Below the pieces are notes generated by a model. The model was not told the DNA's origin. It was given only the letters and a program-made list of their open reading frames with translations, and searched no databases. 64,000 nt of DNA, from the NCBI RefSeq assembly GCF_014195485.1, contig NZ_JACIBU010000001.1, positions 3,410,001-3,474,000 of the forward strand. Direction: 5' to 3'. The stretch is from Modestobacter versicolor. GTDB lineage: Bacteria > Actinomycetota > Actinomycetes > Mycobacteriales > Geodermatophilaceae. Positions 1-64,000 of this stretch are shown here, piece after piece; within the stretch, counting starts at the first letter, position 1; each line of letters opens with the position of its first letter. The position numbers were made by a program, and so were the translations under genes.

Positions 1-1249
1 GCTCAAGCATCCGCCTGGCCGCCCAGTGAACAGCCTGCTGGTAGCTCTGAGTAAAAGTCTGGTCGGACAGTCTCGAGCTCCTGCCGCCGTGAGCCACCGA
101 GCTTCGGACCCCGTAAAGGTCCAAGTACTGCGCCCTGCGATCCAAGCGCTTGACGGGATCTCGCTCCAGTAGTGCAAATCTGTCCGCCATCGCGCCGCCG
201 GGGACGGCGCTCCTTCCCGAAAGTAGGGCATCCATTGCGACACCCAGCGCAAGCGAGGAGTCGTCTGCCTCCGACGTAAAGAAGGCCTCACCAAACCATC
301 GAGCCGATGTCCGTATGCGTGGTCCAATGACCCACGGTTTCATGGCCGTCTCAACGGCATTGAGGGTGTCACTAGACAGGAGTGCAGCGTCGAGAGGTAG
401 TGGGTCTGCCGAGTACCAGTGTGTGGTTTGACTACTCGGATGCAGATCTGTGACCGTGAGCGGTTGTGCTACTAACTCCATGCGGCTCGAACCAGGAAGA
501 AACTCGGTGACGGCTGACCGATCGAGCACGAGTCCACGAACACCCGGGCGGTTGACTTCAACGCTGCTAGCTCGGTAAGAGGATAGTTCGCGCGTCATGA
601 GAAGGCATAGGTCCACCAGCTCCCCTGCCGCGCGCTGTGCCGCTCGGAACGCGCCGTCGTCCTGCCTGTGACTCCATGTGGCCACCGCAACTGGCGAAAG
701 CCCGTCAACAGCGGGTCTGGCGAGCACGCGGTCTCGCAGCCAGGCTTCAGCGGCTTCACTTCCAACCGTGCACCGTTCGCCCGCCCGCCTGTTGACGAGC
801 TCGAAGAAGTCCCGATCAGCTTTCCCAACCACGGCATCACCGATGGCAAGTGGTTCACTGTCCCATCTGACGTTGGCGAGGAGCACGATAGTGACCGCTT
901 GTCGAGCGGACATCACCCTAGACAGTGCGCGTTCGATGAATTCGGAGACGTTCGCCGCTTCGGATGCCGCAACGGTCATGGTTGCGATCAGAGCCCACAG
1001 ATTCTCCTCACTCCAGCGCGTCTTGATCTTCTGCTCGTGAAGTAGAGCTTCCATGGCGTCTTCGAGTGCATCAATGCCGTCGGGCGTAAAGGTCACCGAG
1101 CCTCTCGGACTCGGGAGGGAGGCCATGCCTGATCGACGGTACGACAGAACCGACCAGCCGTACACCCACGGTTCCTGCGCAGGGGAGGGGTGAACCGTGG
1201 ATGCTGCGGTCACCAGTGAGCGGATTGCTTCGTTGAGACGTCGAGGCAC
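1..1249 (-). CDS. HEPN-like domain protein, C-terminus cut by window edge
   Basis: A single open frame on the minus strand runs without a stop from a GTG at 1249 to the left edge (416 residues visible), so the gene is partial at its 3' end. In-frame ATG codons at 1126 and 1054 are alternative starts, but the upstream 41 codons read as ordinary protein (LNEAIRSLV, QEPWVYGWSVLSY), and a TGA lies just before the GTG. Most of the protein is not recognised. The last ~70 residues are helical and contain a D-L-Y-G-V-R-S-S-V-A-H-G-G segment with R382-x4-H387, the R-x4-6-H signature of HEPN domains, many of which are ribonucleases of defence or toxin systems. G+C is visibly lower than in all other genes here and codon choice is relaxed (TTT, ATA, TTA, AGA appear), which suggests horizontal transfer. 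HEPN assignment is from the motif only. An uncharacterised phage-defence or abortive-infection protein is plausible but not shown. Confidence 0.7.
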   Translation of the reverse strand, partial: MPRRLNEAIRSLVTAASTVHPSPAQEPWVYGWSVLSYRRSGMASLPSPRGSVTFTPDGIDALEDAMEALLHEQKIKTRWSEENLWALIATMTVAASEAANVSEFIERALSRVMSARQAVTIVLLANVRWDSEPLAIGDAVVGKADRDFFELVNRRAGERCTVGSEAAEAWLRDRVLARPAVDGLSPVAVATWSHRQDDGAFRAAQRAAGELVDLCLLMTRELSSYRASSVEVNRPGVRGLVLDRSAVTEFLPGSSRMELVAQPLTVTDLHPSSQTTHWYSADPLPLDAALLSSDTLNAVETAMKPWVIGPRIRTSARWFGEAFFTSEADDSSLALGVAMDALLSGRSAVPGGAMADRFALLERDPVKRLDRRAQYLDLYGVRSSVAHGGRSSRLSDQTFTQSYQQAVHWAARRMLE

Positions 1250-1428
1250 CTCTCAAGCTTGCCCGTTACAGGCGACAGTTGCGATGGCAGTGAGTTCGGT
1301 CTGCCGATGAGACGTGCGGACCGTCACGAGGCGCCTGGACTGCTCCTGGGGTGAAAGTTGTCTCCCGTTGGTTAGTGACAGGAGCGATGTGCCGACCCGG
1401 GCGATGCGGCTCGCCGGCCGCTAGCCGC

Positions 1429-1908
1429 TCAGCCGGCCGCCTCGGCCTGCAGGTCGTCGGCGGTCCAGGTGTAGAGCTGGCCGTCCAGCACGACGGTGAC
1501 CCACCCGTCGCACAGCTGGGCGGTGTCACCCAGGTCGGGCCACGAGCCACCGCCGTCGAACGGCATGCCCACGCTGGGCAGCGCGGTGCAGTCGGCCGGC
1601 GGGGTGGTGCCGGGCACCAGCTCCATCGTGGCGCGGACGCTGCCGCTGTCGTCGCCCGCGGCGTCCCCGGGGCGGACGACGGTGACGGCGGAGCCCACGT
1701 CGCGGGTCCAGTCCGGCACCAGCCCGGCGGGGGCGGCGTCGGCGGTGCGGTAGTCGCGGGTCTCGGTGTGCCCCTGCAGCTCGGCCAGCATCGCGCCGGG
1801 GCCGTCGACCCCCGACGGCATGGTGACCGCCACCCCCGCCGCGGCGGCCGCGGCGACCCCGGCCACCGCCGTCACGGTCCCGGCCACGACCTTCCTCGTG
1901 CTGACCAC
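1429..1908 (-). CDS. Secreted hypothetical protein
   Basis: About 159 residues. The GTG at 1908 is chosen because GAGGGAGG lies about 6 nt upstream on the minus strand; an earlier in-frame start at 1932 lacks a site. The N terminus is short and basic (STRK) followed by a ~25-residue Ala/Val/Gly hydrophobic segment, so it is exported or membrane-anchored. The mature part is acidic and has two cysteines (in PADCTALP and AQLCDGW) that could form one disulfide. No family recognised. It stands alone between the low-G+C HEPN-like gene and the metallo-beta-lactamase-fold gene. Confidence 0.7.
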   Translation of the reverse strand: MVSTRKVVAGTVTAVAGVAAAAAAGVAVTMPSGVDGPGAMLAELQGHTETRDYRTADAAPAGLVPDWTRDVGSAVTVVRPGDAAGDDSGSVRATMELVPGTTPPADCTALPSVGMPFDGGGSWPDLGDTAQLCDGWVTVVLDGQLYTWTADDLQAEAAG

Positions 1909-2028
1909 GCTGGTCCTCCCTCGTCCGGCCACCGGGCGGTGGCGGTACGAGCATCGGTCAGCGGGCCCTGCCCGGGCGTCGCCCGGCGGGACGATCTGCG
2001 CAGCTCAGCGGGTCATCCCCGGGGATGA

Positions 2029-2859
2029 TCACGCGCGCAGCGAGACGGTCTGGCCCCGGCCGACGGTGCGGATCTCGCCGGGCGCGCGCCGCTTGGCCAC
2101 CTCGGCCAGGAAGTCGCCGAGCGGGCTGCGGAAGACGGTGTAGTCGTCGTAGTGCACCGGCACGGTCACCGGCGGCCTGAGCAGCTCGACCAGGTCCGCG
2201 CCCTGCCGGCCGTCCATCGTCACCAGGATGCCGGGCGGGATGCGGGTGCCGCCGAGGTGCGGGATGAGCACGTCCAGCGGGCCGCAGCGCTCGAGCACCT
2301 CGCCGAGGGCCGGCCGGAACAGGGTGTCGCCGCTGATGAACCCGCGCCAGACCACCTCGCTGCCGGCCACGCCGCCGCGCACCAGCTCCAGCACGCTGCC
2401 CATCACCTGGGGCAGCAGCCGGGCCAGCGGGCCGGGCCCGTGGACGCCGGGCACGCTGGTCACCCGCAGCGTCGACGTGCCGCTGGTGAGCTCGTGGGTC
2501 TGCCAGGGCCGCAGGTCGGCGGTGCCGGTGAACCCCCGCTTGGCCAGGCACCGGGCGGCCTCCGGCGTCGTCACCACCGGGACGTCCTTGGGCATCGACC
2601 GGGTGGCGATCCGGTCCCAGTGGTCGCCGTGCATGTGCGACAGCAGGACGGCGTCCAGGGCCGGCAGCTGGGTCGGCTGCAGGGCCGGTTCGGTGAGCCG
2701 CTTGCTGCGCAACCCGTAGCCCAGGTGGGCGCGCTGGCCGCGGTGCAGGAAGTTCGGGTCGGTCAGCAGGGTGAACGGCCCCAGGCGGAGCAACGTCGTC
2801 GCGTTGCCGCCGAAGGTGAGCGTGACGTCGTCTGCGGTGTCGGGGCTGTCGCCGGCCAT
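2029..2859 (-). CDS. Metallo-beta-lactamase-fold hydrolase (UlaG/YtnP-like)
   Basis: 276 residues, typical of the UlaG-like branch of MBL hydrolases. The metal-binding signature H-M-H-G-D-H-W (around residue 77) is intact, preceded by the DAVLLS strand; the later ligands are seen as PGVHGPG, the Asp of SGDT and the His of PVHYDD. The family hydrolyses lactones, phosphodiesters or amides; the substrate here cannot be told. A GAGGGG sequence lies about 12 nt before the ATG. It lies directly downstream of the marR gene on the same strand (15 nt), so co-transcription with the regulator is likely. Confidence 0.9.
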   Translation of the reverse strand: MAGDSPDTADDVTLTFGGNATTLLRLGPFTLLTDPNFLHRGQRAHLGYGLRSKRLTEPALQPTQLPALDAVLLSHMHGDHWDRIATRSMPKDVPVVTTPEAARCLAKRGFTGTADLRPWQTHELTSGTSTLRVTSVPGVHGPGPLARLLPQVMGSVLELVRGGVAGSEVVWRGFISGDTLFRPALGEVLERCGPLDVLIPHLGGTRIPPGILVTMDGRQGADLVELLRPPVTVPVHYDDYTVFRSPLGDFLAEVAKRRAPGEIRTVGRGQTVSLRA

Positions 2860-2874
2860 GCCTGCGGCTACCCC

Positions 2875-3402
2875 TCAGCTGCCGGTCTGCAACCCCGGCA
2901 GCCGGGTCTGCTCGGCGGGCCGCGGCAGGGTGCCGGTGGCCAGCACCTGCTCGTGCACCTGCTCCAGCGCGGTGCGCAGCGCGGGGAGCAGCGCCGGGTC
3001 CAGGCCGTCGAAGAACATCCGCCGGACCAGGGCGGCGTGGCCGGGCGTCGCGTCTCGCAGCGCGGTGAGCCCGGCGTCGGTCAGGACGGCGTCGGTCGCC
3101 CGCCGGTCGGACGCCGACGGGCTGCGCTCGACCAGCCCGCGGGCGTCCATCCGCTGCAGGTGGTGGCTGAGCCGGCTGCGCTCCCAGGCGAGCCGGGTGG
3201 CCAGCGTGGTGAGCTGCAGCCGGTGGCCGGGGGAGTCGGCCAGCGCGTTGAGGACGTCGTAGTCCGGGAGGGACAGGTCGCTGTCGGTCTGCAGCTGCCG
3301 GTTCATCTCGTAGCCGAGCCGCAGCATCACGCGCATGTAGGCGAACCAGGTCTCCTGCTGCTCACCGGTCAGCACCGGTTCGCCCGCTGAATCACGTGAC
3401 AT
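2875..3402 (-). CDS. MarR-family transcriptional regulator
   Basis: 175 residues with a winged-helix core: helix-turn-helix LTTLATRLAWERSRLSHHLQ, then the wing with the family-typical S-x-x-D-R-R-A motif (SASDRRATDAVLTDAG). The ATG at 3402 has AGGAAG about 10 nt upstream. Divergent from the esterase at 3484, the usual arrangement for a MarR repressor and its target. A palindrome TGACATGTCA overlaps its own start codon, and a matching site lies before the SDR at 4938, so autoregulation plus control of the esterase and SDR genes is inferred. Confidence 0.93.
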   Translation of the reverse strand: MSRDSAGEPVLTGEQQETWFAYMRVMLRLGYEMNRQLQTDSDLSLPDYDVLNALADSPGHRLQLTTLATRLAWERSRLSHHLQRMDARGLVERSPSASDRRATDAVLTDAGLTALRDATPGHAALVRRMFFDGLDPALLPALRTALEQVHEQVLATGTLPRPAEQTRLPGLQTGS

Positions 3403-3409
3403 GTCATGT
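3394..3409. promoter_or_regulatory. Candidate MarR operator, site 1
   Basis: ACGTGACATGTCATGT, a near-perfect dyad with the central palindrome TGACATGTCA, overlapping the start codon of the marR gene in the marR/esterase divergent region. It matches 12 of 16 positions with the dyad at 4869-4884. Binding is inferred. Confidence 0.6.
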
Positions 3410-3483
3410 AACTTCCTGTCCGACGGCCTGGTCAGTGTCGACGCCCGGGTCGCCGCCGTCGAACACAGTCGAGAGGAACCACC

Positions 3484-4449
3484 GTGACCGAGCCCGTGCA
3501 GCCCGTGCTGGAGCCCACCGCCCAGGCGTTCGCCGACGCGAACTCCACCCCGCCCTTCCTGTACCAGCTCTCCCCGGAGGAGGGCCGGAAGATCGTCGAC
3601 GGCGTGCAGTCCGACCCGCCGCCGGTCCTGCTGGACGCCGACGTCTCCGACCTCACCATCGACGGTGGCCCCACGGGATCGGTCCGGGTGCGCATCGTGC
3701 GCCCGGCCGGTGCCACCGGCGTGCTCCCGGTGGTCCTGTACGTGCACGGCCTGGGCTGGGTCTTCGGCGGCCCGCAGACCCACGACCGGCTGGTGCGCGA
3801 GCTCGCCGTGGGGGCGCAGGCCGCCGTCGTCTTCCCCGACTACGACCTGGCGCCCGAGCACCAGTACCCGACGCAGATCGAGCAGGTGTACGCCGTCGCC
3901 GACTGGATCGCGATGAACGGCGCCGACGAGCGGCTGGACACCAGTCGGATCGCCATCGCCGGGGACTCGGTGGGCGGGAACATGGCCGCCGTCACCACGA
4001 TCCTGGCCAAGCAGCGGGGCGGGGTCTCCTTCGCCGGCCAGCTGCTCTTCTACCCGGTCACCGACGCCTCGTTCGACACCGGCTCCTACCACCAGTTCGC
4101 CACCGGCTACTTCCTCGAGCGGGCCGGCATGCAGTGGTTCTGGGACCAGTACACGACCGACCCGGCCCAGCGCGCGGAGATCACCGCCTCCCCGCTGCGC
4201 GCCTCGCTCGACGAGCTCGCCGACCTGCCCCAGGCGCTGGTCATCGTGGGCGAGGCCGACGTGCTGCGCGACGAGGGCGAGGCCTACGCGGCCAAGCTCC
4301 GCGCGGCCGGCGTCCCGGTCACCGCGGTGCGCTACGGCGGGATCGTGCACGACTTCGTCGGGCTGAACCCGCTGCGGCACACCTACGCCGCCGAGGCCGC
4401 CGTCAACCAGGCCGTCGCGTTCCTGCGCGGCGTGCTCGGCACGGACTGA
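3484..4449 (+). CDS. Alpha/beta hydrolase, HSL/Aes-type esterase
   Basis: 321 residues, normal for the hormone-sensitive-lipase (acetyl esterase) group. Oxyanion-hole motif is H-G-L-G-W (residues 88-92, usually HGGG/HGGGW), the nucleophile elbow is G-D-S-V-G-G with Ser162, and the remaining triad is Asp259 (GEADVLRDEGEAY) and His289 (GGIVHDF). It hydrolyses short-chain acyl esters; the natural substrate is unknown. The GTG start follows GAGAGGAA. It heads a two-gene unit with an NTF2-like gene 5 nt downstream, closed by a hairpin at 4814-4847. The divergent MarR gene and shared operator suggest induction by a small aromatic or ester compound (inference). Confidence 0.93.
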   Translation: MTEPVQPVLEPTAQAFADANSTPPFLYQLSPEEGRKIVDGVQSDPPPVLLDADVSDLTIDGGPTGSVRVRIVRPAGATGVLPVVLYVHGLGWVFGGPQTHDRLVRELAVGAQAAVVFPDYDLAPEHQYPTQIEQVYAVADWIAMNGADERLDTSRIAIAGDSVGGNMAAVTTILAKQRGGVSFAGQLLFYPVTDASFDTGSYHQFATGYFLERAGMQWFWDQYTTDPAQRAEITASPLRASLDELADLPQALVIVGEADVLRDEGEAYAAKLRAAGVPVTAVRYGGIVHDFVGLNPLRHTYAAEAAVNQAVAFLRGVLGTD

Positions 4450-4454
4450 CCGCC

Positions 4455-4808
4455 GTGCCCACGGTGGCCGAGCTCCTGGAGCGGATGCTCGACGGCGTCT
4501 TCAACGAGCCGGACCCGCAGCGGCGGGCGGCGGTGATCGCCGAGGTGTTCAGCGAGGACGTGGTCTTCGTCGACGACGAGCAGGCGGTGACCGGCCGGGA
4601 CGCGCTGGCGGCCACGGTGACCGGCCTGCTGGCCCAGGGCCCGGGCTTCGTCTTCACCCCGGCCGGCCCGTTCCGCGGGGTGGGCGACCTCGGCATGCGG
4701 CCGTGGTCGCTCGGGCCTCCGGGAGCCGCGCCGGTGCTCGGCGGGCTGGACGTGGCGCAGGTCGTCGACGGCCGGATCGCCCGGCTCTGGACGGTGCTCG
4801 ACCGGTGA
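4455..4808 (+). CDS. NTF2-like (SnoaL-type) small protein
   Basis: 117 residues beginning at GTG 4455, only 5 nt after the esterase stop. It has the cone-fold hallmarks: an N-terminal helix ending in acidic F-x-E-D-V-V-F-V-D-D, a middle RDALAATV helix, and C-terminal strands (VAQVVDGRIARLWTVLD) like polyketide-cyclase/SnoaL or DUF4440 proteins. No catalytic residues can be assigned. Probably co-expressed with the esterase. Confidence 0.75.
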   Translation: MPTVAELLERMLDGVFNEPDPQRRAAVIAEVFSEDVVFVDDEQAVTGRDALAATVTGLLAQGPGFVFTPAGPFRGVGDLGMRPWSLGPPGAAPVLGGLDVAQVVDGRIARLWTVLDR

Positions 4809-4813
4809 GACCG

Positions 4814-4847
4814 CGGGGCGGGGACGGCGGCGCGCGTCCCCGCCCCG
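4814..4847 (+). terminator. Hairpin closing the esterase/NTF2-like unit
   Basis: Perfect 13-bp inverted repeat CGGGGCGGGGACG / CGTCCCCGCCCCG with an 8-nt loop, 5 nt after the stop codon. No U-tract follows, as is common for G+C-rich actinobacterial terminators. Confidence 0.75.
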
Positions 4848-4868
4848 ACGCGGTGGTGTCGACGGAAT

Positions 4869-4884
4869 ACGTGACTTGTCACGC
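4869..4884. promoter_or_regulatory. Candidate MarR operator, site 2
   Basis: ACGTGACTTGTCACGC contains the dyad CGTGAC-TT-GTCACG, 54 nt before the SDR start. The left half ACGTGAC is identical to the site in the marR/esterase gap at 3394-3409, suggesting that the SDR belongs to the same regulon. Confidence 0.6.
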
Positions 4885-4937
4885 TGTTCTCCGACCGAGC
4901 GGTGCACCGGGCGCCGCCGGTCAAGAGAGGCACGACG

Positions 4938-5687
4938 ATGGGACAGCTCGACGGCAAGACGGCCCTGGTCACCGGAGCGACGTCCGGGATCGGTCTGGCG
5001 GCGGCCCAGCGGTTCGCCGCGGAGGGGGCGCACGTCTTCGTGACCGGCCGCCGCCAGGACGCGCTGGACGAGGCGGTCGCCTCGATCGGCCACGAGGCGG
5101 TGGGCGTGCAGGGCGACGTCGGCGAGCTGGCCGACCTGGACCGGCTGGTCGAGGTGGTCGGTGCGGCCGGGCGGGGGCTGGACGTGCTGTTCGCCAACGC
5201 CGGCGGCGGTGAGTTCGCCGCCCTCGGCGAGATCACCCTCGAGCACTACACCGGCACCTTCGACCGCAACGTCCGGGGCACCCTGTTCACCGTGCAGAAG
5301 GCGCTGCCGCTGCTCAACGCCGGGGCGTCGGTCGTGCTGGCGGGCTCGACGGCCACCCTGCACGGCACGCCGGCCTTCGGTGTCTACGCCGCCTCCAAGG
5401 CCGCGCTGCACTCGTTCGCGAAGACCTGGGCCGTCGAGCTGGCCGACCGGGGCATCCGGGTGAACACCCTGGTGCCCGGCAGCACCGCGACCCCCGGCCT
5501 GGTGGGGCTGGCCCCCGACGCCGAGGCCGCCCAGCAGATGCTGCACGGCATGGCGGCGGGCATCCCGCTGCGGCGGGTCGCCCGCCCGGAGGAGATCGCC
5601 GGCGGCGCGCTGTTCCTGGCCTCGGACCAGAGCAGCTTCATGACCGGCAACGAGCTGGTGCTGGACGGCGGCCAGGACCAGGTCTGA
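4938..5687 (+). CDS. Short-chain dehydrogenase/reductase
   Basis: 249 residues, classical SDR length. The cofactor motif T-G-A-T-S-G-I-G is at the N terminus, N-A-G-G is in the fourth strand, the catalytic Ser lies in LAGSTA and the Y-x-x-x-K motif is Y-A-A-S-K; the C terminus ends in the common F-M-T-G-N-E-L-x-x-D-G-G. The residue after strand 2 (TGRRQD) suggests NADP(H) use. The ATG at 4938 has AGAGAGG upstream. Substrate unknown; context (MarR-type site, esterase upstream) suggests a small carbonyl or alcohol released from an ester. Confidence 0.93.
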   Translation: MGQLDGKTALVTGATSGIGLAAAQRFAAEGAHVFVTGRRQDALDEAVASIGHEAVGVQGDVGELADLDRLVEVVGAAGRGLDVLFANAGGGEFAALGEITLEHYTGTFDRNVRGTLFTVQKALPLLNAGASVVLAGSTATLHGTPAFGVYAASKAALHSFAKTWAVELADRGIRVNTLVPGSTATPGLVGLAPDAEAAQQMLHGMAAGIPLRRVARPEEIAGGALFLASDQSSFMTGNELVLDGGQDQV

Positions 5688-5696
5688 CCGGCGCCC

Positions 5697-5726
5697 GTGC
5701 GCTGCGCGCGGGGGTGCGCAGCGCAC
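5697..5726 (+). terminator. Hairpin after the SDR gene
   Basis: Perfect 11-bp inverted repeat GTGCGCTGCGC / GCGCAGCGCAC with an 8-nt loop, starting 9 nt after the stop codon. Confidence 0.7.
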
Positions 5727-5792
5727 GAGCTTCCCGCCGGCGCACCCGCTGGCGCAGACTTCACGGCGGCCACCGACCCACGAGGAGCACCC

Positions 5793-6131
5793 ATGGACCA
5801 GATCGACCCGAGCGTCCCGCCGAGCGGCACCGGCTGCGTCGAGTGCGACGCGAGCGGCAGCTGGTGGCTGCACCTGCGCCGCTGCGCGGCCTGCGGGCAC
5901 GTCGGCTGCTGCGACTCCTCGCCGAACCAGCACGCCACCGCCCACGCGACGTCGAGCGGCCACCGCGTCGTGCAGAGCTTCGAGCCCGGCGAGGGCTGGT
6001 TCTGGGACTACGTCGAGGGCGAGTTCGCCGAGGGCCCCGAGCTCGCGGCCCCGCACGCCCACCCGGCCACCCAGCCGGTGCCCGGTCCCGCGGGCCGGGT
6101 GCCCGCCGACTGGATGAAGCACCTCCACTGA
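5793..6131 (+). CDS. UBP-type zinc finger protein
   Basis: 112 residues, essentially one UBP/BUZ-type zinc finger: GCVEC, then W-L-H-L-R-x-C-A-A-C-G-H-V-G-C-C-D-S-S, followed by spaced histidines (NQHATAH, GHRVV) and a W-F-W-D-Y segment. In eukaryotes this fold binds the ubiquitin C terminus; in actinobacteria its role is not known. The same module is fused to the C terminus of the antiporter encoded 28 nt downstream (identical CGHVGCCDSSP core), so the two products probably act together. ATG at 5793 follows GAGGAG. Confidence 0.9.
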   Translation: MDQIDPSVPPSGTGCVECDASGSWWLHLRRCAACGHVGCCDSSPNQHATAHATSSGHRVVQSFEPGEGWFWDYVEGEFAEGPELAAPHAHPATQPVPGPAGRVPADWMKHLH

Positions 6132-6159
6132 CCGGACGTCGCACCGTGGAGGACCGACC

Positions 6160-8028
6160 GTGGAACTGACCGCGGAACTGGTCGCCCTGGTCATCGCGGT
6201 CGGCGTCGTCGCCGGCCTGTGCAACCGGTTCGGCCTGCCCACCCCGCTCGTGCTGGTGGTCGTCGGGGCGGGCGCGTCCTTCCTGCCGTACGTGCCCGAG
6301 GTGCAGCTGGACCCGGACGTCGTCCTGTTCGCCCTGCTGCCGCCGCTGCTCTACGCCACCACCGCGCGGACGTCGCTGTTCGACTTCCGGCACAACAAGG
6401 CCAGCATCGTCGCGATGTCGGTGGTGCTGATCTTCTTCACCGCCCTGGTCGTCGGCTGGGTCACCTGGTTGCTGCTGCCCGGCGTGGCCTTCGCGGCCGC
6501 GGTGGCGCTGGGCGCGGTGGTCGCACCCCCGGACGCCATCGCCGCCTCGGCCCTCGGACGGCGGCTGGGGCTGCCCCGGCGGGTGGCCACCCTGCTCGAG
6601 CACGAGAGCCTGGTCAACGACGCCGCAGCGCTGATCGCGCTGAGCGTGGCGGTCTCGGCGCTGACCACCGAGCCCTCGCCGTTCGAGGTCGCCGGCGACT
6701 TCGCCTGGGCGGTGGTGGGCGCGGTGCTCGTCGGCGGGGTGGTCGCCGCGGTGCTCGCCGTCGTCCGGGCCCGGGTGCAGGACCCGGTGCTGGACACCCT
6801 GGTCTCCTTCGTCGCCCCCTACCTGGCCTTCCTGGCCGCGGAGGAGGTGCACGCCTCGGGCGTGCTGTCCACCGTCGTCACCGGGCTGGCGCTGGCCCAC
6901 GTGTCCCCGAAGGTGCAGACGGCGACCGCGCGGGTGACCGAGGCGATCACCTGGCGCACGGTCGCGTTCGTGCTGGAGAACGGCGTCTTCCTGCTCATCG
7001 GCATGCAGCTGCCCGGGCTGCTGTCCGGCGCCGCCGACAGCGGTCTCGGCGCCGGCCGGGTCGCCCTGGTCTGCGCCGGGGTGCTGGTCACCACGATCGT
7101 GGCGCGCTTCGTCTTCGTGTTCGGCCTCGCCGGGCTGCTCACGGTCGGGACGCCGGGCATGCGCCGACTGGCGTGGAGCCCCGGGGTCGCCGGGCTGGTC
7201 TCCTGGGCGGGCATGCGCGGGGTGGTCACGCTGGCCGCGGCCCAGGTGCTGCCCGAGGACCTGCCCGACCGCGAGGTGCTGCTGCTGGCGGCGTTCACCG
7301 TCGTCGTCGGCAGCCTGCTGGTGCAGGGCTCGACCCTGCCGTGGCTGGTGCGCAAGGTCGGCCTGCCGGCCCCCGACCCGGCCGAGGACGCGCTGCAGGC
7401 CGCGGTGATCGGCGACGCCGCCAACGCCGCGGGCCTCCAGCGGCTCGCCGAGCTGACCACCGGCGAGGAGCCCGAGGGCGTCGTCGACCGGCTGCGCGAC
7501 CGGTCGATCGCGCGGTCGCACGCGACGTGGGAGCGGCTGGGCCGTCCGTTGGCCGACCAGCAGACGCCCTCCAGCATCTACGCCCGGCTGCGGATGGCGA
7601 TGCTCGACGCCGAGCGGGACGTCGTGGTGCGCGCCCGCGACGCCGGCACCGCCCCGGCCGAGGTGCTGGAGGCCGCGCTCAACGCCATCGACGTCGAGGA
7701 GTCGCTGCTCGACCGGCACGAGGAGCTGGAGTCGCTGGACCGCGAGCGCCCGCTGGCCCCCCGGCCCAGCGACGAGCACTGCGCGCACCTGCGGCTGGCG
7801 CCGGTGGGCGTCGCGCACCCGGAGTCGGCGTGCGAGGACTGCCTGCGCGAGGGGACGACGTGGGTGCACCTGCGCACCTGCATGACCTGCGGGCACGTGG
7901 GCTGCTGCGACTCCTCGCCCCGGCGGCACTCCCGCGCGCACTTCGGCGCCGAGGGGCACCCGGTCGTCGTCAGCGCCGAGCCGGACGAGGCGTGGCGCTG
8001 GTGCTGGATCGACAGCGAGCTCGGCTAG
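6160..8028 (+). CDS. Na+/H+ antiporter (CPA1 type) with C-terminal UBP zinc finger
   Basis: 622 residues. Residues ~1-410 form about 12 hydrophobic segments of the CPA1/NhaP group, with the ion-site stretch V-V-A-P-P-D-A-I-A-A-S-A and E-S-L-V-N-D-A-A that mark Na+/H+ exchangers, and W-A-G-M-R-G-V-V-T-L-A near the end. A cytoplasmic helical region follows (~410-540), then a UBP-type zinc finger (~545-620; CEDC, CMTCGHVGCCDSSP, RAHF, GHPVV). The GTG start has GGAGG ~5 nt upstream. It follows the free zinc-finger gene by 28 nt and is closed by a long hairpin. The zinc finger may sense or recruit a partner to the exchanger (inference). Confidence 0.92.
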   Translation: MELTAELVALVIAVGVVAGLCNRFGLPTPLVLVVVGAGASFLPYVPEVQLDPDVVLFALLPPLLYATTARTSLFDFRHNKASIVAMSVVLIFFTALVVGWVTWLLLPGVAFAAAVALGAVVAPPDAIAASALGRRLGLPRRVATLLEHESLVNDAAALIALSVAVSALTTEPSPFEVAGDFAWAVVGAVLVGGVVAAVLAVVRARVQDPVLDTLVSFVAPYLAFLAAEEVHASGVLSTVVTGLALAHVSPKVQTATARVTEAITWRTVAFVLENGVFLLIGMQLPGLLSGAADSGLGAGRVALVCAGVLVTTIVARFVFVFGLAGLLTVGTPGMRRLAWSPGVAGLVSWAGMRGVVTLAAAQVLPEDLPDREVLLLAAFTVVVGSLLVQGSTLPWLVRKVGLPAPDPAEDALQAAVIGDAANAAGLQRLAELTTGEEPEGVVDRLRDRSIARSHATWERLGRPLADQQTPSSIYARLRMAMLDAERDVVVRARDAGTAPAEVLEAALNAIDVEESLLDRHEELESLDRERPLAPRPSDEHCAHLRLAPVGVAHPESACEDCLREGTTWVHLRTCMTCGHVGCCDSSPRRHSRAHFGAEGHPVVVSAEPDEAWRWCWIDSELG

Positions 8029-8039
8029 GCCCCACCCCA

Positions 8040-8095
8040 CGATCGCGCCCTGGAGCACCTGTCCGGCCCGGGACGGGTGCTCCTCGGCGCGATCG
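8040..8095 (+). terminator. Long hairpin after the antiporter gene
   Basis: Two 25-nt arms separated by 6 nt (22 of 25 pairs standard, beginning CGATCGCGCC and ending GGCGCGATCG), 11 nt after the antiporter stop. Probable terminator; its unusual length could also make it a mobile palindromic repeat. Confidence 0.6.
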
Positions 8096-8128
8096 CGGGG
8101 CGTCGGGGGCGGCTGGTAGACACGACCC

Positions 8129-9639
<1,511 letters not shown>

Positions 9640-9643
<4 letters not shown>

Positions 9644-11028
9644 GCACCGTGACCCCGCAGGAACTGGTCGAGCGGGCGCTGGCCGCCTCGACGGTCGACG
9701 GCCAGATCACCTACGTCACCGAGAGCTCGGAGGCCAACCTCCGCTGGGCCAGCAACAGCCTGACCACCAACGGGGCGATGCGGTCCCGGCAGGTCGTCGT
9801 CATCTCCTTCGTCGACGGCGGCGCGGGCATGGCCACCGGCACGGTGGCGCGCACCGGCTCCCCCGACATCGCCGAGCTGGTGGCCAGGAGCGAGCAGGCC
9901 GCTCGTGACGCCGGCCCGGCCGAGGACGCCGTGCCGCTGATCAGCGAGGCGCCGGCCGGCTCGGGGAACTGGGACGCCGAGGCCGCCGAGACCTCGATCG
10001 GCGTCTTCGCCGACTTCGCGCCGGCCCTCGGAGAGGCGTTCCAGGCCGCCCGCGGTCGCGACGAGCTGCTCTTCGGGTTCGCCGAGCACCAGCTGGCCAC
10101 CACCTACCTGGGCAGCTCGACCGGGCTGCGGCTGAGGCACGACCAGCCCACCGGCCGGGTCGAGCTGAACGGCAAGAGCACCGACTTCGGCCGCTCCGTC
10201 TGGGCCGGGGTGGGCACCCGCGACTTCACCGACGTCTCGGTGGCCGACCTCGCCGCCGAGGTGCAGCAGAAGATGGCCTGGTCGCAGCGGCGCATCGAGC
10301 TGCCGGCGGGGCGCTACGAGACGCTGCTCCCGCCGTCCACCGTCAGCGACCTGATGATCGTCGCCTACTGGTCGATGGAGGCCCGGGACGCCGACGAGGG
10401 CCGCAGCGTCTACGCCCGGCAGGGCGGGGGCAACCGGATCGGCGACCGGCTGGCCGCCCTGCCGCTGGACCTGCGCAGCGACCCGAACGCCCCCGGCCTG
10501 GAGACCTCCCCGTTCCAGGTCGTCGGTGGCTCCTCGGGCAGCGCGTCGGTGTTCGACAACGGGATGCCCACACCGGCGGTCGACTGGATCTCCGGCGGCG
10601 TGCTGACCAACCTCGTGCGGCCGCGGGCCTGGGCGCTGAAGACGACCGCGCCCGCGACGGCCGCCGTGGACAACCTGGTGCTGGAGGACCCGAACGCCAC
10701 CGCGTCCCCGGCCGAGATGATCGCCGGCACCGAGCGCGGGCTGCTGCTCACGACGCTCTGGTACATCCGCGAGGTCGACCCGCAGACCCTGCTGGTCACC
10801 GGGCTCACCCGCGACGGGGTCTTCCTGGTGGAGGGCGGCGAGGTGACCGGTGCGGTGAACAACTTCCGGTTCAACGAGTCGCCGGTCGACCTGCTGGCCC
10901 GCGCCACCCAGGCCAGCCGCACGGAGCGGACGCTGCCCCGGGAGTGGAACGACTGGTTCACCCGCGCGGCGATGCCGATGCTGCGGGTGCCGGACTTCAA
11001 CATGAGCTCGGTGTCGCCCGCGAGCTGA
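9640..11028 (+). CDS. pmbA: TldE/PmbA subunit
   Basis: 462 residues beginning at the GTG that overlaps the tldD stop. It has the PmbA/TldD fold (N-terminal alpha/beta region then a long beta-rich half with VLTNLVRPRAWALK and the glycine-rich GSSGSASVFDNG) but no HExxxH, as expected for the non-catalytic partner. It shapes the cavity of the heterodimeric protease. No precursor peptide gene lies beside the pair. Confidence 0.94.
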
Positions 11029-11157
11029 CGCCCCCGGGAGCATCGACCGAGCTCTGCGAGGGAGGAGCGGACCGGGGGCGGAAGCCGCGGAGCGGTGTCG
11101 CGAGCTGACGCCGCGGATCGGCATCGCGAGCTGACGACGCCGGGTGGGGACGCGGCC

Positions 11158-11189
11158 GTGCCGCCTGCCCCGGGAGGGGCAGGCGGCAC
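11158..11189. terminator. Terminator hairpin between convergent genes
   Basis: Perfect 14-bp inverted repeat GTGCCGCCTGCCCC / GGGGCAGGCGGCAC with a 4-nt GGGA loop, between the ends of the convergent pmbA and cell-wall protein genes. Likely bidirectional. Confidence 0.8.
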
Positions 11190-11242
11190 GACCTCCGGTG
11201 GAACGGCTCGCCGCCTCGGGTCAGGCGACGGCGAGCCGGGAC

Positions 11243-13888
11243 TCAGACCTCCTGCAGCTCGCGGCGGCGACCGGCGACCATGAGGCCGGCCCCCGCAGCG
11301 AGGACGACCAGGCCGAGGGCGGCCGGGACGCGGACGTCGCTACCGGTGTAGGCCAGCTCCTGCGAACCGCTGGAGGCGGCGACGGTGCTGTGGTGGCTGG
11401 CCGGGGTGTAGCTGCTGGCCGGGGAGACCGCCGCCGCGTGGACGGGGGCCGAGGCCGGGGCGGTCACGACGACCACGGTGTGGACGACCGGGGCCTGCGC
11501 CGCCGGAGCGGTGCCGGCCGGGGCAGCCGGGGCAGCCGGGGCAGCCGGCTTCACCGGGTGGGTCGGCTGGACGGGGTGCTCGGCCTTCGTGCAGTCCTCG
11601 CCGTGGTGGTGCCCACCGTTGCCGCTGCCGGGGGTCTGGCCGTGGTGCCCGCCGTGGTGCCCGCCGTTGTTCCCGCCGTTGTTCCCGCCGTTGTTCCCGC
11701 CGGGGGTCTGGCCGTGGTGGCCACCGGTGTTGCTGCCGTTGCCGGAGTTGGCGCCGGTGTTGGAGCCGACGTTGCCGCCGGTGCCGGTGCTGTTGCCGCC
11801 GGTGGCGTTGCCGCCGGTGGGGTTGCCGCTGTCGATCACGTTGCCGCCGTTGGCGCTGCCGGTGTTGGTGACGTTGCCGGTGGTGGTGGTGGCCGAGCAG
11901 TTCACGTCGCCCTTGACCGAGAAGCAGAAGACGTAGGTGACGTTGCCGCCGGTGTTCCCGCCCTGCTTGATCGTGCCGCCGTTGCCGCCGAGGACGGCAC
12001 TGTTGCCGGCGGAGCCCCCGGTGGTGGTGGTGTCGCCGCCGGTGCCGCTGCTGGAGTTGCTGCTGCCAGCGTTGGCGTTGCCGGAGGCGATCGCGGCGTA
12101 GACGGCGCTCCACCAGGCGGGGCTGCCCACGCTGGTGTCGACCTGGTTGCCGGAGTTGGCGCCGGTGTTGGAGCCGACGTTGCCGCCCGTGCCGGTGCTG
12201 TTGCCGCCGGTGGCGTTGCCGCCGGTGGGGTTGCCGCTGTCGACCACGTTGCCGCCGTTGGCGCTGCCGGTGTTGGTGACGTTGCCGGTGGTGGTGGTGG
12301 CCGAGCAGTTCACGTCGCCCTTGACCGAGAAGCAGAAGACGTAGGTGACGTTGCCACCGGTGTTGCCGCCCTGCTCGACGGTGCCGCCGTTGCCGCCGGC
12401 GACGATGCCGTTGCCGGCGGAGCCCCCGGTGGTGGTGGTGTTGCCGCCGGTGCCGGTGGAGGTGTTGTCGCTGTCCGCGTCCGCGTCACCGGACTCGGTC
12501 TCGCTCTCGGCGACACCCGAGCCCGAGCCGGAGCCGGAGGTCGTGCCGACCCGGTTGCCGGAGTTGGCGCCGGTGTTGGAGCCGATGGTGCCGCCGGTGC
12601 CGGTGCTGTTGCCGCCGGTGGCGTTGCCGCCGGTGGGGTTGCCGCTGTCGATCACGTTGCCGCCGTTGGCGCTGCCGTCGTTGGTGACGTCGCCGGTGTC
12701 GGTGGTCGCGTCGCCGTCGGCGTCGCCGAGCACGCTGCCCGAGCCGCTGCCGGTCTCGTTGCCACCGGTGTTGCCGCCCTGCTCGACGGTGCCGCCGTTG
12801 CCGCCGAGCACGGCGCCGTTGCCGGCCGAGCCCCCGGTGGTGGTGGTGTCGCCGCCGGCGCCGGTGGAGGTGTTGTCGCTGTCGGCGTCCGCGTCCCCGC
12901 TGGTGACGTCGGAGCCGGCGTAGGAGACCGACGGGCCGGAGCCCGAGCCGGAGCCCGAGCCGCTGGTCGTGGTCACGTGGTTGCCGGAGTTGGCGCCGGT
13001 GTTGGAGGTGATGTTCCCGCCGGTGCCGGTGCTGTCGCCGCCGGTGGCGTTGCCGCCGGTGGGGTTGGCGCTGTCGATCACGCTGCCGCCGTTGACGCTG
13101 CCGGTGTTGCTGACGTTCCCGGTCGAGGTGGTCGCGGTGGCGGACGAGTCGCCGAGCAGGCTGCCCGAGCCGCTGCTGGTCTCGTTGTGGCCGGTGTTGC
13201 CGCCCTGCTCGACGGTGCCGCCGCTGCCGCCGGCGACGACGCCGTTGCCGGCCGACCCGCCGGTGGTGGTGGTGTCGCCGCCGGTGCCGGTGGAGGTGTT
13301 GGTGCTGGTCGCCGTCGCCTCGCCGGACTCGACCGCGCTGCCGGCGTAGGACACCGAGGGGGCGCTGCCGGAGCTGGAGCCCGAGCTGCTGGAGGTGTCG
13401 GTGGCGTTGCCCGAGTTGGCGCCGGTGTTGGAGGTGATGTTCCCGCCGGTGCCGGTGCTGTCGCCGCCGGAGGCGTTGCCACCGGTGGGGTTGGCGCTGC
13501 CGGTCACGCTGCCGCCGTTGGCGCTGCCGGTGTTGCTGACGTTCCCGGTCGTCGTGTCCGCGGAGGCCGACGAGTCGCCGAGCACGCTGCCCGAGGAGGC
13601 CGTCGTCGTGTTGCCGCCGGTGTTGCCGCCCTGCTCGACGGTGCCGCCGCTGCCGCCGGCGACGACGCCGTTGCCGGCCGACCCGCCGGTGGTGGTGGTG
13701 TCGCCGCCGGTGCCGGTGGAGGTGTTGGTGCTGGTCGCCGTCGCGTCGTCGGAGGTGACCTCACTGCCTGCTGCGCTCACCGCGGGAGCCGCCTGGGTGG
13801 TGTCGGCGTTGGCCGCCGTCTGCCCCAGGAGCCACATGCCCCCGGACATCGCCACGATGGCGAGTCCGTTCCTCACAGAACTTCTCAT
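11243..13888 (-). CDS. Repetitive cell-wall-anchored protein with LAYTG sorting signal
   Basis: 881 residues from the ATG at 13888 (a GTG one codon earlier is possible; AGGGAA lies upstream). A signal peptide (to about residue 28, ...AANA-DTT) is followed by five tandem repeats of about 136-142 residues rich in Gly, Asn, Ser and Thr, each ending S-N-T-G-A-N-S-G-N. The two repeats nearest the C terminus carry the insert Y-V-F-C-F-S-V-K-G-D-V-N-C, giving a likely disulfide. Next comes a Gly/Asn/His linker (GNNGG and GHHG runs), a Pro/Ala/Val stalk, and a C terminus of L-A-Y-T-G, a hydrophobic stretch and R-R-R. LAxTG is the class E sortase signal of high-G+C actinobacteria, so the protein should be covalently attached to peptidoglycan, probably as an adhesin or surface matrix protein. 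No sortase gene is in the window. Confidence 0.88.
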   Translation of the reverse strand: MRSSVRNGLAIVAMSGGMWLLGQTAANADTTQAAPAVSAAGSEVTSDDATATSTNTSTGTGGDTTTTGGSAGNGVVAGGSGGTVEQGGNTGGNTTTASSGSVLGDSSASADTTTGNVSNTGSANGGSVTGSANPTGGNASGGDSTGTGGNITSNTGANSGNATDTSSSSGSSSGSAPSVSYAGSAVESGEATATSTNTSTGTGGDTTTTGGSAGNGVVAGGSGGTVEQGGNTGHNETSSGSGSLLGDSSATATTSTGNVSNTGSVNGGSVIDSANPTGGNATGGDSTGTGGNITSNTGANSGNHVTTTSGSGSGSGSGPSVSYAGSDVTSGDADADSDNTSTGAGGDTTTTGGSAGNGAVLGGNGGTVEQGGNTGGNETGSGSGSVLGDADGDATTDTGDVTNDGSANGGNVIDSGNPTGGNATGGNSTGTGGTIGSNTGANSGNRVGTTSGSGSGSGVAESETESGDADADSDNTSTGTGGNTTTTGGSAGNGIVAGGNGGTVEQGGNTGGNVTYVFCFSVKGDVNCSATTTTGNVTNTGSANGGNVVDSGNPTGGNATGGNSTGTGGNVGSNTGANSGNQVDTSVGSPAWWSAVYAAIASGNANAGSSNSSSGTGGDTTTTGGSAGNSAVLGGNGGTIKQGGNTGGNVTYVFCFSVKGDVNCSATTTTGNVTNTGSANGGNVIDSGNPTGGNATGGNSTGTGGNVGSNTGANSGNGSNTGGHHGQTPGGNNGGNNGGNNGGHHGGHHGQTPGSGNGGHHHGEDCTKAEHPVQPTHPVKPAAPAAPAAPAGTAPAAQAPVVHTVVVVTAPASAPVHAAAVSPASSYTPASHHSTVAASSGSQELAYTGSDVRVPAALGLVVLAAGAGLMVAGRRRELQEV
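11735..13790 (-). repeat. Five tandem coding repeats of 407-426 bp
   Basis: The landmark TTGCC(G/C)GAGTTGGCGCC (plus strand) recurs at about 11739, 12148, 12555, 12981 and 13407, giving periods of 409, 407, 426 and 426 bp. The Cys-containing segments near 11885-11945 and 12295-12355 are identical over more than 50 nt, which indicates recent duplication or gene conversion. Confidence 0.9.
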
Positions 13889-14020
13889 CACTGGGTTCCC
13901 TGTCTGCTGTGCGCGTCATCGCGCTGGGAGAGATGGACTGACTGACCTGCGGGGCGGCCGCGCTGCTCGGTGTGCCCCCCGTGGCACACCAGGGGCTGCG
14001 ACGGACCGCGAGCGGCCGGA

Positions 14021-15175
14021 TCAGTCGGGTCGGGAACCCGGGTCGCTCGTCGTGCTCACGACGAGCTCAGCGCCCGGGCGCAGCAGCGCCTCGGACGTCG
14101 GTGCCGCGTCGACCCGGAGGTCGGCGCAGAGGACGGCAGCGGGGGAGCCGGCGGAGCCGGACGCCGTGCCGAAGCTGATGCCGCAGGAGCCGACGGGCAC
14201 GACCACCGTCAGCGGCTGGACGGGGGCCGGGAAGCCGGGGAAGCCGGGGAAGGTCGGCGCGGGGGACGTGCCGGGTGCACCGGCGGCGTCGGCCGCGCCC
14301 GAGGTGGCGGCGAGGGCGACCGGGTCGCCGACGGCCGCCGGGGCGGCCCGCTGGGCGGTGCCGCGGGCGCCGTGGCCGCGGGAGGCGGTGCCCGACCGGT
14401 CGTCGCCGGCGTCGACCCGGTCGAGGACCTGGAGCGCGCCGCACGCCTGGAGTGCCGGGGCGAGCGTGGCGGAGTCGGTGCTCGCCGGGCCGATCTGGGT
14501 GCCGGCGGTGAGGGCGGGCGTCGCGGCGGACGCGGTCGCCGTGCCGGTCGCCGCTGCCTCGGCCGCGCTCGCGGCGTCGTTCGCGGACGGCGTGGTCGTC
14601 GAGGTGGTCGTCGAGGTGGTCGCCGGCGTGGAGCCGGTGGTGGTCCCGGGACCGTCGGTGCCCTCGGCGTCGGTGCCGTCGGGGTCCTCGGTGCCGCCGG
14701 TCGGGGGAGCCGGGTCGCTGCCGGGAGCGGGGGTGCCGGTGCCCGTCGTGGCGCCGCCGGTGCCCGTGCCCGTGGTCCCGCCGGAGGTGCTGCCGGAGCC
14801 GCCCGTCGTCCCCCCGCTGGTCCCGCCGCTCGCCCCTGCAGAGCCCTCGGTCGCCGGCTCCGGTGTGGTGGCGGGCGGTTCCGGCGTCGGCTCCTGGGCC
14901 GGTGGCTCCGCCGGCGGAGGCGGCTCGGTGACGTCGTCGACGGCCGTCGTGACCGCCTCGACGACGGGTTCCCCCACGGGGTCCACGACGGCTTCCACGA
15001 CGGCTTCCACGACGGGCTCGACCACGGGTTCGACGACGGCCGTCACCTCGCTGAGGAGGGTCTCGGCGACCACCGGTTCGGCCGGCGCGTCCTCTGCCCG
15101 GGCGACGTCCGCGGTGATCAGCAGACCGGCGTAGACGCCGACCCCGAGGAGCACCGTCCGGAGCCCGCGGCTCAC
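14021..15175 (-). CDS. Secreted Pro/Thr/Gly/Ser-rich hypothetical protein
   Basis: 384 residues from the GTG at 15175, chosen because it begins a clean signal sequence (SRGLRT, a hydrophobic core, then ADVARA-EDA). In-frame starts exist upstream to 15271. The first mature section is a V-V-E-P-V-V-E-A-V pseudo-repeat, then Pro-rich (PPPPAEPPAQEP) and Gly/Thr/Ser-rich linkers, and finally an Ala-rich domain with three cysteines (QACGALQV, VGSCGISFG, AVLCADLRV). No family recognised. Adjacent to, and in the same direction as, the repetitive cell-wall protein; probably also a surface protein. Confidence 0.75.
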   Translation of the reverse strand: MSRGLRTVLLGVGVYAGLLITADVARAEDAPAEPVVAETLLSEVTAVVEPVVEPVVEAVVEAVVDPVGEPVVEAVTTAVDDVTEPPPPAEPPAQEPTPEPPATTPEPATEGSAGASGGTSGGTTGGSGSTSGGTTGTGTGGATTGTGTPAPGSDPAPPTGGTEDPDGTDAEGTDGPGTTTGSTPATTSTTTSTTTPSANDAASAAEAAATGTATASAATPALTAGTQIGPASTDSATLAPALQACGALQVLDRVDAGDDRSGTASRGHGARGTAQRAAPAAVGDPVALAATSGAADAAGAPGTSPAPTFPGFPGFPAPVQPLTVVVPVGSCGISFGTASGSAGSPAAVLCADLRVDAAPTSEALLRPGAELVVSTTSDPGSRPD

Positions 15176-15376
15176 CCGCTGACGGCCTGCCGCAGGCGGC
15201 TGGCCGCCCTCGACGTGACCGGCGGTGAACACGGAGCGAAAGCTAGGAACGTCTTGTGTCCCAGGCCACACCCGGTCCAGAACCGGGGCAGAATGGCGGC
15301 GTGTCGGGGTTCCGGCTCAACGGGCGGCGCTCGTGGGAACACGGAGCGTCACCAGAGCCGGCACCGAAGTGTTCTT

Positions 15377-15393
15377 GGTATCAGCGTGATACC
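15377..15393 (+). promoter_or_regulatory. Operator of the RHH/Doc-like module
   Basis: GGTATCA-GCG-TGATACC, a perfect 7-bp inverted repeat ending 19 nt before the antitoxin start. This is the position and form of an autoregulatory site for a ribbon-helix-helix antitoxin (inference). Confidence 0.7.
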
Positions 15394-15412
15394 GACCCGA
15401 GGGGTTGGGCAG

Positions 15413-15625
15413 ATGGCAATGACGCTGCGCCTGACGGCGAGCGAGACCGAGGCCCTGCGCCGGCGTGCCCGGGCCGAGCACCGCTCCATGCAGGAGGTGG
15501 CCAAGCGCGCGCTGGACGAGTACATGGACGCGCACGACCCGTCGGCGCCGCTCGACGTCCTGCTCGACTGGCAGCTCACCCGGTACGCGGGGGCCCTCGA
15601 GCAGCTCGGGCGATGGCGGGACTGA
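15413..15625 (+). CDS. RHH/Phd-like antitoxin
   Basis: 70 residues. The N terminus M-T-L-R-L-T-A-S-E-T-E-A-L-R-R-R-A looks like the beta strand and first helix of a ribbon-helix-helix (Arc/CopG) dimer, with a second helix SMQEVAKRALDEYMD. The C-terminal part would wrap the toxin. It overlaps the Doc-like gene by 13 bp, the usual antitoxin-first layout, and has a dyad operator upstream. It is the first gene on this strand after two minus-strand secreted-protein genes. Confidence 0.85.
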   Translation: MAMTLRLTASETEALRRRARAEHRSMQEVAKRALDEYMDAHDPSAPLDVLLDWQLTRYAGALEQLGRWRD

Positions 15626-15984
15626 CGCCGGAGGACCTGGTCCACGTCGCCCGCCGCTCGGTGGGGGACGACGTGAGCGTCCGGGACCCGGGGCTGCTCG
15701 CCGCCGCGCTGGCCAGGGTCGAGGCGTGCGTCTTCGGCCAGGAGGTCTACCCGACGGTCCGGGAGAAGGCGGCCGCGCTGCTGCACTCCCTGGTGACCAC
15801 CGCGCCGCTGCGCGAGGGCAACCGGCCGTTCGCCCTCGCCACCACGCTGGTCTTCCTCGCCCAGCACGACGAGCAGCTGACGCTGTCCGACGCCGACGCG
15901 GTGGCGGTCGTGACCGCGATCGTCACCGGCCGGCTCGAGTCGGTGCACGAGATCGCCCTCGCGCTGGAGCACGGCCTCGGCTGA
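15613..15984 (+). CDS. Doc-like Fic-fold toxin with degenerate active site
   Basis: 123 residues, the size of Doc. The conserved region A-P-L-R-E-G-N-R-P-F-A-L-A-T-T-L-V-F-L (residues 64-82) aligns with the Fic core H-P-F-x-x-G-N-x-R, but the catalytic His is Ala64, Phe is Leu66 and the second basic residue is Pro72; Glu68, Gly69 and Asn70 are kept. Doc phosphorylates EF-Tu and other Fic proteins AMPylate targets, both needing the His. This copy may be inactive or use altered chemistry. Overlap with the antitoxin and the upstream operator show that it is still organised as a toxin-antitoxin pair. Confidence 0.85.
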   Translation: MAGLTPEDLVHVARRSVGDDVSVRDPGLLAAALARVEACVFGQEVYPTVREKAAALLHSLVTTAPLREGNRPFALATTLVFLAQHDEQLTLSDADAVAVVTAIVTGRLESVHEIALALEHGLG

Positions 15985-15999
15985 GCCCCCGCGGGGGCG

Positions 16000-16293
16000 T
16001 CAGCGCTGGTCGCGGCCGGTCTGCCCCGGGTCGGGGGTCGAGGTGGCGATCGCCGGGTCGACCGGGTCGCCGGTCGGCTCCGGGCCCACCTGGGTCGGGT
16101 CCGGGGTGCGGAACGGGGGGTCGGCGTCCGGTGCCCCGCCGGAGCCCTCCCCGGTCTCCTCGGGGCGGTCCGGCTCCTCCCCGCCGACGCCGAACCCCTC
16201 GGCGGGCGGCGGGGCGCCGGTGCCGGCGTCGGCGGCGGGGATGCCGTCGTCCTGGGTGGGCTGGACCGGGTCGAACGGTGCGCTCATGGACAT
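16000..16293 (-). CDS. Low-complexity acidic hypothetical protein
   Basis: 97 residues (ATG at 16293 or 16287), dominated by Pro, Gly, Asp, Glu and Thr with no hydrophobic core, so probably intrinsically disordered. No signal peptide and no family recognised. It lies convergent to the Doc-like gene with a 15-nt gap. Its reality rests on the start-to-stop frame and third-position G+C bias; moderate confidence. Confidence 0.5.
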   Translation of the reverse strand: MSMSAPFDPVQPTQDDGIPAADAGTGAPPPAEGFGVGGEEPDRPEETGEGSGGAPDADPPFRTPDPTQVGPEPTGDPVDPAIATSTPDPGQTGRDQR

Positions 16294-16352
16294 GAGGGGT
16301 CCGGTACCCCGCCCGGCGACGTCCGCACCTCGCGCAGGTGACCGCCCGGTGA

Positions 16353-16775
16353 TCAGCCGTCGACGACCTCGGTGTTCTGCGCCGCGACCAGCAGCCAGCG
16401 GCCGTCCTCCTTGGCCATCACGTAGGTCGGGCTGCCCGGGTTCACGCCCGGGAGCGGGACGCCGTCCCGGCCGACCGGCGTCTGGCGCACCTTCACCGCG
16501 ACGACGTCCGGCCGGATGAACACCACGTGCTCGACCTCGTAGGTGGCGGTCGAGGCCGCCATCGCCCCCGGCAGCACCTGGTGGGTGAACGCCGAGATCG
16601 CGTCGCGACCGAGGAGCCGCCGGCCACCGCCGGTCGTCCAGATCGCGTCGTGCCGGAAGAGCCCGGCGAACTCGTCGGGCAGCTCGTTCTGCTGGGCGTG
16701 CTCCAGGGTGGCGACCACCGCGGAGATCGCGCGCAGCTCGTCGGTGAGGTCGTCGGCCGGCATCAGGGTGTCCAT
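16353..16775 (-). CDS. SgcJ/EcaC-type NTF2-like protein
   Basis: 140 residues from the ATG at 16775 (a second ATG at 16763 is possible). It has the SgcJ/DUF4440 pattern: helix ELRAISAVVATLEHAQQNEL, then [22 protein letters not shown], and C-terminal strands ending in W-L-L-V-A-A-Q-N-T. The family adopts the cone fold; many members have no known reaction. Divergent from glyA and its riboswitch. Confidence 0.85.
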   Translation of the reverse strand: MDTLMPADDLTDELRAISAVVATLEHAQQNELPDEFAGLFRHDAIWTTGGGRRLLGRDAISAFTHQVLPGAMAASTATYEVEHVVFIRPDVVAVKVRQTPVGRDGVPLPGVNPGSPTYVMAKEDGRWLLVAAQNTEVVDG

Positions 16776-16851
16776 GCCCGGCACCCTGGCGGCTGCAGTG
16801 GACTGGAGGTCAAGGGGTCGCACAGCGGCCCGTCCGGTCGCTACCCTCTGC

Positions 16852-16934
16852 CCGGGCCGTGACTGGCGCATCGCAGGTGGACGACCACCGGGGAGCGGCC
16901 CCGTCGACCCGACGTCCGCCGCGCGCCTGGGCTC
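16852..16934 (+). ncRNA. ZTP (pfl motif) riboswitch upstream of glyA
   Basis: The conserved pfl elements are present in order: GGGCCGTGACTGGCG at 16854-16868, the hairpin GGTGGACGACCACC followed by GGGGAGCGG (16877-16899), and the 3' pseudoknot element CCGCCGCGCGCCTGGGC ending near 16932. Spacing of the parts matches the motif. It senses ZTP/ZMP, a signal of 10-formyl-tetrahydrofolate shortage, and activates folate one-carbon genes; glyA is a classic target. A TACCCT at 16842-16847 would be a suitable -10 element. Confidence 0.92.
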
Positions 16935-16955
16935 CCGTTCGACCGAGGAGCGCCC

Positions 16956-18392
16956 GTGACCAGCACCGTCAGCCGCGAGTCCACCGCCTTCACCAGCGCG
17001 CTGGACGTCATCGCCCGGGTCGAGCCGCGGGTGGCCGCCGCGATCGGGCAGGAGCTCACCGACCAGCGGGAGAGCCTCAAGCTGATCGCGAGCGAGAACT
17101 ACGCCTCGCCCGCCGTGCTGCTGGCGATGGGCAACTGGTTCAGCGACAAGTACGCCGAGGGCACCCCGGGCCGGCGGTTCTACGCCGCCTGCCAGAACGT
17201 CGACACCGTCGAGCGGCTGGCCGCCGAGCACGCCCGCGAGCTCTTCGGCGCCGACCACGCCTACGTCCAGCCGCACTCGGGCATCGACGCCAACCTGGTC
17301 GCCTTCTGGTCGATCCTGGCCGCGAGGGTGGAGGCCCCCGCGCTGGCGGCGGCCGGGGTGGCGAACGTCGACGCGCTCGGCGAGGACGACTGGGCCCGGG
17401 TGCGCCGCGCGCTGGGCGACCAGCGGATGCTCGGCATGTCGCTGGACGCCGGCGGCCACCTCACCCACGGCTTCCGGCCCAACATCTCCGGCAAGATGTT
17501 CGAGCAGTCCAGCTACGGCACCGACCCGGAGACCGGGCTGATCGACTACGCCGCGCTTCGCGCCCGGGCCCGCGAGTTCCGCCCGCTCGTGCTGGTGGCC
17601 GGCTACTCCGCCTACCCGCGGCTGGTCGACTTCGCCGCGATGCGGGAGATCGCCGACGAGGTCGGCGCCACGCTGATGGTCGACATGGCGCACTTCGCCG
17701 GGCTGGTGGCCGGCAAGGTGCTCACCGGCGACCTCGACCCGGTGCCGCACGCCGACGTCGTGACCACCACCACGCACAAGTCGCTGCGCGGGCCGCGCGG
17801 CGGGATGGTGCTGTGCACCGACGAGTTCGCGCCGTTCGTCGACCGCGGCTGCCCGATGGTGCTCGGCGGCCCGCTGCCGCACGTGATGGCCGCCAAGGCC
17901 GTCGCGCTCGCCGAGGCCCGCCGTCCGGAGTTCGCCGGCTACGCGCAGCAGATCGTGGCCAACGCCCGCGCCCTGGCCGACGGCCTGCTGCGCCGGGGAG
18001 CCCGGCTGGTCACCGGCGGCACCGACAACCACCTGGTGCTGGTCGACGTCAGCAGCTTCGGGCTGACCGGCCGACAGGCCGAGGCCGCGCTGCTGGACGC
18101 CGGCCTGGTCACCAACCGGAACTCCGTGCCGGCCGACCCGAACGGGCCCTGGTACACCTCCGGCATCCGGCTGGGCACCCCCGCGCTGACCACCCGCGGG
18201 CTGCGCGAGGCCGAGCTCGCCGAGGTCGGCGACCTGCTCGTCGACGTGCTGAGCAGCACCCAGCCCGACGGTGACTCGAAGGCCCGCTACCGGCTGGACC
18301 CGGCGGTGGCCGAGCGGGTGCGGGCCCGGGCGGCCGAGCTGGTCGGCGCCCACCCGCTCTACCCCGAGGTTGACCTCTCCGGCCAGGGCTGA
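16956..18392 (+). CDS. glyA: Serine hydroxymethyltransferase
   Basis: 478 residues, somewhat longer than the ~420-residue norm because of an insert around residues 110-150 ([18 protein letters not shown]...). It interconverts serine and glycine with tetrahydrofolate, feeding 5,10-methylene-THF. The PLP-binding lysine lies in [16 protein letters not shown], and S-E-N-Y-A-S near the N terminus is typical. GTG start with GAGGAG 5 nt upstream. Controlled by the ZTP riboswitch immediately before it. Confidence 0.97.
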
Positions 18393-18410
18393 CCCCCTCG
18401 GCTCCGCCGT

Positions 18411-18460
18411 TGCGCACTCGTCGGGGCACCGCCCCCGCGGGAGACCCCGACGAGTGCGCA
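18411..18460 (+). terminator. Hairpin after glyA
   Basis: Perfect 16-bp inverted repeat TGCGCACTCGTCGGGG / CCCCGACGAGTGCGCA with an 18-nt loop, 19 nt after the glyA stop. No U-tract. It isolates glyA from the Nit1C-type cluster. Confidence 0.7.
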
Positions 18461-18521
18461 CCGGGCAGTGCGGAGTCGGGCACGCGGCGGTAACCGGGCG
18501 CGGTCGCGGTGCGGTCTTCGT

Positions 18522-18535
18522 AACGACAACTCGTT
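18522..18535 (+). promoter_or_regulatory. Candidate operator before the Nit1C-type cluster
   Basis: AACGA-CAAC-TCGTT, a perfect 5-bp inverted repeat 46-59 nt upstream of the first cluster gene, between the glyA hairpin and the start. The regulator is unknown and no regulator gene lies in the cluster. Confidence 0.4.
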
Positions 18536-18580
18536 CCGGGCGTCACCACGGGGAAACCGCCGGCGACGAGCGTTCTCGCC

Positions 18581-19420
18581 ATGACGACGAGCGCTCCGGG
18601 GCGGGTGCACGACGCGCACCGGCACCTCGGGGTGCTGCCCGCCCACCCCTTCTACGGCGGCCCGCCGGTCAACCCGGACACCACCGCCCGGGCCACGATC
18701 GACCAGCTCGTCGCCGACCTGGACCGCGAGGGCACCGAGCGCGCGCTGGTCATCCCGAACTACGGCGTCCCCGACCCGACGGCGTCCTTCGCGCTCAACG
18801 AGCTGGTCGTCGAGGCGGCCCAGCGCGACGACCGGATCCGGGCCGGCCTGTGGACCAGCCCGCGCCCGCAGGACGCCGTCGCCACGGAGGAGGCGCTGGC
18901 CCTCGCCGGTGAGGACGGCGTCGCCGCGCTGAAGCTGTCCTTCCTGCTCGGCGGCGGGGTCGACGACCCGGCGTGCCGGCCGCAGCTCGACGCGGTCTTC
19001 GCCGCGGCCCGGCAGCACGACCTCGTCGTGCACGTGCACACCAGCCCCGGCGCGGCCAGCGACCTCGACCAGGTCGGCCGGCTCGTCGACCGGTACGCCG
19101 ACGACGTCGCCGTCCACCTGGTGCACATGGGCGGCGGGATGAGCGGCCACATCAAGCTCATCGGCTCGCGGTTCTTCGACTGGGTCGCCGCCGGCAAGCG
19201 CGTCTACACCGACACCAGCTGGGCGATCGGCTTCGCCCCGCGCTGGTTCGCCACCGAGATCGAGCGGCGCGGCACCGGCGCCGACCGCGTGCTGTTCGCC
19301 TCCGACCAGCCCTGGGGCGACTTCGAGGGCGAGTACGCCCGGCTGCTCGCCGCGACCGGCGGGGGCGAGCTCGCCGACCTGTTCTTCCGCCGCAACTTCG
19401 AGTCCCTGCACGGTTCCTGA
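18581..19420 (+). CDS. Amidohydrolase family protein, first gene of Nit1C-type cluster
   Basis: 279 residues of the amidohydrolase-2 (TIM-barrel) type. The metal motif is D-A-H-R-H near residue 12, other ligand-type residues are H-V-H-T-S and H-L-V-H-M, and the catalytic Asp is in F-A-S-D-Q-P-W-G-D near the end. Such enzymes cleave C-N or C-C bonds (decarboxylases included). It starts the operon, 21 nt before the MSMEG_0572-type gene, and probably handles a nitrogenous intermediate of the same pathway (inference). Confidence 0.88.
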   Translation: MTTSAPGRVHDAHRHLGVLPAHPFYGGPPVNPDTTARATIDQLVADLDREGTERALVIPNYGVPDPTASFALNELVVEAAQRDDRIRAGLWTSPRPQDAVATEEALALAGEDGVAALKLSFLLGGGVDDPACRPQLDAVFAAARQHDLVVHVHTSPGAASDLDQVGRLVDRYADDVAVHLVHMGGGMSGHIKLIGSRFFDWVAAGKRVYTDTSWAIGFAPRWFATEIERRGTGADRVLFASDQPWGDFEGEYARLLAATGGGELADLFFRRNFESLHGS

Positions 19421-19441
19421 CACCGATCGAGAGGCACTGAG

Positions 19442-19999
19442 ATGACCCAGACCCTGCCCGCCACCACCGGCACCCCGCTGATCAGCGACGCGGACCTCAA
19501 GGCCGCCCAGGACACCAGCCGCGGCGAGATCCAGCACCCCTCGCTGCCCAAGGGCAGCAACCTCTACGGCTCGACCAAGATCTTCCCGGACTACCAGGCC
19601 GGCGAGGGCGAGAGCTACTTCACCCTGGTGCACGGGATCGCCCACGAGTCCTCGGTCGCCTTCGTCGCGTGCCTGCAGGCGCTGCGCGCGCTGCGCAAGG
19701 GCTACGAGTCGGTCCTCTACTTCTACGGCCCGGGCGCGATGAACGCGATGGCCACCCGCGGCTTCCCGACCACCGGCGACAACGGCTTCCCGGGCGAGCA
19801 GAACATCAACAGCCAGATCGAGCGGTTCATCGAGGAGGGCGGCACGGTCTACGTCTGCCGCTTCGGCCTCTCGCTGCACGGGCTCCGCGAGGAGGACCTG
19901 ATCGCCGGCACGATCCCCTGCCACCCCCTGGACGTGCAGGACGCGCTGATCCACTACGCCCGCAAGGGCGCGATCATCAACTCCACCTACAACCTCTGA
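19442..19999 (+). CDS. MSMEG_0572/Sll0783-family nitrogen-starvation protein
   Basis: 185 residues. I recognise the conserved family by its highly ordered core (EIQHPSLPKGSNLYGS, YFTLVHGIAHESSVAFVACLQALRALRKGYESV, GPGAMNAMATRGFPTTGDNGFPGEQN, each partial here). Sll0783 in Synechocystis is induced by nitrogen starvation and affects polyhydroxybutyrate accumulation; the biochemical role is unknown. It is a marker of Nit1C clusters. ATG at 19442 has GAGAGG upstream. Confidence 0.92.
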   Translation: MTQTLPATTGTPLISDADLKAAQDTSRGEIQHPSLPKGSNLYGSTKIFPDYQAGEGESYFTLVHGIAHESSVAFVACLQALRALRKGYESVLYFYGPGAMNAMATRGFPTTGDNGFPGEQNINSQIERFIEEGGTVYVCRFGLSLHGLREEDLIAGTIPCHPLDVQDALIHYARKGAIINSTYNL

Positions 20000-20009
20000 G
20001 GCCGGGGTC

Positions 20010-21083
20010 GTGACCTCCGCTCCGACGAGGGCCTCGACCCGGGTGGACGTCGCGATCCTCGGCGTCCGGGTCGACGCCCAGGTCACCCGGCGGGCCGGGG
20101 CGGGCCCCAGCGACGACGGGCACGTGCTGCTCGGCGGGCACGGGGCCGCCCTGCCGCTCAACCCCGACTCGCCGTACTCGATCAGCGGCGGCCGGCTGCT
20201 GCTGGACGGCGCCGACCTGGGGCTGGACGCCGAGGCGGTCGAGCGGCCGCGGTTCTACGACCTGAGCACCGCGGACGGCGTGCCCTACGAGAAGCTCGCC
20301 CGGCTGCACGGCCGGGACGTGCTGGCCACCACGGTGGTGCAGACCTGCGTCCGGTACGCCGAGGCCGAGCGCTGCCGGTTCTGCGCGATCGAGGCCTCGC
20401 TGGCGGCCGGGGCGACCACCGCGGTGAAGAGCCCGGCGCAGCTGGCCGAGGTCGCCGAGGCGGCGGTCCGGCTCGACGGCGTGCGGCAGATGGTGATGAC
20501 CACCGGGACGACGAACGGCCGCGACCGCGGCGCACGGCACCTCGCCCGGTGCGTGCGCGCGGTCACCGAGGCGGTGCCCGGGCTCCCGGTGCAGGTGCAG
20601 TGCGAGCCCCCGGCGCCGGAGGACCTGGCCGCGATCGGCGAGCTGAAGGCCGCCGGAGCCACCGCGATCGGGATCCACGTCGAGTCGCTGGACGACGACG
20701 TCCGGGCCCGCTGGATGCCGGGCAAGGCCACGGTGCCGCTGGCCCAGTACCGCGCGGCGTGGGCCGAGGCGGTGCGGGTGTTCGGCCGGAACCGGGTGTC
20801 CACCTACCTGCTGGTCGGGCTGGGCGAGGACCCCGACGAGCTGGTCGCCGGTGCCCTCGAGCTGGCCGAGGCCGGGGTCTACCCGTTCGTCGTCCCGTAC
20901 CGGCCGCTGGCCGGGACGCTGGCGATGGCGGATGGGGTCGGGGCCCCCGACCCGGCGGTGCTGCAGGACGTCACCGACCGGGTGGCGGCCGGCCTGCGCC
21001 GGCTGGGCATGCGCGGTGCCGACCAGGGCGCCGGCTGCGCGGCGTGCGGCGCCTGCAGCGCCCTCCAGGCGGCCGGCGGATGA
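20010..21083 (+). CDS. MSMEG_0568-family radical SAM protein
   Basis: 357 residues, a TIM-barrel radical SAM enzyme of the Nit1C cluster. The cluster-binding cysteines are Cys113, Cys122 and Cys125 (C-x8-C-x2-C) rather than the usual C-x3-C-x2-C. M-V-M-T-T-G-T-T-N and the E-S-L-D segment fit the SAM-binding region. Three further cysteines form C-x2-C-x2-C at residues 343-349, a likely auxiliary Fe-S site. The reaction is not known. GTG start 10 nt after the previous stop; its TGA overlaps an ATG of the next frame. Confidence 0.93.
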   Translation: MTSAPTRASTRVDVAILGVRVDAQVTRRAGAGPSDDGHVLLGGHGAALPLNPDSPYSISGGRLLLDGADLGLDAEAVERPRFYDLSTADGVPYEKLARLHGRDVLATTVVQTCVRYAEAERCRFCAIEASLAAGATTAVKSPAQLAEVAEAAVRLDGVRQMVMTTGTTNGRDRGARHLARCVRAVTEAVPGLPVQVQCEPPAPEDLAAIGELKAAGATAIGIHVESLDDDVRARWMPGKATVPLAQYRAAWAEAVRVFGRNRVSTYLLVGLGEDPDELVAGALELAEAGVYPFVVPYRPLAGTLAMADGVGAPDPAVLQDVTDRVAAGLRRLGMRGADQGAGCAACGACSALQAAGG

Positions 21084-21095
21084 GGGCCCCCACCC

Positions 21096-21180
21096 CCGAG
21101 ATGGCCATCTCCGGGCTCCAGAACCCCCAGAAGATGGCCATCTTCGGGGGACCGGACGCCCCGGAGATGGCCATGTCCGC
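21096..21180. repeat. Three tandem GATGGCCATC-type palindromes
   Basis: GAGATGGCCATCTC (21098-21111), GAAGATGGCCATCTTC (21130-21145) and GGAGATGGCCATGTCC (21163-21178, one arm changed) lie about 32 nt apart at the junction of the radical SAM and GNAT-AIR genes, each flanked by C-runs on the left and G-runs on the right. The same palindrome occurs at 55895-55916. They form hairpins and the third supplies GGAG and an ATG that could start the next gene. Confidence 0.85.
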
Positions 21181-22603
21181 GGAGGCGGAGCGGGCGAGCC
21201 TGGACCGGAACGTGCTGCTCGTCGACTTCCGGACGCCGCCGACCACGGGCTCCTGGCAGGTCGAGGAGGCCGACGCCGCCGGGGCGGCTGCCCACCGCGC
21301 GCTGCGGCAGGCGGCGTTCGTCGAGGCCCAGGGCCTGTTCGCCGGCACCGACCTGGACGCCACCGACGACGACCCCCGCGCCGTGACCCTTGTTGCACGT
21401 GGAACATCTGGGGCGGTCCTCGGCGGCGTCCGCCTCGCCCCGGCCGATCCTGGTGGCCCGGACGTCGGCTGGTGGACCGGTTCCCGGCTGGTCGTCACCC
21501 CCGACGCACCCCGCGGCCTCGGTGCGGCCCTGGTCACCGCCGCCTGCGCCCGCGCCGAGCAGGCCGGCGTCCTCCGCTTCGACGCCACCGTGCAGCAGCG
21601 CTACGCCGGGCTGTTCGGCCGGCTGGGCTGGCAGCCGACCGGGACGGCGGAGATCGGCGGCCGCCCGCACACCACGATGACCTGGCCGATCGGCCGCATC
21701 GCCGCCCTCGCCGCGGCCACCAAGCAGCCGCTCGGCGACCTGCTCGGCGGGTTCCACCTCGGCGGCGCGGGCTATGTCGGCGATGACGGCGCCCCGGTGC
21801 CCGGCACCGACGTGATCGCCGCCTGCGACGCGATCCTGCCCTCGATGGTCGAGCGCGACCCCGGGTGGGCGGGCTGGTGCGGCGTGCTGGTCAACGTCAA
21901 CGACCTGTCGGCGATGGGAGCGGCGCCGCTCGGGCTGCTGGACGCGGTCGGTGCCCGGGACGCCTCCTTCGCCGCCCGGGTGCTCGCCGGGCTGCGGGAG
22001 GCCAGCCGGGCCTGGGGCGTGCCGGTGCTCGGCGGGCACACCCAGCTCGGCGTCCCGGCCTCCCTCAGCGTCACCGCGCTCGGCCGCACCGACCGGCCGG
22101 TCCCCGCCGGCGGCGGTCGCCCCGGCCAGCACGTCTCGCTCACCGCCGACCTCGGCGGGGGGTGGCGGCGCGGGCACACCGGCCGGCAGTGGGACTCGAC
22201 CAGCACCCGGACGACGGCGGAGCTGCAGCTGATGGGCTCGGTCGTCGCCCGCACCGCCCCGGCCGCGGCCAAGGACGTGAGCATGGCCGGCCTCGTCGGC
22301 ACGCTCGGGATGCTCGCGGAGGCCAGCGGCTGCGGCGCCGTGCTCGACGTCGCCGCCGTCCCCCGGCCCCCGGCGGCCAGCGTCGGCGACTGGGCCACCT
22401 GCTTCCCCGGCACCGCGTTCCTCACCACCGACGCCCCCGGCCGCGCCGTCGCCCCCGCCGGGCCGGCCACCAGCGCCGTCTGCGGCGAGCTCGTCGCCGG
22501 CTCCGGCGTGCAGCTGCGCTGGCCCGACGGCTCGCTCACCCCCGCCGTCCCCGGGCCGGTCACCGGCCTGGGGTGCGCCGACACCCCTGGAGTGACCCGA
22601 TGA
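21173..22603 (+). CDS. MSMEG_0567/Sll0787-type GNAT-AIR synthase fusion
   Basis: 476 residues from the ATG at 21173, which has GGAG 7 nt upstream. The frame is open back to an ATG at 21080 overlapping the previous stop, but the extra 31 codons are made of palindromic repeats and look like inserted DNA. Residues ~1-170 form a GNAT acetyltransferase (VTPDAPRGLGAALV is the acetyl-CoA loop). Residues ~190-476 form an AIR synthase/SelD-like ATP-binding domain (LVNVNDLSAMGAAPLG, GLRE, VLGGHTQ, then SMAGLVGTLGML). Both domains are standard Nit1C components. Product and substrate unknown. The stop overlaps the nitrilase start (ATGA). Confidence 0.9.
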   Translation: MSAEAERASLDRNVLLVDFRTPPTTGSWQVEEADAAGAAAHRALRQAAFVEAQGLFAGTDLDATDDDPRAVTLVARGTSGAVLGGVRLAPADPGGPDVGWWTGSRLVVTPDAPRGLGAALVTAACARAEQAGVLRFDATVQQRYAGLFGRLGWQPTGTAEIGGRPHTTMTWPIGRIAALAAATKQPLGDLLGGFHLGGAGYVGDDGAPVPGTDVIAACDAILPSMVERDPGWAGWCGVLVNVNDLSAMGAAPLGLLDAVGARDASFAARVLAGLREASRAWGVPVLGGHTQLGVPASLSVTALGRTDRPVPAGGGRPGQHVSLTADLGGGWRRGHTGRQWDSTSTRTTAELQLMGSVVARTAPAAAKDVSMAGLVGTLGMLAEASGCGAVLDVAAVPRPPAASVGDWATCFPGTAFLTTDAPGRAVAPAGPATSAVCGELVAGSGVQLRWPDGSLTPAVPGPVTGLGCADTPGVTR

Positions 22604-23436
22604 CCATCTCCGTCGCCGCCGTCGCGGCCCCCTTCGGCCGCGACCTGGAGGCATCGTTCGCGCTGATCGCCGACCTGGTCGAGCGCGCCCGCGCCCAGGG
22701 CGTGCGGCTGCTCGCCCTGCCCGAGGCCGCGCTCGGCGGCTACCTCGCCGACCTCAGCGGCGAGGGGGCGCCCGACCTCCCGCCGGCGCTGGACGTCGAC
22801 GGCCCCGAGGTCGCCCGGCTGGCCGCGATCGCCGGCGACCTGGTGGTGACCGCCGGGCTGTGCGAGTCCGACGGCGCCCGGCGCTACAACACCGCCGTCG
22901 CGGTCACCGGGGACGGCGTCCTGGGCGTCCACCGCAAGGTCCACCAGCCGCTCGGCGAGCACCACTCCTACGCCGCGGGTGACGGGTTCCGCGCCTTCGA
23001 CTCACCGATCGGGCGGATGGGCATGATGATCTGCTACGACAAGGCCTTCCCCGAGGCGGCCCGCACGCTGGCCATGGACGGCGCCGAGGTCATCGCCTGC
23101 ATGTCCGCCTGGCCCGCGGCCCGCACGCAGAGCTCGCCGGACCTCGCCGAGGACCGCTGGACCCGCCGCTTCGACCTGTTCGACCAGGCCCGGGCGCTGG
23201 AGAACCAGGTGGTCTGGCTCTCGGCCAACCAGAGCGGCACGTTCGGGCAGCTCCGCTTCGTCTGCAGCGCCAAGGTCGTCGGCCCCGGCGGCGAGGTGCT
23301 CGCGACGACGGGGGTCGAGCCCGGGATGGCGGTGGCCCGGGTCGACGTCCGGGAGCTGCTGGACGGCGCCCGGCGGTCGATGGCGCACCTGCGCGACCGC
23401 CGGCCGGACTCCTACGGCGTCCTCGCGGGGGTCTGA
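22600..23436 (+). CDS. Nit6803-type nitrilase, catalytically complete
   Basis: 278 residues of the carbon-nitrogen hydrolase superfamily. The catalytic triad is intact: Glu42 (L-P-E-A-A-L-G-G-Y), Lys113 (H-R-K-V-H-Q-P) and Cys145 (M-M-I-C-Y-D-K-A-F-P-E). Nit1C nitrilases hydrolyse small nitriles and are needed for growth on cyanide as nitrogen source in Pseudomonas fluorescens. The ATG overlaps the GNAT-AIR stop by 4 bp, and the flavoprotein gene follows by 2 nt. A related but inactive copy lies at 24826. Confidence 0.95.
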   Translation: MTISVAAVAAPFGRDLEASFALIADLVERARAQGVRLLALPEAALGGYLADLSGEGAPDLPPALDVDGPEVARLAAIAGDLVVTAGLCESDGARRYNTAVAVTGDGVLGVHRKVHQPLGEHHSYAAGDGFRAFDSPIGRMGMMICYDKAFPEAARTLAMDGAEVIACMSAWPAARTQSSPDLAEDRWTRRFDLFDQARALENQVVWLSANQSGTFGQLRFVCSAKVVGPGGEVLATTGVEPGMAVARVDVRELLDGARRSMAHLRDRRPDSYGVLAGV

Positions 23437-23438
23437 CC

Positions 23439-24767
23439 GTGACGACCGCCCAGACCGACCGCCCGGTGACCACCCGCGCGCTGCCCGAGCGGGTGGCGGT
23501 CGCCGTCGTCGGCGGTGGCCAGGCCGGGCTGTCGATCTCCTGGCACCTGGTGCAGCAGGGCATCGAGCACGTCGTGCTGGAGCGGGACACCATCGCCCAC
23601 GAGTGGGCCGACGCCCGCTGGGACACCTTCTGCCTGGTCACCCCCAACTGGCAGTGCCAGCTGCCGGGGTGGCCCTACCGCGGCGAGGACCCCGACGGCT
23701 TCATGCTCCGCGACGAGATCGTCGAGTACGTGCGCGGGTACGCGGCCTCCTTCGGCCCGCCGGTGCACGAGGGCGTCGCCGTCACCCGGCTCGCGCCGGC
23801 GCCGGACGGCGGCTACCTGCTGACCACCAGCGCGGGGGAGGTCGCCGCCGAGCAGGTCGTGCTGGCGGTCGGCGGGTACCACCTGCCCGTCGTCCCGGCC
23901 TACGCCGGCGGGCTGCCGGCCGACGTCGTCCAGCTGCACTCCCAGCAGTACCGCAACCCCGACCAGCTTTCCGCCGGTGACGTGCTGGTGGTCGGCACCG
24001 GGCAGTCCGGGGCGCAGATCGCCGAGGACCTGCACCTGGCCGGCCGCCGGGTGCACCTGGCCGTGGGCAGCGCGCCGCGGATCGCTCGCCGCTACCGGGG
24101 CCGGGACGTCGTCGCCTGGCTGCACGACATGGGCCACTACGACATGCCGGTCGAGCAGCACCGCGACGGCGAGGCCGCCCGGATGGGCACCAACCACTAC
24201 GTCACCGGTCGGGACGGCGGGCACGACATCGACCTGCGCCGCTTCGCCCTCGAGGGGATGCAGCTCTACGGCTCGCTCACCGGGCTCGCCGACGGGCGGT
24301 TCAGCTTCGCGCCGAACCTGACCGAGCACCTCGACGCCGCCGACCGGGTCAGCGAGAACTGCAAGGACCTCATCGACGCGCACGTCGAGCGGGCCGGCAT
24401 GGACGCCCCGGTGGAGCCGCGGTACACCCCGGTCTGGACGCCGGACGCCGAGCCGGCCTCGCTGGACGCGGCCGCGATCGGCAGCGTCGTGTGGGCGACC
24501 GGGTTCCGCGCCGACTGGAGCTGGGTGCGGGTGCCGGTGTTCGACGGCGCGGGCTACCCGACGCACTCCCGCGGGGTGACGGCCGCGCCGGGGCTCTACG
24601 TGCTGGGCCTGCCGTGGCTGCACACCTGGGGCTCGGGCCGGTTCTCCGGGATCGCCCGGGACGCGGCGTACCTGGCCGAGCGGATCGCCGAGCTGGCCGG
24701 GGCGCCGACCGGGCTGGGCCGCTCGCTGGCGGTGGCCGCTGCGTCGTCCGCGGCGCGCATGGCGTGA
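23439..24767 (+). CDS. MSMEG_0569-family flavin-dependent oxidoreductase
   Basis: 442 residues, an FAD/NAD(P)-dependent monooxygenase-like protein. The FAD motif [12 protein letters not shown] is near residue 12, and the second dinucleotide fold is [14 protein letters not shown] (~180). [10 protein letters not shown] segment and the C-terminal [17 protein letters not shown] are family-specific. It resembles flavin N-oxygenases and Baeyer-Villiger enzymes; substrate unknown. GTG start 2 nt after the nitrilase stop. Confidence 0.94.
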
Positions 24768-24825
24768 CCACCCGACCGCTCGCACCAGCTCTCGGCGCCG
24801 AATGCTGGTCGTCGGGGCGGGGCGC

Positions 24826-25641
24826 GTGAGGATCGCGGCCGTCTCGGCGCACTTCGGCCGGGACGTCGAGCAGTGCCTGGCCAAGATCGAGGGGATCGTC
24901 GCCGACGCGCGCGCGCAGGACGTGCGGCTGCTGGTCTTCCCGGACGCGACGATCGGCGGCTACCTCGGCGACCTGGGCCGCGGCGACGACACCGGGCTGC
25001 CACCGGCGCTGGACGCCGGGTCGCCGGAGCTCGCCCGGGTCGCGGCCGCCGCCGGGGACATGGTCGTCTGCGTCGGCTACCGGGAGAGCGCGGGCGGCCG
25101 GCACCACAACAGCGCCGTCTGCGTCACCGGGGACGGCGTGCTGGGCCGGCACCGCAAGGTGCACCAGCCGGTCGGCGAGCTGCCGGCCTACGCCGCGGGC
25201 GACGCCTTCACCGCCTTCGACACCCCGGTCGGCCGGATGGGCATGCTCATCGACTACGACAAGACCTTCCCCGAGGCCGCCCGCACGCTGGCCGGCCGCG
25301 GCGCGCAGCTGGTCGCCTGCCTCTCCGCGTGGCCGGCCAGCCTGACCAACCGGGCCCCGCGGCTGGTGCAGGACCGCCAGTCGCGGCTGTTCGACCTCTA
25401 CGACTGCGCCCGGGCCGCGGAGAACCAGGTGGTCTGGGTGTCGGCCAACCAGACCGGGACGATGGGCCGGCTGCGCTTCCTCGGCCAGTCCAAGGTCGTC
25501 GGCCCGGGCGGTGACGTGCTGGCCCGCACCTGGGCGAAGGCCGGCCTGGCCCTCGCCGAGCTCGACGTGCCGGCCGAGGTCAGCCGCGCCCGGCTGGTGC
25601 TGGACCACCTGCGCGAGCTCAAGCCGGAGGCGTACGCGTGA
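24826..25641 (+). CDS. Second nitrilase paralogue with replaced catalytic Cys and Glu
   Basis: 271 residues from the GTG at 24826, which aligns with the start of the intact nitrilase; an in-frame ATG at 24802 would add 8 residues. Colinear with the protein at 22600, sharing G-G-Y-L, T-G-D-G-V-L-G, H-R-K-V-H-Q-P and A-E-N-Q-V-V-W. The catalytic Glu is Asp40 (F-P-D-A-T-I-G-G-Y) and the nucleophilic Cys is Asp143 ([11 protein letters not shown]); Lys111 remains. Without a Cys it cannot form the thioimidate/acyl-enzyme, so it is probably a structural or regulatory partner of the active nitrilase, e.g. in mixed spirals. The reading frame is intact and G+C bias normal, so it is not a decaying pseudogene. 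Confidence 0.92.
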
Positions 25642-26786
25642 GGGTCGCCCTGCTCACCTACTCGACCAAGCCGCGCGGCGGCGTGGTGCACACCCTGGCG
25701 CTGGCCGAGGCGATGGCCCGGGCCGGGCACGAGGTGAGCGTCTGGTCGCTCGGCCGGGGCGGCGACGCCGCCTTCTTCCGGCCGGTCGACCCCGCGGTGA
25801 CGCTGCGGCTCGTGCCGTTCCCCGACGTGCCGGGCGAGGACGTCGGTGCGCGCATCCTCCGCTCGATCGAGGTGCTCGGGAACGCCTTCCGCGACGACTC
25901 CTACGACGTGGTGCACGCCCAGGACTGCATCAGCGCCAACGCCGTCCCCGGCTGCGTGCGCACGGTGCACCACCTGGACACCTTCAGCACCCCGGAGCTG
26001 GCCGCCTGCCACGAGCGGGCGATCGTCCGGCCCCGGGCGCTGGTCTGCGTCTCCGCCGCGGTCGCCGCCGAGGTGGCCGGAGGCTGGGGGCGGACGGCCA
26101 CCGTGATCCCCAACGGAGTCGAGGCCGACCGGTTCGCCGCTGCCGCCGGGCCGGCGGGGGCGGCCGGCCGCCGGGCCTGGCGCGACCGGCTGGGCCGCTA
26201 CGTGCTGGCGGTCGGCGGCATCGAACCGCGCAAGGGGACGCTCGACCTGGTCGAGGCGTTCGCGCTCGTCCGGGCGCGGCGGCCGGAGCTGCAGCTCGTC
26301 GTCGCCGGCGGGGAGACCCTGTTCGACTACCGCGACTACCGGGAGCAGGTGTTCGCCCGGGCGACCGAGCTCGGCGTGGCCCCCGTCGTCCTGGGGCCGG
26401 TGGCCCACGCCGACCTCCCCACCCTGGTCGCCGCGGCCGACGTCTTCGCCTTCCCCTCGACCAAGGAGGGGTTCGGGCTGGCCGCGATGGAGGCGCTCGC
26501 CGCCGGGGTGCCGGTGGTCACCCGGGACCTCCCGGTGCTGCGCGAGGTGTTCGGCGGCGCCGCGTCCTTCGCTCCCGACCCGGCCGGGCTGGCCGCGGCG
26601 CTGCTCGCCGAGGTGGGGGAGGACCGCAGGTCAGCGGGGCGCGCGCTGGCCCAGGGGCACAGCTGGGACGCCGCCGCGGCGGCCCACCTGGGGCTGTACG
26701 GGACCCTCGGGGCGGGTGGGGCGCCCGGGGCCGGTGGGACGGTTGTGCGCAGCTTTTCGGCCGAACCGCGTTTCATGCCCTCCTGA
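25638..26786 (+). CDS. MSMEG_0565-family glycosyltransferase
   Basis: 382 residues, a GT4-type (GT-B fold) glycosyltransferase. N-terminal Rossmann part begins [19 protein letters not shown]; the donor-binding half has V-G-G-I-E-P-R-K-G and the E-G-F-G-L-A-A-M-E signature. It marks Nit1C clusters and may decorate a pathway product. GTG overlaps the stop of the preceding gene by 4 bp. Its stop lies in the loop of an inverted repeat (26762-26808). Confidence 0.93.
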   Translation: MRVALLTYSTKPRGGVVHTLALAEAMARAGHEVSVWSLGRGGDAAFFRPVDPAVTLRLVPFPDVPGEDVGARILRSIEVLGNAFRDDSYDVVHAQDCISANAVPGCVRTVHHLDTFSTPELAACHERAIVRPRALVCVSAAVAAEVAGGWGRTATVIPNGVEADRFAAAAGPAGAAGRRAWRDRLGRYVLAVGGIEPRKGTLDLVEAFALVRARRPELQLVVAGGETLFDYRDYREQVFARATELGVAPVVLGPVAHADLPTLVAAADVFAFPSTKEGFGLAAMEALAAGVPVVTRDLPVLREVFGGAASFAPDPAGLAAALLAEVGEDRRSAGRALAQGHSWDAAAAAHLGLYGTLGAGGAPGAGGTVVRSFSAEPRFMPS

Positions 26787-26808
26787 CACGGACATGAAAC
26801 CCGGTTCG
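26762..26808 (+). terminator. Inverted repeat across the glycosyltransferase stop
   Basis: Arms CGAACCGCGTTTCATG and CATGAAACCCGGTTCG (15 of 16 pair) with a 15-nt loop that contains the glycosyltransferase TGA. A pyrimidine-rich TCTACTTCTCCTC stretch follows. It may end the Nit1C operon transcript or be an operator for the small gene at 26878. Confidence 0.55.
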
Positions 26809-26877
26809 TGTCTACTTCTCCTCGAACGCCGACGACGACCCCCTGCCTCCGCGGCAGGACGGCGAGGGGAGCACGAC

Positions 26878-27180
26878 ATGTCGTACCAGAAGCCTTCGAT
26901 CTTCCAGCTGGGCAAGGTGCACGAGAACGGTCCGTCGGTGATCGTCTCCGGGTGGGGCCTGGGCATGTGCGCCTCGGCCTGCCGCTGCCACCGCAACCCC
27001 GCCGACGGCCAGCTGGCCCTCGCCGAGGACCAGGCCGGCGGCAGCCTGGGGCTGCAGAGCTTCACCGCCACCGGCAGCTGCGACTGCTGCGAGGCGTGGA
27101 CCTCGGCCGAGCTGGCCTCGATCCTGCGCGACGTCGCCGCCCTCGAGGCCCTCGACGCCTCGGAGCCCGCCGCGGGCTGA
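26878..27180 (+). CDS. Cys-rich small protein with leader-like N terminus
   Basis: 100 residues; ATG at 26878 has GAGGGG 7 nt upstream. The N terminus Y3-x2-P6-x-I8-x3-G12 resembles the Y-x2-P-x-L-x3-G pattern of lasso-peptide and other RiPP leaders. It is followed by a Gly/Cys section (G-W-G-L-G-M-C-A-S-A-C-R-C-H), a spacer, a second cluster (T-G-S-C-D-C-C-E-A-W) and an acidic helical tail. Six cysteines in all, three in each cluster (C-x3-C-x-C and C-x-C-C). No family recognised. It could be a modified peptide precursor or a metal-binding protein. No RiPP maturase is beside it except the radical SAM and TldD/E genes elsewhere in the window, and a link to those is speculation. A hairpin ends the gene. 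Confidence 0.75.
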   Translation: MSYQKPSIFQLGKVHENGPSVIVSGWGLGMCASACRCHRNPADGQLALAEDQAGGSLGLQSFTATGSCDCCEAWTSAELASILRDVAALEALDASEPAAG

Positions 27181-27195
27181 CCCGCACCTGCGCAC

Positions 27196-27232
27196 GACGA
27201 GCCGCCCACCGGTCACCGGTGGGCGGCTCGTC
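27196..27232 (+). terminator. Hairpin after the Cys-rich gene
   Basis: 15-bp perfect stem GACGAGCCGCCCACC / GGTGGGCGGCTCGTC with a GGTCACC loop, 15 nt after the stop codon. Confidence 0.8.
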
Positions 27233-27271
27233 GGCGTCTGGGCACCCGGTGCCGCGGGTAGGTGGGCTCGC

Positions 27272-27751
27272 ATGTGGGCGCGCGCAGCACTACGTGGAGC
27301 AGTGGCCGGCCTCGCCGGCGTCGCGGCGATGACGGCGGGGGAGAAGGTGGAGCAGCGGTTCACGCACCGCCCGGACTCGTACGTGCCGGCCAGGACGCTG
27401 ACCGCGCTGACCACCGGGCGGCGGCTGCCGGAGTCGGCGAGGCCGCCGGTGCGCAACCACCTCATGCACTGGGGCACGGGCGCAGCCGTCGGTGCGCTGC
27501 GGGGCATCTGGGCCGCGGCCGGGCTGCGCGGCTGGCGGGCGAACGCCTGGCACACCTCGGTGCGGCTCGCCGTCGACCAGACCCTGGAGAACGCCACCGG
27601 GGTCGGCGCCCCGCCGTGGACGTGGTCCCGGCAGGACCAGGTGGTCGACGTGGCCGGCAAGGCCGTCTACTCGTTCGTGACCGGCGCCGTCGCAGACCGG
27701 CTGGTCGCCCCGGCGCGGGGCAGGAGTGGCTCGCGGGGCCTGTGGGACTGA
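27272..27751 (+). CDS. Hypothetical protein, possibly membrane-associated
   Basis: 159 residues. The N terminus (R-A-A-L-R-G-A-V-A-G-L-A-G-V-A-A-M-T-A-G-E-K) is an amphipathic/hydrophobic helix, then N-H-L-M-H-W-G-T-G-A-A-V-G-A-L-R-G-I-W and W-H-T-S-V-R-L. This resembles DUF1440/YagU-like small membrane proteins, but weakly. TAGGTG seven nt before the ATG suggests a leaderless transcript. Confidence 0.7.
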   Translation: MWARAALRGAVAGLAGVAAMTAGEKVEQRFTHRPDSYVPARTLTALTTGRRLPESARPPVRNHLMHWGTGAAVGALRGIWAAAGLRGWRANAWHTSVRLAVDQTLENATGVGAPPWTWSRQDQVVDVAGKAVYSFVTGAVADRLVAPARGRSGSRGLWD

Positions 27752-27775
27752 GGTCCACTGTGGACCGATCGGTCC
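27752..27775. repeat. Two overlapping palindromes
   Basis: GGTCCAC-T-GTGGACC (27752-27766) and GGACCGATCGGTCC (27762-27775) share GGACC, starting one base after the stop codon. They may form alternative hairpins or an operator pair before the NlpC/P60 gene. Confidence 0.55.
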
Positions 27776-27883
27776 CGGCGCGCCGCGCGGCGTGCCAGCG
27801 TCACCGTCTCCCTACCGTCCGTCGAGACGCGCGCGGAGTCCGTCGCCCCTTCCCCGGGCGCGACGTGCGCAGACGGAGGCCCA

Positions 27884-28888
27884 GTGACCCGATCGAGCAC
27901 CCGGCGGTGGACGCGCGCTGCCGCTCTCGCGCTGACCGTCGGCGTCGCCGTCGTCCTGACCCCCTCGGTCGGGCAGGCCGCCCCGGCGACCGCGGGCGAG
28001 GCGCGCCAGGCCGTCGCCGACACCGCGCAGAAGCTGAGCGCGCTGGACGAGCAGGTGCACGAGGCGACCGCGGCCGCCGAGCAGCAGGAGGCCGCCGCGG
28101 CCGCCGCCGCCGGTGCCGCCGCCCAGGCGCAGGCCCAGCTGGACGCGCTCGAGCCGCAGCTGCGGGCGATCGCCCAGACCGGCTACGTCGGCACCACCCG
28201 CGGCCGGCTCGCCGCCTTCCTCACCAGCGGCTCGGCCGACGACCTGATCCAGCAGATGAACACCCTCGACCAGCTGGCCTCGCACGCCGACGGCATCGTC
28301 GCCGCGGCGGCCGCCGCCCGGACCGCCGCCGAGCAGGCCCAGCAGCAGGCCGCCGCCGCCGCGGCGACCGCCGCCGAGGCCGAGGCCGCGCTGCAGGCGC
28401 AGAAGGACCAGCTGCAGGACGAGCTGGCCGGCTACCAGTCCGACTTCGCCCGGCTCTCCGCCGTCGACCAGGTGCGGGTGCTCAACGTCGTCTCCGGCCC
28501 CGACGTGGTCGCCGCACCGGCCGCCGCGCCGAGCGAGGCCGCCGGGATCGCGGTGGAGACCGCGCTCGCCCAGGTCGGCGACATGTACGGCATCGGCGCC
28601 AGCGGCCCCGACTCCTTCGACTGCTCCGGGCTGACCCAGTACGCCTACGCCGCCGCCGGGGTCTCGCTGCCGCACTCCAGCCGGGCGCAGTCCACCATGG
28701 GCGTCCCGGTGTCCCGCGCCGAGCTGCAGCCCGGTGACCTGGTGTTCTTCTACAGCCCGATCAGCCACGTGGGCATGTACATCGGCAACGGCCAGATGGT
28801 GCACGCCAGCGTCTCGGGCAAGCCGGTCGCGGTCACCAGCGTGGACAAGGGCGGCTACGTGAGCGCCCGCCGCGTCACCGGCGGCTGA
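27884..28888 (+). CDS. NlpC/P60 cell-wall endopeptidase (RipA-like)
   Basis: 334 residues. Signal peptide to about residue 32 (QAA-PAT), then an Ala/Gln-rich coiled coil (~35-195), then the C40 peptidase domain (~218-334) with Cys247 (D-S-F-D-C-S-G-L-T-Q-Y), His295 (I-S-H-V-G-M-Y) and His307 (Q-M-V-H-A-S). It cleaves peptidoglycan stem peptides; the coiled coil is the usual autoinhibitory or partner-binding part. The GTG has GGAGG upstream. Its stop is back to back with the stop of the next, convergent gene. Confidence 0.95.
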   Translation: MTRSSTRRWTRAAALALTVGVAVVLTPSVGQAAPATAGEARQAVADTAQKLSALDEQVHEATAAAEQQEAAAAAAAGAAAQAQAQLDALEPQLRAIAQTGYVGTTRGRLAAFLTSGSADDLIQQMNTLDQLASHADGIVAAAAAARTAAEQAQQQAAAAAATAAEAEAALQAQKDQLQDELAGYQSDFARLSAVDQVRVLNVVSGPDVVAAPAAAPSEAAGIAVETALAQVGDMYGIGASGPDSFDCSGLTQYAYAAAGVSLPHSSRAQSTMGVPVSRAELQPGDLVFFYSPISHVGMYIGNGQMVHASVSGKPVAVTSVDKGGYVSARRVTGG

Positions 28889-30229
28889 TCACCGCGGCAG
28901 CGGCTGGGCGGGGCGGAACAGCCCCTCCGGGTCGCGGTCCCGGGTGACCTGCTGCAGCCGGGCCAGGACGTCGGCCGGCCACGCGTCGGTGAGGTCCTGA
29001 CCTCCGGCGAAGTTGTGCTGCAGCCCGGACCGCCACGGCGACACCGCGTCGACCACGCCCCGGACCGCCGCCGGCACCTGCTCGGCGACCGGTGGCACCA
29101 GCATCCCGAGCGCGAACACCGACCACCCGGCGTCCCGGCCGCCGACGGCGTCCGGCACCGCCGGCGGGGCCGCCGACGCGCCGCCGAGCTGGCGGACCTC
29201 GGCCACCAGCAGTGGGGTCTGCACGTCCGGACCGGCGACGGCGAGCAGCGCGTCGGCGGCCTCGGCCGGGAAGTCGCGCAGCAGGCAGCCGGCGTCGAGG
29301 GCCGGTGCGGGGTCGGCCGGGTCCATGTGCACGGCCCCGATCTGGCTGTAGGGCATCGGGCCGACCATGTTGATCATCGGTGGGGCGGCGGTGAGCATCG
29401 GGGCCAGCAGCGCGGCGCCGTCCTCCGCGGAACCGGTCGAGGCGACCCGCAGGTGCACCACGAACTGACCGCGCAACGGGGCCGGCACCTGCGGCAGGTC
29501 GGGCAGCCGGAGCAGCGCGATCGAGGTGGTGACCTCGGTGGGGAGCGTCGGCGCCCACTCCCGCCAGGCGTGCAGCACCGCCGGGGCGGCGGCACCGGGG
29601 AAGAAGACCGGCCCGCCCCAGAACCCGGCCAGCTCGACCAGCCCGGTGGTCATCGAGGTGACGACGGCGACGCCCCCGCCGCCACCGCGCAGGGCGAAGA
29701 AGAGGTCGGGCTCGCTGTCGGCGTCCACGTGCCGCTGCTCGCCGTCGGCGGTGACCACCTCGAAGCTGCGGACCCGGTCGGCGGCCCAGCCGAGCGACCG
29801 GACCAGCGGGCCGATGCCGCCACCGGTCGTCGCCCCGACCACGCCGACGGTCGGTGCCGCCCCGGCGACCAGGGCCAGGCCGTGGGCCGCGGCGACGGCG
29901 GTGACCTGGCCCGCGGTCGCCCCGGCGCCCAGGGTGGCGGTGCGGGCGTCCGGGTCGACGGTCACGTCGTCCAGCCCGCCGGTGCGCAGCAGCAGCGTGT
30001 CGGGTCCGGCCGCCCGGCGGGCGCCGTGGCCGGTGTTCTGCACGGTCACCCGCAGGTCGTGGGCGGCGGCGTACCGGACGGCGGCCGCGACGTCGTCGGC
30101 CGACCGCGCCTCGACCACCAGCGCCGGGGCGTGCACCACCGCGAGGTTGTAGCCGGTGACGGCGGCCGGGTAGCCGGGGTCGCCGGGGCGGTGCACGGTG
30201 CCGGTGAGCGGGCTCTGGGTGGTGGTCAC
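28889..30229 (-). CDS. FAD-binding oxidase, BBE type
   Basis: 446 residues from the GTG at 30229. The PCMH-type FAD domain occupies residues ~30-200 (V-Q-N-T-G-H-G-A, where this His is the usual covalent FAD anchor; L-G-A-G-A-T-A-G-Q-V; G-A-T-T-G-G-G-I-G-P-L-V-R; R-G-G-G-G-G). The C-terminal berberine-bridge-like segment is L-Q-H-N-F-A-G-G-Q. Members oxidise sugars, alcohols or alkaloids; the substrate here is unknown. Convergent with the NlpC/P60 gene, the stops meeting in TGATCA. Confidence 0.92.
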   Translation of the reverse strand: MTTTQSPLTGTVHRPGDPGYPAAVTGYNLAVVHAPALVVEARSADDVAAAVRYAAAHDLRVTVQNTGHGARRAAGPDTLLLRTGGLDDVTVDPDARTATLGAGATAGQVTAVAAAHGLALVAGAAPTVGVVGATTGGGIGPLVRSLGWAADRVRSFEVVTADGEQRHVDADSEPDLFFALRGGGGGVAVVTSMTTGLVELAGFWGGPVFFPGAAAPAVLHAWREWAPTLPTEVTTSIALLRLPDLPQVPAPLRGQFVVHLRVASTGSAEDGAALLAPMLTAAPPMINMVGPMPYSQIGAVHMDPADPAPALDAGCLLRDFPAEAADALLAVAGPDVQTPLLVAEVRQLGGASAAPPAVPDAVGGRDAGWSVFALGMLVPPVAEQVPAAVRGVVDAVSPWRSGLQHNFAGGQDLTDAWPADVLARLQQVTRDRDPEGLFRPAQPLPR

Positions 30230-30339
30230 GGAGGGGCCTCCCGGGATGGTCCCCGTGTCGGTCCCGCTCGGGTGCGGGCTGCGGCACTTCCTAGCGGCTG
30301 GCCGTGCCCGCCGGAACCCCTGCCGGCGCGGCTCCGGCG

Positions 30340-30921
30340 TCACTCGTAGGTGCGGCGACCCTCTGCGAGCTGCTGCACACAGGCAGCGATCCGACGGGCC
30401 CGGGTCTGCGGCGTCGCCGCGGTGTGCACCCGGAACAGCACGGCGAACCGGTTGGTCTTGTCCAGGCCGGCGAAGAACTCCTCCGCCGCCGGTTCGGCGG
30501 CCAGCGCCGCGGCGAGGTCGTCGGGGACGGTGATCGTCGCCGAGCCGGCGTAGGCGCGCTCCCAGCGGCCGTCGGCCTGTGCCGCCTCGACCTGGGCCAT
30601 CCCGGCCGGGCGCATCCGGCCGTCGGCGACGAGGCGCGCGACGGTCTGCACGTTCTTCTGCGACCACACGCTCCTCGGCCGCCGCGGCGTGTACCGGACG
30701 GTGAACCAGACGTCGTCCACCCGGTTGCCGCGCCCGTCGATCCACCCGTGGCACAAGGCCACCTCGACCGCCTCGGGAGCGGTGATCGACGGGATGCCGG
30801 ACGCCTTCTTCGCCATCTTCAGGAACAGCCCGGGCGCCCGGTCGTGCTCGGCGGCGAGCCACGCGTCGAAGTCGGCGGGCGTCGCGAACGCCCGGGTCTC
30901 GAACAGCGTCTCGTCGGCCAC
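30340..30921 (-). CDS. YdeI/OmpD-associated family protein
   Basis: 193 residues. It shows the family pattern: F-x-T-P-A-D-F-D-A-W-L-A near the N terminus, V-A-L-C-H-G-W-I-D-G, Y-T-P-R-R-P-R-S-V-W-S-Q-K-N and the C-terminal A-E-E-F-F-A-G-L-D-K-T-N-R. Linked in other bacteria to protection against antimicrobial peptides or bacteriocins; the mechanism is unknown. Stand-alone gene between the oxidase and the divergent phosphatase. Confidence 0.9.
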   Translation of the reverse strand: MADETLFETRAFATPADFDAWLAAEHDRAPGLFLKMAKKASGIPSITAPEAVEVALCHGWIDGRGNRVDDVWFTVRYTPRRPRSVWSQKNVQTVARLVADGRMRPAGMAQVEAAQADGRWERAYAGSATITVPDDLAAALAAEPAAEEFFAGLDKTNRFAVLFRVHTAATPQTRARRIAACVQQLAEGRRTYE

Positions 30922-31039
30922 CGGCCCATCGTGCTGACCACCGCGGCCGGCGTCCAGGGCCGGCGGTTTCGCGGGCGCGGTGATCGGCTACGGCAGCCCG
31001 GACGGCCCCGAGCAGCGGGGCCACGACGGACGGACGACG

Positions 31040-31786
31040 ATGCCGCAGTCACCGGGGCCCACCGCGCTGTGGCTGGTCCGCCACGGCGAGAGCCTGGGCA
31101 ACCTCGCCGACGCGCAGGCCCAGGAGCACGGGCAGGGCCGGCTGGAGCTCGACGTCCGGGACCCCGACGTGCCGCTGTCGTCGACCGGCGAGGCCCAGGC
31201 CGAGGCGCTGGGCGCCTGGCTGGCCGGGCTGCCCGCCGACCAGCAGCCCACCACCGTGCTCAGCTCACCGTTCGCCCGGGCCGCCGGCACCGCCGAGCGC
31301 GCGGTCGCGGCCAGCGGGCTGGACCTCACGATCCGCTTCGACGAGCGGCTGCGGGAGCGCGACTTCGGCGCCTTCGACGGCATGACCCGCGAGGGCATCC
31401 GCGCGGAGTTCCCGGACGAGGCCCGCCGCCGGGAGCTGCTCGGCAAGTTCTACTACCGCCCGCCGGGCGGCGAGAGCTGGGCCGACGTCGCCCTCCGGGT
31501 GCGCAGCCTGCTGGCCACCGAGGCGCTGCGGCACGACGGCGAGCGGCTGGTCTGCGTCTCGCACCAGGCCGTGATCATGGTCTTCCGGTACGTGCTGGAG
31601 GAGCTGTCCGAGGCGCAGCTGCTGGAGATCGACCGGCACGAGCAGGTCGCCAACACCTCGGTGACCCGCTACGAGCTGACCACCGGCGGTGCCTTCGCGC
31701 TCGCCGGCTTCAACGGGGTGGAGCACCTGGCCCACCCGGACGACGCCCCCGTGACCGAGGAGAACGATGTCCCGTCCCCAGCCTGA
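31040..31786 (+). CDS. Histidine phosphatase family protein
   Basis: 248 residues from the ATG at 31040. The catalytic R-H-G-E motif is in L-W-L-V-R-H-G-E-S, the second Arg in L-S-S-P-F-A-R-A, Glu in F-D-E-R-L-R-E-R-D-F-G, and the second His in V-C-V-S-H-Q-A-V-I. It could be a phosphoglycerate-mutase-like or broad phosphatase. Its last 20 bp overlap the following hydrate dehydratase gene, so the two are co-translated. Confidence 0.93.
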   Translation: MPQSPGPTALWLVRHGESLGNLADAQAQEHGQGRLELDVRDPDVPLSSTGEAQAEALGAWLAGLPADQQPTTVLSSPFARAAGTAERAVAASGLDLTIRFDERLRERDFGAFDGMTREGIRAEFPDEARRRELLGKFYYRPPGGESWADVALRVRSLLATEALRHDGERLVCVSHQAVIMVFRYVLEELSEAQLLEIDRHEQVANTSVTRYELTTGGAFALAGFNGVEHLAHPDDAPVTEENDVPSPA

Positions 31787-32657
31787 CGCCACCCTGGTCA
31801 CACCCCCGGTGCTGCGCCGCTGGCGGCTGCCCGAGCCCACCGGCGGCAAGGAGTCCCGCGGCTCGATCCTGGTGGTCGGCGGCAGCACCGAGACGCTGGG
31901 CGCGGTGACGCTCGCCGCCGAGGCGGCGCTCCGCTCCGGCGCGGGGAAGCTGCAGGTCGTCGTCCCGTCGAAGGTCGCCCCGCACGTGTCGATCGCGCTG
32001 CCCGAGGCGCTGGTGCGCGGCGTGCCCTCGACCGAGGAGGGGGCGATCCGCGCGTCGTCCGCCGAGCTCGTGCTGGACCTGGCGCGGAAGGCCTCGGCGG
32101 TGCTGGTCGGCCCGGGGATGGCCGACGAGGCGGAGACCCGCGGGTTCGTCGAGGCGCTGCTGCCCGAGCTGGAGGCGGCGGTCGTGCTCGACGCGCTCGG
32201 CCTCGCCGCCGTCACCGCCGACCCGTCGTGCCTGCACCACCTCGCCGGCCGGGTCGTCCTGACCCCGAACCCGACCGAGCTGGCCATCGCGCTGCACGTC
32301 TCCCCCGACGAGCTCGAGGACGACCCGGCCGGGTCGGCCCTGCGGCTCGCCGAGCAGGCGCACGCCACGGTGGGGCTGGGCGGCGCGACCAGCTGGGTCG
32401 CCGCGCCCGACGGGCGGCTGTGGGAGGACGAGAGCGGCGGCGCGGGGCTCGGCGTGTCCGGGTCCGGTGACGTGCGGGCCGGGATCACCGCCGGGCTGCT
32501 GGCCCGCGGTGCCGAGCCCGAGCAGGCCGCGGTCTGGGCCTCCTACCTGCACGGCCGGGCCGGCGAGCGGCTGGCCGCGACCGTCGGCCGGCTCGGCTTC
32601 CTGGCCCGCGAGCTGCCGCCGCAGGTCCCCCGGGTGCTCGCGGAGGTCGACCTCTGA
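31767..32657 (+). CDS. nnrD: ADP-dependent NAD(P)H-hydrate dehydratase
   Basis: 296 residues, the dehydratase half only (no NnrE epimerase domain). It repairs NADHX/NADPHX. The ribokinase-like core is intact: S-R-G-S-I-L-V-V-G-G-S, V-L-V-G-P-G-M-A, V-L-T-P-N-P-T-E, and G-S-G-D-V-R-A-G where the usual motif is G-(T/S)-G-D-V-L-A-G. Overlaps the phosphatase gene by 20 bp. A paired operator follows 9 nt downstream. Confidence 0.92.
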   Translation: MSRPQPDATLVTPPVLRRWRLPEPTGGKESRGSILVVGGSTETLGAVTLAAEAALRSGAGKLQVVVPSKVAPHVSIALPEALVRGVPSTEEGAIRASSAELVLDLARKASAVLVGPGMADEAETRGFVEALLPELEAAVVLDALGLAAVTADPSCLHHLAGRVVLTPNPTELAIALHVSPDELEDDPAGSALRLAEQAHATVGLGGATSWVAAPDGRLWEDESGGAGLGVSGSGDVRAGITAGLLARGAEPEQAAVWASYLHGRAGERLAATVGRLGFLARELPPQVPRVLAEVDL

Positions 32658-32666
32658 CCCCTCGTG

Positions 32667-32732
32667 GTCAAGTGTGCTTGACATGCGGTGGCGGGACTGG
32701 TGGACTGCGCCCCTCTGTCAAGCACACTTGTC
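32667..32732 (+). promoter_or_regulatory. Paired inverted operators before the membrane protein/XRE unit
   Basis: GTCAAGTGTGCTTGACA (32667-32683) and TGTCAAGCACACTTGTC (32716-32732) are reverse complements of each other in 16 of 17 positions, and each is itself a TCAAG-N4-CTTG(A/T) dyad. The first includes TTGACA, a good -35 element; the second lies 13 nt before the membrane-protein start. They are well placed for autorepression by the XRE protein at 33151. Confidence 0.75.
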
Positions 32733-32745
32733 ACAGGAGTCGGCC

Positions 32746-33150
32746 ATGCGCCTGCGCCACCTCGCCGCCGTCGTCACCGGGCTGGTCATCGCCGCGGGCA
32801 TCGGGCTGATCGCTGGGAGCACCGAACCCGAGCAGTTCTGGCTGCGGACGCTGGTCTTCGCGGCGTGCACGCTCGGCCCGGCCTACGGGGTGGGCTGGCT
32901 GGCCTTCGTCCTCCCGCGGACGGCGGACGCGCCGCCCCGGCGGGTGGAGGAGTCCGTCGAGCACGACTGGTGGCAGCGGAGCGCCTCTGGGTCGTTCCTC
33001 GACGTCCTGACCCTCGCCGGTCTCGGCGCCTGCGTCCTGGCGGTCACCGGGATGGAGCTGGCCGCCTCGACGGTGCTGGTGGCGCTGGTCCTGTTCGCCT
33101 TCGCCGACGTGGGGGTCCGCTGGACCGTGCTGCGCCGGCGCGCTGCCTGA
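32746..33150 (+). CDS. Small four-helix membrane protein
   Basis: 134 residues with four hydrophobic segments (~8-24, ~35-53, ~85-103, ~106-122) separated by a charged loop with T-A-D-A-P-P-R-R-V-E-E-S-V-E-H-D-W-W. No signal peptide or family that I can name with certainty (it resembles DUF2178-like companions of YozG/YgzD-type regulators). The stop is immediately followed by the GTG of the XRE gene, the standard membrane-protein/regulator pair. ATG has AGGAG upstream. Confidence 0.85.
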   Translation: MRLRHLAAVVTGLVIAAGIGLIAGSTEPEQFWLRTLVFAACTLGPAYGVGWLAFVLPRTADAPPRRVEESVEHDWWQRSASGSFLDVLTLAGLGACVLAVTGMELAASTVLVALVLFAFADVGVRWTVLRRRAA

Positions 33151-33348
33151 GTGCGCAACGACCTGGCCGACCGCCGGCACCAGCGGGGCTGGTCCCAGGG
33201 CCAGCTGGCCGAGGAGCTGGGCGTCTCCCGGCAGACGGTCATCTCGCTGGAGAAGGGGCGGTTCGACCCGAGCCTCCCGCTGGCGTTCCGGATCGCCGCG
33301 CTGTTCGGCTGCCGGATCGAGGACGTCTTCACCCCCGACGAGGACTGA
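33151..33348 (+). CDS. XRE-family regulator, YgzD/YozG type
   Basis: 65 residues, a single helix-turn-helix domain: L-A-D-R-R-H-Q-R-G-W-S-Q-G-Q-L-A-E-E-L-G-V-S-R-Q-T-V and the family end I-E-D-V-F-T-P. Starts on the base after the membrane-protein stop. Likely represses its own operon through the paired TCAAG sites at 32667-32732. Confidence 0.95.
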   Translation: MRNDLADRRHQRGWSQGQLAEELGVSRQTVISLEKGRFDPSLPLAFRIAALFGCRIEDVFTPDED

Positions 33349-33386
33349 CGGCTGACGTGCGGCCGGCGGTAGGCCAGGCTGGCGGG

Positions 33387-33707
33387 GTGACCGGAGCAGA
33401 GGGAGTGCAGGAGCAGCGCGCGGCCGACGTCTACGAGGCCGCGCTGCAGCCGCGGCGCGGGGGGCGGGTGCTGCGCAGCGCCCGGCTGCTCGCCGCGTTC
33501 GCCGCCGAGCTGGCCTGGGGGCTGCTGCCGCAGCCCTCGCTCAGCGACGTCGTGGTGACCCGGCGGGAGGACGGGCGCGAGGTGCTGCGGGTGGCGGCGG
33601 GCGACCCCAACGTGCCCGGCGAGATGCTCGCCCTCGTGCACCAGCACCTCGCCGACCTGACCCCGGCCGCCTTCCTCGCCGAGTGGGGCGCGGAGGAACC
33701 GGTGTGA
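33387..33707 (+). CDS. Hypothetical protein
   Basis: 106 residues from GTG 33387, no ribosome-binding site. CAGGCT 6 nt upstream suggests a leaderless transcript. A helical N-terminal half (RSARLLAAFAAELAWGLL) is followed by V-V-V-T-R-R-E-D-G-R-E-V-L-R-V strands and a terminal helix. Not recognised; no membrane segment. Confidence 0.65.
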   Translation: MTGAEGVQEQRAADVYEAALQPRRGGRVLRSARLLAAFAAELAWGLLPQPSLSDVVVTRREDGREVLRVAAGDPNVPGEMLALVHQHLADLTPAAFLAEWGAEEPV

Positions 33708-33764
33708 TCTGCTGCGACCCGTGCCGCGGGACCAGCTCGCGGCCTGGTGAGGGAGTGCAGCAGC

Positions 33765-34304
33765 GTGGCTGACAGCTACATCGGGGAACTCGACTTCGGC
33801 GCACCGGACATCCACGAGCTGGCGTTCGTGGCGCCCACCGCCGTCGTGGTCGGCAAGGTGACGATGGGGCCGCGGGCGAGCATCTGGTACGGCGCGATCG
33901 CCCGCGCGGACGCCGAGGTGATCGAGATCGGCGAGGACTCCAACGTCCAGGACGGGTCGACGCTGCACAGCGACCCGGGCTCCCCGCTCGTGATCGGCCG
34001 GGGCGTGACGGTCGGCCACAACGTGGTGCTGCACGGCGCCCGGGTCGACGACGACGTGCTGATCGGGATGGGCAGCACCGTCCTCAACGGCGCCCACATC
34101 GGCTCGGGCTCGATCGTCGCCGCCGGGGCCGTGGTCATGCAGGGCGCGGAGATCCCGCCGAACTCGCTGGTCGCCGGCGTCCCGGCCAAGGTGCGGCGCG
34201 AGACCACCGAGGACGACCGCGCGGCGATCCGGCTGAACGCGACCAGCTACACCGACCGGCTCGACCAGCACCGCGCCGTCCGCCGGGTGCAGCGCTCCCG
34301 ATGA
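33765..34304 (+). CDS. Gamma-class carbonic anhydrase-like hexapeptide protein
   Basis: 179 residues. A left-handed beta-helix of hexapeptide repeats spans residues ~22-150 (V-V-V-G-K-V-T-M-G, S-I-W-Y-G-A-I-A-R-A-D, I-G-E-D-S-N-V-Q-D, V-T-V-G-H-N). Three histidines (T-L-H-S, V-G-H-N, L-H-G) match the zinc ligands of gamma carbonic anhydrases. GTG at 33765 preferred because GAGGGAG precedes it. Its stop overlaps the next gene by 4 bp. Confidence 0.92.
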   Translation: MADSYIGELDFGAPDIHELAFVAPTAVVVGKVTMGPRASIWYGAIARADAEVIEIGEDSNVQDGSTLHSDPGSPLVIGRGVTVGHNVVLHGARVDDDVLIGMGSTVLNGAHIGSGSIVAAGAVVMQGAEIPPNSLVAGVPAKVRRETTEDDRAAIRLNATSYTDRLDQHRAVRRVQRSR

Positions 34305-34795
34305 CCTCGGCGGCCGAGCAGGAGCTGCGCCGGTCGGTCGGCTGGACGGTGACCGACCCGTCCCCGGGCCGCCGGACGGGCCGGGTGCTCGGTGGGCTGC
34401 TGCACGCGGTCTCCACCGTGGTCACCCTCGGTGCCGACGCCGCCCAGGGCGCCCGCCGCCCGACCTGGGAGGCGCCGGCCGACCCCGACGGGTACCTGGA
34501 CCTCGGCCCGGTCGAGCTGCGGTTCCCGGCCTCCGCCCGGGCCCGGGAGGTGCGGGCCACCCGGCACGACGTGTGGACGACGTCCGCGGGCGCCCCGCCG
34601 TCCCGGGTGCCCGTCCGGGACTGGCAGGTGGTGGCAGCGGTGCCCGCGGACGACGCCGCGCACCGCGACGCGGCCGCGGGGTGGCAGCTGACGGTTACCG
34701 ACGGCAGCACCACCGGGACGCTGTCGGGGGCCTGGCTGGCGCTGGCCTGGATCGGGCAGCTCGCCGGCTGGCCGGAGCCGGCCCCGGCGCCGTGA
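34301..34795 (+). CDS. Hypothetical protein
   Basis: 164 residues, translationally coupled to the carbonic-anhydrase-like gene (ATGA) and to the sigma-like gene downstream (GTGA). The middle has L-D-L-G-P-V-E-L-R-F-P-A and D-V-W-T-T-S, the end is a hydrophobic helix L-S-G-A-W-L-A-L-A-W-I-G-Q-L. No family recognised. Confidence 0.7.
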   Translation: MTSAAEQELRRSVGWTVTDPSPGRRTGRVLGGLLHAVSTVVTLGADAAQGARRPTWEAPADPDGYLDLGPVELRFPASARAREVRATRHDVWTTSAGAPPSRVPVRDWQVVAAVPADDAAHRDAAAGWQLTVTDGSTTGTLSGAWLALAWIGQLAGWPEPAPAP

Positions 34796-35490
34796 GCGCC
34801 GGGGGCTTCGAGGAGTTCGTCGCGCCGCGGGCCACGTTGCTGCTGCGGACGGCGTACCGGCTCACCGGCGGCCGGCGCGCGGCCCGGGACCTGCTGCAGG
34901 CCGCGCTGGTCGCCGGCCGGCGGCACTGGGACCCGGCCCTGGACGAGGCCGCGGCGACGGCGCTGCTCCGGCGCGAGCTGGTCGCCGCCCACGTCGGGTG
35001 GGCCAGCCGGGTGCACGTCGGCGGCCTGATCGCCGACAGCCCGCTGCTGGCCGGCACCCGCGGCCTGCCGGGCTTCGGTCACCAGCCCCCCGACGTCGGC
35101 CCGCGCGACGAGCTCAGCGTGGCCCTCTCCCAGCTGCCGCCGCGGCTGCGGGCGGTCCTGGTGCTCCGGTACGGCGAGGGCCTGCCCGACGCCGACACCG
35201 CCGACGCGCTGGGCACCGCGGTCGCGGAGGTGCCGCAGCAGGCCGACCTCGCGCTCGCCCGGCTGCACGCGTCGTTCGCCGGCAGCGCGGGTGGCAGCAC
35301 GACCGGCGACCTCGCCGAGCGGTTGCGCCGGGAGCTCTCCGCGCGCGGCGACGACGTCACGGCCGACCCCGAGGACTACCTGGCGCTCGTCCGGGAGGGC
35401 ACCCGCGCGCGGCGCCACCACCTGGCCGGGCTGCTCGCCGTCGTCGGGTTCGTCGTCCTCGTCGTGCTGCTGGTCGTCATCACCGTCTAG
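34792..35490 (+). CDS. Sigma-70-like (SigE-type) protein with C-terminal membrane helix
   Basis: 232 residues. Residues ~5-60 resemble region 2 of actinobacterial SigE-type ECF factors (F-E-E-F-V-A-P-R-A-T-L-L-L-R-T-A-Y-R-L-T-G); residues ~105-160 resemble region 4 (L-S-Q-L-P-P-R-L-R-A-V-L-V-L-R-Y-G-E-G-L-P-D-A-D). The DNA-contact helix is weakly conserved. Unlike normal sigma factors it ends in a strongly hydrophobic helix (AVVGFVVLVVLLVVITV), so it would be tethered to the membrane. Possibly a membrane-sequestered or degenerate regulator. Confidence 0.8.
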   Translation: MSAGGFEEFVAPRATLLLRTAYRLTGGRRAARDLLQAALVAGRRHWDPALDEAAATALLRRELVAAHVGWASRVHVGGLIADSPLLAGTRGLPGFGHQPPDVGPRDELSVALSQLPPRLRAVLVLRYGEGLPDADTADALGTAVAEVPQQADLALARLHASFAGSAGGSTTGDLAERLRRELSARGDDVTADPEDYLALVREGTRARRHHLAGLLAVVGFVVLVVLLVVITV

Positions 35491-35512
35491 GAGGACCGGT
35501 CGGGGTCCTCCA

Positions 35513-36616
35513 TCAGTTGCGGACCGACGCCACCAGCGGGCAGGTGAACGGGTCGCGCTCGGCCAGACCGACCCGGTTCAGGTACCGGACGACGATCCGG
35601 TAGGAGCCGACCAGCGACGTCTCGGTGTAGCTGATCCCGTGCTTCGCGCAGTGCTCGCGCACCAGCGGCTGGACCTTCTTCAGGTTCGGCCGCGGCATGC
35701 TCGGGAAGAGGTGGTGCTCGATCTGGTAGTTGAGCCCGCCCATCATGAAGTCGGTCAGCACGCCACCGCGGATGTTGCGGGACATCAGCACCTGGCGGCG
35801 CAGGAAGTCGACCTTGGCGTTCTTCGGCACGATCGGCATGCCCTTGTGGTTGGGCGCGAACGAGCCACCCAGCAGCAGGCCGAAGACCGCCTGCTGGACG
35901 ACGATGAAGCCGATGCCGATCAGCGGCGGCATCACCAGGAAGACGGCGGCGACGAACACGCCGAGCCGGACGCCGATGATCGCCAGCTCCAGCCGGCGGT
36001 GCGGCATCGACTTCTCCCGGGCCAGCGTGGCGATGCTGTTGGCGTGCAGGGCGAGGCCCTCCAGGCACAGCAGCGGGAAGAACGCCCAGCCCTGGTGCCG
36101 GGTCCACCAGCCGCGCAGCCCGGACATCCGCTGCTCGGCGTCGTCGGGGGTGAAGGCCAGCACCGCGGACTCGATGTCCGGGTCCTTGCCCATCTGGTTG
36201 GGCGCGTTGTGGTGCCGGTTGTGCTTCTGCATCCACCAGCCGTAGCCGATGCCGGCGAAGCCGCAGGACAGCACCCGCGCCGACCACTCGTTGGCTCGGT
36301 GCGAGCCGAAGGCCTGCCGGTGGGCGGTGTCGTGGCCGAGGAACCCGAACTGGGTGCAGACCAAGGAGAAGACGACGGCCAGGGCCAGCTGCCACCACGA
36401 GTCGCCGAGCGCCACGATGGCCACCCAGGTGCCGGCGAAGGCGGCCACGGCCAGGGCGATGGAGACGACGTAGTACGGGCGCCGCCGGTTCAGCAGGCCG
36501 GCGTCCTTCACCTGCTGGGACAGCTCGGCGTAGACGCTGACGGACCGGTCGCGGGCTCGCGCGGGGCGGGGGGCCCCGGCGGGGGGAGGCGTGGTGCCTT
36601 CCAGGGTCGAGGTCAT
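35513..36616 (-). CDS. Membrane fatty-acid desaturase
   Basis: 367 residues, multi-pass, with the three His boxes of acyl-lipid/front-end type desaturases: H-D-T-A-H, H-N-R-H-H and Q-I-E-H-H (the Gln-for-His is typical of front-end members). ATG at 36616 follows AGAGAACAG. It introduces a double bond into membrane fatty acids, often for cold adaptation. It ends 22 nt from the sigma-like gene, convergent. Confidence 0.95.
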   Translation of the reverse strand: MTSTLEGTTPPPAGAPRPARARDRSVSVYAELSQQVKDAGLLNRRRPYYVVSIALAVAAFAGTWVAIVALGDSWWQLALAVVFSLVCTQFGFLGHDTAHRQAFGSHRANEWSARVLSCGFAGIGYGWWMQKHNRHHNAPNQMGKDPDIESAVLAFTPDDAEQRMSGLRGWWTRHQGWAFFPLLCLEGLALHANSIATLAREKSMPHRRLELAIIGVRLGVFVAAVFLVMPPLIGIGFIVVQQAVFGLLLGGSFAPNHKGMPIVPKNAKVDFLRRQVLMSRNIRGGVLTDFMMGGLNYQIEHHLFPSMPRPNLKKVQPLVREHCAKHGISYTETSLVGSYRIVVRYLNRVGLAERDPFTCPLVASVRN

Positions 36617-36781
36617 CTGTTCTCTCTGGCGGGCCCCGGGCTGCTCCGGGTGGTGCCGGGTGGTGCCGGTGCGACCGGCGACGACGGGGGACCGCGCTAC
36701 GTCTGGATGGAGCACCGCGTGCGCCCGACGGTAGGTGACGCTGCGCGAGGCTGCCATCCGAGGCCCACCTGGCGGGACCGG

Positions 36782-37903
36782 CTAGGACGCCAGCAGCTCG
36801 CGGACCAGCACCCCGACCGCCTCGGTCTCCAGCAGGAACCCGTCGTGGCCGTAGGGCGAGGGGACCACCCGCAGCGGGACCCCGAGGGCGTCGGCCACCT
36901 GCTGCTGCTGGGCCAGCGGGTAGAGCCGGTCGGTGTCGACGCCGGCGACCACCGCACGCGCGCTGACCCGGGACAGCGCGGCCGGCACGCCGCCGCGGCC
37001 ACGGCCGACGTCCCAGCCGTTCATCGCCTCGGTGAGCACCACGTAGCTGCCGGCGTCGAACCGGGCGGCGAGCTTGGTGGCGTGGTGCTCCAGGTAGGAG
37101 GCGACGGCGAACCGGCCGTCGTCCTGCACGTGGTTGCCGAACCGCGCCCCGAGCTCGAGGTCGCTGCGGTAGGTGAGGTGCGCGATCCGCCGGGCGATCC
37201 CGAGGCCGGACACCGGTCCGGGGCCGGGCGCGTAGTCGCCACCGGCCCACGCCGGGTCGCTGCGCACGGCCGCCTGCTGGGTGGTCTGGGTGCCGATCTG
37301 GTCGGCGCTGGCCACCGCCCCCGAGGCGAGGAAGAAGAGCCCGGCCACCCGCTCCGGCCGGGACACCGCCCACTCCAGCGCCCGCATCCCGCCCATCGAG
37401 CCGCCGAGCACCGCCCGCCAGCGGCCGATGCCCAGCGCGTCGGCGACGGCGGCCTCCACCGCGACCTGGTCGCCGACGGTCACCGCGGGGAACCGGGAGC
37501 CCCAGGGAGCACCGTCCGGGGCGGCCGACGACGGGCCGGTCGTGCCCTGGCAGCCGCCCAGCACGTTGGCGCAGACGACGAAGAGCTCGTCGGTGTCCAG
37601 CGGCGCACCCGGGCCGACCAGCGAGGGCCACCAGCCGGCGGTGGCGTGCCCGGGCCCGGCGGCGCCGACGACGTGGCTGTCGCCGGTCAGCGCGTGCTCG
37701 ACGAGCACCGCGTTGCCGGCGTCCGGGGCGAGGGTCCCCCACGTCTCGTAGGCGACCCGGACGCCGGGCAGGGTGCCGCCGCGCTCGAGCTGCAGCGGGC
37801 CGAGGTCGAGGAACCGCCGGTCGCCCACCGGGTCGCCCTCGAGCCAGCCGCCGGTCCGGGACGCGGCGGCCGGAGCCGGTCGCGCGTCCCGGACCGACGT
37901 CAC
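36782..37903 (-). CDS. metX: Homoserine O-acetyltransferase
   Basis: 373 residues, alpha/beta-hydrolase fold. The nucleophile is Ser169 in L-G-G-S-M-G-G-M, with Asp in V-A-G-V-D-T-D-R-L and His in S-P-Y-G-H-D-G-F-L. It forms O-acetylhomoserine for methionine synthesis, used by the sulfhydrylase encoded just upstream. The start is 2 nt from the metY stop, so one mRNA under the SAM-IV riboswitch is expected. Confidence 0.96.
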   Translation of the reverse strand: MTSVRDARPAPAAASRTGGWLEGDPVGDRRFLDLGPLQLERGGTLPGVRVAYETWGTLAPDAGNAVLVEHALTGDSHVVGAAGPGHATAGWWPSLVGPGAPLDTDELFVVCANVLGGCQGTTGPSSAAPDGAPWGSRFPAVTVGDQVAVEAAVADALGIGRWRAVLGGSMGGMRALEWAVSRPERVAGLFFLASGAVASADQIGTQTTQQAAVRSDPAWAGGDYAPGPGPVSGLGIARRIAHLTYRSDLELGARFGNHVQDDGRFAVASYLEHHATKLAARFDAGSYVVLTEAMNGWDVGRGRGGVPAALSRVSARAVVAGVDTDRLYPLAQQQQVADALGVPLRVVPSPYGHDGFLLETEAVGVLVRELLAS

Positions 37904-37904
37904 C

Positions 37905-39197
37905 TCAGGAGGCCTTCGCGGCCCGGAAGCCGGACTCGAGGTCGGCCAGGATGTCTTCGATGCCCTCCAGGCCCACGGCCAGCCGGACCAGGCCCGGGGT
38001 GACGCCGGTGGTGGCCTGCTCCTCGGGGGTCAGCTGCGAGTGCGTGGTGGACGCCGGGTGGATGACCAGGCTGCGCACGTCGCCGATGTTGGCCACGTGG
38101 CTGTGCAGCTCCAGCGCCTCGACGAAGCGCTGACCCGCCTCCTTGCCCCCGGTGATCTCGAAGGCGAGCACCGCCCCGGCGCCCCGGGGCGCGTACTTCT
38201 GCTGGGCGGCGTGCCACGGCGAGGACGGCAGGCCTGCGTAGTGCACCGACTCGACCTCGTCGCGGGCCTCCAGCCACTCGGCCACCCGTTGGGCGTTGGC
38301 GACGTGCCGCTCCATGCGCAGCGACAGCGTCTCGATGCCCTGCACGACCAGCCAGGCGTTGAACGGCGAGATGGCGGGGCCGAGGTCGCGCAGCAGCTGC
38401 ACGCGGGCCTTGAGCGCGTAGGCCGGCGCGCCCAGGTCGGCGTAGACGACGCCGTGGTAGGTCGGGTCGGGCTCGGTGAAGCCGGGGAACTTCCCGCCGG
38501 TCCAGGAGAAGTTGCCGCCGTCGACGATGACACCCGCGATCGCGGTGCCGTGGCCGCCCAGGTACTTGGTGGCCGAGTGGACCACGATGTCGGCGCCGTG
38601 CTCGATGGGGCGGATCAGGAACGGCGTGGCGATCGTGTTGTCGACGATCAGCGGGACGCCGTTGCGGTGCGCGACCTCCGACACCGCCGAGATGTCCAGG
38701 ACGTCGCCCTTCGGGTTGCCGATCGTCTCGGCGTAGAAGGCCTTGGTGTTCTCCTGCACCAGCGACTGCCAGTTCTCCGGGTCGTCGGGGTTCTCGACGA
38801 AGGAGACGGTGATGCCCATCTTGGGCAGCGAGTGGTGCAGCAGGTTGTACGTGCCGCCGTAGAGCGAGGCGGAGGCGACGACGTGGCTGCCGGCCTCGGC
38901 GATGTTCAGGATCGCCAGGGTCTCCGCCGCCTGGCCGCTGGCCACCGCGAGCGCCGCCACGCCGCCCTCGAGCGAGGCCACGCGCTGCTCCAGCGCGTCC
39001 TGCGTCGGGTTCATGATCCGCGTGTAGATGTTGCCCATCTCGGCCAGCGCGAACAGGTCGGCGGCGTGCTGGGTGTCGCGGAACTGGTAGCTGGTGGTGG
39101 CGTAGATCGGCAGCGCCCGGGCGCCGGTGGTCGGGTCGGGCGCGGCGCCGGCGTGGATCTGCCGGGTCTCGAAGCTCCAGCCGCTGGGTTCGGTCAT
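37905..39197 (-). CDS. metY: O-acetylhomoserine sulfhydrylase
   Basis: 430 residues, PLP enzyme of the Cys/Met metabolism family. The PLP lysine is in [19 protein letters not shown] and T-I-G-N-P-K-G also match MetY. It makes homocysteine from O-acetylhomoserine and sulfide. ATG at 39197 has AGGAGG 7 nt upstream. First gene of the metY-metX operon behind the SAM-IV riboswitch. Confidence 0.97.
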
Positions 39198-39229
39198 CTG
39201 CCAGTACCTCCTGGGTCGCCGGAGCTCCA

Positions 39230-39360
39230 CGGCGCGGAGGCTCCGTCCTTGCCGGGCGGCGGGCGCCGTCCAGCCAGCTCTTCCCCTGGAGCACCTCAGA
39301 CGGAGTTGAGGTTGCCGGGCAGCCAGCCAGGTGCTTGTCGCTGCCTCTCGTGAGCCACCG
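39230..39360 (-). ncRNA. SAM-IV riboswitch, leader of metY-metX
   Basis: On the minus strand the leader reads GGCTCACGAGAGGCAGCGAC, AAGCACCTGGCTGGCTG, then CCGGCAACCTC, followed by GAGGTGCTCC and further paired segments before the metY ribosome-binding site. The GGCAGCGACAAGC and CTG-C-CCGGCAACC elements are the SAM-I/SAM-IV core, and the actinobacterial metX/metY context points to SAM-IV. It should repress the operon when S-adenosylmethionine is plentiful. End points are approximate. Confidence 0.88.
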
Positions 39361-39440
39361 CCGATCCTAGGACGCCGACCGGACGACTGCACAGGCCGGT
39401 GTCCCGGGGGTCCGCCGCGCTCCGCCGGTGAGCGGGCCGG

Positions 39441-39562
39441 CCCGGGACCCTGCTCTGCCGCGACTCGAGCTCTGCCCACCCTCGTAGGCAGACCTCGACT
39501 CTCCCGGGACCCTGCTCTTCCGCGACTCGAGCTCTGCCCACAGCTGTGGGCAGAGCTCTACC
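39441..39562. repeat. Two 62-bp tandem units with GAGCTCTGCCCAC hairpins
   Basis: Units start at 39441 and 39503 (CCCGGGACCCTGCTCT...). The second contains a perfect 30-nt palindrome at 39529-39558, arms GAGCTCTGCCCACAG and its complement, whose last base is in the stop codon of the threonine-aldolase gene. The first copy is degenerate on its right arm. The rest of the 39361-39557 gap shows nothing else. Same family as the array at 57566-57733. Confidence 0.88.
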
Positions 39563-40640
39563 CGGCCGGGACCTGCTCCGCCGCGCCGGCCAGGGCGGCG
39601 ATCGCTGCCCGGGCCTCGGGCACGGGCAGCGCCGTCGTCGCGTCGCCGACCGGCAGCTCCACCCGCTGCACGCCCGGGTCGGCGGTCGGGGTGGCCCGCT
39701 CCCACGTCCACAACCCGCCCTCGGCCAGGCGGCGGGCCGCCGCGGCGAACTCGTCGGCGGAGGTGCGGAGCAGCAGGTGCAGCATCGGCGTCTGCGGCGG
39801 GTCCGGGACGACGGTGACGCCGGGCAGGTCGCGCACCGCGGATGCGATCTCCCGCGCCCGGTCCAGGTAGCCGGGGAACAGCGGCAGCCGGCGGCGCAGG
39901 CAGCTCAGCGCCGACGCGGCGCCCGGCCAGAGCCCGAACAGCGTCCCGCCCAGCCGGCGCCGCCACTCGCGCACCTCGTCGACGACGTCCGCGGGCCCGG
40001 CCAGGCAGCAGCCGGCCAGCGCGCCGATGCCCTTGTAGAAGCTGACGTAGGTGGTGTCGAACAGCGCCGCGACCTCGGCCGGCGCGCGCCCGTACCCCGC
40101 CGCCGCCTCCCACAGCCGGGCGCCGTCCAGGTGCGCCGCGGCCCCGCGCTCCCGCGCCCAGGTCACCTGCGCGACCAGGTCCTCCCACGACGGCAGCTGA
40201 CCGCCGAGGTCGCGCTGCGGCAGCTCGACCAGCAGCGCAGCGGGCTGCTCGGCGACGGCGTCCAGGTCGGTGCGCAGCAGCAGCCGGTCCCGGCTCCCGG
40301 TCGGGCGGCCGACCATGCCGTGCAGCCGCTCCAGCGGGTGGCCCTCGTGGACGTCGAGGTGGCTCTGCGGGTGGTAGACCACGGTTGTCCGCCCGCGGCG
40401 CTCGGCGTGCACGCGCAGCGCCGCCTGCTGGGCCATGATGCCGCTGGGCAGGTACGCGGCCGCCGGCTGCCCGAGCACGTCGGCGACCTCCCGCTCCAGC
40501 TCGGCGACCACCCCGCCGTCGCCGTACCGGTCCACGGCGGTGTCCGGCGGGATCGTCGCGAGCAGGTCGGCGGCCGACTGCGGGCCGTGCCCGGTCAGCG
40601 CGCGGTCGCAGGCCCGGCGGAGGGCGTCGAGGTCGTCCAC
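39558..40640 (-). CDS. Threonine aldolase / beta-eliminating lyase family
   Basis: 360 residues from GTG 40640, 5 nt after the marR stop. A fold-type I PLP enzyme: Y-G-D-G-G near the N terminus, H-L-D-G-A-R-L-W-E-A (Asp binds the pyridine N), and the PLP lysine in T-Y-V-S-F-Y-K-G-I-G-A-L-A-G. These enzymes cleave threonine or other beta-hydroxy amino acids to glycine and an aldehyde. It shares an operon with a MarR gene. Its 3' end merges with the palindromic repeats. Confidence 0.9.
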   Translation of the reverse strand: MDDLDALRRACDRALTGHGPQSAADLLATIPPDTAVDRYGDGGVVAELEREVADVLGQPAAAYLPSGIMAQQAALRVHAERRGRTTVVYHPQSHLDVHEGHPLERLHGMVGRPTGSRDRLLLRTDLDAVAEQPAALLVELPQRDLGGQLPSWEDLVAQVTWARERGAAAHLDGARLWEAAAGYGRAPAEVAALFDTTYVSFYKGIGALAGCCLAGPADVVDEVREWRRRLGGTLFGLWPGAASALSCLRRRLPLFPGYLDRAREIASAVRDLPGVTVVPDPPQTPMLHLLLRTSADEFAAAARRLAEGGLWTWERATPTADPGVQRVELPVGDATTALPVPEARAAIAALAGAAEQVPAG

Positions 40641-40644
40641 CCGG

Positions 40645-41118
40645 TCAGTCTGCCGGGGGGCCGGGGGCGGGCGCCGGTCCACCGGCGGCGCGGAGCCCGG
40701 ACAGCAGACCGAGGGCCAGCCCGGCCCGGGCCGGCGGGGGCAGCGCGGCGGTGAACTCGGCGTCCAGGGCCGCGACGACCTCCCGGCCGGTGGCCAGCAG
40801 CTCGTGCCCGCGGTCGGTGACCTCCAGCAGGGCCGCTCGGCCGCGGCCGCCCCCCGGCTCCCGGACGGCGCCCAGCTCGGTGAGCGTGCCGACCGTCGCG
40901 TGCATGCTCTGCACGGTGACCCGCGCCCGCCGGGCCAGGTCGGTGTAGGAGAGCCCGGGCGTGCCGGCGAGGTGGCCGAGGGCGCCGAGGTGCCGCAGCG
41001 AGAGCCCGTGCGCCCGCAGCGCGGTGTTCAACCGGGCCTCCCAGGCCCGCCCGGCCAGGATGGCCAGCATCACCGGGCTGTCCGCCGGTGGCCCCCCGGC
41101 GGGCGGCTGCTCGGTCAT
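40645..41118 (-). CDS. MarR-family regulator
   Basis: 157 residues; winged-helix core L-S-Y-T-D-L-A-R-R-A-R-V-T-V-Q-S-M-H-A-T-V-G-T-L and wing E-P-G-G-G-R-G-R-A-A-L-L-E-V-T. The Pro-rich ends are not conserved. Second gene group of a run of minus-strand genes from 41871 to 39558; likely controls them, perhaps through the dyad at 41900-41920. Confidence 0.92.
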   Translation of the reverse strand: MTEQPPAGGPPADSPVMLAILAGRAWEARLNTALRAHGLSLRHLGALGHLAGTPGLSYTDLARRARVTVQSMHATVGTLTELGAVREPGGGRGRAALLEVTDRGHELLATGREVVAALDAEFTAALPPPARAGLALGLLSGLRAAGGPAPAPGPPAD

Positions 41119-41143
41119 GGGCCAGGGACAGTAGCCCGGCGGG

Positions 41144-41407
41144 TCAGTCCGGCGGTGCGGGGCTGGTGGCGGCGGTCCGGCGGAGGGCCAGCAGGCCGCC
41201 GATCCCGGGCACGAACGTCAGCGTCCGTGCCTGCCGGGGCAGCGGCAGCAGGAACGCCGTCGCGATGGTGGCCAGGTAGGCGCACCCGTGCACCGGCCCC
41301 ATCAGCGAGGCGACGGCCTCGACGTGCGCCGTCCCGAGGTTGACCAGCAGCACGACCAGGGAGACGGTCTCGGCCCAGGAGGCGAGCCGCAGCCAGCGCA
41401 GGTCCAC
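41144..41407 (-). CDS. DUF3817-type small membrane protein
   Basis: 87 residues from the GTG at 41407, 2 nt after the preceding stop. Three hydrophobic helices; W-L-R-L-A-S-W-A-E-T-V-S-L-V-V-L-L and the G-P-V-H-G segment are typical of DUF3817. Function unknown. Confidence 0.85.
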   Translation of the reverse strand: MDLRWLRLASWAETVSLVVLLVNLGTAHVEAVASLMGPVHGCAYLATIATAFLLPLPRQARTLTFVPGIGGLLALRRTAATSPAPPD

Positions 41408-41409
41408 GG

Positions 41410-41871
41410 TCAGACCCCCGTCGTCGAGCCGGGCCGGGCGATCATCAGCACGACGACCGTGGCCCACAGCAGGTTGAACACCCCGGCGCCCATCGCCAGG
41501 GCGCGGACGTCGACCCGCTGGTCGCCGGCCCCGGCGTCCAGGACGGCGCGCACCTGGGCCTGCCGGGGCAGCACGACCAGGGCGAGCAGCAGGCCGGCGA
41601 TCGCGGTGAGCAGCATCGAGACCAGCAGCCAGGCATCGGTGAGCACGTCCAGGGCCAGCGCGGTGGCGATGCCGAACACCGGCACGACCAGGGCCAGCAC
41701 CGCGTAGACGCGGGTGATCCGGTGCAGCAGGTGCACGGCGGGCAGGGCGCCCGGGGCGCCGGCGCCGGCAGCCTCCCGGGCGTAGCGGGGGAACAGGCTG
41801 ACCGCCACCGTCACCGGCCCGATGAACACGATGGCGGCGATCACGTGGACGCTCAGGAGCAGCTCGTTCAT
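41410..41871 (-). CDS. DUF2269-like integral membrane protein
   Basis: 153 residues, four hydrophobic helices, starting M-N-E-L-L-L-S-V-H-V-I-A-A-I-V-F-I-G. The His in the first helix and the H-L-L-H-R-I-T-R loop resemble DUF2269/CopD-like proteins, which may bind haem or metal. First gene of the minus-strand run that includes MarR and the aldolase. Confidence 0.75.
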   Translation of the reverse strand: MNELLLSVHVIAAIVFIGPVTVAVSLFPRYAREAAGAGAPGALPAVHLLHRITRVYAVLALVVPVFGIATALALDVLTDAWLLVSMLLTAIAGLLLALVVLPRQAQVRAVLDAGAGDQRVDVRALAMGAGVFNLLWATVVVLMIARPGSTTGV

Positions 41872-41899
41872 GGGTCCTCCGGGTCGTTGGTCCGCCGAC

Positions 41900-41920
41900 G
41901 GTATCAGTCAGGCTGAAACC
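41900..41920. promoter_or_regulatory. Candidate operator, GGTATCAG/CTGAAACC dyad
   Basis: GGTATCAG-TCAGG-CTGAAACC, 7 of 8 arm positions complementary, 28 nt before the DUF2269-like start. A suitable site for the MarR protein of this gene group; not proven. Confidence 0.5.
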
Positions 41921-41956
41921 GATGGCGCGGAGCATCGCAGCGGTCCGGCCGATGGC

Positions 41957-42583
41957 TCAGCCGCGCTCGGTCGCCAGCCGGGCGCCGAAGCCGAGCAGCG
42001 CCACGCCGGTGACGGCGTCCAGGCTGCGGCGCACCCGGCGGCGGGCCAGCACCCGCCGCGCCCGGTCCATCAGCAGCACCAGCGCGACCGACCAGGCCAG
42101 GCCGAGGACGGCGTGGCTGAGCGCGTACCCGGCGAGCAGCCCGACGCCCGCGCCGGGGGAGAGGAACTGCGGCAGCACCGCCAGGTAGAAGACCAGCACC
42201 TTCGGGTTGGTGACGTTGGACAGGAAGCCCTGCCGCCAGCCGGCCCAGGCCACCGCAGCGCCGGCCGGGGCGCCGTCGAACGCGGCGTACTCGCCGCGGA
42301 CGGCGGACCGGATCGACTGGACGGCGAGCAGCACCAGGTAGCAGATGCCCGCCCAGCGGATCGCCTGGAACAGCGGCTCCACCCGGAGCACGAGAGCGCC
42401 CAGCCCGGCCGCGGCTGCCGTGCCCTGCACCGCGTTGGAGGTGGCCACGCCGACGGCGCACCACAGCCCGCGGGGCCGGCCGCCGGCCAGCGTGTTCCGG
42501 ACGACGACGGCGAAGTCGGGCCCGGGCACCGCGACCAGCACCGCGGCGACGAGCAGGAAGGTCCACCAGCCGGTCGACTGCAC
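41957..42583 (-). CDS. LysE/RhtB-family amino-acid exporter
   Basis: 208 residues with six hydrophobic segments. Family motifs: P-G-P-D-F-A-V-V-V-R-N near the N terminus, Y-L-V-L-L-A-V-Q-S-I-R and F-L-S-N-V-T-N-P-K-V-L-V-F-Y-L. Exports amino acids or homoserine lactone-like solutes. GTG at 42583, divergent from the alcohol dehydrogenase gene with only 25 nt between starts, so the promoters must overlap. Confidence 0.94.
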   Translation of the reverse strand: MQSTGWWTFLLVAAVLVAVPGPDFAVVVRNTLAGGRPRGLWCAVGVATSNAVQGTAAAAGLGALVLRVEPLFQAIRWAGICYLVLLAVQSIRSAVRGEYAAFDGAPAGAAVAWAGWRQGFLSNVTNPKVLVFYLAVLPQFLSPGAGVGLLAGYALSHAVLGLAWSVALVLLMDRARRVLARRRVRRSLDAVTGVALLGFGARLATERG

Positions 42584-42608
42584 GCCCCATCGTGGCAGCC
42601 TCTCGGTC

Positions 42609-43640
42609 GTGCGCGCGCTGGTGTTCGAGGAGTTCGGTGGTCCGCTGGCGGTCCGGTCGGTGCCCGAGCCGGACCCCGCGCCCGACGGCGTGGTCGTGCG
42701 GGTCGGCGCGAGCGGGATCTGCCGCAGCGACTGGCACGGCTGGTCCGGCCACGACCCGGACGTCGTCCTGCCGCACGTCCCCGGGCACGAGTTGGCCGGC
42801 ACCGTGGCCGCGGTCGGCGACCGGGTGCGGAACTGGGCGGTCGGTGACCGGGTGACCGTGCCGTTCGTCTGCGCGTGCGGGCGCTGCGCCCCGTGCCGGG
42901 AGGGCGCCGGCCAGGTCTGCCTGGCCCAGACCCAGCCGGGCTTCACCCACTGGGGCTCGCTGGCCGAGCTCGTCGCGCTGGACGCCGCCGACGTCAACCT
43001 CGTCGCGCTGCCCGAGCAGCTGCCGTTCGGCACCGCGGCCAGCCTGGGCTGCCGGTTCGCCACCGCGTTCCGCGCGGTCACCGGCGTCGGGCGGGTGCGG
43101 CCGGGGGAGTGGGTCGCGGTGCACGGCTGCGGCGGGGTGGGGCTGTCCGCGGTCCAGGTCGCCGTCGCCGCCGGCGCTCGGGTGGTCGCCGTCGACGTGA
43201 CCCCCGGCGCGCTCGCCCTGGCGGCTGCCTGCGGCGCCGAGCACCTGGTCGACGGCTCGGCGACCGACGTGCCGGCCGCCGTCCGGGAGCTGACCGGCGG
43301 CGGTGCGCACCTCTCCCTCGACGCCCTGGGCGCCGCGGTGACCTGCGTGGACTCGATCCGCAGCCTGCGCCCGCGGGGCCGGCACGTGCAGGTGGGGCTG
43401 CTCCCGCCCGCGGTCGGCCGGACCGAGGTGCCCATGGAGCTGGTCATTGCCCGCGAGCTGGCCGTGCTGGGCAGTCACGGCATGGCCGCCGCCGACTACC
43501 CGGCGATGCTCTCGCTGATCGCGGCCGGGCGGCTGCGCCCGGAGCTGCTGGTCACCCGCGAGCTGGGGCTGGACGACGCCGGTGCGGCGCTGGCCGCCGT
43601 CGGGCGGGAGCCGGGCATCGCCGTCGTCACCTCGTTCTGA
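42609..43640 (+). CDS. Zinc-dependent alcohol dehydrogenase
   Basis: 343 residues, MDR superfamily. Catalytic zinc: G-I-C-R-S-D-W-H and G-H-E; structural zinc: four cysteines in C-A-C-G-R-C-A-P-C-x6-C. The NAD fold is V-H-G-C-G-G-V-G-L-S-A-V-Q. Substrate unknown. The extremely short divergent gap with the LysE gene suggests joint regulation. Confidence 0.94.
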   Translation: MRALVFEEFGGPLAVRSVPEPDPAPDGVVVRVGASGICRSDWHGWSGHDPDVVLPHVPGHELAGTVAAVGDRVRNWAVGDRVTVPFVCACGRCAPCREGAGQVCLAQTQPGFTHWGSLAELVALDAADVNLVALPEQLPFGTAASLGCRFATAFRAVTGVGRVRPGEWVAVHGCGGVGLSAVQVAVAAGARVVAVDVTPGALALAAACGAEHLVDGSATDVPAAVRELTGGGAHLSLDALGAAVTCVDSIRSLRPRGRHVQVGLLPPAVGRTEVPMELVIARELAVLGSHGMAAADYPAMLSLIAAGRLRPELLVTRELGLDDAGAALAAVGREPGIAVVTSF

Positions 43641-43647
43641 GCCGGGA

Positions 43648-44214
43648 TCAGCTGGTCGGCGCGCTCGACTCCGCCGACGGCTCCTCGTCCTCCTCCGACG
43701 GCTCGGCGCTGGTCGCCGGTGCCCGGCTGGTCGTGGTGGCGCGCGAGGAGGCCGGTGCGCTCGAGCTCGGTGCCCGGGTGGTGGTGGTCGGCGTCGTGGT
43801 CTCCTGCTCCTCCTGCTCCTCGGTCGTCTCCGGGGCCCGGCTGGTCGTGCTCGGGGCCGACGTCGCGGGGGCCCGGGTGGTGGTCGGGGCGGTGGTGCCC
43901 GGCGTGGGCGTGGGCGTCGGCGTCGGGGTGGCGGTGTCGCAGGACACGTAGGAGCAGGGCACCTCGACCGTCCGGCCGTCCGAGGTGGTGACGGTCGTCG
44001 TCTGCCCCTCGTCGCGAGGCAGCGCGGCGTTGAGCGCGAACAGCAGCACGAACAGGCAGCCGATCACCACCGTCGACGTGCGGGCCCGGCCGATCCGGGC
44101 CGGCACGTGCTGCCAGATCCCGGTGCGCCGGGTCGCCGGTGCGGTGCTGACCGCCGGCTGCTCGACGGTCTGCTGGGGGATGACGGTGGTGGGCTGCTCG
44201 TCCGGCTTGCTCAT
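43648..44214 (-). CDS. Membrane-anchored Thr/Ser/Pro-rich protein
   Basis: 188 residues. A cytoplasmic tail of ~48 residues, one transmembrane helix (STVVIGCLFVLLFALNAAL), a short extracytoplasmic section with a Cys pair (P-C-S-Y-V-S-C), then a disordered T-P, T-T-R-A-P and E-rich tail with repeats of S-R-A-P. Probably a cell-surface or wall-spanning protein. Its start overlaps the mscS stop (ATGA). Confidence 0.8.
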   Translation of the reverse strand: MSKPDEQPTTVIPQQTVEQPAVSTAPATRRTGIWQHVPARIGRARTSTVVIGCLFVLLFALNAALPRDEGQTTTVTTSDGRTVEVPCSYVSCDTATPTPTPTPTPGTTAPTTTRAPATSAPSTTSRAPETTEEQEEQETTTPTTTTRAPSSSAPASSRATTTSRAPATSAEPSEEDEEPSAESSAPTS

Positions 44215-45113
44215 GCCATCCCCCCGCTGCGTGCCCGGTCCTCGGCCAGCGCCTCGTCCTGGACGTCGACCTCCTGCGCCGACGTGGCGCGCAGCGAGAC
44301 CCCCTCGCGGGAGAGCGCCAGCGCCACCCGGGCGCGCAGGTCACGCCCCACCTCGAACTGCTTGCCCGGCAGCGTGCGGGCCACGATCCGCAGGTTCACC
44401 TCGTCCAGCGCCAGGCTCTCCACGCCCATCACGCTGGGCGCATCGAGCAGCAGCCGGTGCAGCCGCTCGTCGGCGAAGGCGCGCTGGCCGACCTCGCGGA
44501 GCACCTCCTGCACCCGGTTGACGTCGGCGGTGGCCGGGACGGGCACGTCGACCACGGCGCGGGCCCAGTCGCGGGACAGGTTGACGACCTTGACGATCTG
44601 CCCGTTCGGGACGATCACCACCTCGCCGTTCACCGACCTCAACCGGGTGATCCGGAGCGTGACGTCCTCCACGGTGCCCTCGGCGGGGTCACCGCCCCCG
44701 ACGACCTGGATGGAGACGACGTCACCGAAGCCGTACTGCCGCTCGGTGATCAGGAAGAACCCGGCGAGCACGTCGCCGACGACCCGCTGGGCACCGAAGC
44801 CCAGGCCCACGCCGAGCACCGTCGCCGGGGCGACCAGACCGGTGACCGGGACGCCGAGGCGCTCGAGCACGAAGAAGATGGTGATCGACCAGATCATCAC
44901 GATCGCCGCCCAGGTCAGCACCTGGGTGAGCGAGTGCCGGTGCTTGGCCGCCTCGGATCGCACGAGGGCGTCGGAGCCGGTCGCGGCGGCGTCGATCCGG
45001 TCGGTGATCCGACGGCCGACCCAGCTCACGAACCGGGCGAGCAGGACGGCGCCCAGGATGATCAGGAGCGCCTCGAGGCCGGGACCGCGGAGCCAGTTCA
45101 GGAAGTCGTCCAT
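44211..45113 (-). CDS. MscS-type mechanosensitive channel
   Basis: 300 residues. Three transmembrane helices, with the pore helix V-L-G-V-G-L-G-F-G-A-Q-R-V-V-G-D-V-L-A-G-F-F rich in Gly/Ala, then the beta domain with P-N-G-Q-I-V-K-V-V-N-L-S-R. It releases solutes on hypo-osmotic shock. It is divergent from the BCCT osmolyte importer, a logical osmotic-response pair. Confidence 0.95.
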   Translation of the reverse strand: MDDFLNWLRGPGLEALLIILGAVLLARFVSWVGRRITDRIDAAATGSDALVRSEAAKHRHSLTQVLTWAAIVMIWSITIFFVLERLGVPVTGLVAPATVLGVGLGFGAQRVVGDVLAGFFLITERQYGFGDVVSIQVVGGGDPAEGTVEDVTLRITRLRSVNGEVVIVPNGQIVKVVNLSRDWARAVVDVPVPATADVNRVQEVLREVGQRAFADERLHRLLLDAPSVMGVESLALDEVNLRIVARTLPGKQFEVGRDLRARVALALSREGVSLRATSAQEVDVQDEALAEDRARSGGMA

Positions 45114-45270
45114 CGCCGTCCAGTGTCCCGCGCCGCCCTGTCCGGGCCGGGACCGGGGGGCCCGCAGCCGAGACCGTTCCGTGATCATCCCGGTTTGCGA
45201 GGCAGCGGTGCGGAGCGCACCGTGAGGGATCCGGACCGCCCTCCAGCCTCGGGGTCGGCGGTCCGCTGCC

Positions 45271-47142
45271 ATGCACGCTGAACGGAAGGGGGGAGGCGCC
45301 GGGCGACCGGGGCCGCATCCTGCTGTGTCTAGTTCTCCTACTGCACCACCCGGCCGCGGACGCCGCGAGTCGATCACGAAGCGTCTCAACCCGATCCCCA
45401 GCCGTCACCCGGCGCTCGCCCAGCCCCCGGTCGGCGAGGCCGAGGGCACCGGCCGGCTGGACACCGTGGTGTTCGGCGTCGCGGCCGTCGTGGCCCTCGC
45501 CTTCGTCGCCTGGGGGTTCCTCGGCTCGGACAGCCTGAGCAGCGCCAGCGGTGGGGCGCTGACCTGGATCGAGACCAACCTGGGCTGGCTGTTCGTCGTG
45601 CTGGCCTCGGCCTTCGTGGTCTTCGTCCTGTGGCTGGCCGCCAGCCGCTACGGCCGCATCCCGCTGGGCCGCGACGACGAGGCGCCGGAGTTCCGCACCG
45701 TCTCCTGGGTCGCGATGATGTTCAGCGCCGGGATGGGCATCGGGCTGATGTTCTACGGCGTGGCCGAGCCGCTGGGCCACTACGTCTCCCCGCCGCCGGG
45801 CACGGTCGAGGGCGAGACCGCCGACGCCGCGCGGACCGCGATGGCCACCACGCTGTTCCACTGGTCGCTGCACCCGTGGGCGATCTACGCCGTCGTCGGG
45901 CTGGCGATCGCCTACGGCACCTTCCGCCGCGGCCGCCCCCAGTTGATCAGCGCCGCGTTCGCCCCGCTGATCGGCCGGCGTCGCGCCGAGGGGCCGGTCG
46001 GCAAGGTGATCGACGTCCTGGCGATCTTCGCCACGCTGTTCGGGTCGGCGGCCTCGCTGGGGCTGGGCGCGCTGCAGATCGGCAGCGGGATGGAGATCCT
46101 CGGCTGGGCCGGCGACGTCGGCAACGGCGTGCTGGTGGCGGTCATCGCCGTGCTCACCGCGGCGTTCGTCGCGTCCGCCGTGTCCGGGGTGGCCCGCGGC
46201 ATCCAGTGGCTGTCCAACACCAACATGGTGCTGGCACTGGTGCTGGCGGTGTTCGTCTTCGTCGTCGGGCCGACGGTCTTCATCCTCAACCTGGTGCCCG
46301 AGGCGATCGGCGCCTACTTCTCCGACCTCGGCGAGATGGCCGGGCGCACCGAGGCCTCCGGCGGCGACGCGATGGCCGAGTGGCTGCGCGGCTGGACGGT
46401 CTTCTACTGGGCCTGGTGGATCAGCTGGACCCCGTTCGTCGGCCTGTTCATCGCCCGGATCAGCCGCGGCCGCACCATCCGGCAGTTCGTCACCGGCGTG
46501 CTGCTGGTGCCCAGCGTCGTCAGCCTGGTCTGGTTCGCCGTCTTCGGTGGGGCCGGCATCGCCGCCCAGCGGGACGGCGCGGACGTCGCCGGTCAGGCCA
46601 CGTCCGAGGGGCAGCTGTTCGGCGTCCTCGAGCAGTACCCGCTGGCCACCGTGATGACGGTGCTGGTCATGGTGCTGGTGGCGATCTTCTTCGTCTCCGG
46701 CGCCGACGCCGCCTCGATCGTGATGGGCTCGCTGTCCGAGCGGGGCACGCTGTCGCCCAGCCGCGGGATCGTCGTGTTCTGGGGCGTGGTGATGGGCGCG
46801 GTGGCGGCGATCATGCTGCTGGTCGGCGGGGACGACGCCCTGACCGGGCTGCAGAACCTGACCATCATCGCGGCGCTGCCCTTCGCCCTGGTGATGGTCG
46901 GCCTGGCCGTCTCGCTGGCCAAGGACCTGCGGTCGGACCCGATGGTGCTGCGCCGGGCCTACGCCACCGAGGCGGTCGAGCAGGCCGTCGTCGACGGCAT
47001 CACCCGGCACGGCGAGGACTTCCAGCTCGTCGTCGAGCCCGCCGCGGTCGACCCGGTCCCCAACGCGGTGGCGCCGCTGCCGGCCGAGGACCGGGTGCGC
47101 GACGAGGCACCGGCCGGGCGTCCGCGGGACCCGCGCGACTGA
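45271..47142 (+). CDS. BCCT-family osmolyte transporter (betaine/choline/carnitine)
   Basis: 623 residues from the ATG at 45271; a GTG at 45325 is an alternative that would remove 18 residues. Twelve transmembrane helices with BCCT hallmarks: M-F-S-A-G-M-G-I-G-L-M-F-Y-G-V-A-E-P, W-S-L-H-P-W-A-I-Y-A and the F-Y-W-A-W-W-I-S-W-T-P-F-V-G-L-F-I-A-R-I-S-R-G. Na+ or H+ driven uptake of trimethylammonium osmolytes. Divergent from mscS. A strong terminator follows. Confidence 0.96.
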   Translation: MHAERKGGGAGRPGPHPAVSSSPTAPPGRGRRESITKRLNPIPSRHPALAQPPVGEAEGTGRLDTVVFGVAAVVALAFVAWGFLGSDSLSSASGGALTWIETNLGWLFVVLASAFVVFVLWLAASRYGRIPLGRDDEAPEFRTVSWVAMMFSAGMGIGLMFYGVAEPLGHYVSPPPGTVEGETADAARTAMATTLFHWSLHPWAIYAVVGLAIAYGTFRRGRPQLISAAFAPLIGRRRAEGPVGKVIDVLAIFATLFGSAASLGLGALQIGSGMEILGWAGDVGNGVLVAVIAVLTAAFVASAVSGVARGIQWLSNTNMVLALVLAVFVFVVGPTVFILNLVPEAIGAYFSDLGEMAGRTEASGGDAMAEWLRGWTVFYWAWWISWTPFVGLFIARISRGRTIRQFVTGVLLVPSVVSLVWFAVFGGAGIAAQRDGADVAGQATSEGQLFGVLEQYPLATVMTVLVMVLVAIFFVSGADAASIVMGSLSERGTLSPSRGIVVFWGVVMGAVAAIMLLVGGDDALTGLQNLTIIAALPFALVMVGLAVSLAKDLRSDPMVLRRAYATEAVEQAVVDGITRHGEDFQLVVEPAAVDPVPNAVAPLPAEDRVRDEAPAGRPRDPRD

Positions 47143-47149
47143 GCCAGCC

Positions 47150-47178
47150 GCCCCCCTCGCCCGACCGGCGAGGGGGGC
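47150..47178 (+). terminator. Terminator after the BCCT gene
   Basis: Perfect 12-bp stem GCCCCCCTCGCC / GGCGAGGGGGGC with a 5-nt loop, 7 nt after the stop. Confidence 0.88.
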
Positions 47179-47316
47179 GCTGCCCGGGCGGCGTGTGACG
47201 GGTGGGGCGTGGTGCGGGACACGTCCGGATCCGGCTTGAGAACGGGCGGGGTCGGGACGATGCAGGGGGTGCACACCTCCGTTGACCCGTGCAACCCCGA
47301 GCCCAGGAGCCCCCGC

Positions 47317-48957
47317 ATGCCGTCCACCCCGCCGTCCGGCGCCGCCCCCGACGCGCCCGTGCGCCAGGCGGCCTGGTGGGGTGACCGGTCGGTGGCCACG
47401 AAGGTGCTCACCGCGGTCGGCGCGGCCTCCGCCGTCGCCGTGGTCATCGGGGTCACCGGGCTGAGCGCGCTGGAGAGCGAGGCGGCCGCCAGCCAGCGGA
47501 TCTACACGCAGGACGTGCTCGGGATCGACGGCATCTCCGCGCTGGTCAACGACCTGCAGAACGTCGCGGTCGCCCAGCGGGACGCCGTCCTGGCCGGCAC
47601 GCCCACCGAGATCGGCACCGCGCTGGACCGGGTGCAGCAGGCGCGCGCGGACTTCGACGCCGACCTGCAGGCCTACCTCGCCCTGGAGCACCCCGCCGAG
47701 GCCGAGGAGGCGATCGGCGAGATCCAGGCGACCTTCGCCCAGGCCTCCGAGGTCGAGGACCGCCTGCTCACCTCGCTGGCCCAGGCGCACGACCAGGCCG
47801 GCTGGCTGGCCGTGCACGAGAGCCAGGTGGCGCCGCTCGTCACCGACGCGCTGACCGGGCTGCTGGAGCTGGAGGAGCTGGAGAGCGCGGACGCCGGGGC
47901 GAGCGCCCAGGCGGCCGCCGACGAGAGCGCCCGGCAGCGCACGTTCTCCCTCGTCGTCCTGGTCGTCGGCGTCCTGCTGGCGCTGGCCGTCGGGCTGGCG
48001 GTCGCCCGCAACCTGGCCGCCAACGTCCGCCGGGTCGAGCGGGTCGCCGAGGCGCTCGCCACCGGCGACCTGACCCGCACCAGCGGGCTGACCACCCGCG
48101 ACGAGCTGGGCCGGATGGGCGCGGCGATCGACGAGGCCATGGGCCGGCTGCGCACCGTGATGTCCACCGTCGTCGCCTCGTCCAGCACCGTCGCCGCCTC
48201 CGCCGAGGAGCTCTCGGCCTCCGCGGCGCAGATCTCGGCGTCCGCCGAGGAGACCAGCGTGCAGGTCAACGTCGTCTCCGGCGCCGCCGAGGAGGTCTCC
48301 CGCAGCGTGGCGACCGTCTCCGCCGGTGCCGAGGAGATGAACGTGGCGATCATGGAGATCGCCCGCAGCGCCAACGAGGCGGCGCAGGTGGCCGCCACCG
48401 CCGTCGCCGAGGCCGCCACCACCAACGCCACCGTCGTCCAGCTGGGCGACTCCTCGCGGGAGATCGGCGAGGTCGTCAAGGTCATCACCTCGATCGCCGC
48501 GCAGACCAACCTGCTCGCGCTCAACGCGACCATCGAGGCGGCCCGGGCCGGCGAGGCCGGCAAGGGCTTCGCCGTCGTGGCCAACGAGGTCAAGGAGCTG
48601 TCGGAGGAGACGGCGCGCGCCACCGAGGACATCGCCCGCCGGGTCGAGGCGATCCAGGGCGACACCGGCGGTGCCGTCGACGCGATCAGCCGGATCTCGG
48701 AGATCATCGGCTCGATCAACGACTACCAGCTCACCATCGCCTCGGCGGTCGAGGAGCAGACCGCGACCACCACCGAGATGTCCCGGTCGATCCAGGAGGG
48801 CGCCCTGGGCACCACCCAGATCGCCGAGAACGTCTCCGGGGTGTCGCAGGCCGCCGAGCAGACCAACCAGGCGCTCAGCCAGACCCGGATCGCCGTCGAC
48901 GAGCTCTCCCGGCTGGCCACCGACCTGCGCGCCTCGGTGAGCCACTTCTCGTTCTGA
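47317..48957 (+). CDS. Methyl-accepting chemotaxis protein
   Basis: 546 residues from the ATG at 47317 (AGGAGC upstream). Transmembrane helix at ~32-53, a four-helix sensor (~55-205), second transmembrane helix (~211-233), HAMP (~233-285), then a signalling domain with the highly conserved tip [29 protein letters not shown]. No other chemotaxis genes in the window. Signal unknown. Confidence 0.96.
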
Positions 48958-48989
48958 GCCAGGACGCCCGGAGCGGGCAAGCTGGCGGG

Positions 48990-49976
48990 GTGACCGACGC
49001 CGTAGCCCGTGCCCGCGCGCTCGCCGAGGAGCTGCTCTTCCCCTCCGCCGCGGTGGTCGACGCCGCCGGCGCCGTACCGCGCTCCCACCTCGACGCGATC
49101 GCCGACGCCGGGCTCTACGGGCTGACCGGCCCGGCCGACGCCGGCGGGCTGGACGCCGACCCCGGAACGGTGGCCGCGGTGGTCGAGGAGCTCGCCTCCG
49201 GCGAGCTGTCCACGGCGTTCGTCTGGCTGCAGCACCTGGGGGTGGCCGGGGCGCTCCGCGACGGTCCGGAGCCGCTGCGCGAGGCGTTCCTCGCCGACCT
49301 CTGCGCCGGCCGCCGGCGCGGGGGAGTGGCCCTGCAGGCCGCGCTGCGGCCCGGGCCGGCAGCCGTCCGGGTGCGCACCGACGGAGACGGGCTCGTGCTG
49401 GACGGCACGGTGCCCTGGGTGACCGGCTGGGGGCACGTGGACCTGCTGCTGGTGGCCGCCCGCGACGCCGCCGACGACGTGGTCTTCGCGCTGGTCGACG
49501 CGGTCGGGTCCGCGACCCTCGCCGTCGCGCCGCAGCGGATGGTCGCGGTCACCGCCAGCGCGACGGTCGAGCTCCGGCTGGACGGCCACCGCGTGCCGGC
49601 CGGCCGGGTGGTGGGCACCGTGCCGCTGGCCGACATCCGGGCCGGTGACGCGGCGGGCCTGCGGCCCAACGGCTCGCTGGCGCTCGGGCTGGTCGCCCGG
49701 TGCGCCCGGCTGCTGGGCCCCTCCCCGCTGGACGGCGAGCTCGCCGGGGCCCGGGCCCGGCTGGACGCGGCGACGCCCGAGGAGCTGCCGGCCGCCCGGG
49801 CCGCGGCCTCCGCGCTCGCCCACCGGGCCGCCGGCCTGCTGGTGGTCAGCACCGGCAGCAGCGCCGTGCACTCCGGGGCGCACGCCGAGCGGCTGGCCCG
49901 GGAGGCGCTGTTCCTGCTGGTGTTCGGCTCGCGCCCGGCGATCAGGGCGGCCCTCGTCGCCGAGCTGGGCGGCTAG
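48990..49976 (+). CDS. Acyl-CoA dehydrogenase-like protein
   Basis: 328 residues, shorter than the usual ~380. The N-terminal helical part ([44 protein letters not shown]) and middle beta domain (W-V-T-G-W-G-H-V-D) follow the ACAD fold, but the catalytic Glu region at the C-terminal helix bundle is reduced. FAD binding is therefore uncertain. Starts at a GTG preceded by CAAGCT, likely leaderless. Its stop TAG overlaps the TAG of the convergent ABC gene in the palindrome CTAG. Confidence 0.8.
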
Positions 49977-50809
49977 CGCAGGCGGCGGACCGGCACGACC
50001 ATCGGCGTGCCGGTGACCGGGTCGGGCACCACCCGGGCCTCCAGCTCGAACACGTCGGCGAGCAGCTGCTCGGTGAGCACCTCCTCCGGGGTGCCCGCGG
50101 CGACCAGCACGCCGTCCTTCATCGCCACCAGCCGCTGCGCGTACCGGGCGGCGAGGTTGAGGTCGTGCAGCACCACGACGACCGTGCGGCCGCGCTCGGC
50201 GTGCAGCCGGCCGACCAGCTCGAGGACGTCGACCTGGTGGGCGAGGTCGAGGTAGGTCGTCGGCTCGTCGAGCAGCAGCAGGTCGGTGCCCTGGGCCAGG
50301 GCCATCGAGATCCAGGCCCGCTGGCGCTGCCCGCCGGACAGCGCGTCGACCGGCGCGTCGGCGAGGTCGGCCATGTCGGTCCAGGTCAGCGCCTCGGTCA
50401 CCACCGCCTCGTCGTCCGAGGACCACTGGCGCAGCCAGCTCTGGTGCGGGTGCCGGCCGCGGGCGACCAGGTCGGCGACGGTGAGGCCCTCGGGTGCCAG
50501 CGGGGTCTGCGGGAGCAGCCCGAGCACCTTGGCGACCTCCTTGGTCGGCGTGGAGGTGATCGCCCGGCCGTCGAGCAGCACGGCGCCGGCGGTGGGCCGC
50601 AGCAGCCGCCCCAGCGCGCGCAGCAGCGTCGACTTGCCGCAGCCGTTGGGTCCGACGATCGCGGTGAACGAGCCGTCGGTCAGCTGCAGGTCCAGGTCGT
50701 GGACGACGACCTTATCGCCGTAGGCCAGCCGGACGCCCTCGGCGGCCAGCCGCACGGGGGCCACCGGTTCGACGCCCGGGACGGCGGGGGAGTGGGTGGG
50801 TGCGGTCAC
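49973..50809 (-). CDS. Iron-siderophore ABC transporter ATPase (FecE type)
   Basis: 278 residues. Walker A is G-P-N-G-C-G-K-S-T, signature motif L-S-G-G-Q-R-Q-R, Walker [13 protein letters not shown], switch His V-V-L-H-D-L-N-L-A. These match FepC/FecE ATPases. The start overlaps the stop of the upstream permease by 4 bp. Operon: permease, permease, ATPase. No binding protein is encoded here. Confidence 0.95.
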
Positions 50810-51894
50810 AGGGTGGTCAGCCGCCTTCCGCGGACCAGGAGCCAGAGCAGGTAGGGGGCGCCGATGACGGCGGTCACGACCCCGACGGGGAACGTGGCGG
50901 GCAGCACGGTGCGGGCGACGAGGTCGCTGCCCACCACCAGCAGCGCGCCGAGCAGGCCGGAGGCCAGCAGCGGCGGGCGGGAGCCGCCGGCCAGCCGGAC
51001 GGCGATCTGCGGCACGACGAGGGCGACGAACTGGATCGGCCCGGCCGCCGACACCGCGAAGGCGGCGAGCGCGACCGCGACGACGACGGTGACCGCCTGG
51101 GCCAGCGGCACCCGCACGCCCAGCCCGCGGGCGGTCTCGTCGCCGAACTGCAGCACCCCGAGCACCCGGCTCAGCGCCACCGAGGCCGGCAGCAGCACCA
51201 CCAGCGCGACGGCCAGCGGCAGCGCCTGGTCCCAGCCGCGACCGTTCAGCGAGCCGGTGATCCAGACGTTCGCGGCGGCGGCGTCCTGGATGTCGCTGCG
51301 GGTGAGCAGGTAGCTGACCACGGCCTGGGCCATCGCGGACAGGCCGATGCCGACCAGGACGAGGCGGTAGCCGTCGATGCCCTTGTTCCACGCCAGGCCG
51401 AACACCAGCAGCGCCATGAGCAGGCCGCCGGCCAGCGCCGCGGCGGGGAGGCCGAGCCCGCCCAGCACCCCGGTCGCCGAGGCCCCGCCGAGCACGATCA
51501 CCGCGACCGCGCCGATCGAGGCGCCGCCGGTGACGCCCAGGACGTCCGGGCTGGCCAGCGGGTTGCGGGCGAAGGTCTGGATCAGCGCCCCGGAGACGCC
51601 CAGCGCGATGCCGACGAGCACGGCGACGGCCACCCGCGGGGCACGCAGCTCCAGCACGATGAACCGCTGGGTGTCGTCGCCCAGGCCGACGAGCGCCCGC
51701 AGCACGTCGACGACGCCGATCGGGTAGTCGCCGCGGCCGAGGCTCAGCGCGGCGGCCAGCACCAGCACGACCAGCACGAGCACCGGCACGACCAGCTGGC
51801 GGCGGCGGTAGGTGGTGGACAGGCCACCGATCCGCACGGTCCGCCGGGGCCGCGGCCCGGGGGCCGGCGCGCGGGTGGGCGCCATCGCGGTCAC
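50806..51894 (-). CDS. FecCD-type siderophore permease 2
   Basis: 362 residues from GTG 51894 (GTGA overlap with the previous stop; ATG at 51885 possible). About ten transmembrane helices with the FecCD motif [17 protein letters not shown] and the C-terminal G-A-P-Y-L-L-W-L-L. Pairs with the other permease to move Fe(III)-siderophore across the membrane. Confidence 0.95.
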
Positions 51895-52955
51895 AGCGAG
51901 ACCAGCTTCCGGCGGCGCACCAGGGCGATGAAGAAAGGGGTGCCGACGACGGCCAGGACGATGCCGACCTGCAGCTCGCCCGGGCGGGCGACGACTCGGC
52001 CGAACACGTCGGCGAGCAGCAGGAACACCACGCCGAGCAGCCCGGAGTAGGGGATCAGCCAGCGGTGGTCGGGGCCGGTGATGGTGCGGGCGACGTGCGG
52101 TACGACCAGCCCGACGAAGGCGATCGGCCCGCAGGCGGCGGTGGCGGCGCCGGTGAGCAGGGTGACGGAGAGCAGCCCCACCGCGCGGGCCAGCCAGATC
52201 CGCTGGCCGAGGCCCCGGGCGACGTCCTCGCCCAGCCCGAGCAGGTTCAGCGCCGGGGCGTTGACCAGCGCCAGCACCAGGCCGACGACGACGAACGGGG
52301 CGACCTGGACGGCGACGTCGGAGTCGCGGCCGGCGAGCGCGCCGACCACCCAGAACCGGAAGGAGTCCAGCGCCTCGGTCTCGCGGATGGTGATCGCCTG
52401 CACCAGCGCGTAGATCAGGTAGCTCAGCGCCGAGCCGGCCAGCGCGAGGCTCACCGGGGTGGCCCCGCCTCGGCCGGAGGACCCGATCAGGTAGACCGCG
52501 ACGCTGCCGAGGAACGCGCCGAGGAAGGCGAACCAGACGTAGCCGGAGGGCGAGCCGAGGCCGAGCAGCCAGATGGACAGGACGACGGCGAGCGAGGCGC
52601 CCGCGGTGACGCCGAGCAGGCCGGGGTCGCCCAGCGGGTTGCGGGTGTGCCCCTGCATCAGCGCCCCGGAGATGCCCAGCGACAGACCGGCCAGCAGGCC
52701 GAGCAGCGTGCGCGGCACCCGCAACTCGCGGACGATGACCGTCTCGTCGCCGGGGGTGCTGCCGTCGACCAGCGCCTGCCACACGGTGCCCAGCCCGATC
52801 GACCGGGTGCCGACCGCGATGCTCAGCGCGCAGGTGAGCACGACGAGGGCGACGAGCAGCCACAGCCCCAGGACCCGCGAGCCCGCGCCGCGCAGCAGCC
52901 CGTCGCGGGAGGGCGCCGCCTCCTCGGGAGGCCGGGTGGCCGTGCGCTGCGCCAC
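51891..52955 (-). CDS. FecCD-type siderophore permease 1
   Basis: 354 residues, first gene of the operon. Ten hydrophobic helices and the signatures [30 protein letters not shown] and [12 protein letters not shown] start with AGGAG upstream. The iron box lies 38-57 nt before it. Confidence 0.95.
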
Positions 52956-52993
52956 GTGCGGCTCCTGGGGACGACGGGCCGGTCGGCCGATGG

Positions 52994-53012
52994 TCTGGTT
53001 AGCCTGACCTTA
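52994..53012 (-). promoter_or_regulatory. DtxR/IdeR-type iron box
   Basis: TCTGGTTAGCCTGACCTTA on the plus strand; its complement TAAGGTCAGGCTAACCAGA matches 15-16 of 19 positions of the consensus TTAGGTTAGGCTAACCTAA (TWAGGTTAGSCTAACCTWA). It lies in the promoter region of the siderophore transporter, implying repression by iron-loaded DtxR/IdeR. Confidence 0.88.
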
Positions 53013-53053
53013 CCTGGGCGTCCGCGCCACCCGTGCCCGCGTGACGGGGCACC

Positions 53054-53953
53054 TCAGGCATAGAGGCCGTCCCGTACCGCCAGGGCCGCGCGGACGGCGC
53101 CGGGCGAGGCGTTCGCCAGCGGCATCCGGACGTCGGGGGTGGGGATGCGGCCCTCGGCGTGCAGCACCGCCTTGATCACCGCCGGGCTCGGCTCGGCGAA
53201 CAGCGCGAGGGTGAGCGGCAGCAGCGCCTCGGCGTGCGCCCGCCCCTCCGCCAGCCGGCCGGCCAGGCCGTCCTCGACCATCGCCACGAACCGGCGCGTC
53301 TGCAGGTTCGCCGAGGCCGCGATCGCGCCGGTGGCGCCCATCAGCACCAGGGGGAAGAGGTAGGGGTCGTCGCCGCCGAGCACCGCGAACCCGTCGGGCG
53401 CCCCGGCCAGCACGGTGAGGGTGTCGGCGTCGACGGCGCCCACCGCCTGCTTGAGCCCGGCCACGTCCGGGGTCGCCGCCAGCTCCAGCAGGGCGGCCGC
53501 GCCGAGGCCCCGGCCGGTGCGGTACGGCACGTTGTAGGCGACCACCGGCACCGGCGAGCGCTCCGCGACCAGCTGCAGGTGCGCCACCACGGCCGGCTCG
53601 GCGGGCCGCACGTAGTAGGGCGTGACGGCCAGCGAGGCGGTCACCCCGGGGACGTCGGCCAGGGCCTCGTGCCGGGCGATCGTCGTCCGGGTGTCGTTGG
53701 TGCCGGCGCCGACGAGCAGCTGGCCGCCGAGGTCGCTGCACACCCGGCCGCAGAGCGCCAGGACGGCGGCCCGCTCGTCGTCGTCCAGCGAGCTCGGCTC
53801 CCCGGTCGTCGCCAGGGCCACGATCCCCGTCGCGCCGGCCGCCAGGCAGTCGGCGACCAGCCGTTCGAGCGCGTCCAGCGAGACGGCGCCGTGCTCGTCG
53901 AACGGGGTGACGACCGGGACGTAGGTGCCGCGCAGGCGCAGGGAGCTGACCAC
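53054..53953 (-). CDS. DapA-family aldolase (dihydrodipicolinate synthase-like)
   Basis: 299 residues. TIM barrel with the pyruvate-binding G-(T)-T-G-E motif (L-A-T-T-G-E-P-S-S-L), Tyr in Y-N-V-P-Y-R-T and the Schiff-base Lys in V-A-G-L-K-Q-A. It could be the lysine-pathway enzyme or a paralogue (e.g. N-acetylneuraminate lyase-like or keto-deoxy-sugar aldolase); there is no other lysine gene nearby. The GTG at 53953 has TACGTT 6 nt upstream and no ribosome-binding site, indicating a leaderless transcript, about 26 nt after tetR. Confidence 0.92.
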   Translation of the reverse strand: MVSSLRLRGTYVPVVTPFDEHGAVSLDALERLVADCLAAGATGIVALATTGEPSSLDDDERAAVLALCGRVCSDLGGQLLVGAGTNDTRTTIARHEALADVPGVTASLAVTPYYVRPAEPAVVAHLQLVAERSPVPVVAYNVPYRTGRGLGAAALLELAATPDVAGLKQAVGAVDADTLTVLAGAPDGFAVLGGDDPYLFPLVLMGATGAIAASANLQTRRFVAMVEDGLAGRLAEGRAHAEALLPLTLALFAEPSPAVIKAVLHAEGRIPTPDVRMPLANASPGAVRAALAVRDGLYA

Positions 53954-53979
53954 GGGTCGAACGTAGGGGGCGTCCCCGC

Positions 53980-54570
53980 TCAGCGGGGTGCGGTGCCGGC
54001 GACGACCAGGTCGGCGAGCTCGCGGTAGGCGGCGGCGTCGTCCAGGCCGGTGACCGCGGTGATCTCGCCGCGGTGGATCGCGCCCATCACCGACGCCACG
54101 GCCGCACCGACGAAGGAGGCGTGCACGGGGCGGATCGTGCCGGCGGCCAGCCCGTCGGCGACGAACTGCTGCACCCGGGCCGCGGCCGAGCGGGTGTTGC
54201 GCTCGTAGATCTCCCGGGCCGGGGCGAAGGCGGCGACGTCGGCGAAGAACGCCGGGGAGGCCGGCTGCAGCTGCTCGGAGACGGCCAGCAGGTAGGCGCT
54301 GATCCGCTCGCGGTGGTCGTCGGGGACCGCGGCCCGCTGCTCGACGGCGGCGGTGGCGCGCTGGAAGAACCGCTTCACCACCGCGACGACCAGCTGCTCC
54401 TTGCTCGCGGCCAGCCCGTAGAGCGTGCTCTTGGAGCAGCGCAGCCGGCGGGCCAGCTCGTCGAGGGTGAAGGCGGCGAAGCCCTCGGCCAGCACCAGGG
54501 CGACGAGCTCGTCGAGCAGCTCCGCCCGGCGGGCCGGGCCGCGGGTGCTGCGGGTGTCCAGCGTCGTCAT
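53980..54570 (-). CDS. TetR-family regulator
   Basis: 196 residues. HTH in G-F-A-A-F-T-L-D-E-L-A-R-R-L-R-C-S-K-S-T-L-Y-G-L, then a ligand-binding helical half. ATG at 54570 with GAGGAGG upstream. Divergent from an acyl-CoA dehydrogenase gene, so a fatty-acid or acyl-CoA-responsive repressor is likely. Confidence 0.93.
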   Translation of the reverse strand: MTTLDTRSTRGPARRAELLDELVALVLAEGFAAFTLDELARRLRCSKSTLYGLAASKEQLVVAVVKRFFQRATAAVEQRAAVPDDHRERISAYLLAVSEQLQPASPAFFADVAAFAPAREIYERNTRSAAARVQQFVADGLAAGTIRPVHASFVGAAVASVMGAIHRGEITAVTGLDDAAAYRELADLVVAGTAPR

Positions 54571-54611
54571 CACCCCTCCTCGGACTACCGGACAGTAACA
54601 ACGCACCGTCC

Positions 54612-54643
54612 ATCGGTACTGCGTACAGTCCCTGGGTACCGAT
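54612..54643. promoter_or_regulatory. Candidate TetR operator
   Basis: ATCGGTAC and GTACCGAT form a perfect 8-bp inverted repeat 16 nt apart, with ACTG-CGTA-CAGT inside, in the middle of the tetR/acyl-CoA dehydrogenase gap. Confidence 0.6.
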
Positions 54644-54687
54644 AACAGTCCGGGACGACGTCGTCCCGGCCGCACCGGAGGTGCCCC

Positions 54688-55884
54688 GTGCCCGTCGCCC
54701 GCCTGGTTCCCACGCAGGAGGCCGCCGACCTGCTCGAGCTCACCCGGGCCCTCGCCCGCGAGGAGCTGGAGCCCCGGGTGGCCACCGCCGAGGCCGACGA
54801 GGTCTTCCCGCGCGACGTCTTCCGCACCCTGGGCCGCGCCGGGCTGCTCGGCCTGCCCTACGGCGAGGACGTCGGCGGCGGCGCGCAGCCCTACGAGGTC
54901 TACCTGCAGGTGCTCGAGGAGCTCGCTGCCGTCTGGGCCAGCGTCGCGGTGGGCGTGAGCGTGCACGGGCTGTCCTGCTTCGGCCTGGCCACCCAGGGCA
55001 CCGCAGAGCAGCAGCAGCGCTGGCTGCCGGAGATGCTCGGCGGCGAGTTGCTGGGCGCGTACTGCCTGTCCGAGCCGCACGCCGGCTCCGACCCGGCCGC
55101 GATGCGCACCACCGCCGTCCGCGACGGCGACTCCTACGTGCTCACCGGCGACAAGGCCTGGACGACGCACGGCGGCCAGGCCGACTTCTACAAGGTGATG
55201 GCCCGGACGTCCGACGACCGGTCCCGCGGCATCTCCTGCTTCCTGGTGCCCGCCGACGCCGCTGGCCTCGTCGCGGACCCGGCCGAGCGGAAGATGGGCC
55301 TGACCGGCTCGACCACGGCGACCATGCGGTTCGAGGGCGTGCGCATCGACGCCGACCGGCGGCTGGGCGCGGAGGGCCAGGGGCTGGCCATCGCGCTCGC
55401 CGGGCTGGACGCCGGGCGGCTGGGCATCGCCGCCGTCGCGACCGGGCTGGCCCAGGGCGCGCTGGACGACGCGCTCGCGTACGCCAAGGAGCGGGAGACG
55501 TTCGGCGTCCCGATCATCGAGCACCAGGGCCTGGCGTTCCTGATCGCCGACATGGCCGCCGCCGTCGAGACCTCGCGGGCGATGTACCTGGCCGCGGCGC
55601 GGCTCAAGGACGCCGGCCAGCCCTACTCCCAGCAGGCCGCGATCGCGAAGCTGGTGTGCACCGACAACGCGATGAAGGTGACCACCGACGCCGTCCAGGT
55701 GCTCGGCGGCTACGGCTACACCAAGGACTTCCCGGTCGAGCGGTACATGCGCGAGGCCAAGGTCATGCAGATCTTCGAGGGCACCAACCAGATCCAGCGG
55801 GTGGTGATCAGCCGCGCGCTGGCCCGCGGCGGCGCCGAGCGGACCACGGTCACCGGCGAGCCCGGCTTCGCCCTCGCCCGCTAG
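54688..55884 (+). CDS. Acyl-CoA dehydrogenase
   Basis: 398 residues, full length. The ACAD signatures are A-Y-C-L-S-E-P-H-A-G-S-D-P and the C-terminal Q-V-L-G-G-Y-G-Y-T-K-D-F-P-V-E-R-Y-M-R-E-A-K; the catalytic base is the Glu in I-F-E-G-T-N-Q-I-Q-R. It oxidises acyl-CoA to enoyl-CoA with electron transfer flavoprotein. GTG start after GGAGG; divergent TetR gene is the probable regulator. Confidence 0.96.
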   Translation: MPVARLVPTQEAADLLELTRALAREELEPRVATAEADEVFPRDVFRTLGRAGLLGLPYGEDVGGGAQPYEVYLQVLEELAAVWASVAVGVSVHGLSCFGLATQGTAEQQQRWLPEMLGGELLGAYCLSEPHAGSDPAAMRTTAVRDGDSYVLTGDKAWTTHGGQADFYKVMARTSDDRSRGISCFLVPADAAGLVADPAERKMGLTGSTTATMRFEGVRIDADRRLGAEGQGLAIALAGLDAGRLGIAAVATGLAQGALDDALAYAKERETFGVPIIEHQGLAFLIADMAAAVETSRAMYLAAARLKDAGQPYSQQAAIAKLVCTDNAMKVTTDAVQVLGGYGYTKDFPVERYMREAKVMQIFEGTNQIQRVVISRALARGGAERTTVTGEPGFALAR

Positions 55885-55894
55885 CCCCCTCGAT

Positions 55895-55916
55895 CCCGGA
55901 GATGGCCATCTCCGGG
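55895..55916. repeat. GATGGCCATC palindrome, single copy
   Basis: A perfect 22-nt palindrome with core GGAGATGGCCATCTCC flanked by CCC and GGG, 10 nt after the acyl-CoA dehydrogenase stop. Same sequence as the first repeats at 21.1 kb. Confidence 0.88.
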
Positions 55917-55963
55917 GCCCGGACGGGCTGACTTCCGGGCGGGGCGCTCCTACGCTGCCGGGC

Positions 55964-56233
55964 ATGTGCCGGAACATCCACGTGCTGCACAACCTCGAGC
56001 CCGCGACGACGTCGGACGAGGTGCGGGCCGCCGCGCTGCAGTACGTGCGCAAGGTCAGCGGCTCGGCCAAGCCCTCGCAGGCGAACCAGGCCGCGTTCGA
56101 CCGGGCGGTCGAGGAGATCGCGCACGCCACCGAGCACCTGCTCGCCGATCTGGTCACCACCGCGCCGCCCAAGGACCGCGAGGTGCTCGCCGCCCAGGCC
56201 CGCGCCCGAGCCGCCGTGCGGTACGCCCGCTGA
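55964..56233 (+). CDS. DUF2277 protein
   Basis: 89 residues beginning M-C-R-N-I-H-V-L-H-N-L-E-P, the DUF2277 hallmark, ending in R-A-R-A-A-V-R-Y-A. Function unknown. TACGCT 7 nt before the ATG and no ribosome-binding site suggest a leaderless transcript. Confidence 0.92.
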   Translation: MCRNIHVLHNLEPATTSDEVRAAALQYVRKVSGSAKPSQANQAAFDRAVEEIAHATEHLLADLVTTAPPKDREVLAAQARARAAVRYAR

Positions 56234-56265
56234 CGGCTTCACTTTCCGCGCGGAAGGTGAAGCCG
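56234..56265. terminator. Bidirectional terminator between DUF2277 and ilvA
   Basis: A 32-nt near-perfect palindrome (CGGCTTCAC...GTGAAGCCG, one mismatched pair) that fills the gap between the two convergent stop codons exactly. Confidence 0.85.
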
Positions 56266-57525
56266 CTAGACGAGGAAGCGGTAGGCGGTCGTGCCGGGGG
56301 CCAGGTGCTGGATCTTCAGCGGGCCGCGCTCGATCCGGTCCAGCAACGGGGCGAGCCCGTCGACGCTGCCCAGCTCGATGCCGGTCAGCGCCGCGCCGGT
56401 CTCCCGGTTGTCGCGCTTGACGTACTCGAACAGCACGATGTCGTCGTCCGGACCGAGCACCTCGTCGAGGAACCGGCGCAGCGCGCCGGGCTCCTGCGGG
56501 AACTCGACCAGGAAGTAGTGCTTGAGCCCGCGGTGCACCAGTGACCGCTCGACGACCTCGGCGTACCGGCTGACGTCGTTGTTGCCGCCCGACAGCAGGG
56601 TCACCACCGTCTGACCGGGCTCGACGACGACGGCGCCGCTGGTCAGTGCCGCGCTCGCCAGCGCCCCGGCGGGCTCGGCGATCACCCCGTCGACCTGGTA
56701 CAGCTCCAGCATCTCGGTGCAGACCTGCCCCTCGGGCACGGTCACCAGCTCGGCGCCGGAGTCGCGCACCAGCGGGAACGTGACGTCGCCGGCCCGGCGC
56801 ACCGAGGCGCCGTCGACGAAGGTGTCGATCTCCGGCAGCTCCACCGGGTGCCCGGCCGCCAGCGCCGCGGCCATGCCGGCAGCGCCGGCCGGCTCGACAC
56901 CGACCAGCCGGGTGCCGGGCGCGTGCTCGCGCAGCCAGGTGCCGCAGCCGGCCAGCAGCCCGCCCCCACCGACCGGCAGGACGAGGACGTCGGGGGCGCT
57001 GCCCAGCTGGTCGAGCAGCTCGGCGGCGACGGTGGCCTGCCCGACGACGGTGGACAGCGCGTCGAAGGCGGGCACCAGCGTCGCGCCGGTCAGCGCGGCG
57101 TGCTCCGCGGCGGCTGCGGCCGCGTCGTCGTAGGTGTCGCCGTGGACCACGAGTTCCACCATGTCCCCGCCCAGCGCCGCGATCCGCTGCCGCTTCTGCC
57201 GCGGCGTCGTCCCGGGCACGAACACCTTGCCGCGCACCCCGAGCACCCGGCAGGCGTAGGCCACGCCCTGCCCGTGGTTGCCGGCGCTCGCGGTGACCGC
57301 GCCGGCCGCCCGCCGGACGTCGTCCAGCTGGCTGATCGTGTTGTAGGCGCCGCGGACCTTGTAGGAGCGCCCGACCTGCAGGTCCTCGCGTTTCACCCAG
57401 ACGGCCGCGCCGGTCAGCTCGGAGAGCCGGGCGTTGCGCTGCAGCGGCGTCCGCTCGGCGACGCCGGCCAGCCGCCGGGCGGCGGCGGAGACCTCGGCGG
57501 AGAAGCTGGTGCGCACGTCGGTCAC
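56266..57525 (-). CDS. ilvA: Threonine ammonia-lyase
   Basis: 419 residues. PLP lysine is Lys56 in G-R-S-Y-K-V-R-G-A-Y; the S-A-G-N-H-G-Q-G-V-A and glycine-rich P-V-G-G-G-G-L-L-A-G loops bind PLP. The C-terminal ~85 residues form one ACT-like regulatory domain (H-Y-F-L-V-E-F-P-Q-E-P-G-A-L-R-R-F-L-D-E-V). It gives 2-oxobutyrate for isoleucine synthesis and is normally feedback-inhibited by isoleucine. GTG at 57525. Confidence 0.95.
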   Translation of the reverse strand: MTDVRTSFSAEVSAAARRLAGVAERTPLQRNARLSELTGAAVWVKREDLQVGRSYKVRGAYNTISQLDDVRRAAGAVTASAGNHGQGVAYACRVLGVRGKVFVPGTTPRQKRQRIAALGGDMVELVVHGDTYDDAAAAAAEHAALTGATLVPAFDALSTVVGQATVAAELLDQLGSAPDVLVLPVGGGGLLAGCGTWLREHAPGTRLVGVEPAGAAGMAAALAAGHPVELPEIDTFVDGASVRRAGDVTFPLVRDSGAELVTVPEGQVCTEMLELYQVDGVIAEPAGALASAALTSGAVVVEPGQTVVTLLSGGNNDVSRYAEVVERSLVHRGLKHYFLVEFPQEPGALRRFLDEVLGPDDDIVLFEYVKRDNRETGAALTGIELGSVDGLAPLLDRIERGPLKIQHLAPGTTAYRFLV

Positions 57526-57565
57526 AGGGTCATCCTGCCCGCCGCGGACAACCGGCTCCCGCGCG

Positions 57566-57733
57566 AGTCGAGCTCTGCCCACAGTCGTGGGCAGAGCTCG
57601 ACTGTCCGCGGAAGGACGTCCACCGCCACGAGATCGAGCCCTGCCCACAGTCGTGGGCAGAGCTCGACCGTCCGCGGGAGGACGTCCACCACCACGAGAT
57701 CGAGCCCTGCCCACCGTGGTGGGCAGGGCTCGA
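57566..57733. repeat. Three tandem GAGCTCTGCCCAC hairpins
   Basis: Hairpin A 57566-57603 (arms of 17, perfect, AGTCGAGCTCTGCCCAC), B 57634-57667 (15, one mismatch), C 57700-57733 (16, perfect). Unit length is about 66-68 nt, with conserved spacers (TCCGCGG.AGGACGTCCACC). Located between ilvA (start 57525) and the SDR stop (57762). Related to 39441-39562. Confidence 0.9.
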
Positions 57734-57761
57734 CTGTGCGGGGGAGGTGGCCCGGCGGCGG

Positions 57762-58682
57762 TCAGATGCCCCGGTAGGTGCCGCGGGTCGACTCCTTCTC
57801 GGGCACCGGCGCGAACACGTTGCCGGTGGTCGGCGGCACGGCGTCGCGCGCCATCCCGAAGACCTTGAGCAGCGGGCCGACCAGGGCGTCGAACACCGGC
57901 GGGAACAGCCGGAACCCCGTGATGATCAGCGGGTTCGCGAAGCCGGACTGCTTGAGCCGGCGCGGGGCGTCGATCCGCGACACGACCGCCCGGGCCACCC
58001 GCTCCGGCGTGTAGACCGGCGGCGGCGGGTGGCCGGTGTTGCCGAGCACGGTCGCGGCCTGGTCGTAGATGGGCGTGGTGACCCCGCCGGGGGCGACGGC
58101 GGAGACGTGCACGTCGGGCAGCTCGCGCAGCTCCTGCTGCAGGGTGCGGATGAGCCCGAGCTGGCCCCACTTCGCCGTCACGTAGGCGCCCATCGTCGGC
58201 GCGGTGATCGAGGCGAGCAGCGAGCTGACCACCACCACGTGCCCGCGCTGCTGCGAGCGGAGCACCGGCAGCGCCGAGCGGAAGACGTGGAAGGTGCCGA
58301 GCACGGCGGTGTCCACGACCCGCTCGAAGACGTCGGCCGGCACGTCCTCGATCCGGCCGTAGGCCATCACGGTCGCCGCGTGGACGACGACGTCCAGCCG
58401 GCCGAAGGTCTGCACCGCCCGGTCGACGGCGGCCTGCACGGCGTCGGGGTCCAGCACGTCGGCGGGCACGCACTCCACCGCAGCGGCCCCGGCAGCGCGG
58501 CAGTCGGCGGCGGCGTCGGCCAGCGTGGTGGCGCTGCGGGACACCAGCACCAGCGAGGCGCCGCGTTCGGCGAACTGGATGGCGCTGGCCCGGCCGATCC
58601 CGCTGGAGGCGCCGGTGACCAGCACGACCTCGCGGAGGGCTCGCGCGGACGAGACGTCGCTTGCCGTGGTCTCTGCAGTCAC
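57762..58682 (-). CDS. SDR-family oxidoreductase
   Basis: 306 residues, SDR with extra C-terminal part. Cofactor motif T-G-A-S-S-G-I-G, H-A-A-T (in place of N-A-G), catalytic S in V-V-S-S-L, and Y-V-T-A-K. The C-terminal ~60 residues (L-F-P-P-V-F-D-A-L-V-G-P-L-L-K-V-F) look hydrophobic and membrane-proximal. Substrate unknown. Divergent from pyruvate carboxylase. Confidence 0.92.
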   Translation of the reverse strand: MTAETTASDVSSARALREVVLVTGASSGIGRASAIQFAERGASLVLVSRSATTLADAAADCRAAGAAAVECVPADVLDPDAVQAAVDRAVQTFGRLDVVVHAATVMAYGRIEDVPADVFERVVDTAVLGTFHVFRSALPVLRSQQRGHVVVVSSLLASITAPTMGAYVTAKWGQLGLIRTLQQELRELPDVHVSAVAPGGVTTPIYDQAATVLGNTGHPPPPVYTPERVARAVVSRIDAPRRLKQSGFANPLIITGFRLFPPVFDALVGPLLKVFGMARDAVPPTTGNVFAPVPEKESTRGTYRGI

Positions 58683-58718
58683 GACGGGGGGCTACCCGGC
58701 AGAGCGCCGGGCACGCAT

Positions 58719-58730
58719 GTTGCGCGCAAC
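58719..58730. promoter_or_regulatory. Palindrome in the SDR/pyc divergent gap
   Basis: GTTGCGCGCAAC, a perfect 12-bp palindrome 37 nt before the SDR start. A candidate operator; a second inverted repeat GGGACCGG...CCGGTCCC lies at 58775-58796, closer to pyc. Regulator unknown. Confidence 0.45.
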
Positions 58731-58845
58731 GGAAAAGGAAGCGGTGGGTGGACAGGACGAATGAGACGAATCACGGGACCGGGGGCGGCCGGTCCCGATA
58801 CGGTGCGGGTCCACGCCCGAGACGGGCCGGACGCTGGGAGTGCCT

Positions 58846-61800
58846 GTGTTCGAGAAGGTCCTGGTCGCCAACCGCGGCGAGATCGCCGTGCGCGCGTTCC
58901 GCGCCGCCTACGAGCTGGGCGCCGGGACGGTCGCCGTCTTCCCGCACGAGGACCGCAACTCGGTCCACCGGCTCAAGGCCGACGAGAGCTACGAGATCGG
59001 CGAGCCCGGGCACCCGGTGCGCGCCTACCTCGACGTCGACGAGATCGTCCGCGCCGCCCAGCGGGCCGGCGCCGACGCCGTCTACCCCGGCTACGGGTTC
59101 CTGTCCGAGAACCCCGACCTCGCCGAGGCCTGCGCGCGGGCCGGGATCACCTTCGTCGGCCCGTCGGCGCAGGTGCTGGAGCTGACCGGCGACAAGTCGC
59201 GGGCCATCGCCGCAGCCCGGGAGGCTGGGCTGCCCGTGCTCCAGGGCACTGCGCCCAGCGACGACGTCGACGTGCTGCTGGCCGCGGCCGGCGAGATCGA
59301 GGGCCCGGTGTTCGTCAAGGCGGTCGCCGGCGGTGGCGGGCGCGGCATGCGCCGGGTCACCGACCGCGACCAGCTCCGCGGGGCCATCGAGGCCGCCATG
59401 CGGGAGGCGGAGTCGGCCTTCGGCGACGCGACCGTCTTCCTCGAGCAGGCGGTCATCGAGCCGCGGCACATCGAGGTGCAGGTGCTGGCCGACGGCGAGG
59501 GCAACGTCATCCACCTGTACGAGCGCGACTGCTCGGTGCAGCGGCGCCACCAGAAGGTCATCGAGATCGCCCCGGCGCCGAACCTCGACCCCGAGCTGCG
59601 CGAGCGGATGTGCGCCGACGCCGTCCGGTTCGCGCGGCAGATCGGCTACAGCTGCGCCGGCACGGTGGAGTTCCTGGTCGACCGCGAGGGCCGGCACGTC
59701 TTCATCGAGATGAACCCGCGCATCCAGGTCGAGCACACGGTGACCGAGGAGGTCACCGACGTCGACCTGGTGCAGAGCCAGCTGCGGATCGCGTCGGGCG
59801 AGACGCTGGCCGACCTGGGCCTCACCCAGGACGCCATCGTGCTGCGCGGCGCGGCGCTGCAGACCCGGATCACCACCGAGGACCCGGCCAACGGCTTCCG
59901 CCCGGACACCGGCCGGATCACCGCCTACCGCTCGCCCGGCGGCGCCGGGGTGCGGCTGGACGGCGCGGCCACCCTGGGCGCGGAGGTCGGCGCCTACTTC
60001 GACTCGATGCTGGTCAAGCTGACCTGCCGCGGCCGCACCTGGGACATCGCGGTGGCCCGGGCCCGGCGCGCGGTCGCCGAGTTCCGCATCCGCGGCGTCT
60101 CGACCAACATCCCGTTCCTGCAGGCGGTGCTCGACGACCCGGACTTCCAGGCCGGGCGGGTGACGACGGCGTTCATCGAGGAGCGCCCGGAGCTGCTCAC
60201 CGCCCGGTCCTCGGCCGACCGCGGCACCAAGATGCTGGCCTACCTGGCCGACGTCACGGTCAACCGGCCGCACGGCGAGCGGCCGCACCTGGTCGACCCG
60301 GTGGAGAAGCTGCCCCGGCTGGACATGGCGCTGCACCCGCTCGACGGCTCCCGCGACCGGCTGCGCGAGCTCGGGCCCGAGCGCTTCGCCGCCGACCTGC
60401 GCGCGCAGAGGGCCCTCGCCGTCACCGACACCACCTTCCGCGACGCCCACCAGTCGCTGCTGGCCACCCGGGTGCGCACCAAGGACCTGCTGGCCGTCGC
60501 CGGGCACGTGGCCCGGGCGACCCCGCAGCTGCTGAGCATCGAGGCCTGGGGCGGGGCGACCTACGACGTCGCGCTGCGCTTCCTGCACGAGGACCCGTGG
60601 GAGCGGCTGGCCGCGCTGCGCGAGGCGGTACCGAACATCTGCCTGCAGATGCTGCTCCGCGGCCGGAACACCGTGGGCTACACGCCCTACCCGGAGGAGG
60701 TGACCACGGCGTTCGTCGCCGAGGCCGCCCGCACCGGCATCGACGTCTTCCGGGTGTTCGACGCGCTCAACGACGTCAGCCAGATGCGCCCGGCGATCGA
60801 CGCCGTCCGGGAGACCGGGACCGCCATCGCCGAGGTCGCGCTCTGCTACACCGCCGACCTCTCCGACCCGGCCGAGCGGCTGTACGACCTCGACTACTAC
60901 CTGCGGCTGGCCGAGCAGATCGTCGAGGCCGGCGCGCACGTGCTGGCGATCAAGGACATGGCCGGGCTGCTCCGCCCGCCGGCGGCCGCCACCCTGGTCA
61001 CCGCGCTGCGCGAGCGCTTCGACCTGCCGGTGCACCTGCACACCCACGACACCCCCGGCGGCCAGCTGGCCACCCTGATGGCGGCCTGGCAGGCCGGGGT
61101 CGACGCCGTGGACGGCGCCAGCGCGGCGCTGGCCGGCACGACGTCGCAGCCGGCGCTGTCGAGCATCGTCGCCGCGACCGACCACACCGAGCGGGCCACC
61201 GGGCTGGACCTGCGGGCGGTCAACGACCTGGAGCCCTACTGGGAGGCGGTGCGCCGGGTCTACGCGCCGTTCGAGTCCGGGCTGCCCGCGCCCACCGGCC
61301 GGGTCTACACCCACGAGATCCCCGGCGGGCAGCTGTCCAACCTGCGCCAGCAGGCGATCGCGCTGGGGCTGGGGCAGAAGTTCGAGGAGGTCGAGGCGAT
61401 GTACGCCGCGGCCGACCGGCTGCTGGGCCGGCTGGTCAAGGTCACCCCGTCGTCCAAGGTGGTCGGCGACCTGGCGCTGCAGCTGGTCGGGGCCGGCGTC
61501 GCCGTCGCCGACTTCGCCGGGGACCCGGCCCGCTTCGACCTGCCCGACTCCGTCGTCGGCTTCCTGCGCGGCGAGCTGGGCGACCCGCCCGGCGGCTGGC
61601 CCGAGCCGTTCCGCAGCCGGGCGCTGGAGGGCCGCCGCGCGGCCGAGCCGCCGGCCGAGCTGACCGACGAGGACCACGACGGGCTGGCCAAGGAGCCGCG
61701 GACCACGCTCAACCGGCTGCTGTTCCCCGGGCCGACCAAGGAGTTCCAGGCCCACCGGGACACCTACGGCGACACCTCGGTGCTGCCCAGCAAGGAGTTC

Positions 61801-62220
61801 CTCTACGGGCTGCGCACCAACACCGAGCACTCGGTCGACCTGGAGCCCGGCGTCCGGCTGCTGATCGGCATCGAGGCGGTCTCCGACGCCGACGAGCGCG
61901 GCATGCGCACGGTCATGTGCACGCTCAACGGCCAGCTGCGGCCGGTCAGCGTGCGGGACCGGTCCGTCTCGGCCGACGTCCAGCCCACCGAGAAGGCCGA
62001 CCGGAGCGACCCGGACCAGGTGGCCGCGCCGTTCGCCGGGGTGGTCACCCTCTCGGTGGCGGAGGGCGACGAGGTCGCGGCCGGTGCGCAGGTCGGCACC
62101 ATCGAGGCGATGAAGATGGAGGCCTCGATCACCGCGCCCAAGGCCGGCACGGTGAAGCGGGTGGCGATCAGCGCCGTCCAGCAGGTCGAGGGCGGCGACC
62201 TGCTCGTCGTCCTGGGCTGA
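58846..62220 (+). CDS. pyc: Pyruvate carboxylase
   Basis: 1124 residues from GTG 58846, the position matching the normal M-F-x-K-V-L-V-A-N-R-G-E-I-A start and 4-6 nt after GGGAG; an in-frame GTG at 58840 adds two residues. Order: biotin carboxylase (~1-460, with ATP-grasp G-G-G-G-R-G-M-R), carboxyltransferase (~500-980, T-T-F-R-D-A-H-Q-S-L-L-A-T-R metal site), biotin carrier (~1060-1124, E-A-M-K-M-E with the biotinyl Lys near 1091). Converts pyruvate to oxaloacetate. Confidence 0.97.
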   Translation: MFEKVLVANRGEIAVRAFRAAYELGAGTVAVFPHEDRNSVHRLKADESYEIGEPGHPVRAYLDVDEIVRAAQRAGADAVYPGYGFLSENPDLAEACARAGITFVGPSAQVLELTGDKSRAIAAAREAGLPVLQGTAPSDDVDVLLAAAGEIEGPVFVKAVAGGGGRGMRRVTDRDQLRGAIEAAMREAESAFGDATVFLEQAVIEPRHIEVQVLADGEGNVIHLYERDCSVQRRHQKVIEIAPAPNLDPELRERMCADAVRFARQIGYSCAGTVEFLVDREGRHVFIEMNPRIQVEHTVTEEVTDVDLVQSQLRIASGETLADLGLTQDAIVLRGAALQTRITTEDPANGFRPDTGRITAYRSPGGAGVRLDGAATLGAEVGAYFDSMLVKLTCRGRTWDIAVARARRAVAEFRIRGVSTNIPFLQAVLDDPDFQAGRVTTAFIEERPELLTARSSADRGTKMLAYLADVTVNRPHGERPHLVDPVEKLPRLDMALHPLDGSRDRLRELGPERFAADLRAQRALAVTDTTFRDAHQSLLATRVRTKDLLAVAGHVARATPQLLSIEAWGGATYDVALRFLHEDPWERLAALREAVPNICLQMLLRGRNTVGYTPYPEEVTTAFVAEAARTGIDVFRVFDALNDVSQMRPAIDAVRETGTAIAEVALCYTADLSDPAERLYDLDYYLRLAEQIVEAGAHVLAIKDMAGLLRPPAAATLVTALRERFDLPVHLHTHDTPGGQLATLMAAWQAGVDAVDGASAALAGTTSQPALSSIVAATDHTERATGLDLRAVNDLEPYWEAVRRVYAPFESGLPAPTGRVYTHEIPGGQLSNLRQQAIALGLGQKFEEVEAMYAAADRLLGRLVKVTPSSKVVGDLALQLVGAGVAVADFAGDPARFDLPDSVVGFLRGELGDPPGGWPEPFRSRALEGRRAAEPPAELTDEDHDGLAKEPRTTLNRLLFPGPTKEFQAHRDTYGDTSVLPSKEFLYGLRTNTEHSVDLEPGVRLLIGIEAVSDADERGMRTVMCTLNGQLRPVSVRDRSVSADVQPTEKADRSDPDQVAAPFAGVVTLSVAEGDEVAAGAQVGTIEAMKMEASITAPKAGTVKRVAISAVQQVEGGDLLVVLG

Positions 62221-62277
62221 GCCCGGCCGCCGGGGGGCGTTTCCCAGGCGACACACAGGCGAGGTAGGAAAGTCCGC

Positions 62278-64000
62278 GTGAGCGCACCTGCACCACGGAC
62301 CACCACCCGGTCGGCGTCCAGCCACCTCATCGCCCAGCTGTCCGCGCAGGCCCGGCGGGTGCTGCAGACCGAGGCGGCCTCCGCCGGGCTGCTCGTCGCC
62401 GCGACCGTGCTGGCGATGGTCTGGGCCAACTCGCCCTGGGGCGACTCCTACGACCGGTTCTGGCACACCGAGCTGTCGCTGAGCTTCGGGTCGACCGGCG
62501 TCGCGATGGACCTGCGGCACTGGGTCAACGACGGCCTGATGTGCTTCTTCTTCTTCCTGATCGGCATGGAGGTCCGCCGCGAGCTGCAGATGGGCGAGCT
62601 GACCCAACGCAGCCGGCTGTCGGTCCCGGCGATCGCGGCGCTGGCCGGCCTGGTGCTGCCGGCGGCCGTCTACCTCGCCTTCAACGCCGGCGGGCCGGGC
62701 GCCAACGGCTGGGGCATCCCGATCGCCACCGACACCGCCTTCCTGCTCGGTGCCCTGGCGCTGGCCGGTCCGCGGGCCTCCACCCAGCTGCGGGTCTTCC
62801 TGCTCTCCCTGTCGGTGGTCGACGACATCGGGGCGCTGACCGTGATCGCGGTCTTCTACTCCGAGGAGATCGACCTGACCGCGCTGGCGATCGCGGCGCT
62901 GTGCATCCTCGCCTTCCAGGTGCTCGCCCGGCTGCAGGTGTGGCGGGGGCCGGCCTACTTCGCCGTCGGCGTGGCGATGTGGCTGGCGATGAACGCCTCG
63001 GGGGTGCACGCCACCATCGGCGGTGTCGTCCTCGGCCTGCTGGTCAGCGCCTACCCGCCGCGGCGGGAGGAGGTCGAGTCGGCCGGGGTGCTGGCCCGCG
63101 CGTTCCGGCAGTCGCCGCAGGTCTCGCTGGCGCGGCAGGCGAAGCTGTCGGTGGAGCGGGCCATCTCGCCCAACGAGCGGATCGGCGCGCTGCTGGTGCC
63201 GTGGAGCGGGTACGTCGTCGTCCCGGTGTTCGCGCTGGCCAACGCCGGGGTGCACTTCAGCAGCGACCTGGTCGCCCGCGCGGTCACCTCGCCGGTGACC
63301 ATCGGGGTGTTCCTCGCCCTGGTCGTCGGCAAGCTGGTCGGCGTCGGTGGTGCGGCGACGCTCGCGGTCCGGGTGGGGATGGGCAAGCTGCCCCCGGGCG
63401 TCCCGCTCAGCAGCGTGTGGGGTGGGGCGGCGCTGTCCGGGCTGGGCTTCACCGTCTCGCTGTTCGTCGCCGACCTGGCCTTCCCGGACACCGACCTGCG
63501 CGACGAGGCGATGGTCGGGATCCTGGCCGCCGCCGTGGTCTCCGCGGCGCTGGGCATGGGCCTGTTCCGGCTGCTGGCCCGGCGCGACCCGGTGCAGCAG
63601 CCGATGGGCGCCCGGCGGCTCGACCCGCCGGTCGACCCGGAGCGCGACCACGTCCGCGGCCCGGTCGACGCCCCGCTGGAGCTCGTCGAGTTCGGCGGCC
63701 TGGAGTGCCCGTTCTGCGGCCGGGCCACCGGCGTCGTCGAGGAGCTCCGCCACCGCTTCGGCGACGACCTGCGCTACGTCTTCCGGCACCTGCCGCTGCC
63801 CGAGGTGCACCCGCACGGCGAGCTGGCCGCGGAGGCGACCGAGGCCGCCGGCGCGCAGGGCGCCTTCTGGGCGATGCACGACCGGCTCTTCGCCCACCAG
63901 GACCAGCTCGAGGCCGGTGAGCTGCTCGACCACGCCGCCGCCCTCGGCCTGGACCTCGGCCGGTTCGCCCAGGACCTCGGCGACGGCACCTTCTCGGCCC
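62278..64000 (+). CDS. nhaA: NhaA Na+/H+ antiporter with C-terminal thioredoxin-like domain, partial
   Basis: 574 residues seen; the gene continues past the right edge. Residues ~25-440 are NhaA (V-A-T-D-T-A-F type motif P-I-A-T-D-T-A-F-L-L-G and S-V-V-D-D-I-G-A, where the paired Asp bind Na+). After ~445 residues a DsbA-like thioredoxin domain begins (L-V-E-F-G-G-L-E-C-P-F-C-G-R with the C-P-F-C redox pair near 477-480). This NhaA-DsbA fusion is found in actinobacteria. Start: GTG with TAGGAA 7 nt before it, likely leaderless. Confidence 0.95.
   Translation, partial: MSAPAPRTTTRSASSHLIAQLSAQARRVLQTEAASAGLLVAATVLAMVWANSPWGDSYDRFWHTELSLSFGSTGVAMDLRHWVNDGLMCFFFFLIGMEVRRELQMGELTQRSRLSVPAIAALAGLVLPAAVYLAFNAGGPGANGWGIPIATDTAFLLGALALAGPRASTQLRVFLLSLSVVDDIGALTVIAVFYSEEIDLTALAIAALCILAFQVLARLQVWRGPAYFAVGVAMWLAMNASGVHATIGGVVLGLLVSAYPPRREEVESAGVLARAFRQSPQVSLARQAKLSVERAISPNERIGALLVPWSGYVVVPVFALANAGVHFSSDLVARAVTSPVTIGVFLALVVGKLVGVGGAATLAVRVGMGKLPPGVPLSSVWGGAALSGLGFTVSLFVADLAFPDTDLRDEAMVGILAAAVVSAALGMGLFRLLARRDPVQQPMGARRLDPPVDPERDHVRGPVDAPLELVEFGGLECPFCGRATGVVEELRHRFGDDLRYVFRHLPLPEVHPHGELAAEATEAAGAQGAFWAMHDRLFAHQDQLEAGELLDHAAALGLDLGRFAQDLGDGTFSA

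Follow-up and report, generated by a model that had tools for sequence, protein, structure and literature searches.

What does a nitrilase-fold protein do when aspartate stands in place of its catalytic cysteine, and its gene is kept in one operon beside an intact paralogue? The question is raised by a gene cluster of Modestobacter versicolor, located in a stretch of 64,000 nucleotides (called here the window). A preliminary description placed two nitrilase genes in this cluster, the first (CN1) with an intact Glu-Lys-Cys triad and the second (CN2) with two aspartates in place of Glu and Cys. The features of the cluster are as follows.

18520-18557, + strand: putative GlnR-box-like site GTAAC-n17-GTCAC-n6-GAAAC, upstream of the cluster (pattern search)
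18581-19420, + strand: amidohydrolase (PF04909, Pfam), found with the cluster in 48 of the 76 loci of at least 8 kb
19442-19999, + strand: MSMEG_0572/Sll0783-family nitrogen starvation response protein (NCBIfam)
20010-21083, + strand: MSMEG_0568-family radical SAM protein, rSAM (NCBIfam)
21080-22603, + strand: MSMEG_0567-family GNAT/AIR-synthase-like fusion (NCBIfam)
22600-23436, + strand: CN1, CN_hydrolase with intact Glu42-Lys113-Glu120-Cys145 (profiles, alignment)
23439-24767, + strand: MSMEG_0569-family flavin-dependent oxidoreductase, the sole gene between CN1 and CN2 (NCBIfam)
24826-25641, + strand: CN2, Cys-less CN_hydrolase paralogue with Asp40, Lys111, Glu118 and Asp143 (frame, Pfam profile, alignment)
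25638-26786, + strand: MSMEG_0565-family glycosyltransferase, whose start overlaps the CN2 stop in GTGA (NCBIfam)

Gene content of the cluster

The two CN hydrolase genes are separated by the flavoprotein gene and not by two genes, as had been described. The coupling of CN2 to the glycosyltransferase was described correctly: the CN2 stop at 25639-25641 overlaps the GTG start at 25638.

The assignment as a Nit1C-type cluster holds in part. The Nit1C families MSMEG_0572, 0568, 0567 and 0569 are all present, with TIGR04044, 04043, 04050, 04045 and 04046 above their cut-offs, while the separate sll0787 AIR model (TIGR04049) scores below its own cut-off in the window. A Nit1C cluster would also contain a Nit6803-family nitrilase and an MSMEG_0570 gene. 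Here the nitrilase is replaced, and the MSMEG_0570 homologue lies outside the cluster, elsewhere in the genome (G000:C1:2750444). The arrangement expected of the gpr type, namely two CN hydrolases and an MSMEG_0565-family glycosyltransferase, is present, and on the families that it contains the cluster is an actinobacterial (M. smegmatis “gpr”) relative of Nit1C.

The name nitrilase is too specific for either copy, because both score far below the curated cut-off of the Nit6803 model (TIGR04048; 39.5 bits for CN1 and 31.2 for CN2, against 502.6). In sequence and fold they best match archaeal nitrilase/amidase and carbamoylputrescine amidase, and both proteins look more like amidases than Nit6803-family nitrilases. 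The proposed nitrile or cyanide hydrolysis is not supported in that form, since neither copy falls in the Nit1C nitrilase family.

The core of the GlnR-box-like site, GTnAC-n6-GAAAC, has a single match in the window (18542), where chance predicts 0.05; the full 38-base pattern was drawn up after the site was seen. The core fits the a-site/b-site description quoted in the available text of PMC3662644. The position of the site is conserved within Geodermatophilaceae, and outside this family the four-half-site score is often no better than those of 50 shuffles.

Several other elements were observed. A terminator-like inverted repeat, read by eye at 18413-18462 just 3′ of an SHMT gene, parts that gene from the cluster. 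Directly after the glycosyltransferase lies a Cys-rich ORF of 100 aa (26878-27180), containing CASACRCH and CDCC, which has no Pfam or NCBIfam match, is also found at the same place in three other loci (L033, L040, L057), and is perhaps a peptide precursor. At the 5′ end of the GNAT/AIR gene (21099-21197) there are three copies of a 33-nt direct repeat with the palindromic core AGATGGCCATCT. The 18-base pattern AGATGGCCATCTNCGGGG has 41 copies in the genome (G000; 17 forward, 24 reverse) compared to none for the reversed control, and the repeat is an interspersed REP-like element.

Active-site residues of the two copies

CN2 is a 271-residue CN_hydrolase-family protein, encoded by a frame that is open throughout, as described previously. 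Its start is ambiguous, in that the GTG at 24826 agrees with homologues and an in-frame ATG is also present at 24802. It matches the PF00795 profile with 109.9 bits (cut-off 23.2), and is 59% identical to CN1. An alignment of 175 distinct proteins, from which 13 partial rows shorter than 230 aa were left out, pairs Asp40, Lys111, Glu118 and Asp143 of CN2 with Glu42, Lys113, Glu120 and Cys145 of CN1. The residues reported for both copies are therefore seen in the alignment, and it adds a fourth catalytic residue absent from the preliminary description, the glutamate at 118 in CN2 and 120 in CN1. In CN2, Asp40 is found in FPDATIGG, Lys111 in HRKVH and Glu118 in VGELPAY, and the CN1 nucleophile segment containing Cys145 is MICYDKAFPEA. 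The DYD motif of CN2 and the CYD motif of CN1 align without gaps to CFD of PH0642 (1j31), so that there is no alternative Cys at the nucleophile position of CN2, and the loss of the nucleophile stands. CN1 has the Glu-Lys-Cys triad; CN2 has Asp-Lys-Asp, and is thus a member of the nitrilase superfamily by fold, not a canonical enzyme member.

Two structure models were predicted, with pLDDT 83.6 and 84.8. In the CN2 model certainty is lowest at residues 170-177, and the block 141-150, which includes the nucleophile position, averages only 69. The CN2 model matches 3ivz in Foldseek with an E-value of 1.9e-21. Its best matches include structures of PH0642, PaNit and N-carbamoylputrescine amidase (1j31, 3ivz, 6ypa, 5h8i-l), at TM 0.7-0.8 and about 25% identity, which have the same fold and aligned active-site positions. 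These proteins use Cys, whereas CN2 has a natural Asp in its place. In two of the structures, 6ypa and 5h8l, the Cys is also missing, but there it was removed by the experimenters; 6ypa is the C146A variant of the PH0642 amidase with glutaramide bound.

Nitrilase-superfamily chemistry proceeds through a thio-acyl intermediate on the Cys nucleophile. With no Cys in CN2 this intermediate cannot form, from which we infer that CN2 has lost the hydrolysis typical of the family.

Conservation, partners and origin of the Asp lineage

Homologous loci were collected by a peptide-pattern scan using six patterns, one of which contains the Asp motif; of the 136 loci found, the analysis used the best 80, all of them titled as actinobacteria and together naming 21 genera with CN2. 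Together with genomes of relatives they gave 88 distinct CN2 proteins and 87 CN1-type rows, the latter including a distant homologue (L018, with the signature Glu-Lys-Glu-Cys or EKEC) and a degenerate third copy (L031). Asp143 and Lys111 are present in 88/88 CN2 proteins, and the full signature DKED in 86/88, the other two having Tyr or His at position 40. EKEC is found in 86 of the 87 CN1-type rows, the exception being L031. One of the partial rows left out (L017), from a genome not otherwise represented (G015), also has Asp. Searches of whole genomes, ranked by overall similarity, agree with the pattern scan: in 47 CN2 loci drawn by similarity, a set that overlaps in species with the 88 proteins, Asp143 and Lys111 are each present in 47/47 and Asp40 and Glu118 each in 45/47. 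A few CN2 proteins have Tyr, His or Gly at position 40 and Val or Asp at 118, and a deep member (G429) reads DKDD.

The two copies occur together. In a sample of the order, 64 of 397 genomes had a match; 61 hold CN2, and every one of them also has an EKEC CN1 (61/61). The signatures were newly read, except for 15 genomes taken from the earlier loci. In the remaining three, the match is only a third type of copy (G463, G470) or, in G588, which is 57% complete, a fragment. In a smaller search of relatives, CN1 was found in 13 of the 15 genomes with CN2; the exceptions are 80% (G002) and 72% (G015) complete. Three loci (L055, L074, L094) seemed to hold CN2 without CN1, but CN1 was found elsewhere in each genome. 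Both copies are thus conserved in relatives, and the Asp twin is kept in its operon, as had been described, together with an intact CN1 in many actinobacteria. The pair is absent from some clusters, given that in a sample of the phylum only 5 of the 28 genomes (out of 396) that carry the radical SAM gene hold CN2 and CN1. Among 20 of those 28 genomes tested, none has a Nit6803-type nitrilase above the cut-off and 8 have weaker matches, and most deep radical-SAM clusters have no CN hydrolase by the profile used.

CN2 is linked to the glycosyltransferase. The latter follows CN2 in 75 of the 76 loci of at least 8 kb, with 0-96 bases between the matched parts, and this order also holds in loci where the position of CN1 or the flavoprotein is different. 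CN1 is present in 74 of these 76 loci (missing from L074 and L094), and is apart from CN2 in gene order in Williamsia CHRR-6 (L093) and Gordonia (L095), and on a different contig in P. terrae. Distance matrices from 60 diverse loci gave partial correlations of 0.54 for GNAT/AIR with CN1, 0.40 for rSAM with CN2 and 0.03 for CN2 with the glycosyltransferase. For CN1 with CN2, the pair proposed to form mixed filaments or to act allosterically, the value was middling, with no raised signal (partial r 0.20), which counts against a tight CN1-CN2 complex. In the loci scanned there was no fusion involving CN1 or CN2, either with each other or of CN2 with the glycosyltransferase.

CN2 is kept under purifying selection. 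In six CN2 pairs of at least 92% identity dN/dS is 0.10-0.14, and over all pairs within Geodermatophilaceae the 91 CN2 pairs have a median of 0.32 and the 78 CN1 pairs one of 0.28, these absolute values being soft since a GC3 of 0.96-0.99 compresses dS. A general rule that CN2 evolves more slowly than CN1 was considered and dropped: it is true over the 60 diverse loci (mean distance 0.361 compared to 0.456) and false inside Geodermatophilaceae, where nine loci have a mean identity of 81.7% for CN2 and 83.5% for CN1. Mean column identity is 76% in 27 CN2 and 70% in 25 CN1 proteins. When 93 CN2 were compared with 92 CN1 sequences, 8 columns were fixed differently (at least 95%), including Glu/Asp40 and Cys/Asp143; that two of the four catalytic columns are among them has P of about 0.004. 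Further fixed or nearly fixed changes in CN2 are Thr147, Leu188, Gln221, Lys238 and Glu264. The four catalytic columns stand only somewhat above general conservation, as 98 of the 271 columns are equally conserved (P about 0.016).

In a tree of 66 proteins, the 31 CN2 form one clade (support 100/98) and the 29 CN1 another (100/93), and the tree requires one change from Cys to Asp. The basal genomes G156 and G177 each have, as the sole CN hydrolase found with cluster genes, an EKEC copy that groups with CN1 (98/84). Near this copy no glycosyltransferase was seen, the cluster of G156 being split over contigs. Stand-alone EKEC relatives from G156, G177, G199 and G436 are placed next to CN2 with support 86 when the tree is rooted on one long branch, indicating that the CN1 and CN2 lines split before the Asp arose. 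To judge from the Cys-type relatives examined, Asp is the derived state, and CN2 may have taken it on joining the cluster with the glycosyltransferase. The stand-alone EKEC relatives so placed in deep actinobacteria (L128, L131, L133, L134), with no cluster genes found in the stretches fetched, are candidates for the function of the ancestor of CN2.

A second, variable damaged active site was observed in one genus (g24), in third CN1-like copies: L155 (G046), L245 (G463), L246 (G470) and L247 (G455). Their signatures are EQ-C twice, GN-S and D--G. In these copies the Lys/Glu loop is changed or missing, and the nucleophile position has Cys (twice), Ser or Gly. No cluster genes were seen near L155. 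As far as their residues indicate, these copies are what drift would look like.

Possible roles of CN2 and comparison with known systems

The Cys to Asp swap is old and has been kept, and for this reason the usual hydrolysis is probably not what the twin does. It can be argued from the invariant Lys111 and Asp143 that the pocket still matters. We would give an even chance to CN2 being a selected pseudo-hydrolase of single origin, a ligand-binding and non-hydrolytic partner of CN1 and/or the glycosyltransferase. Both copies would derive from one ancestral gene, with CN1 retaining Glu-Lys-Glu-Cys in the cluster. In the CN2 line the nucleophile Cys and the base Glu were each replaced by Asp, and Lys and the second Glu were retained. 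CN2 would still bind the pathway ligand in its Lys-Asp pocket, and would serve as a sensor, chaperone or subunit for CN1 and/or the downstream glycosyltransferase.

A new reaction would be just as compatible with the retention of Lys, Glu and Asp. CN2 would then be a working enzyme, in which Asp143 acts as nucleophile or as general base/acid with Lys111 and Glu118, carrying out for example a lyase, isomerase or ester-forming step. Such a reaction would belong to the same pathway at another point, probably beside the glycosyltransferase. We regard this as possible, though unlikely. Lys111 and Asp143 are invariant and Asp40 and Glu118 nearly so, several changes are fixed in the CN2 clade, CN2 distances track rSAM above CN1, and CN2 travels with the glycosyltransferase and not with CN1. 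However, by entry names there is no Asp-nucleophile enzyme on this fold among 45 sequence matches and the best 50 of 723 fold matches, the Lys-Asp ion pair may merely neutralise a dead pocket, and in partial correlation the distances of CN2 scarcely follow those of the glycosyltransferase. A bolder and still less likely proposal, which we make tentatively and by analogy, is that CN2 founds a class of nitrilase-fold enzymes with Asp for Cys (Asp-Lys-Glu/Asp machinery), responsible for a step that is non-hydrolytic or depends on Asp, in a nitrogen-starvation pathway yet to be characterised. The analogy is with haloalkane dehalogenases, in which aspartate took the place of serine in the alpha/beta-hydrolase fold.

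The mixed filaments suggested in the preliminary description would make CN2 a purely structural subunit, which caps or extends CN1 oligomers and whose pocket has no role. CN hydrolases generally oligomerise, CN1 coexists with CN2 throughout the order sample, and helix 182-200 of the model is largely invariant among CN2. On the other hand Lys111, Glu118 and Asp143 would be expected to disappear from a scaffold without a pocket, yet are kept, the distances give no sign of raised coevolution between CN1 and CN2, and the genes are separated in Williamsia, Gordonia and P. terrae; a purely structural role is improbable. It is far less probable that CN2 is an ordinary hydrolase with another nucleophile, or that the Asp is an artefact. 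Cys82 is invariant in the 28 CN2 compared, but lies on a different strand in the model (residues 80-89), and misalignment, sequencing error and chance were rejected on the gap-free motif, also against solved structures, the Asp throughout both overlapping sets, and the lack of internal stops in the 88 proteins. That CN2 is a decaying duplicate hitch-hiking in the operon is scarcely credible. It has lost the canonical catalytic residue, and there is one fragment with an internal TGA, in the 72% complete genome G015. Degeneration is ruled out by the low dN/dS of close pairs and the absence of internal stops in the aligned proteins, and the scrambled g24 copies look different.

The Nit1C cluster with its Nit6803/NitC nitrilase, as far as it is described in the available text of Podar 2005 (PMC1199592) and PMC11049912, has the MSMEG_0572/Sll0783, radical SAM, GNAT, AIR-synthase-like and flavoprotein families in common with the window. 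It has a single Nit6803-family nitrilase, whereas the window has the CN1/CN2 pair, from another branch of CN_hydrolase.

Pseudoenzymes in general (PMC10211241) are already a known kind of protein, and CN2 resembles them as a paralogue that lacks the canonical catalytic residue and is kept beside an intact one. In the open-access literature searched, where one listing covered 20 of 854 papers, there was no report of a nitrilase-superfamily pseudoenzyme or of a Cys-less CN hydrolase in this cluster; an earlier notice of such a case in subscription journals is possible. CN2 is a clear-cut, old and still-selected Cys-to-Asp branch of the superfamily, and since it is kept together with CN1, two small proteins are enough for testing how a pseudoenzyme, or a new chemistry, arises.

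The closest known system is the gpr operon of Mycobacterium smegmatis (MSMEG_0565-0572), which according to the available text of PMC6039565 confers peroxide resistance under nitrogen starvation, and according to that of PMC4222082 and PMC3662644 is induced on nitrogen starvation through GlnR. This phenotype is known and the chemistry is not, and the cyanide/nitrile reading of the actinobacterial cluster is called into question by the present results. The stop of MSMEG_0571 was proposed to be a selenocysteine codon (PMC6039565, available text), and CN1 in the window likewise ends in TGA. The same source describes MSMEG_0566 as a putative aliphatic amidase with a possible contribution to nitrogen assimilation. 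From its position next to MSMEG_0565 we infer that MSMEG_0566 is the counterpart of CN2 and would thus be Cys-less, and the CN2 data question its annotation as an amidase. In the parts of these sources available, the operon and the window contain the same families, including two CN hydrolases (0571 and 0566), of which 0566 is numbered next to the glycosyltransferase 0565; the window differs in having no clustered MSMEG_0570 gene and in having an extra amidohydrolase.
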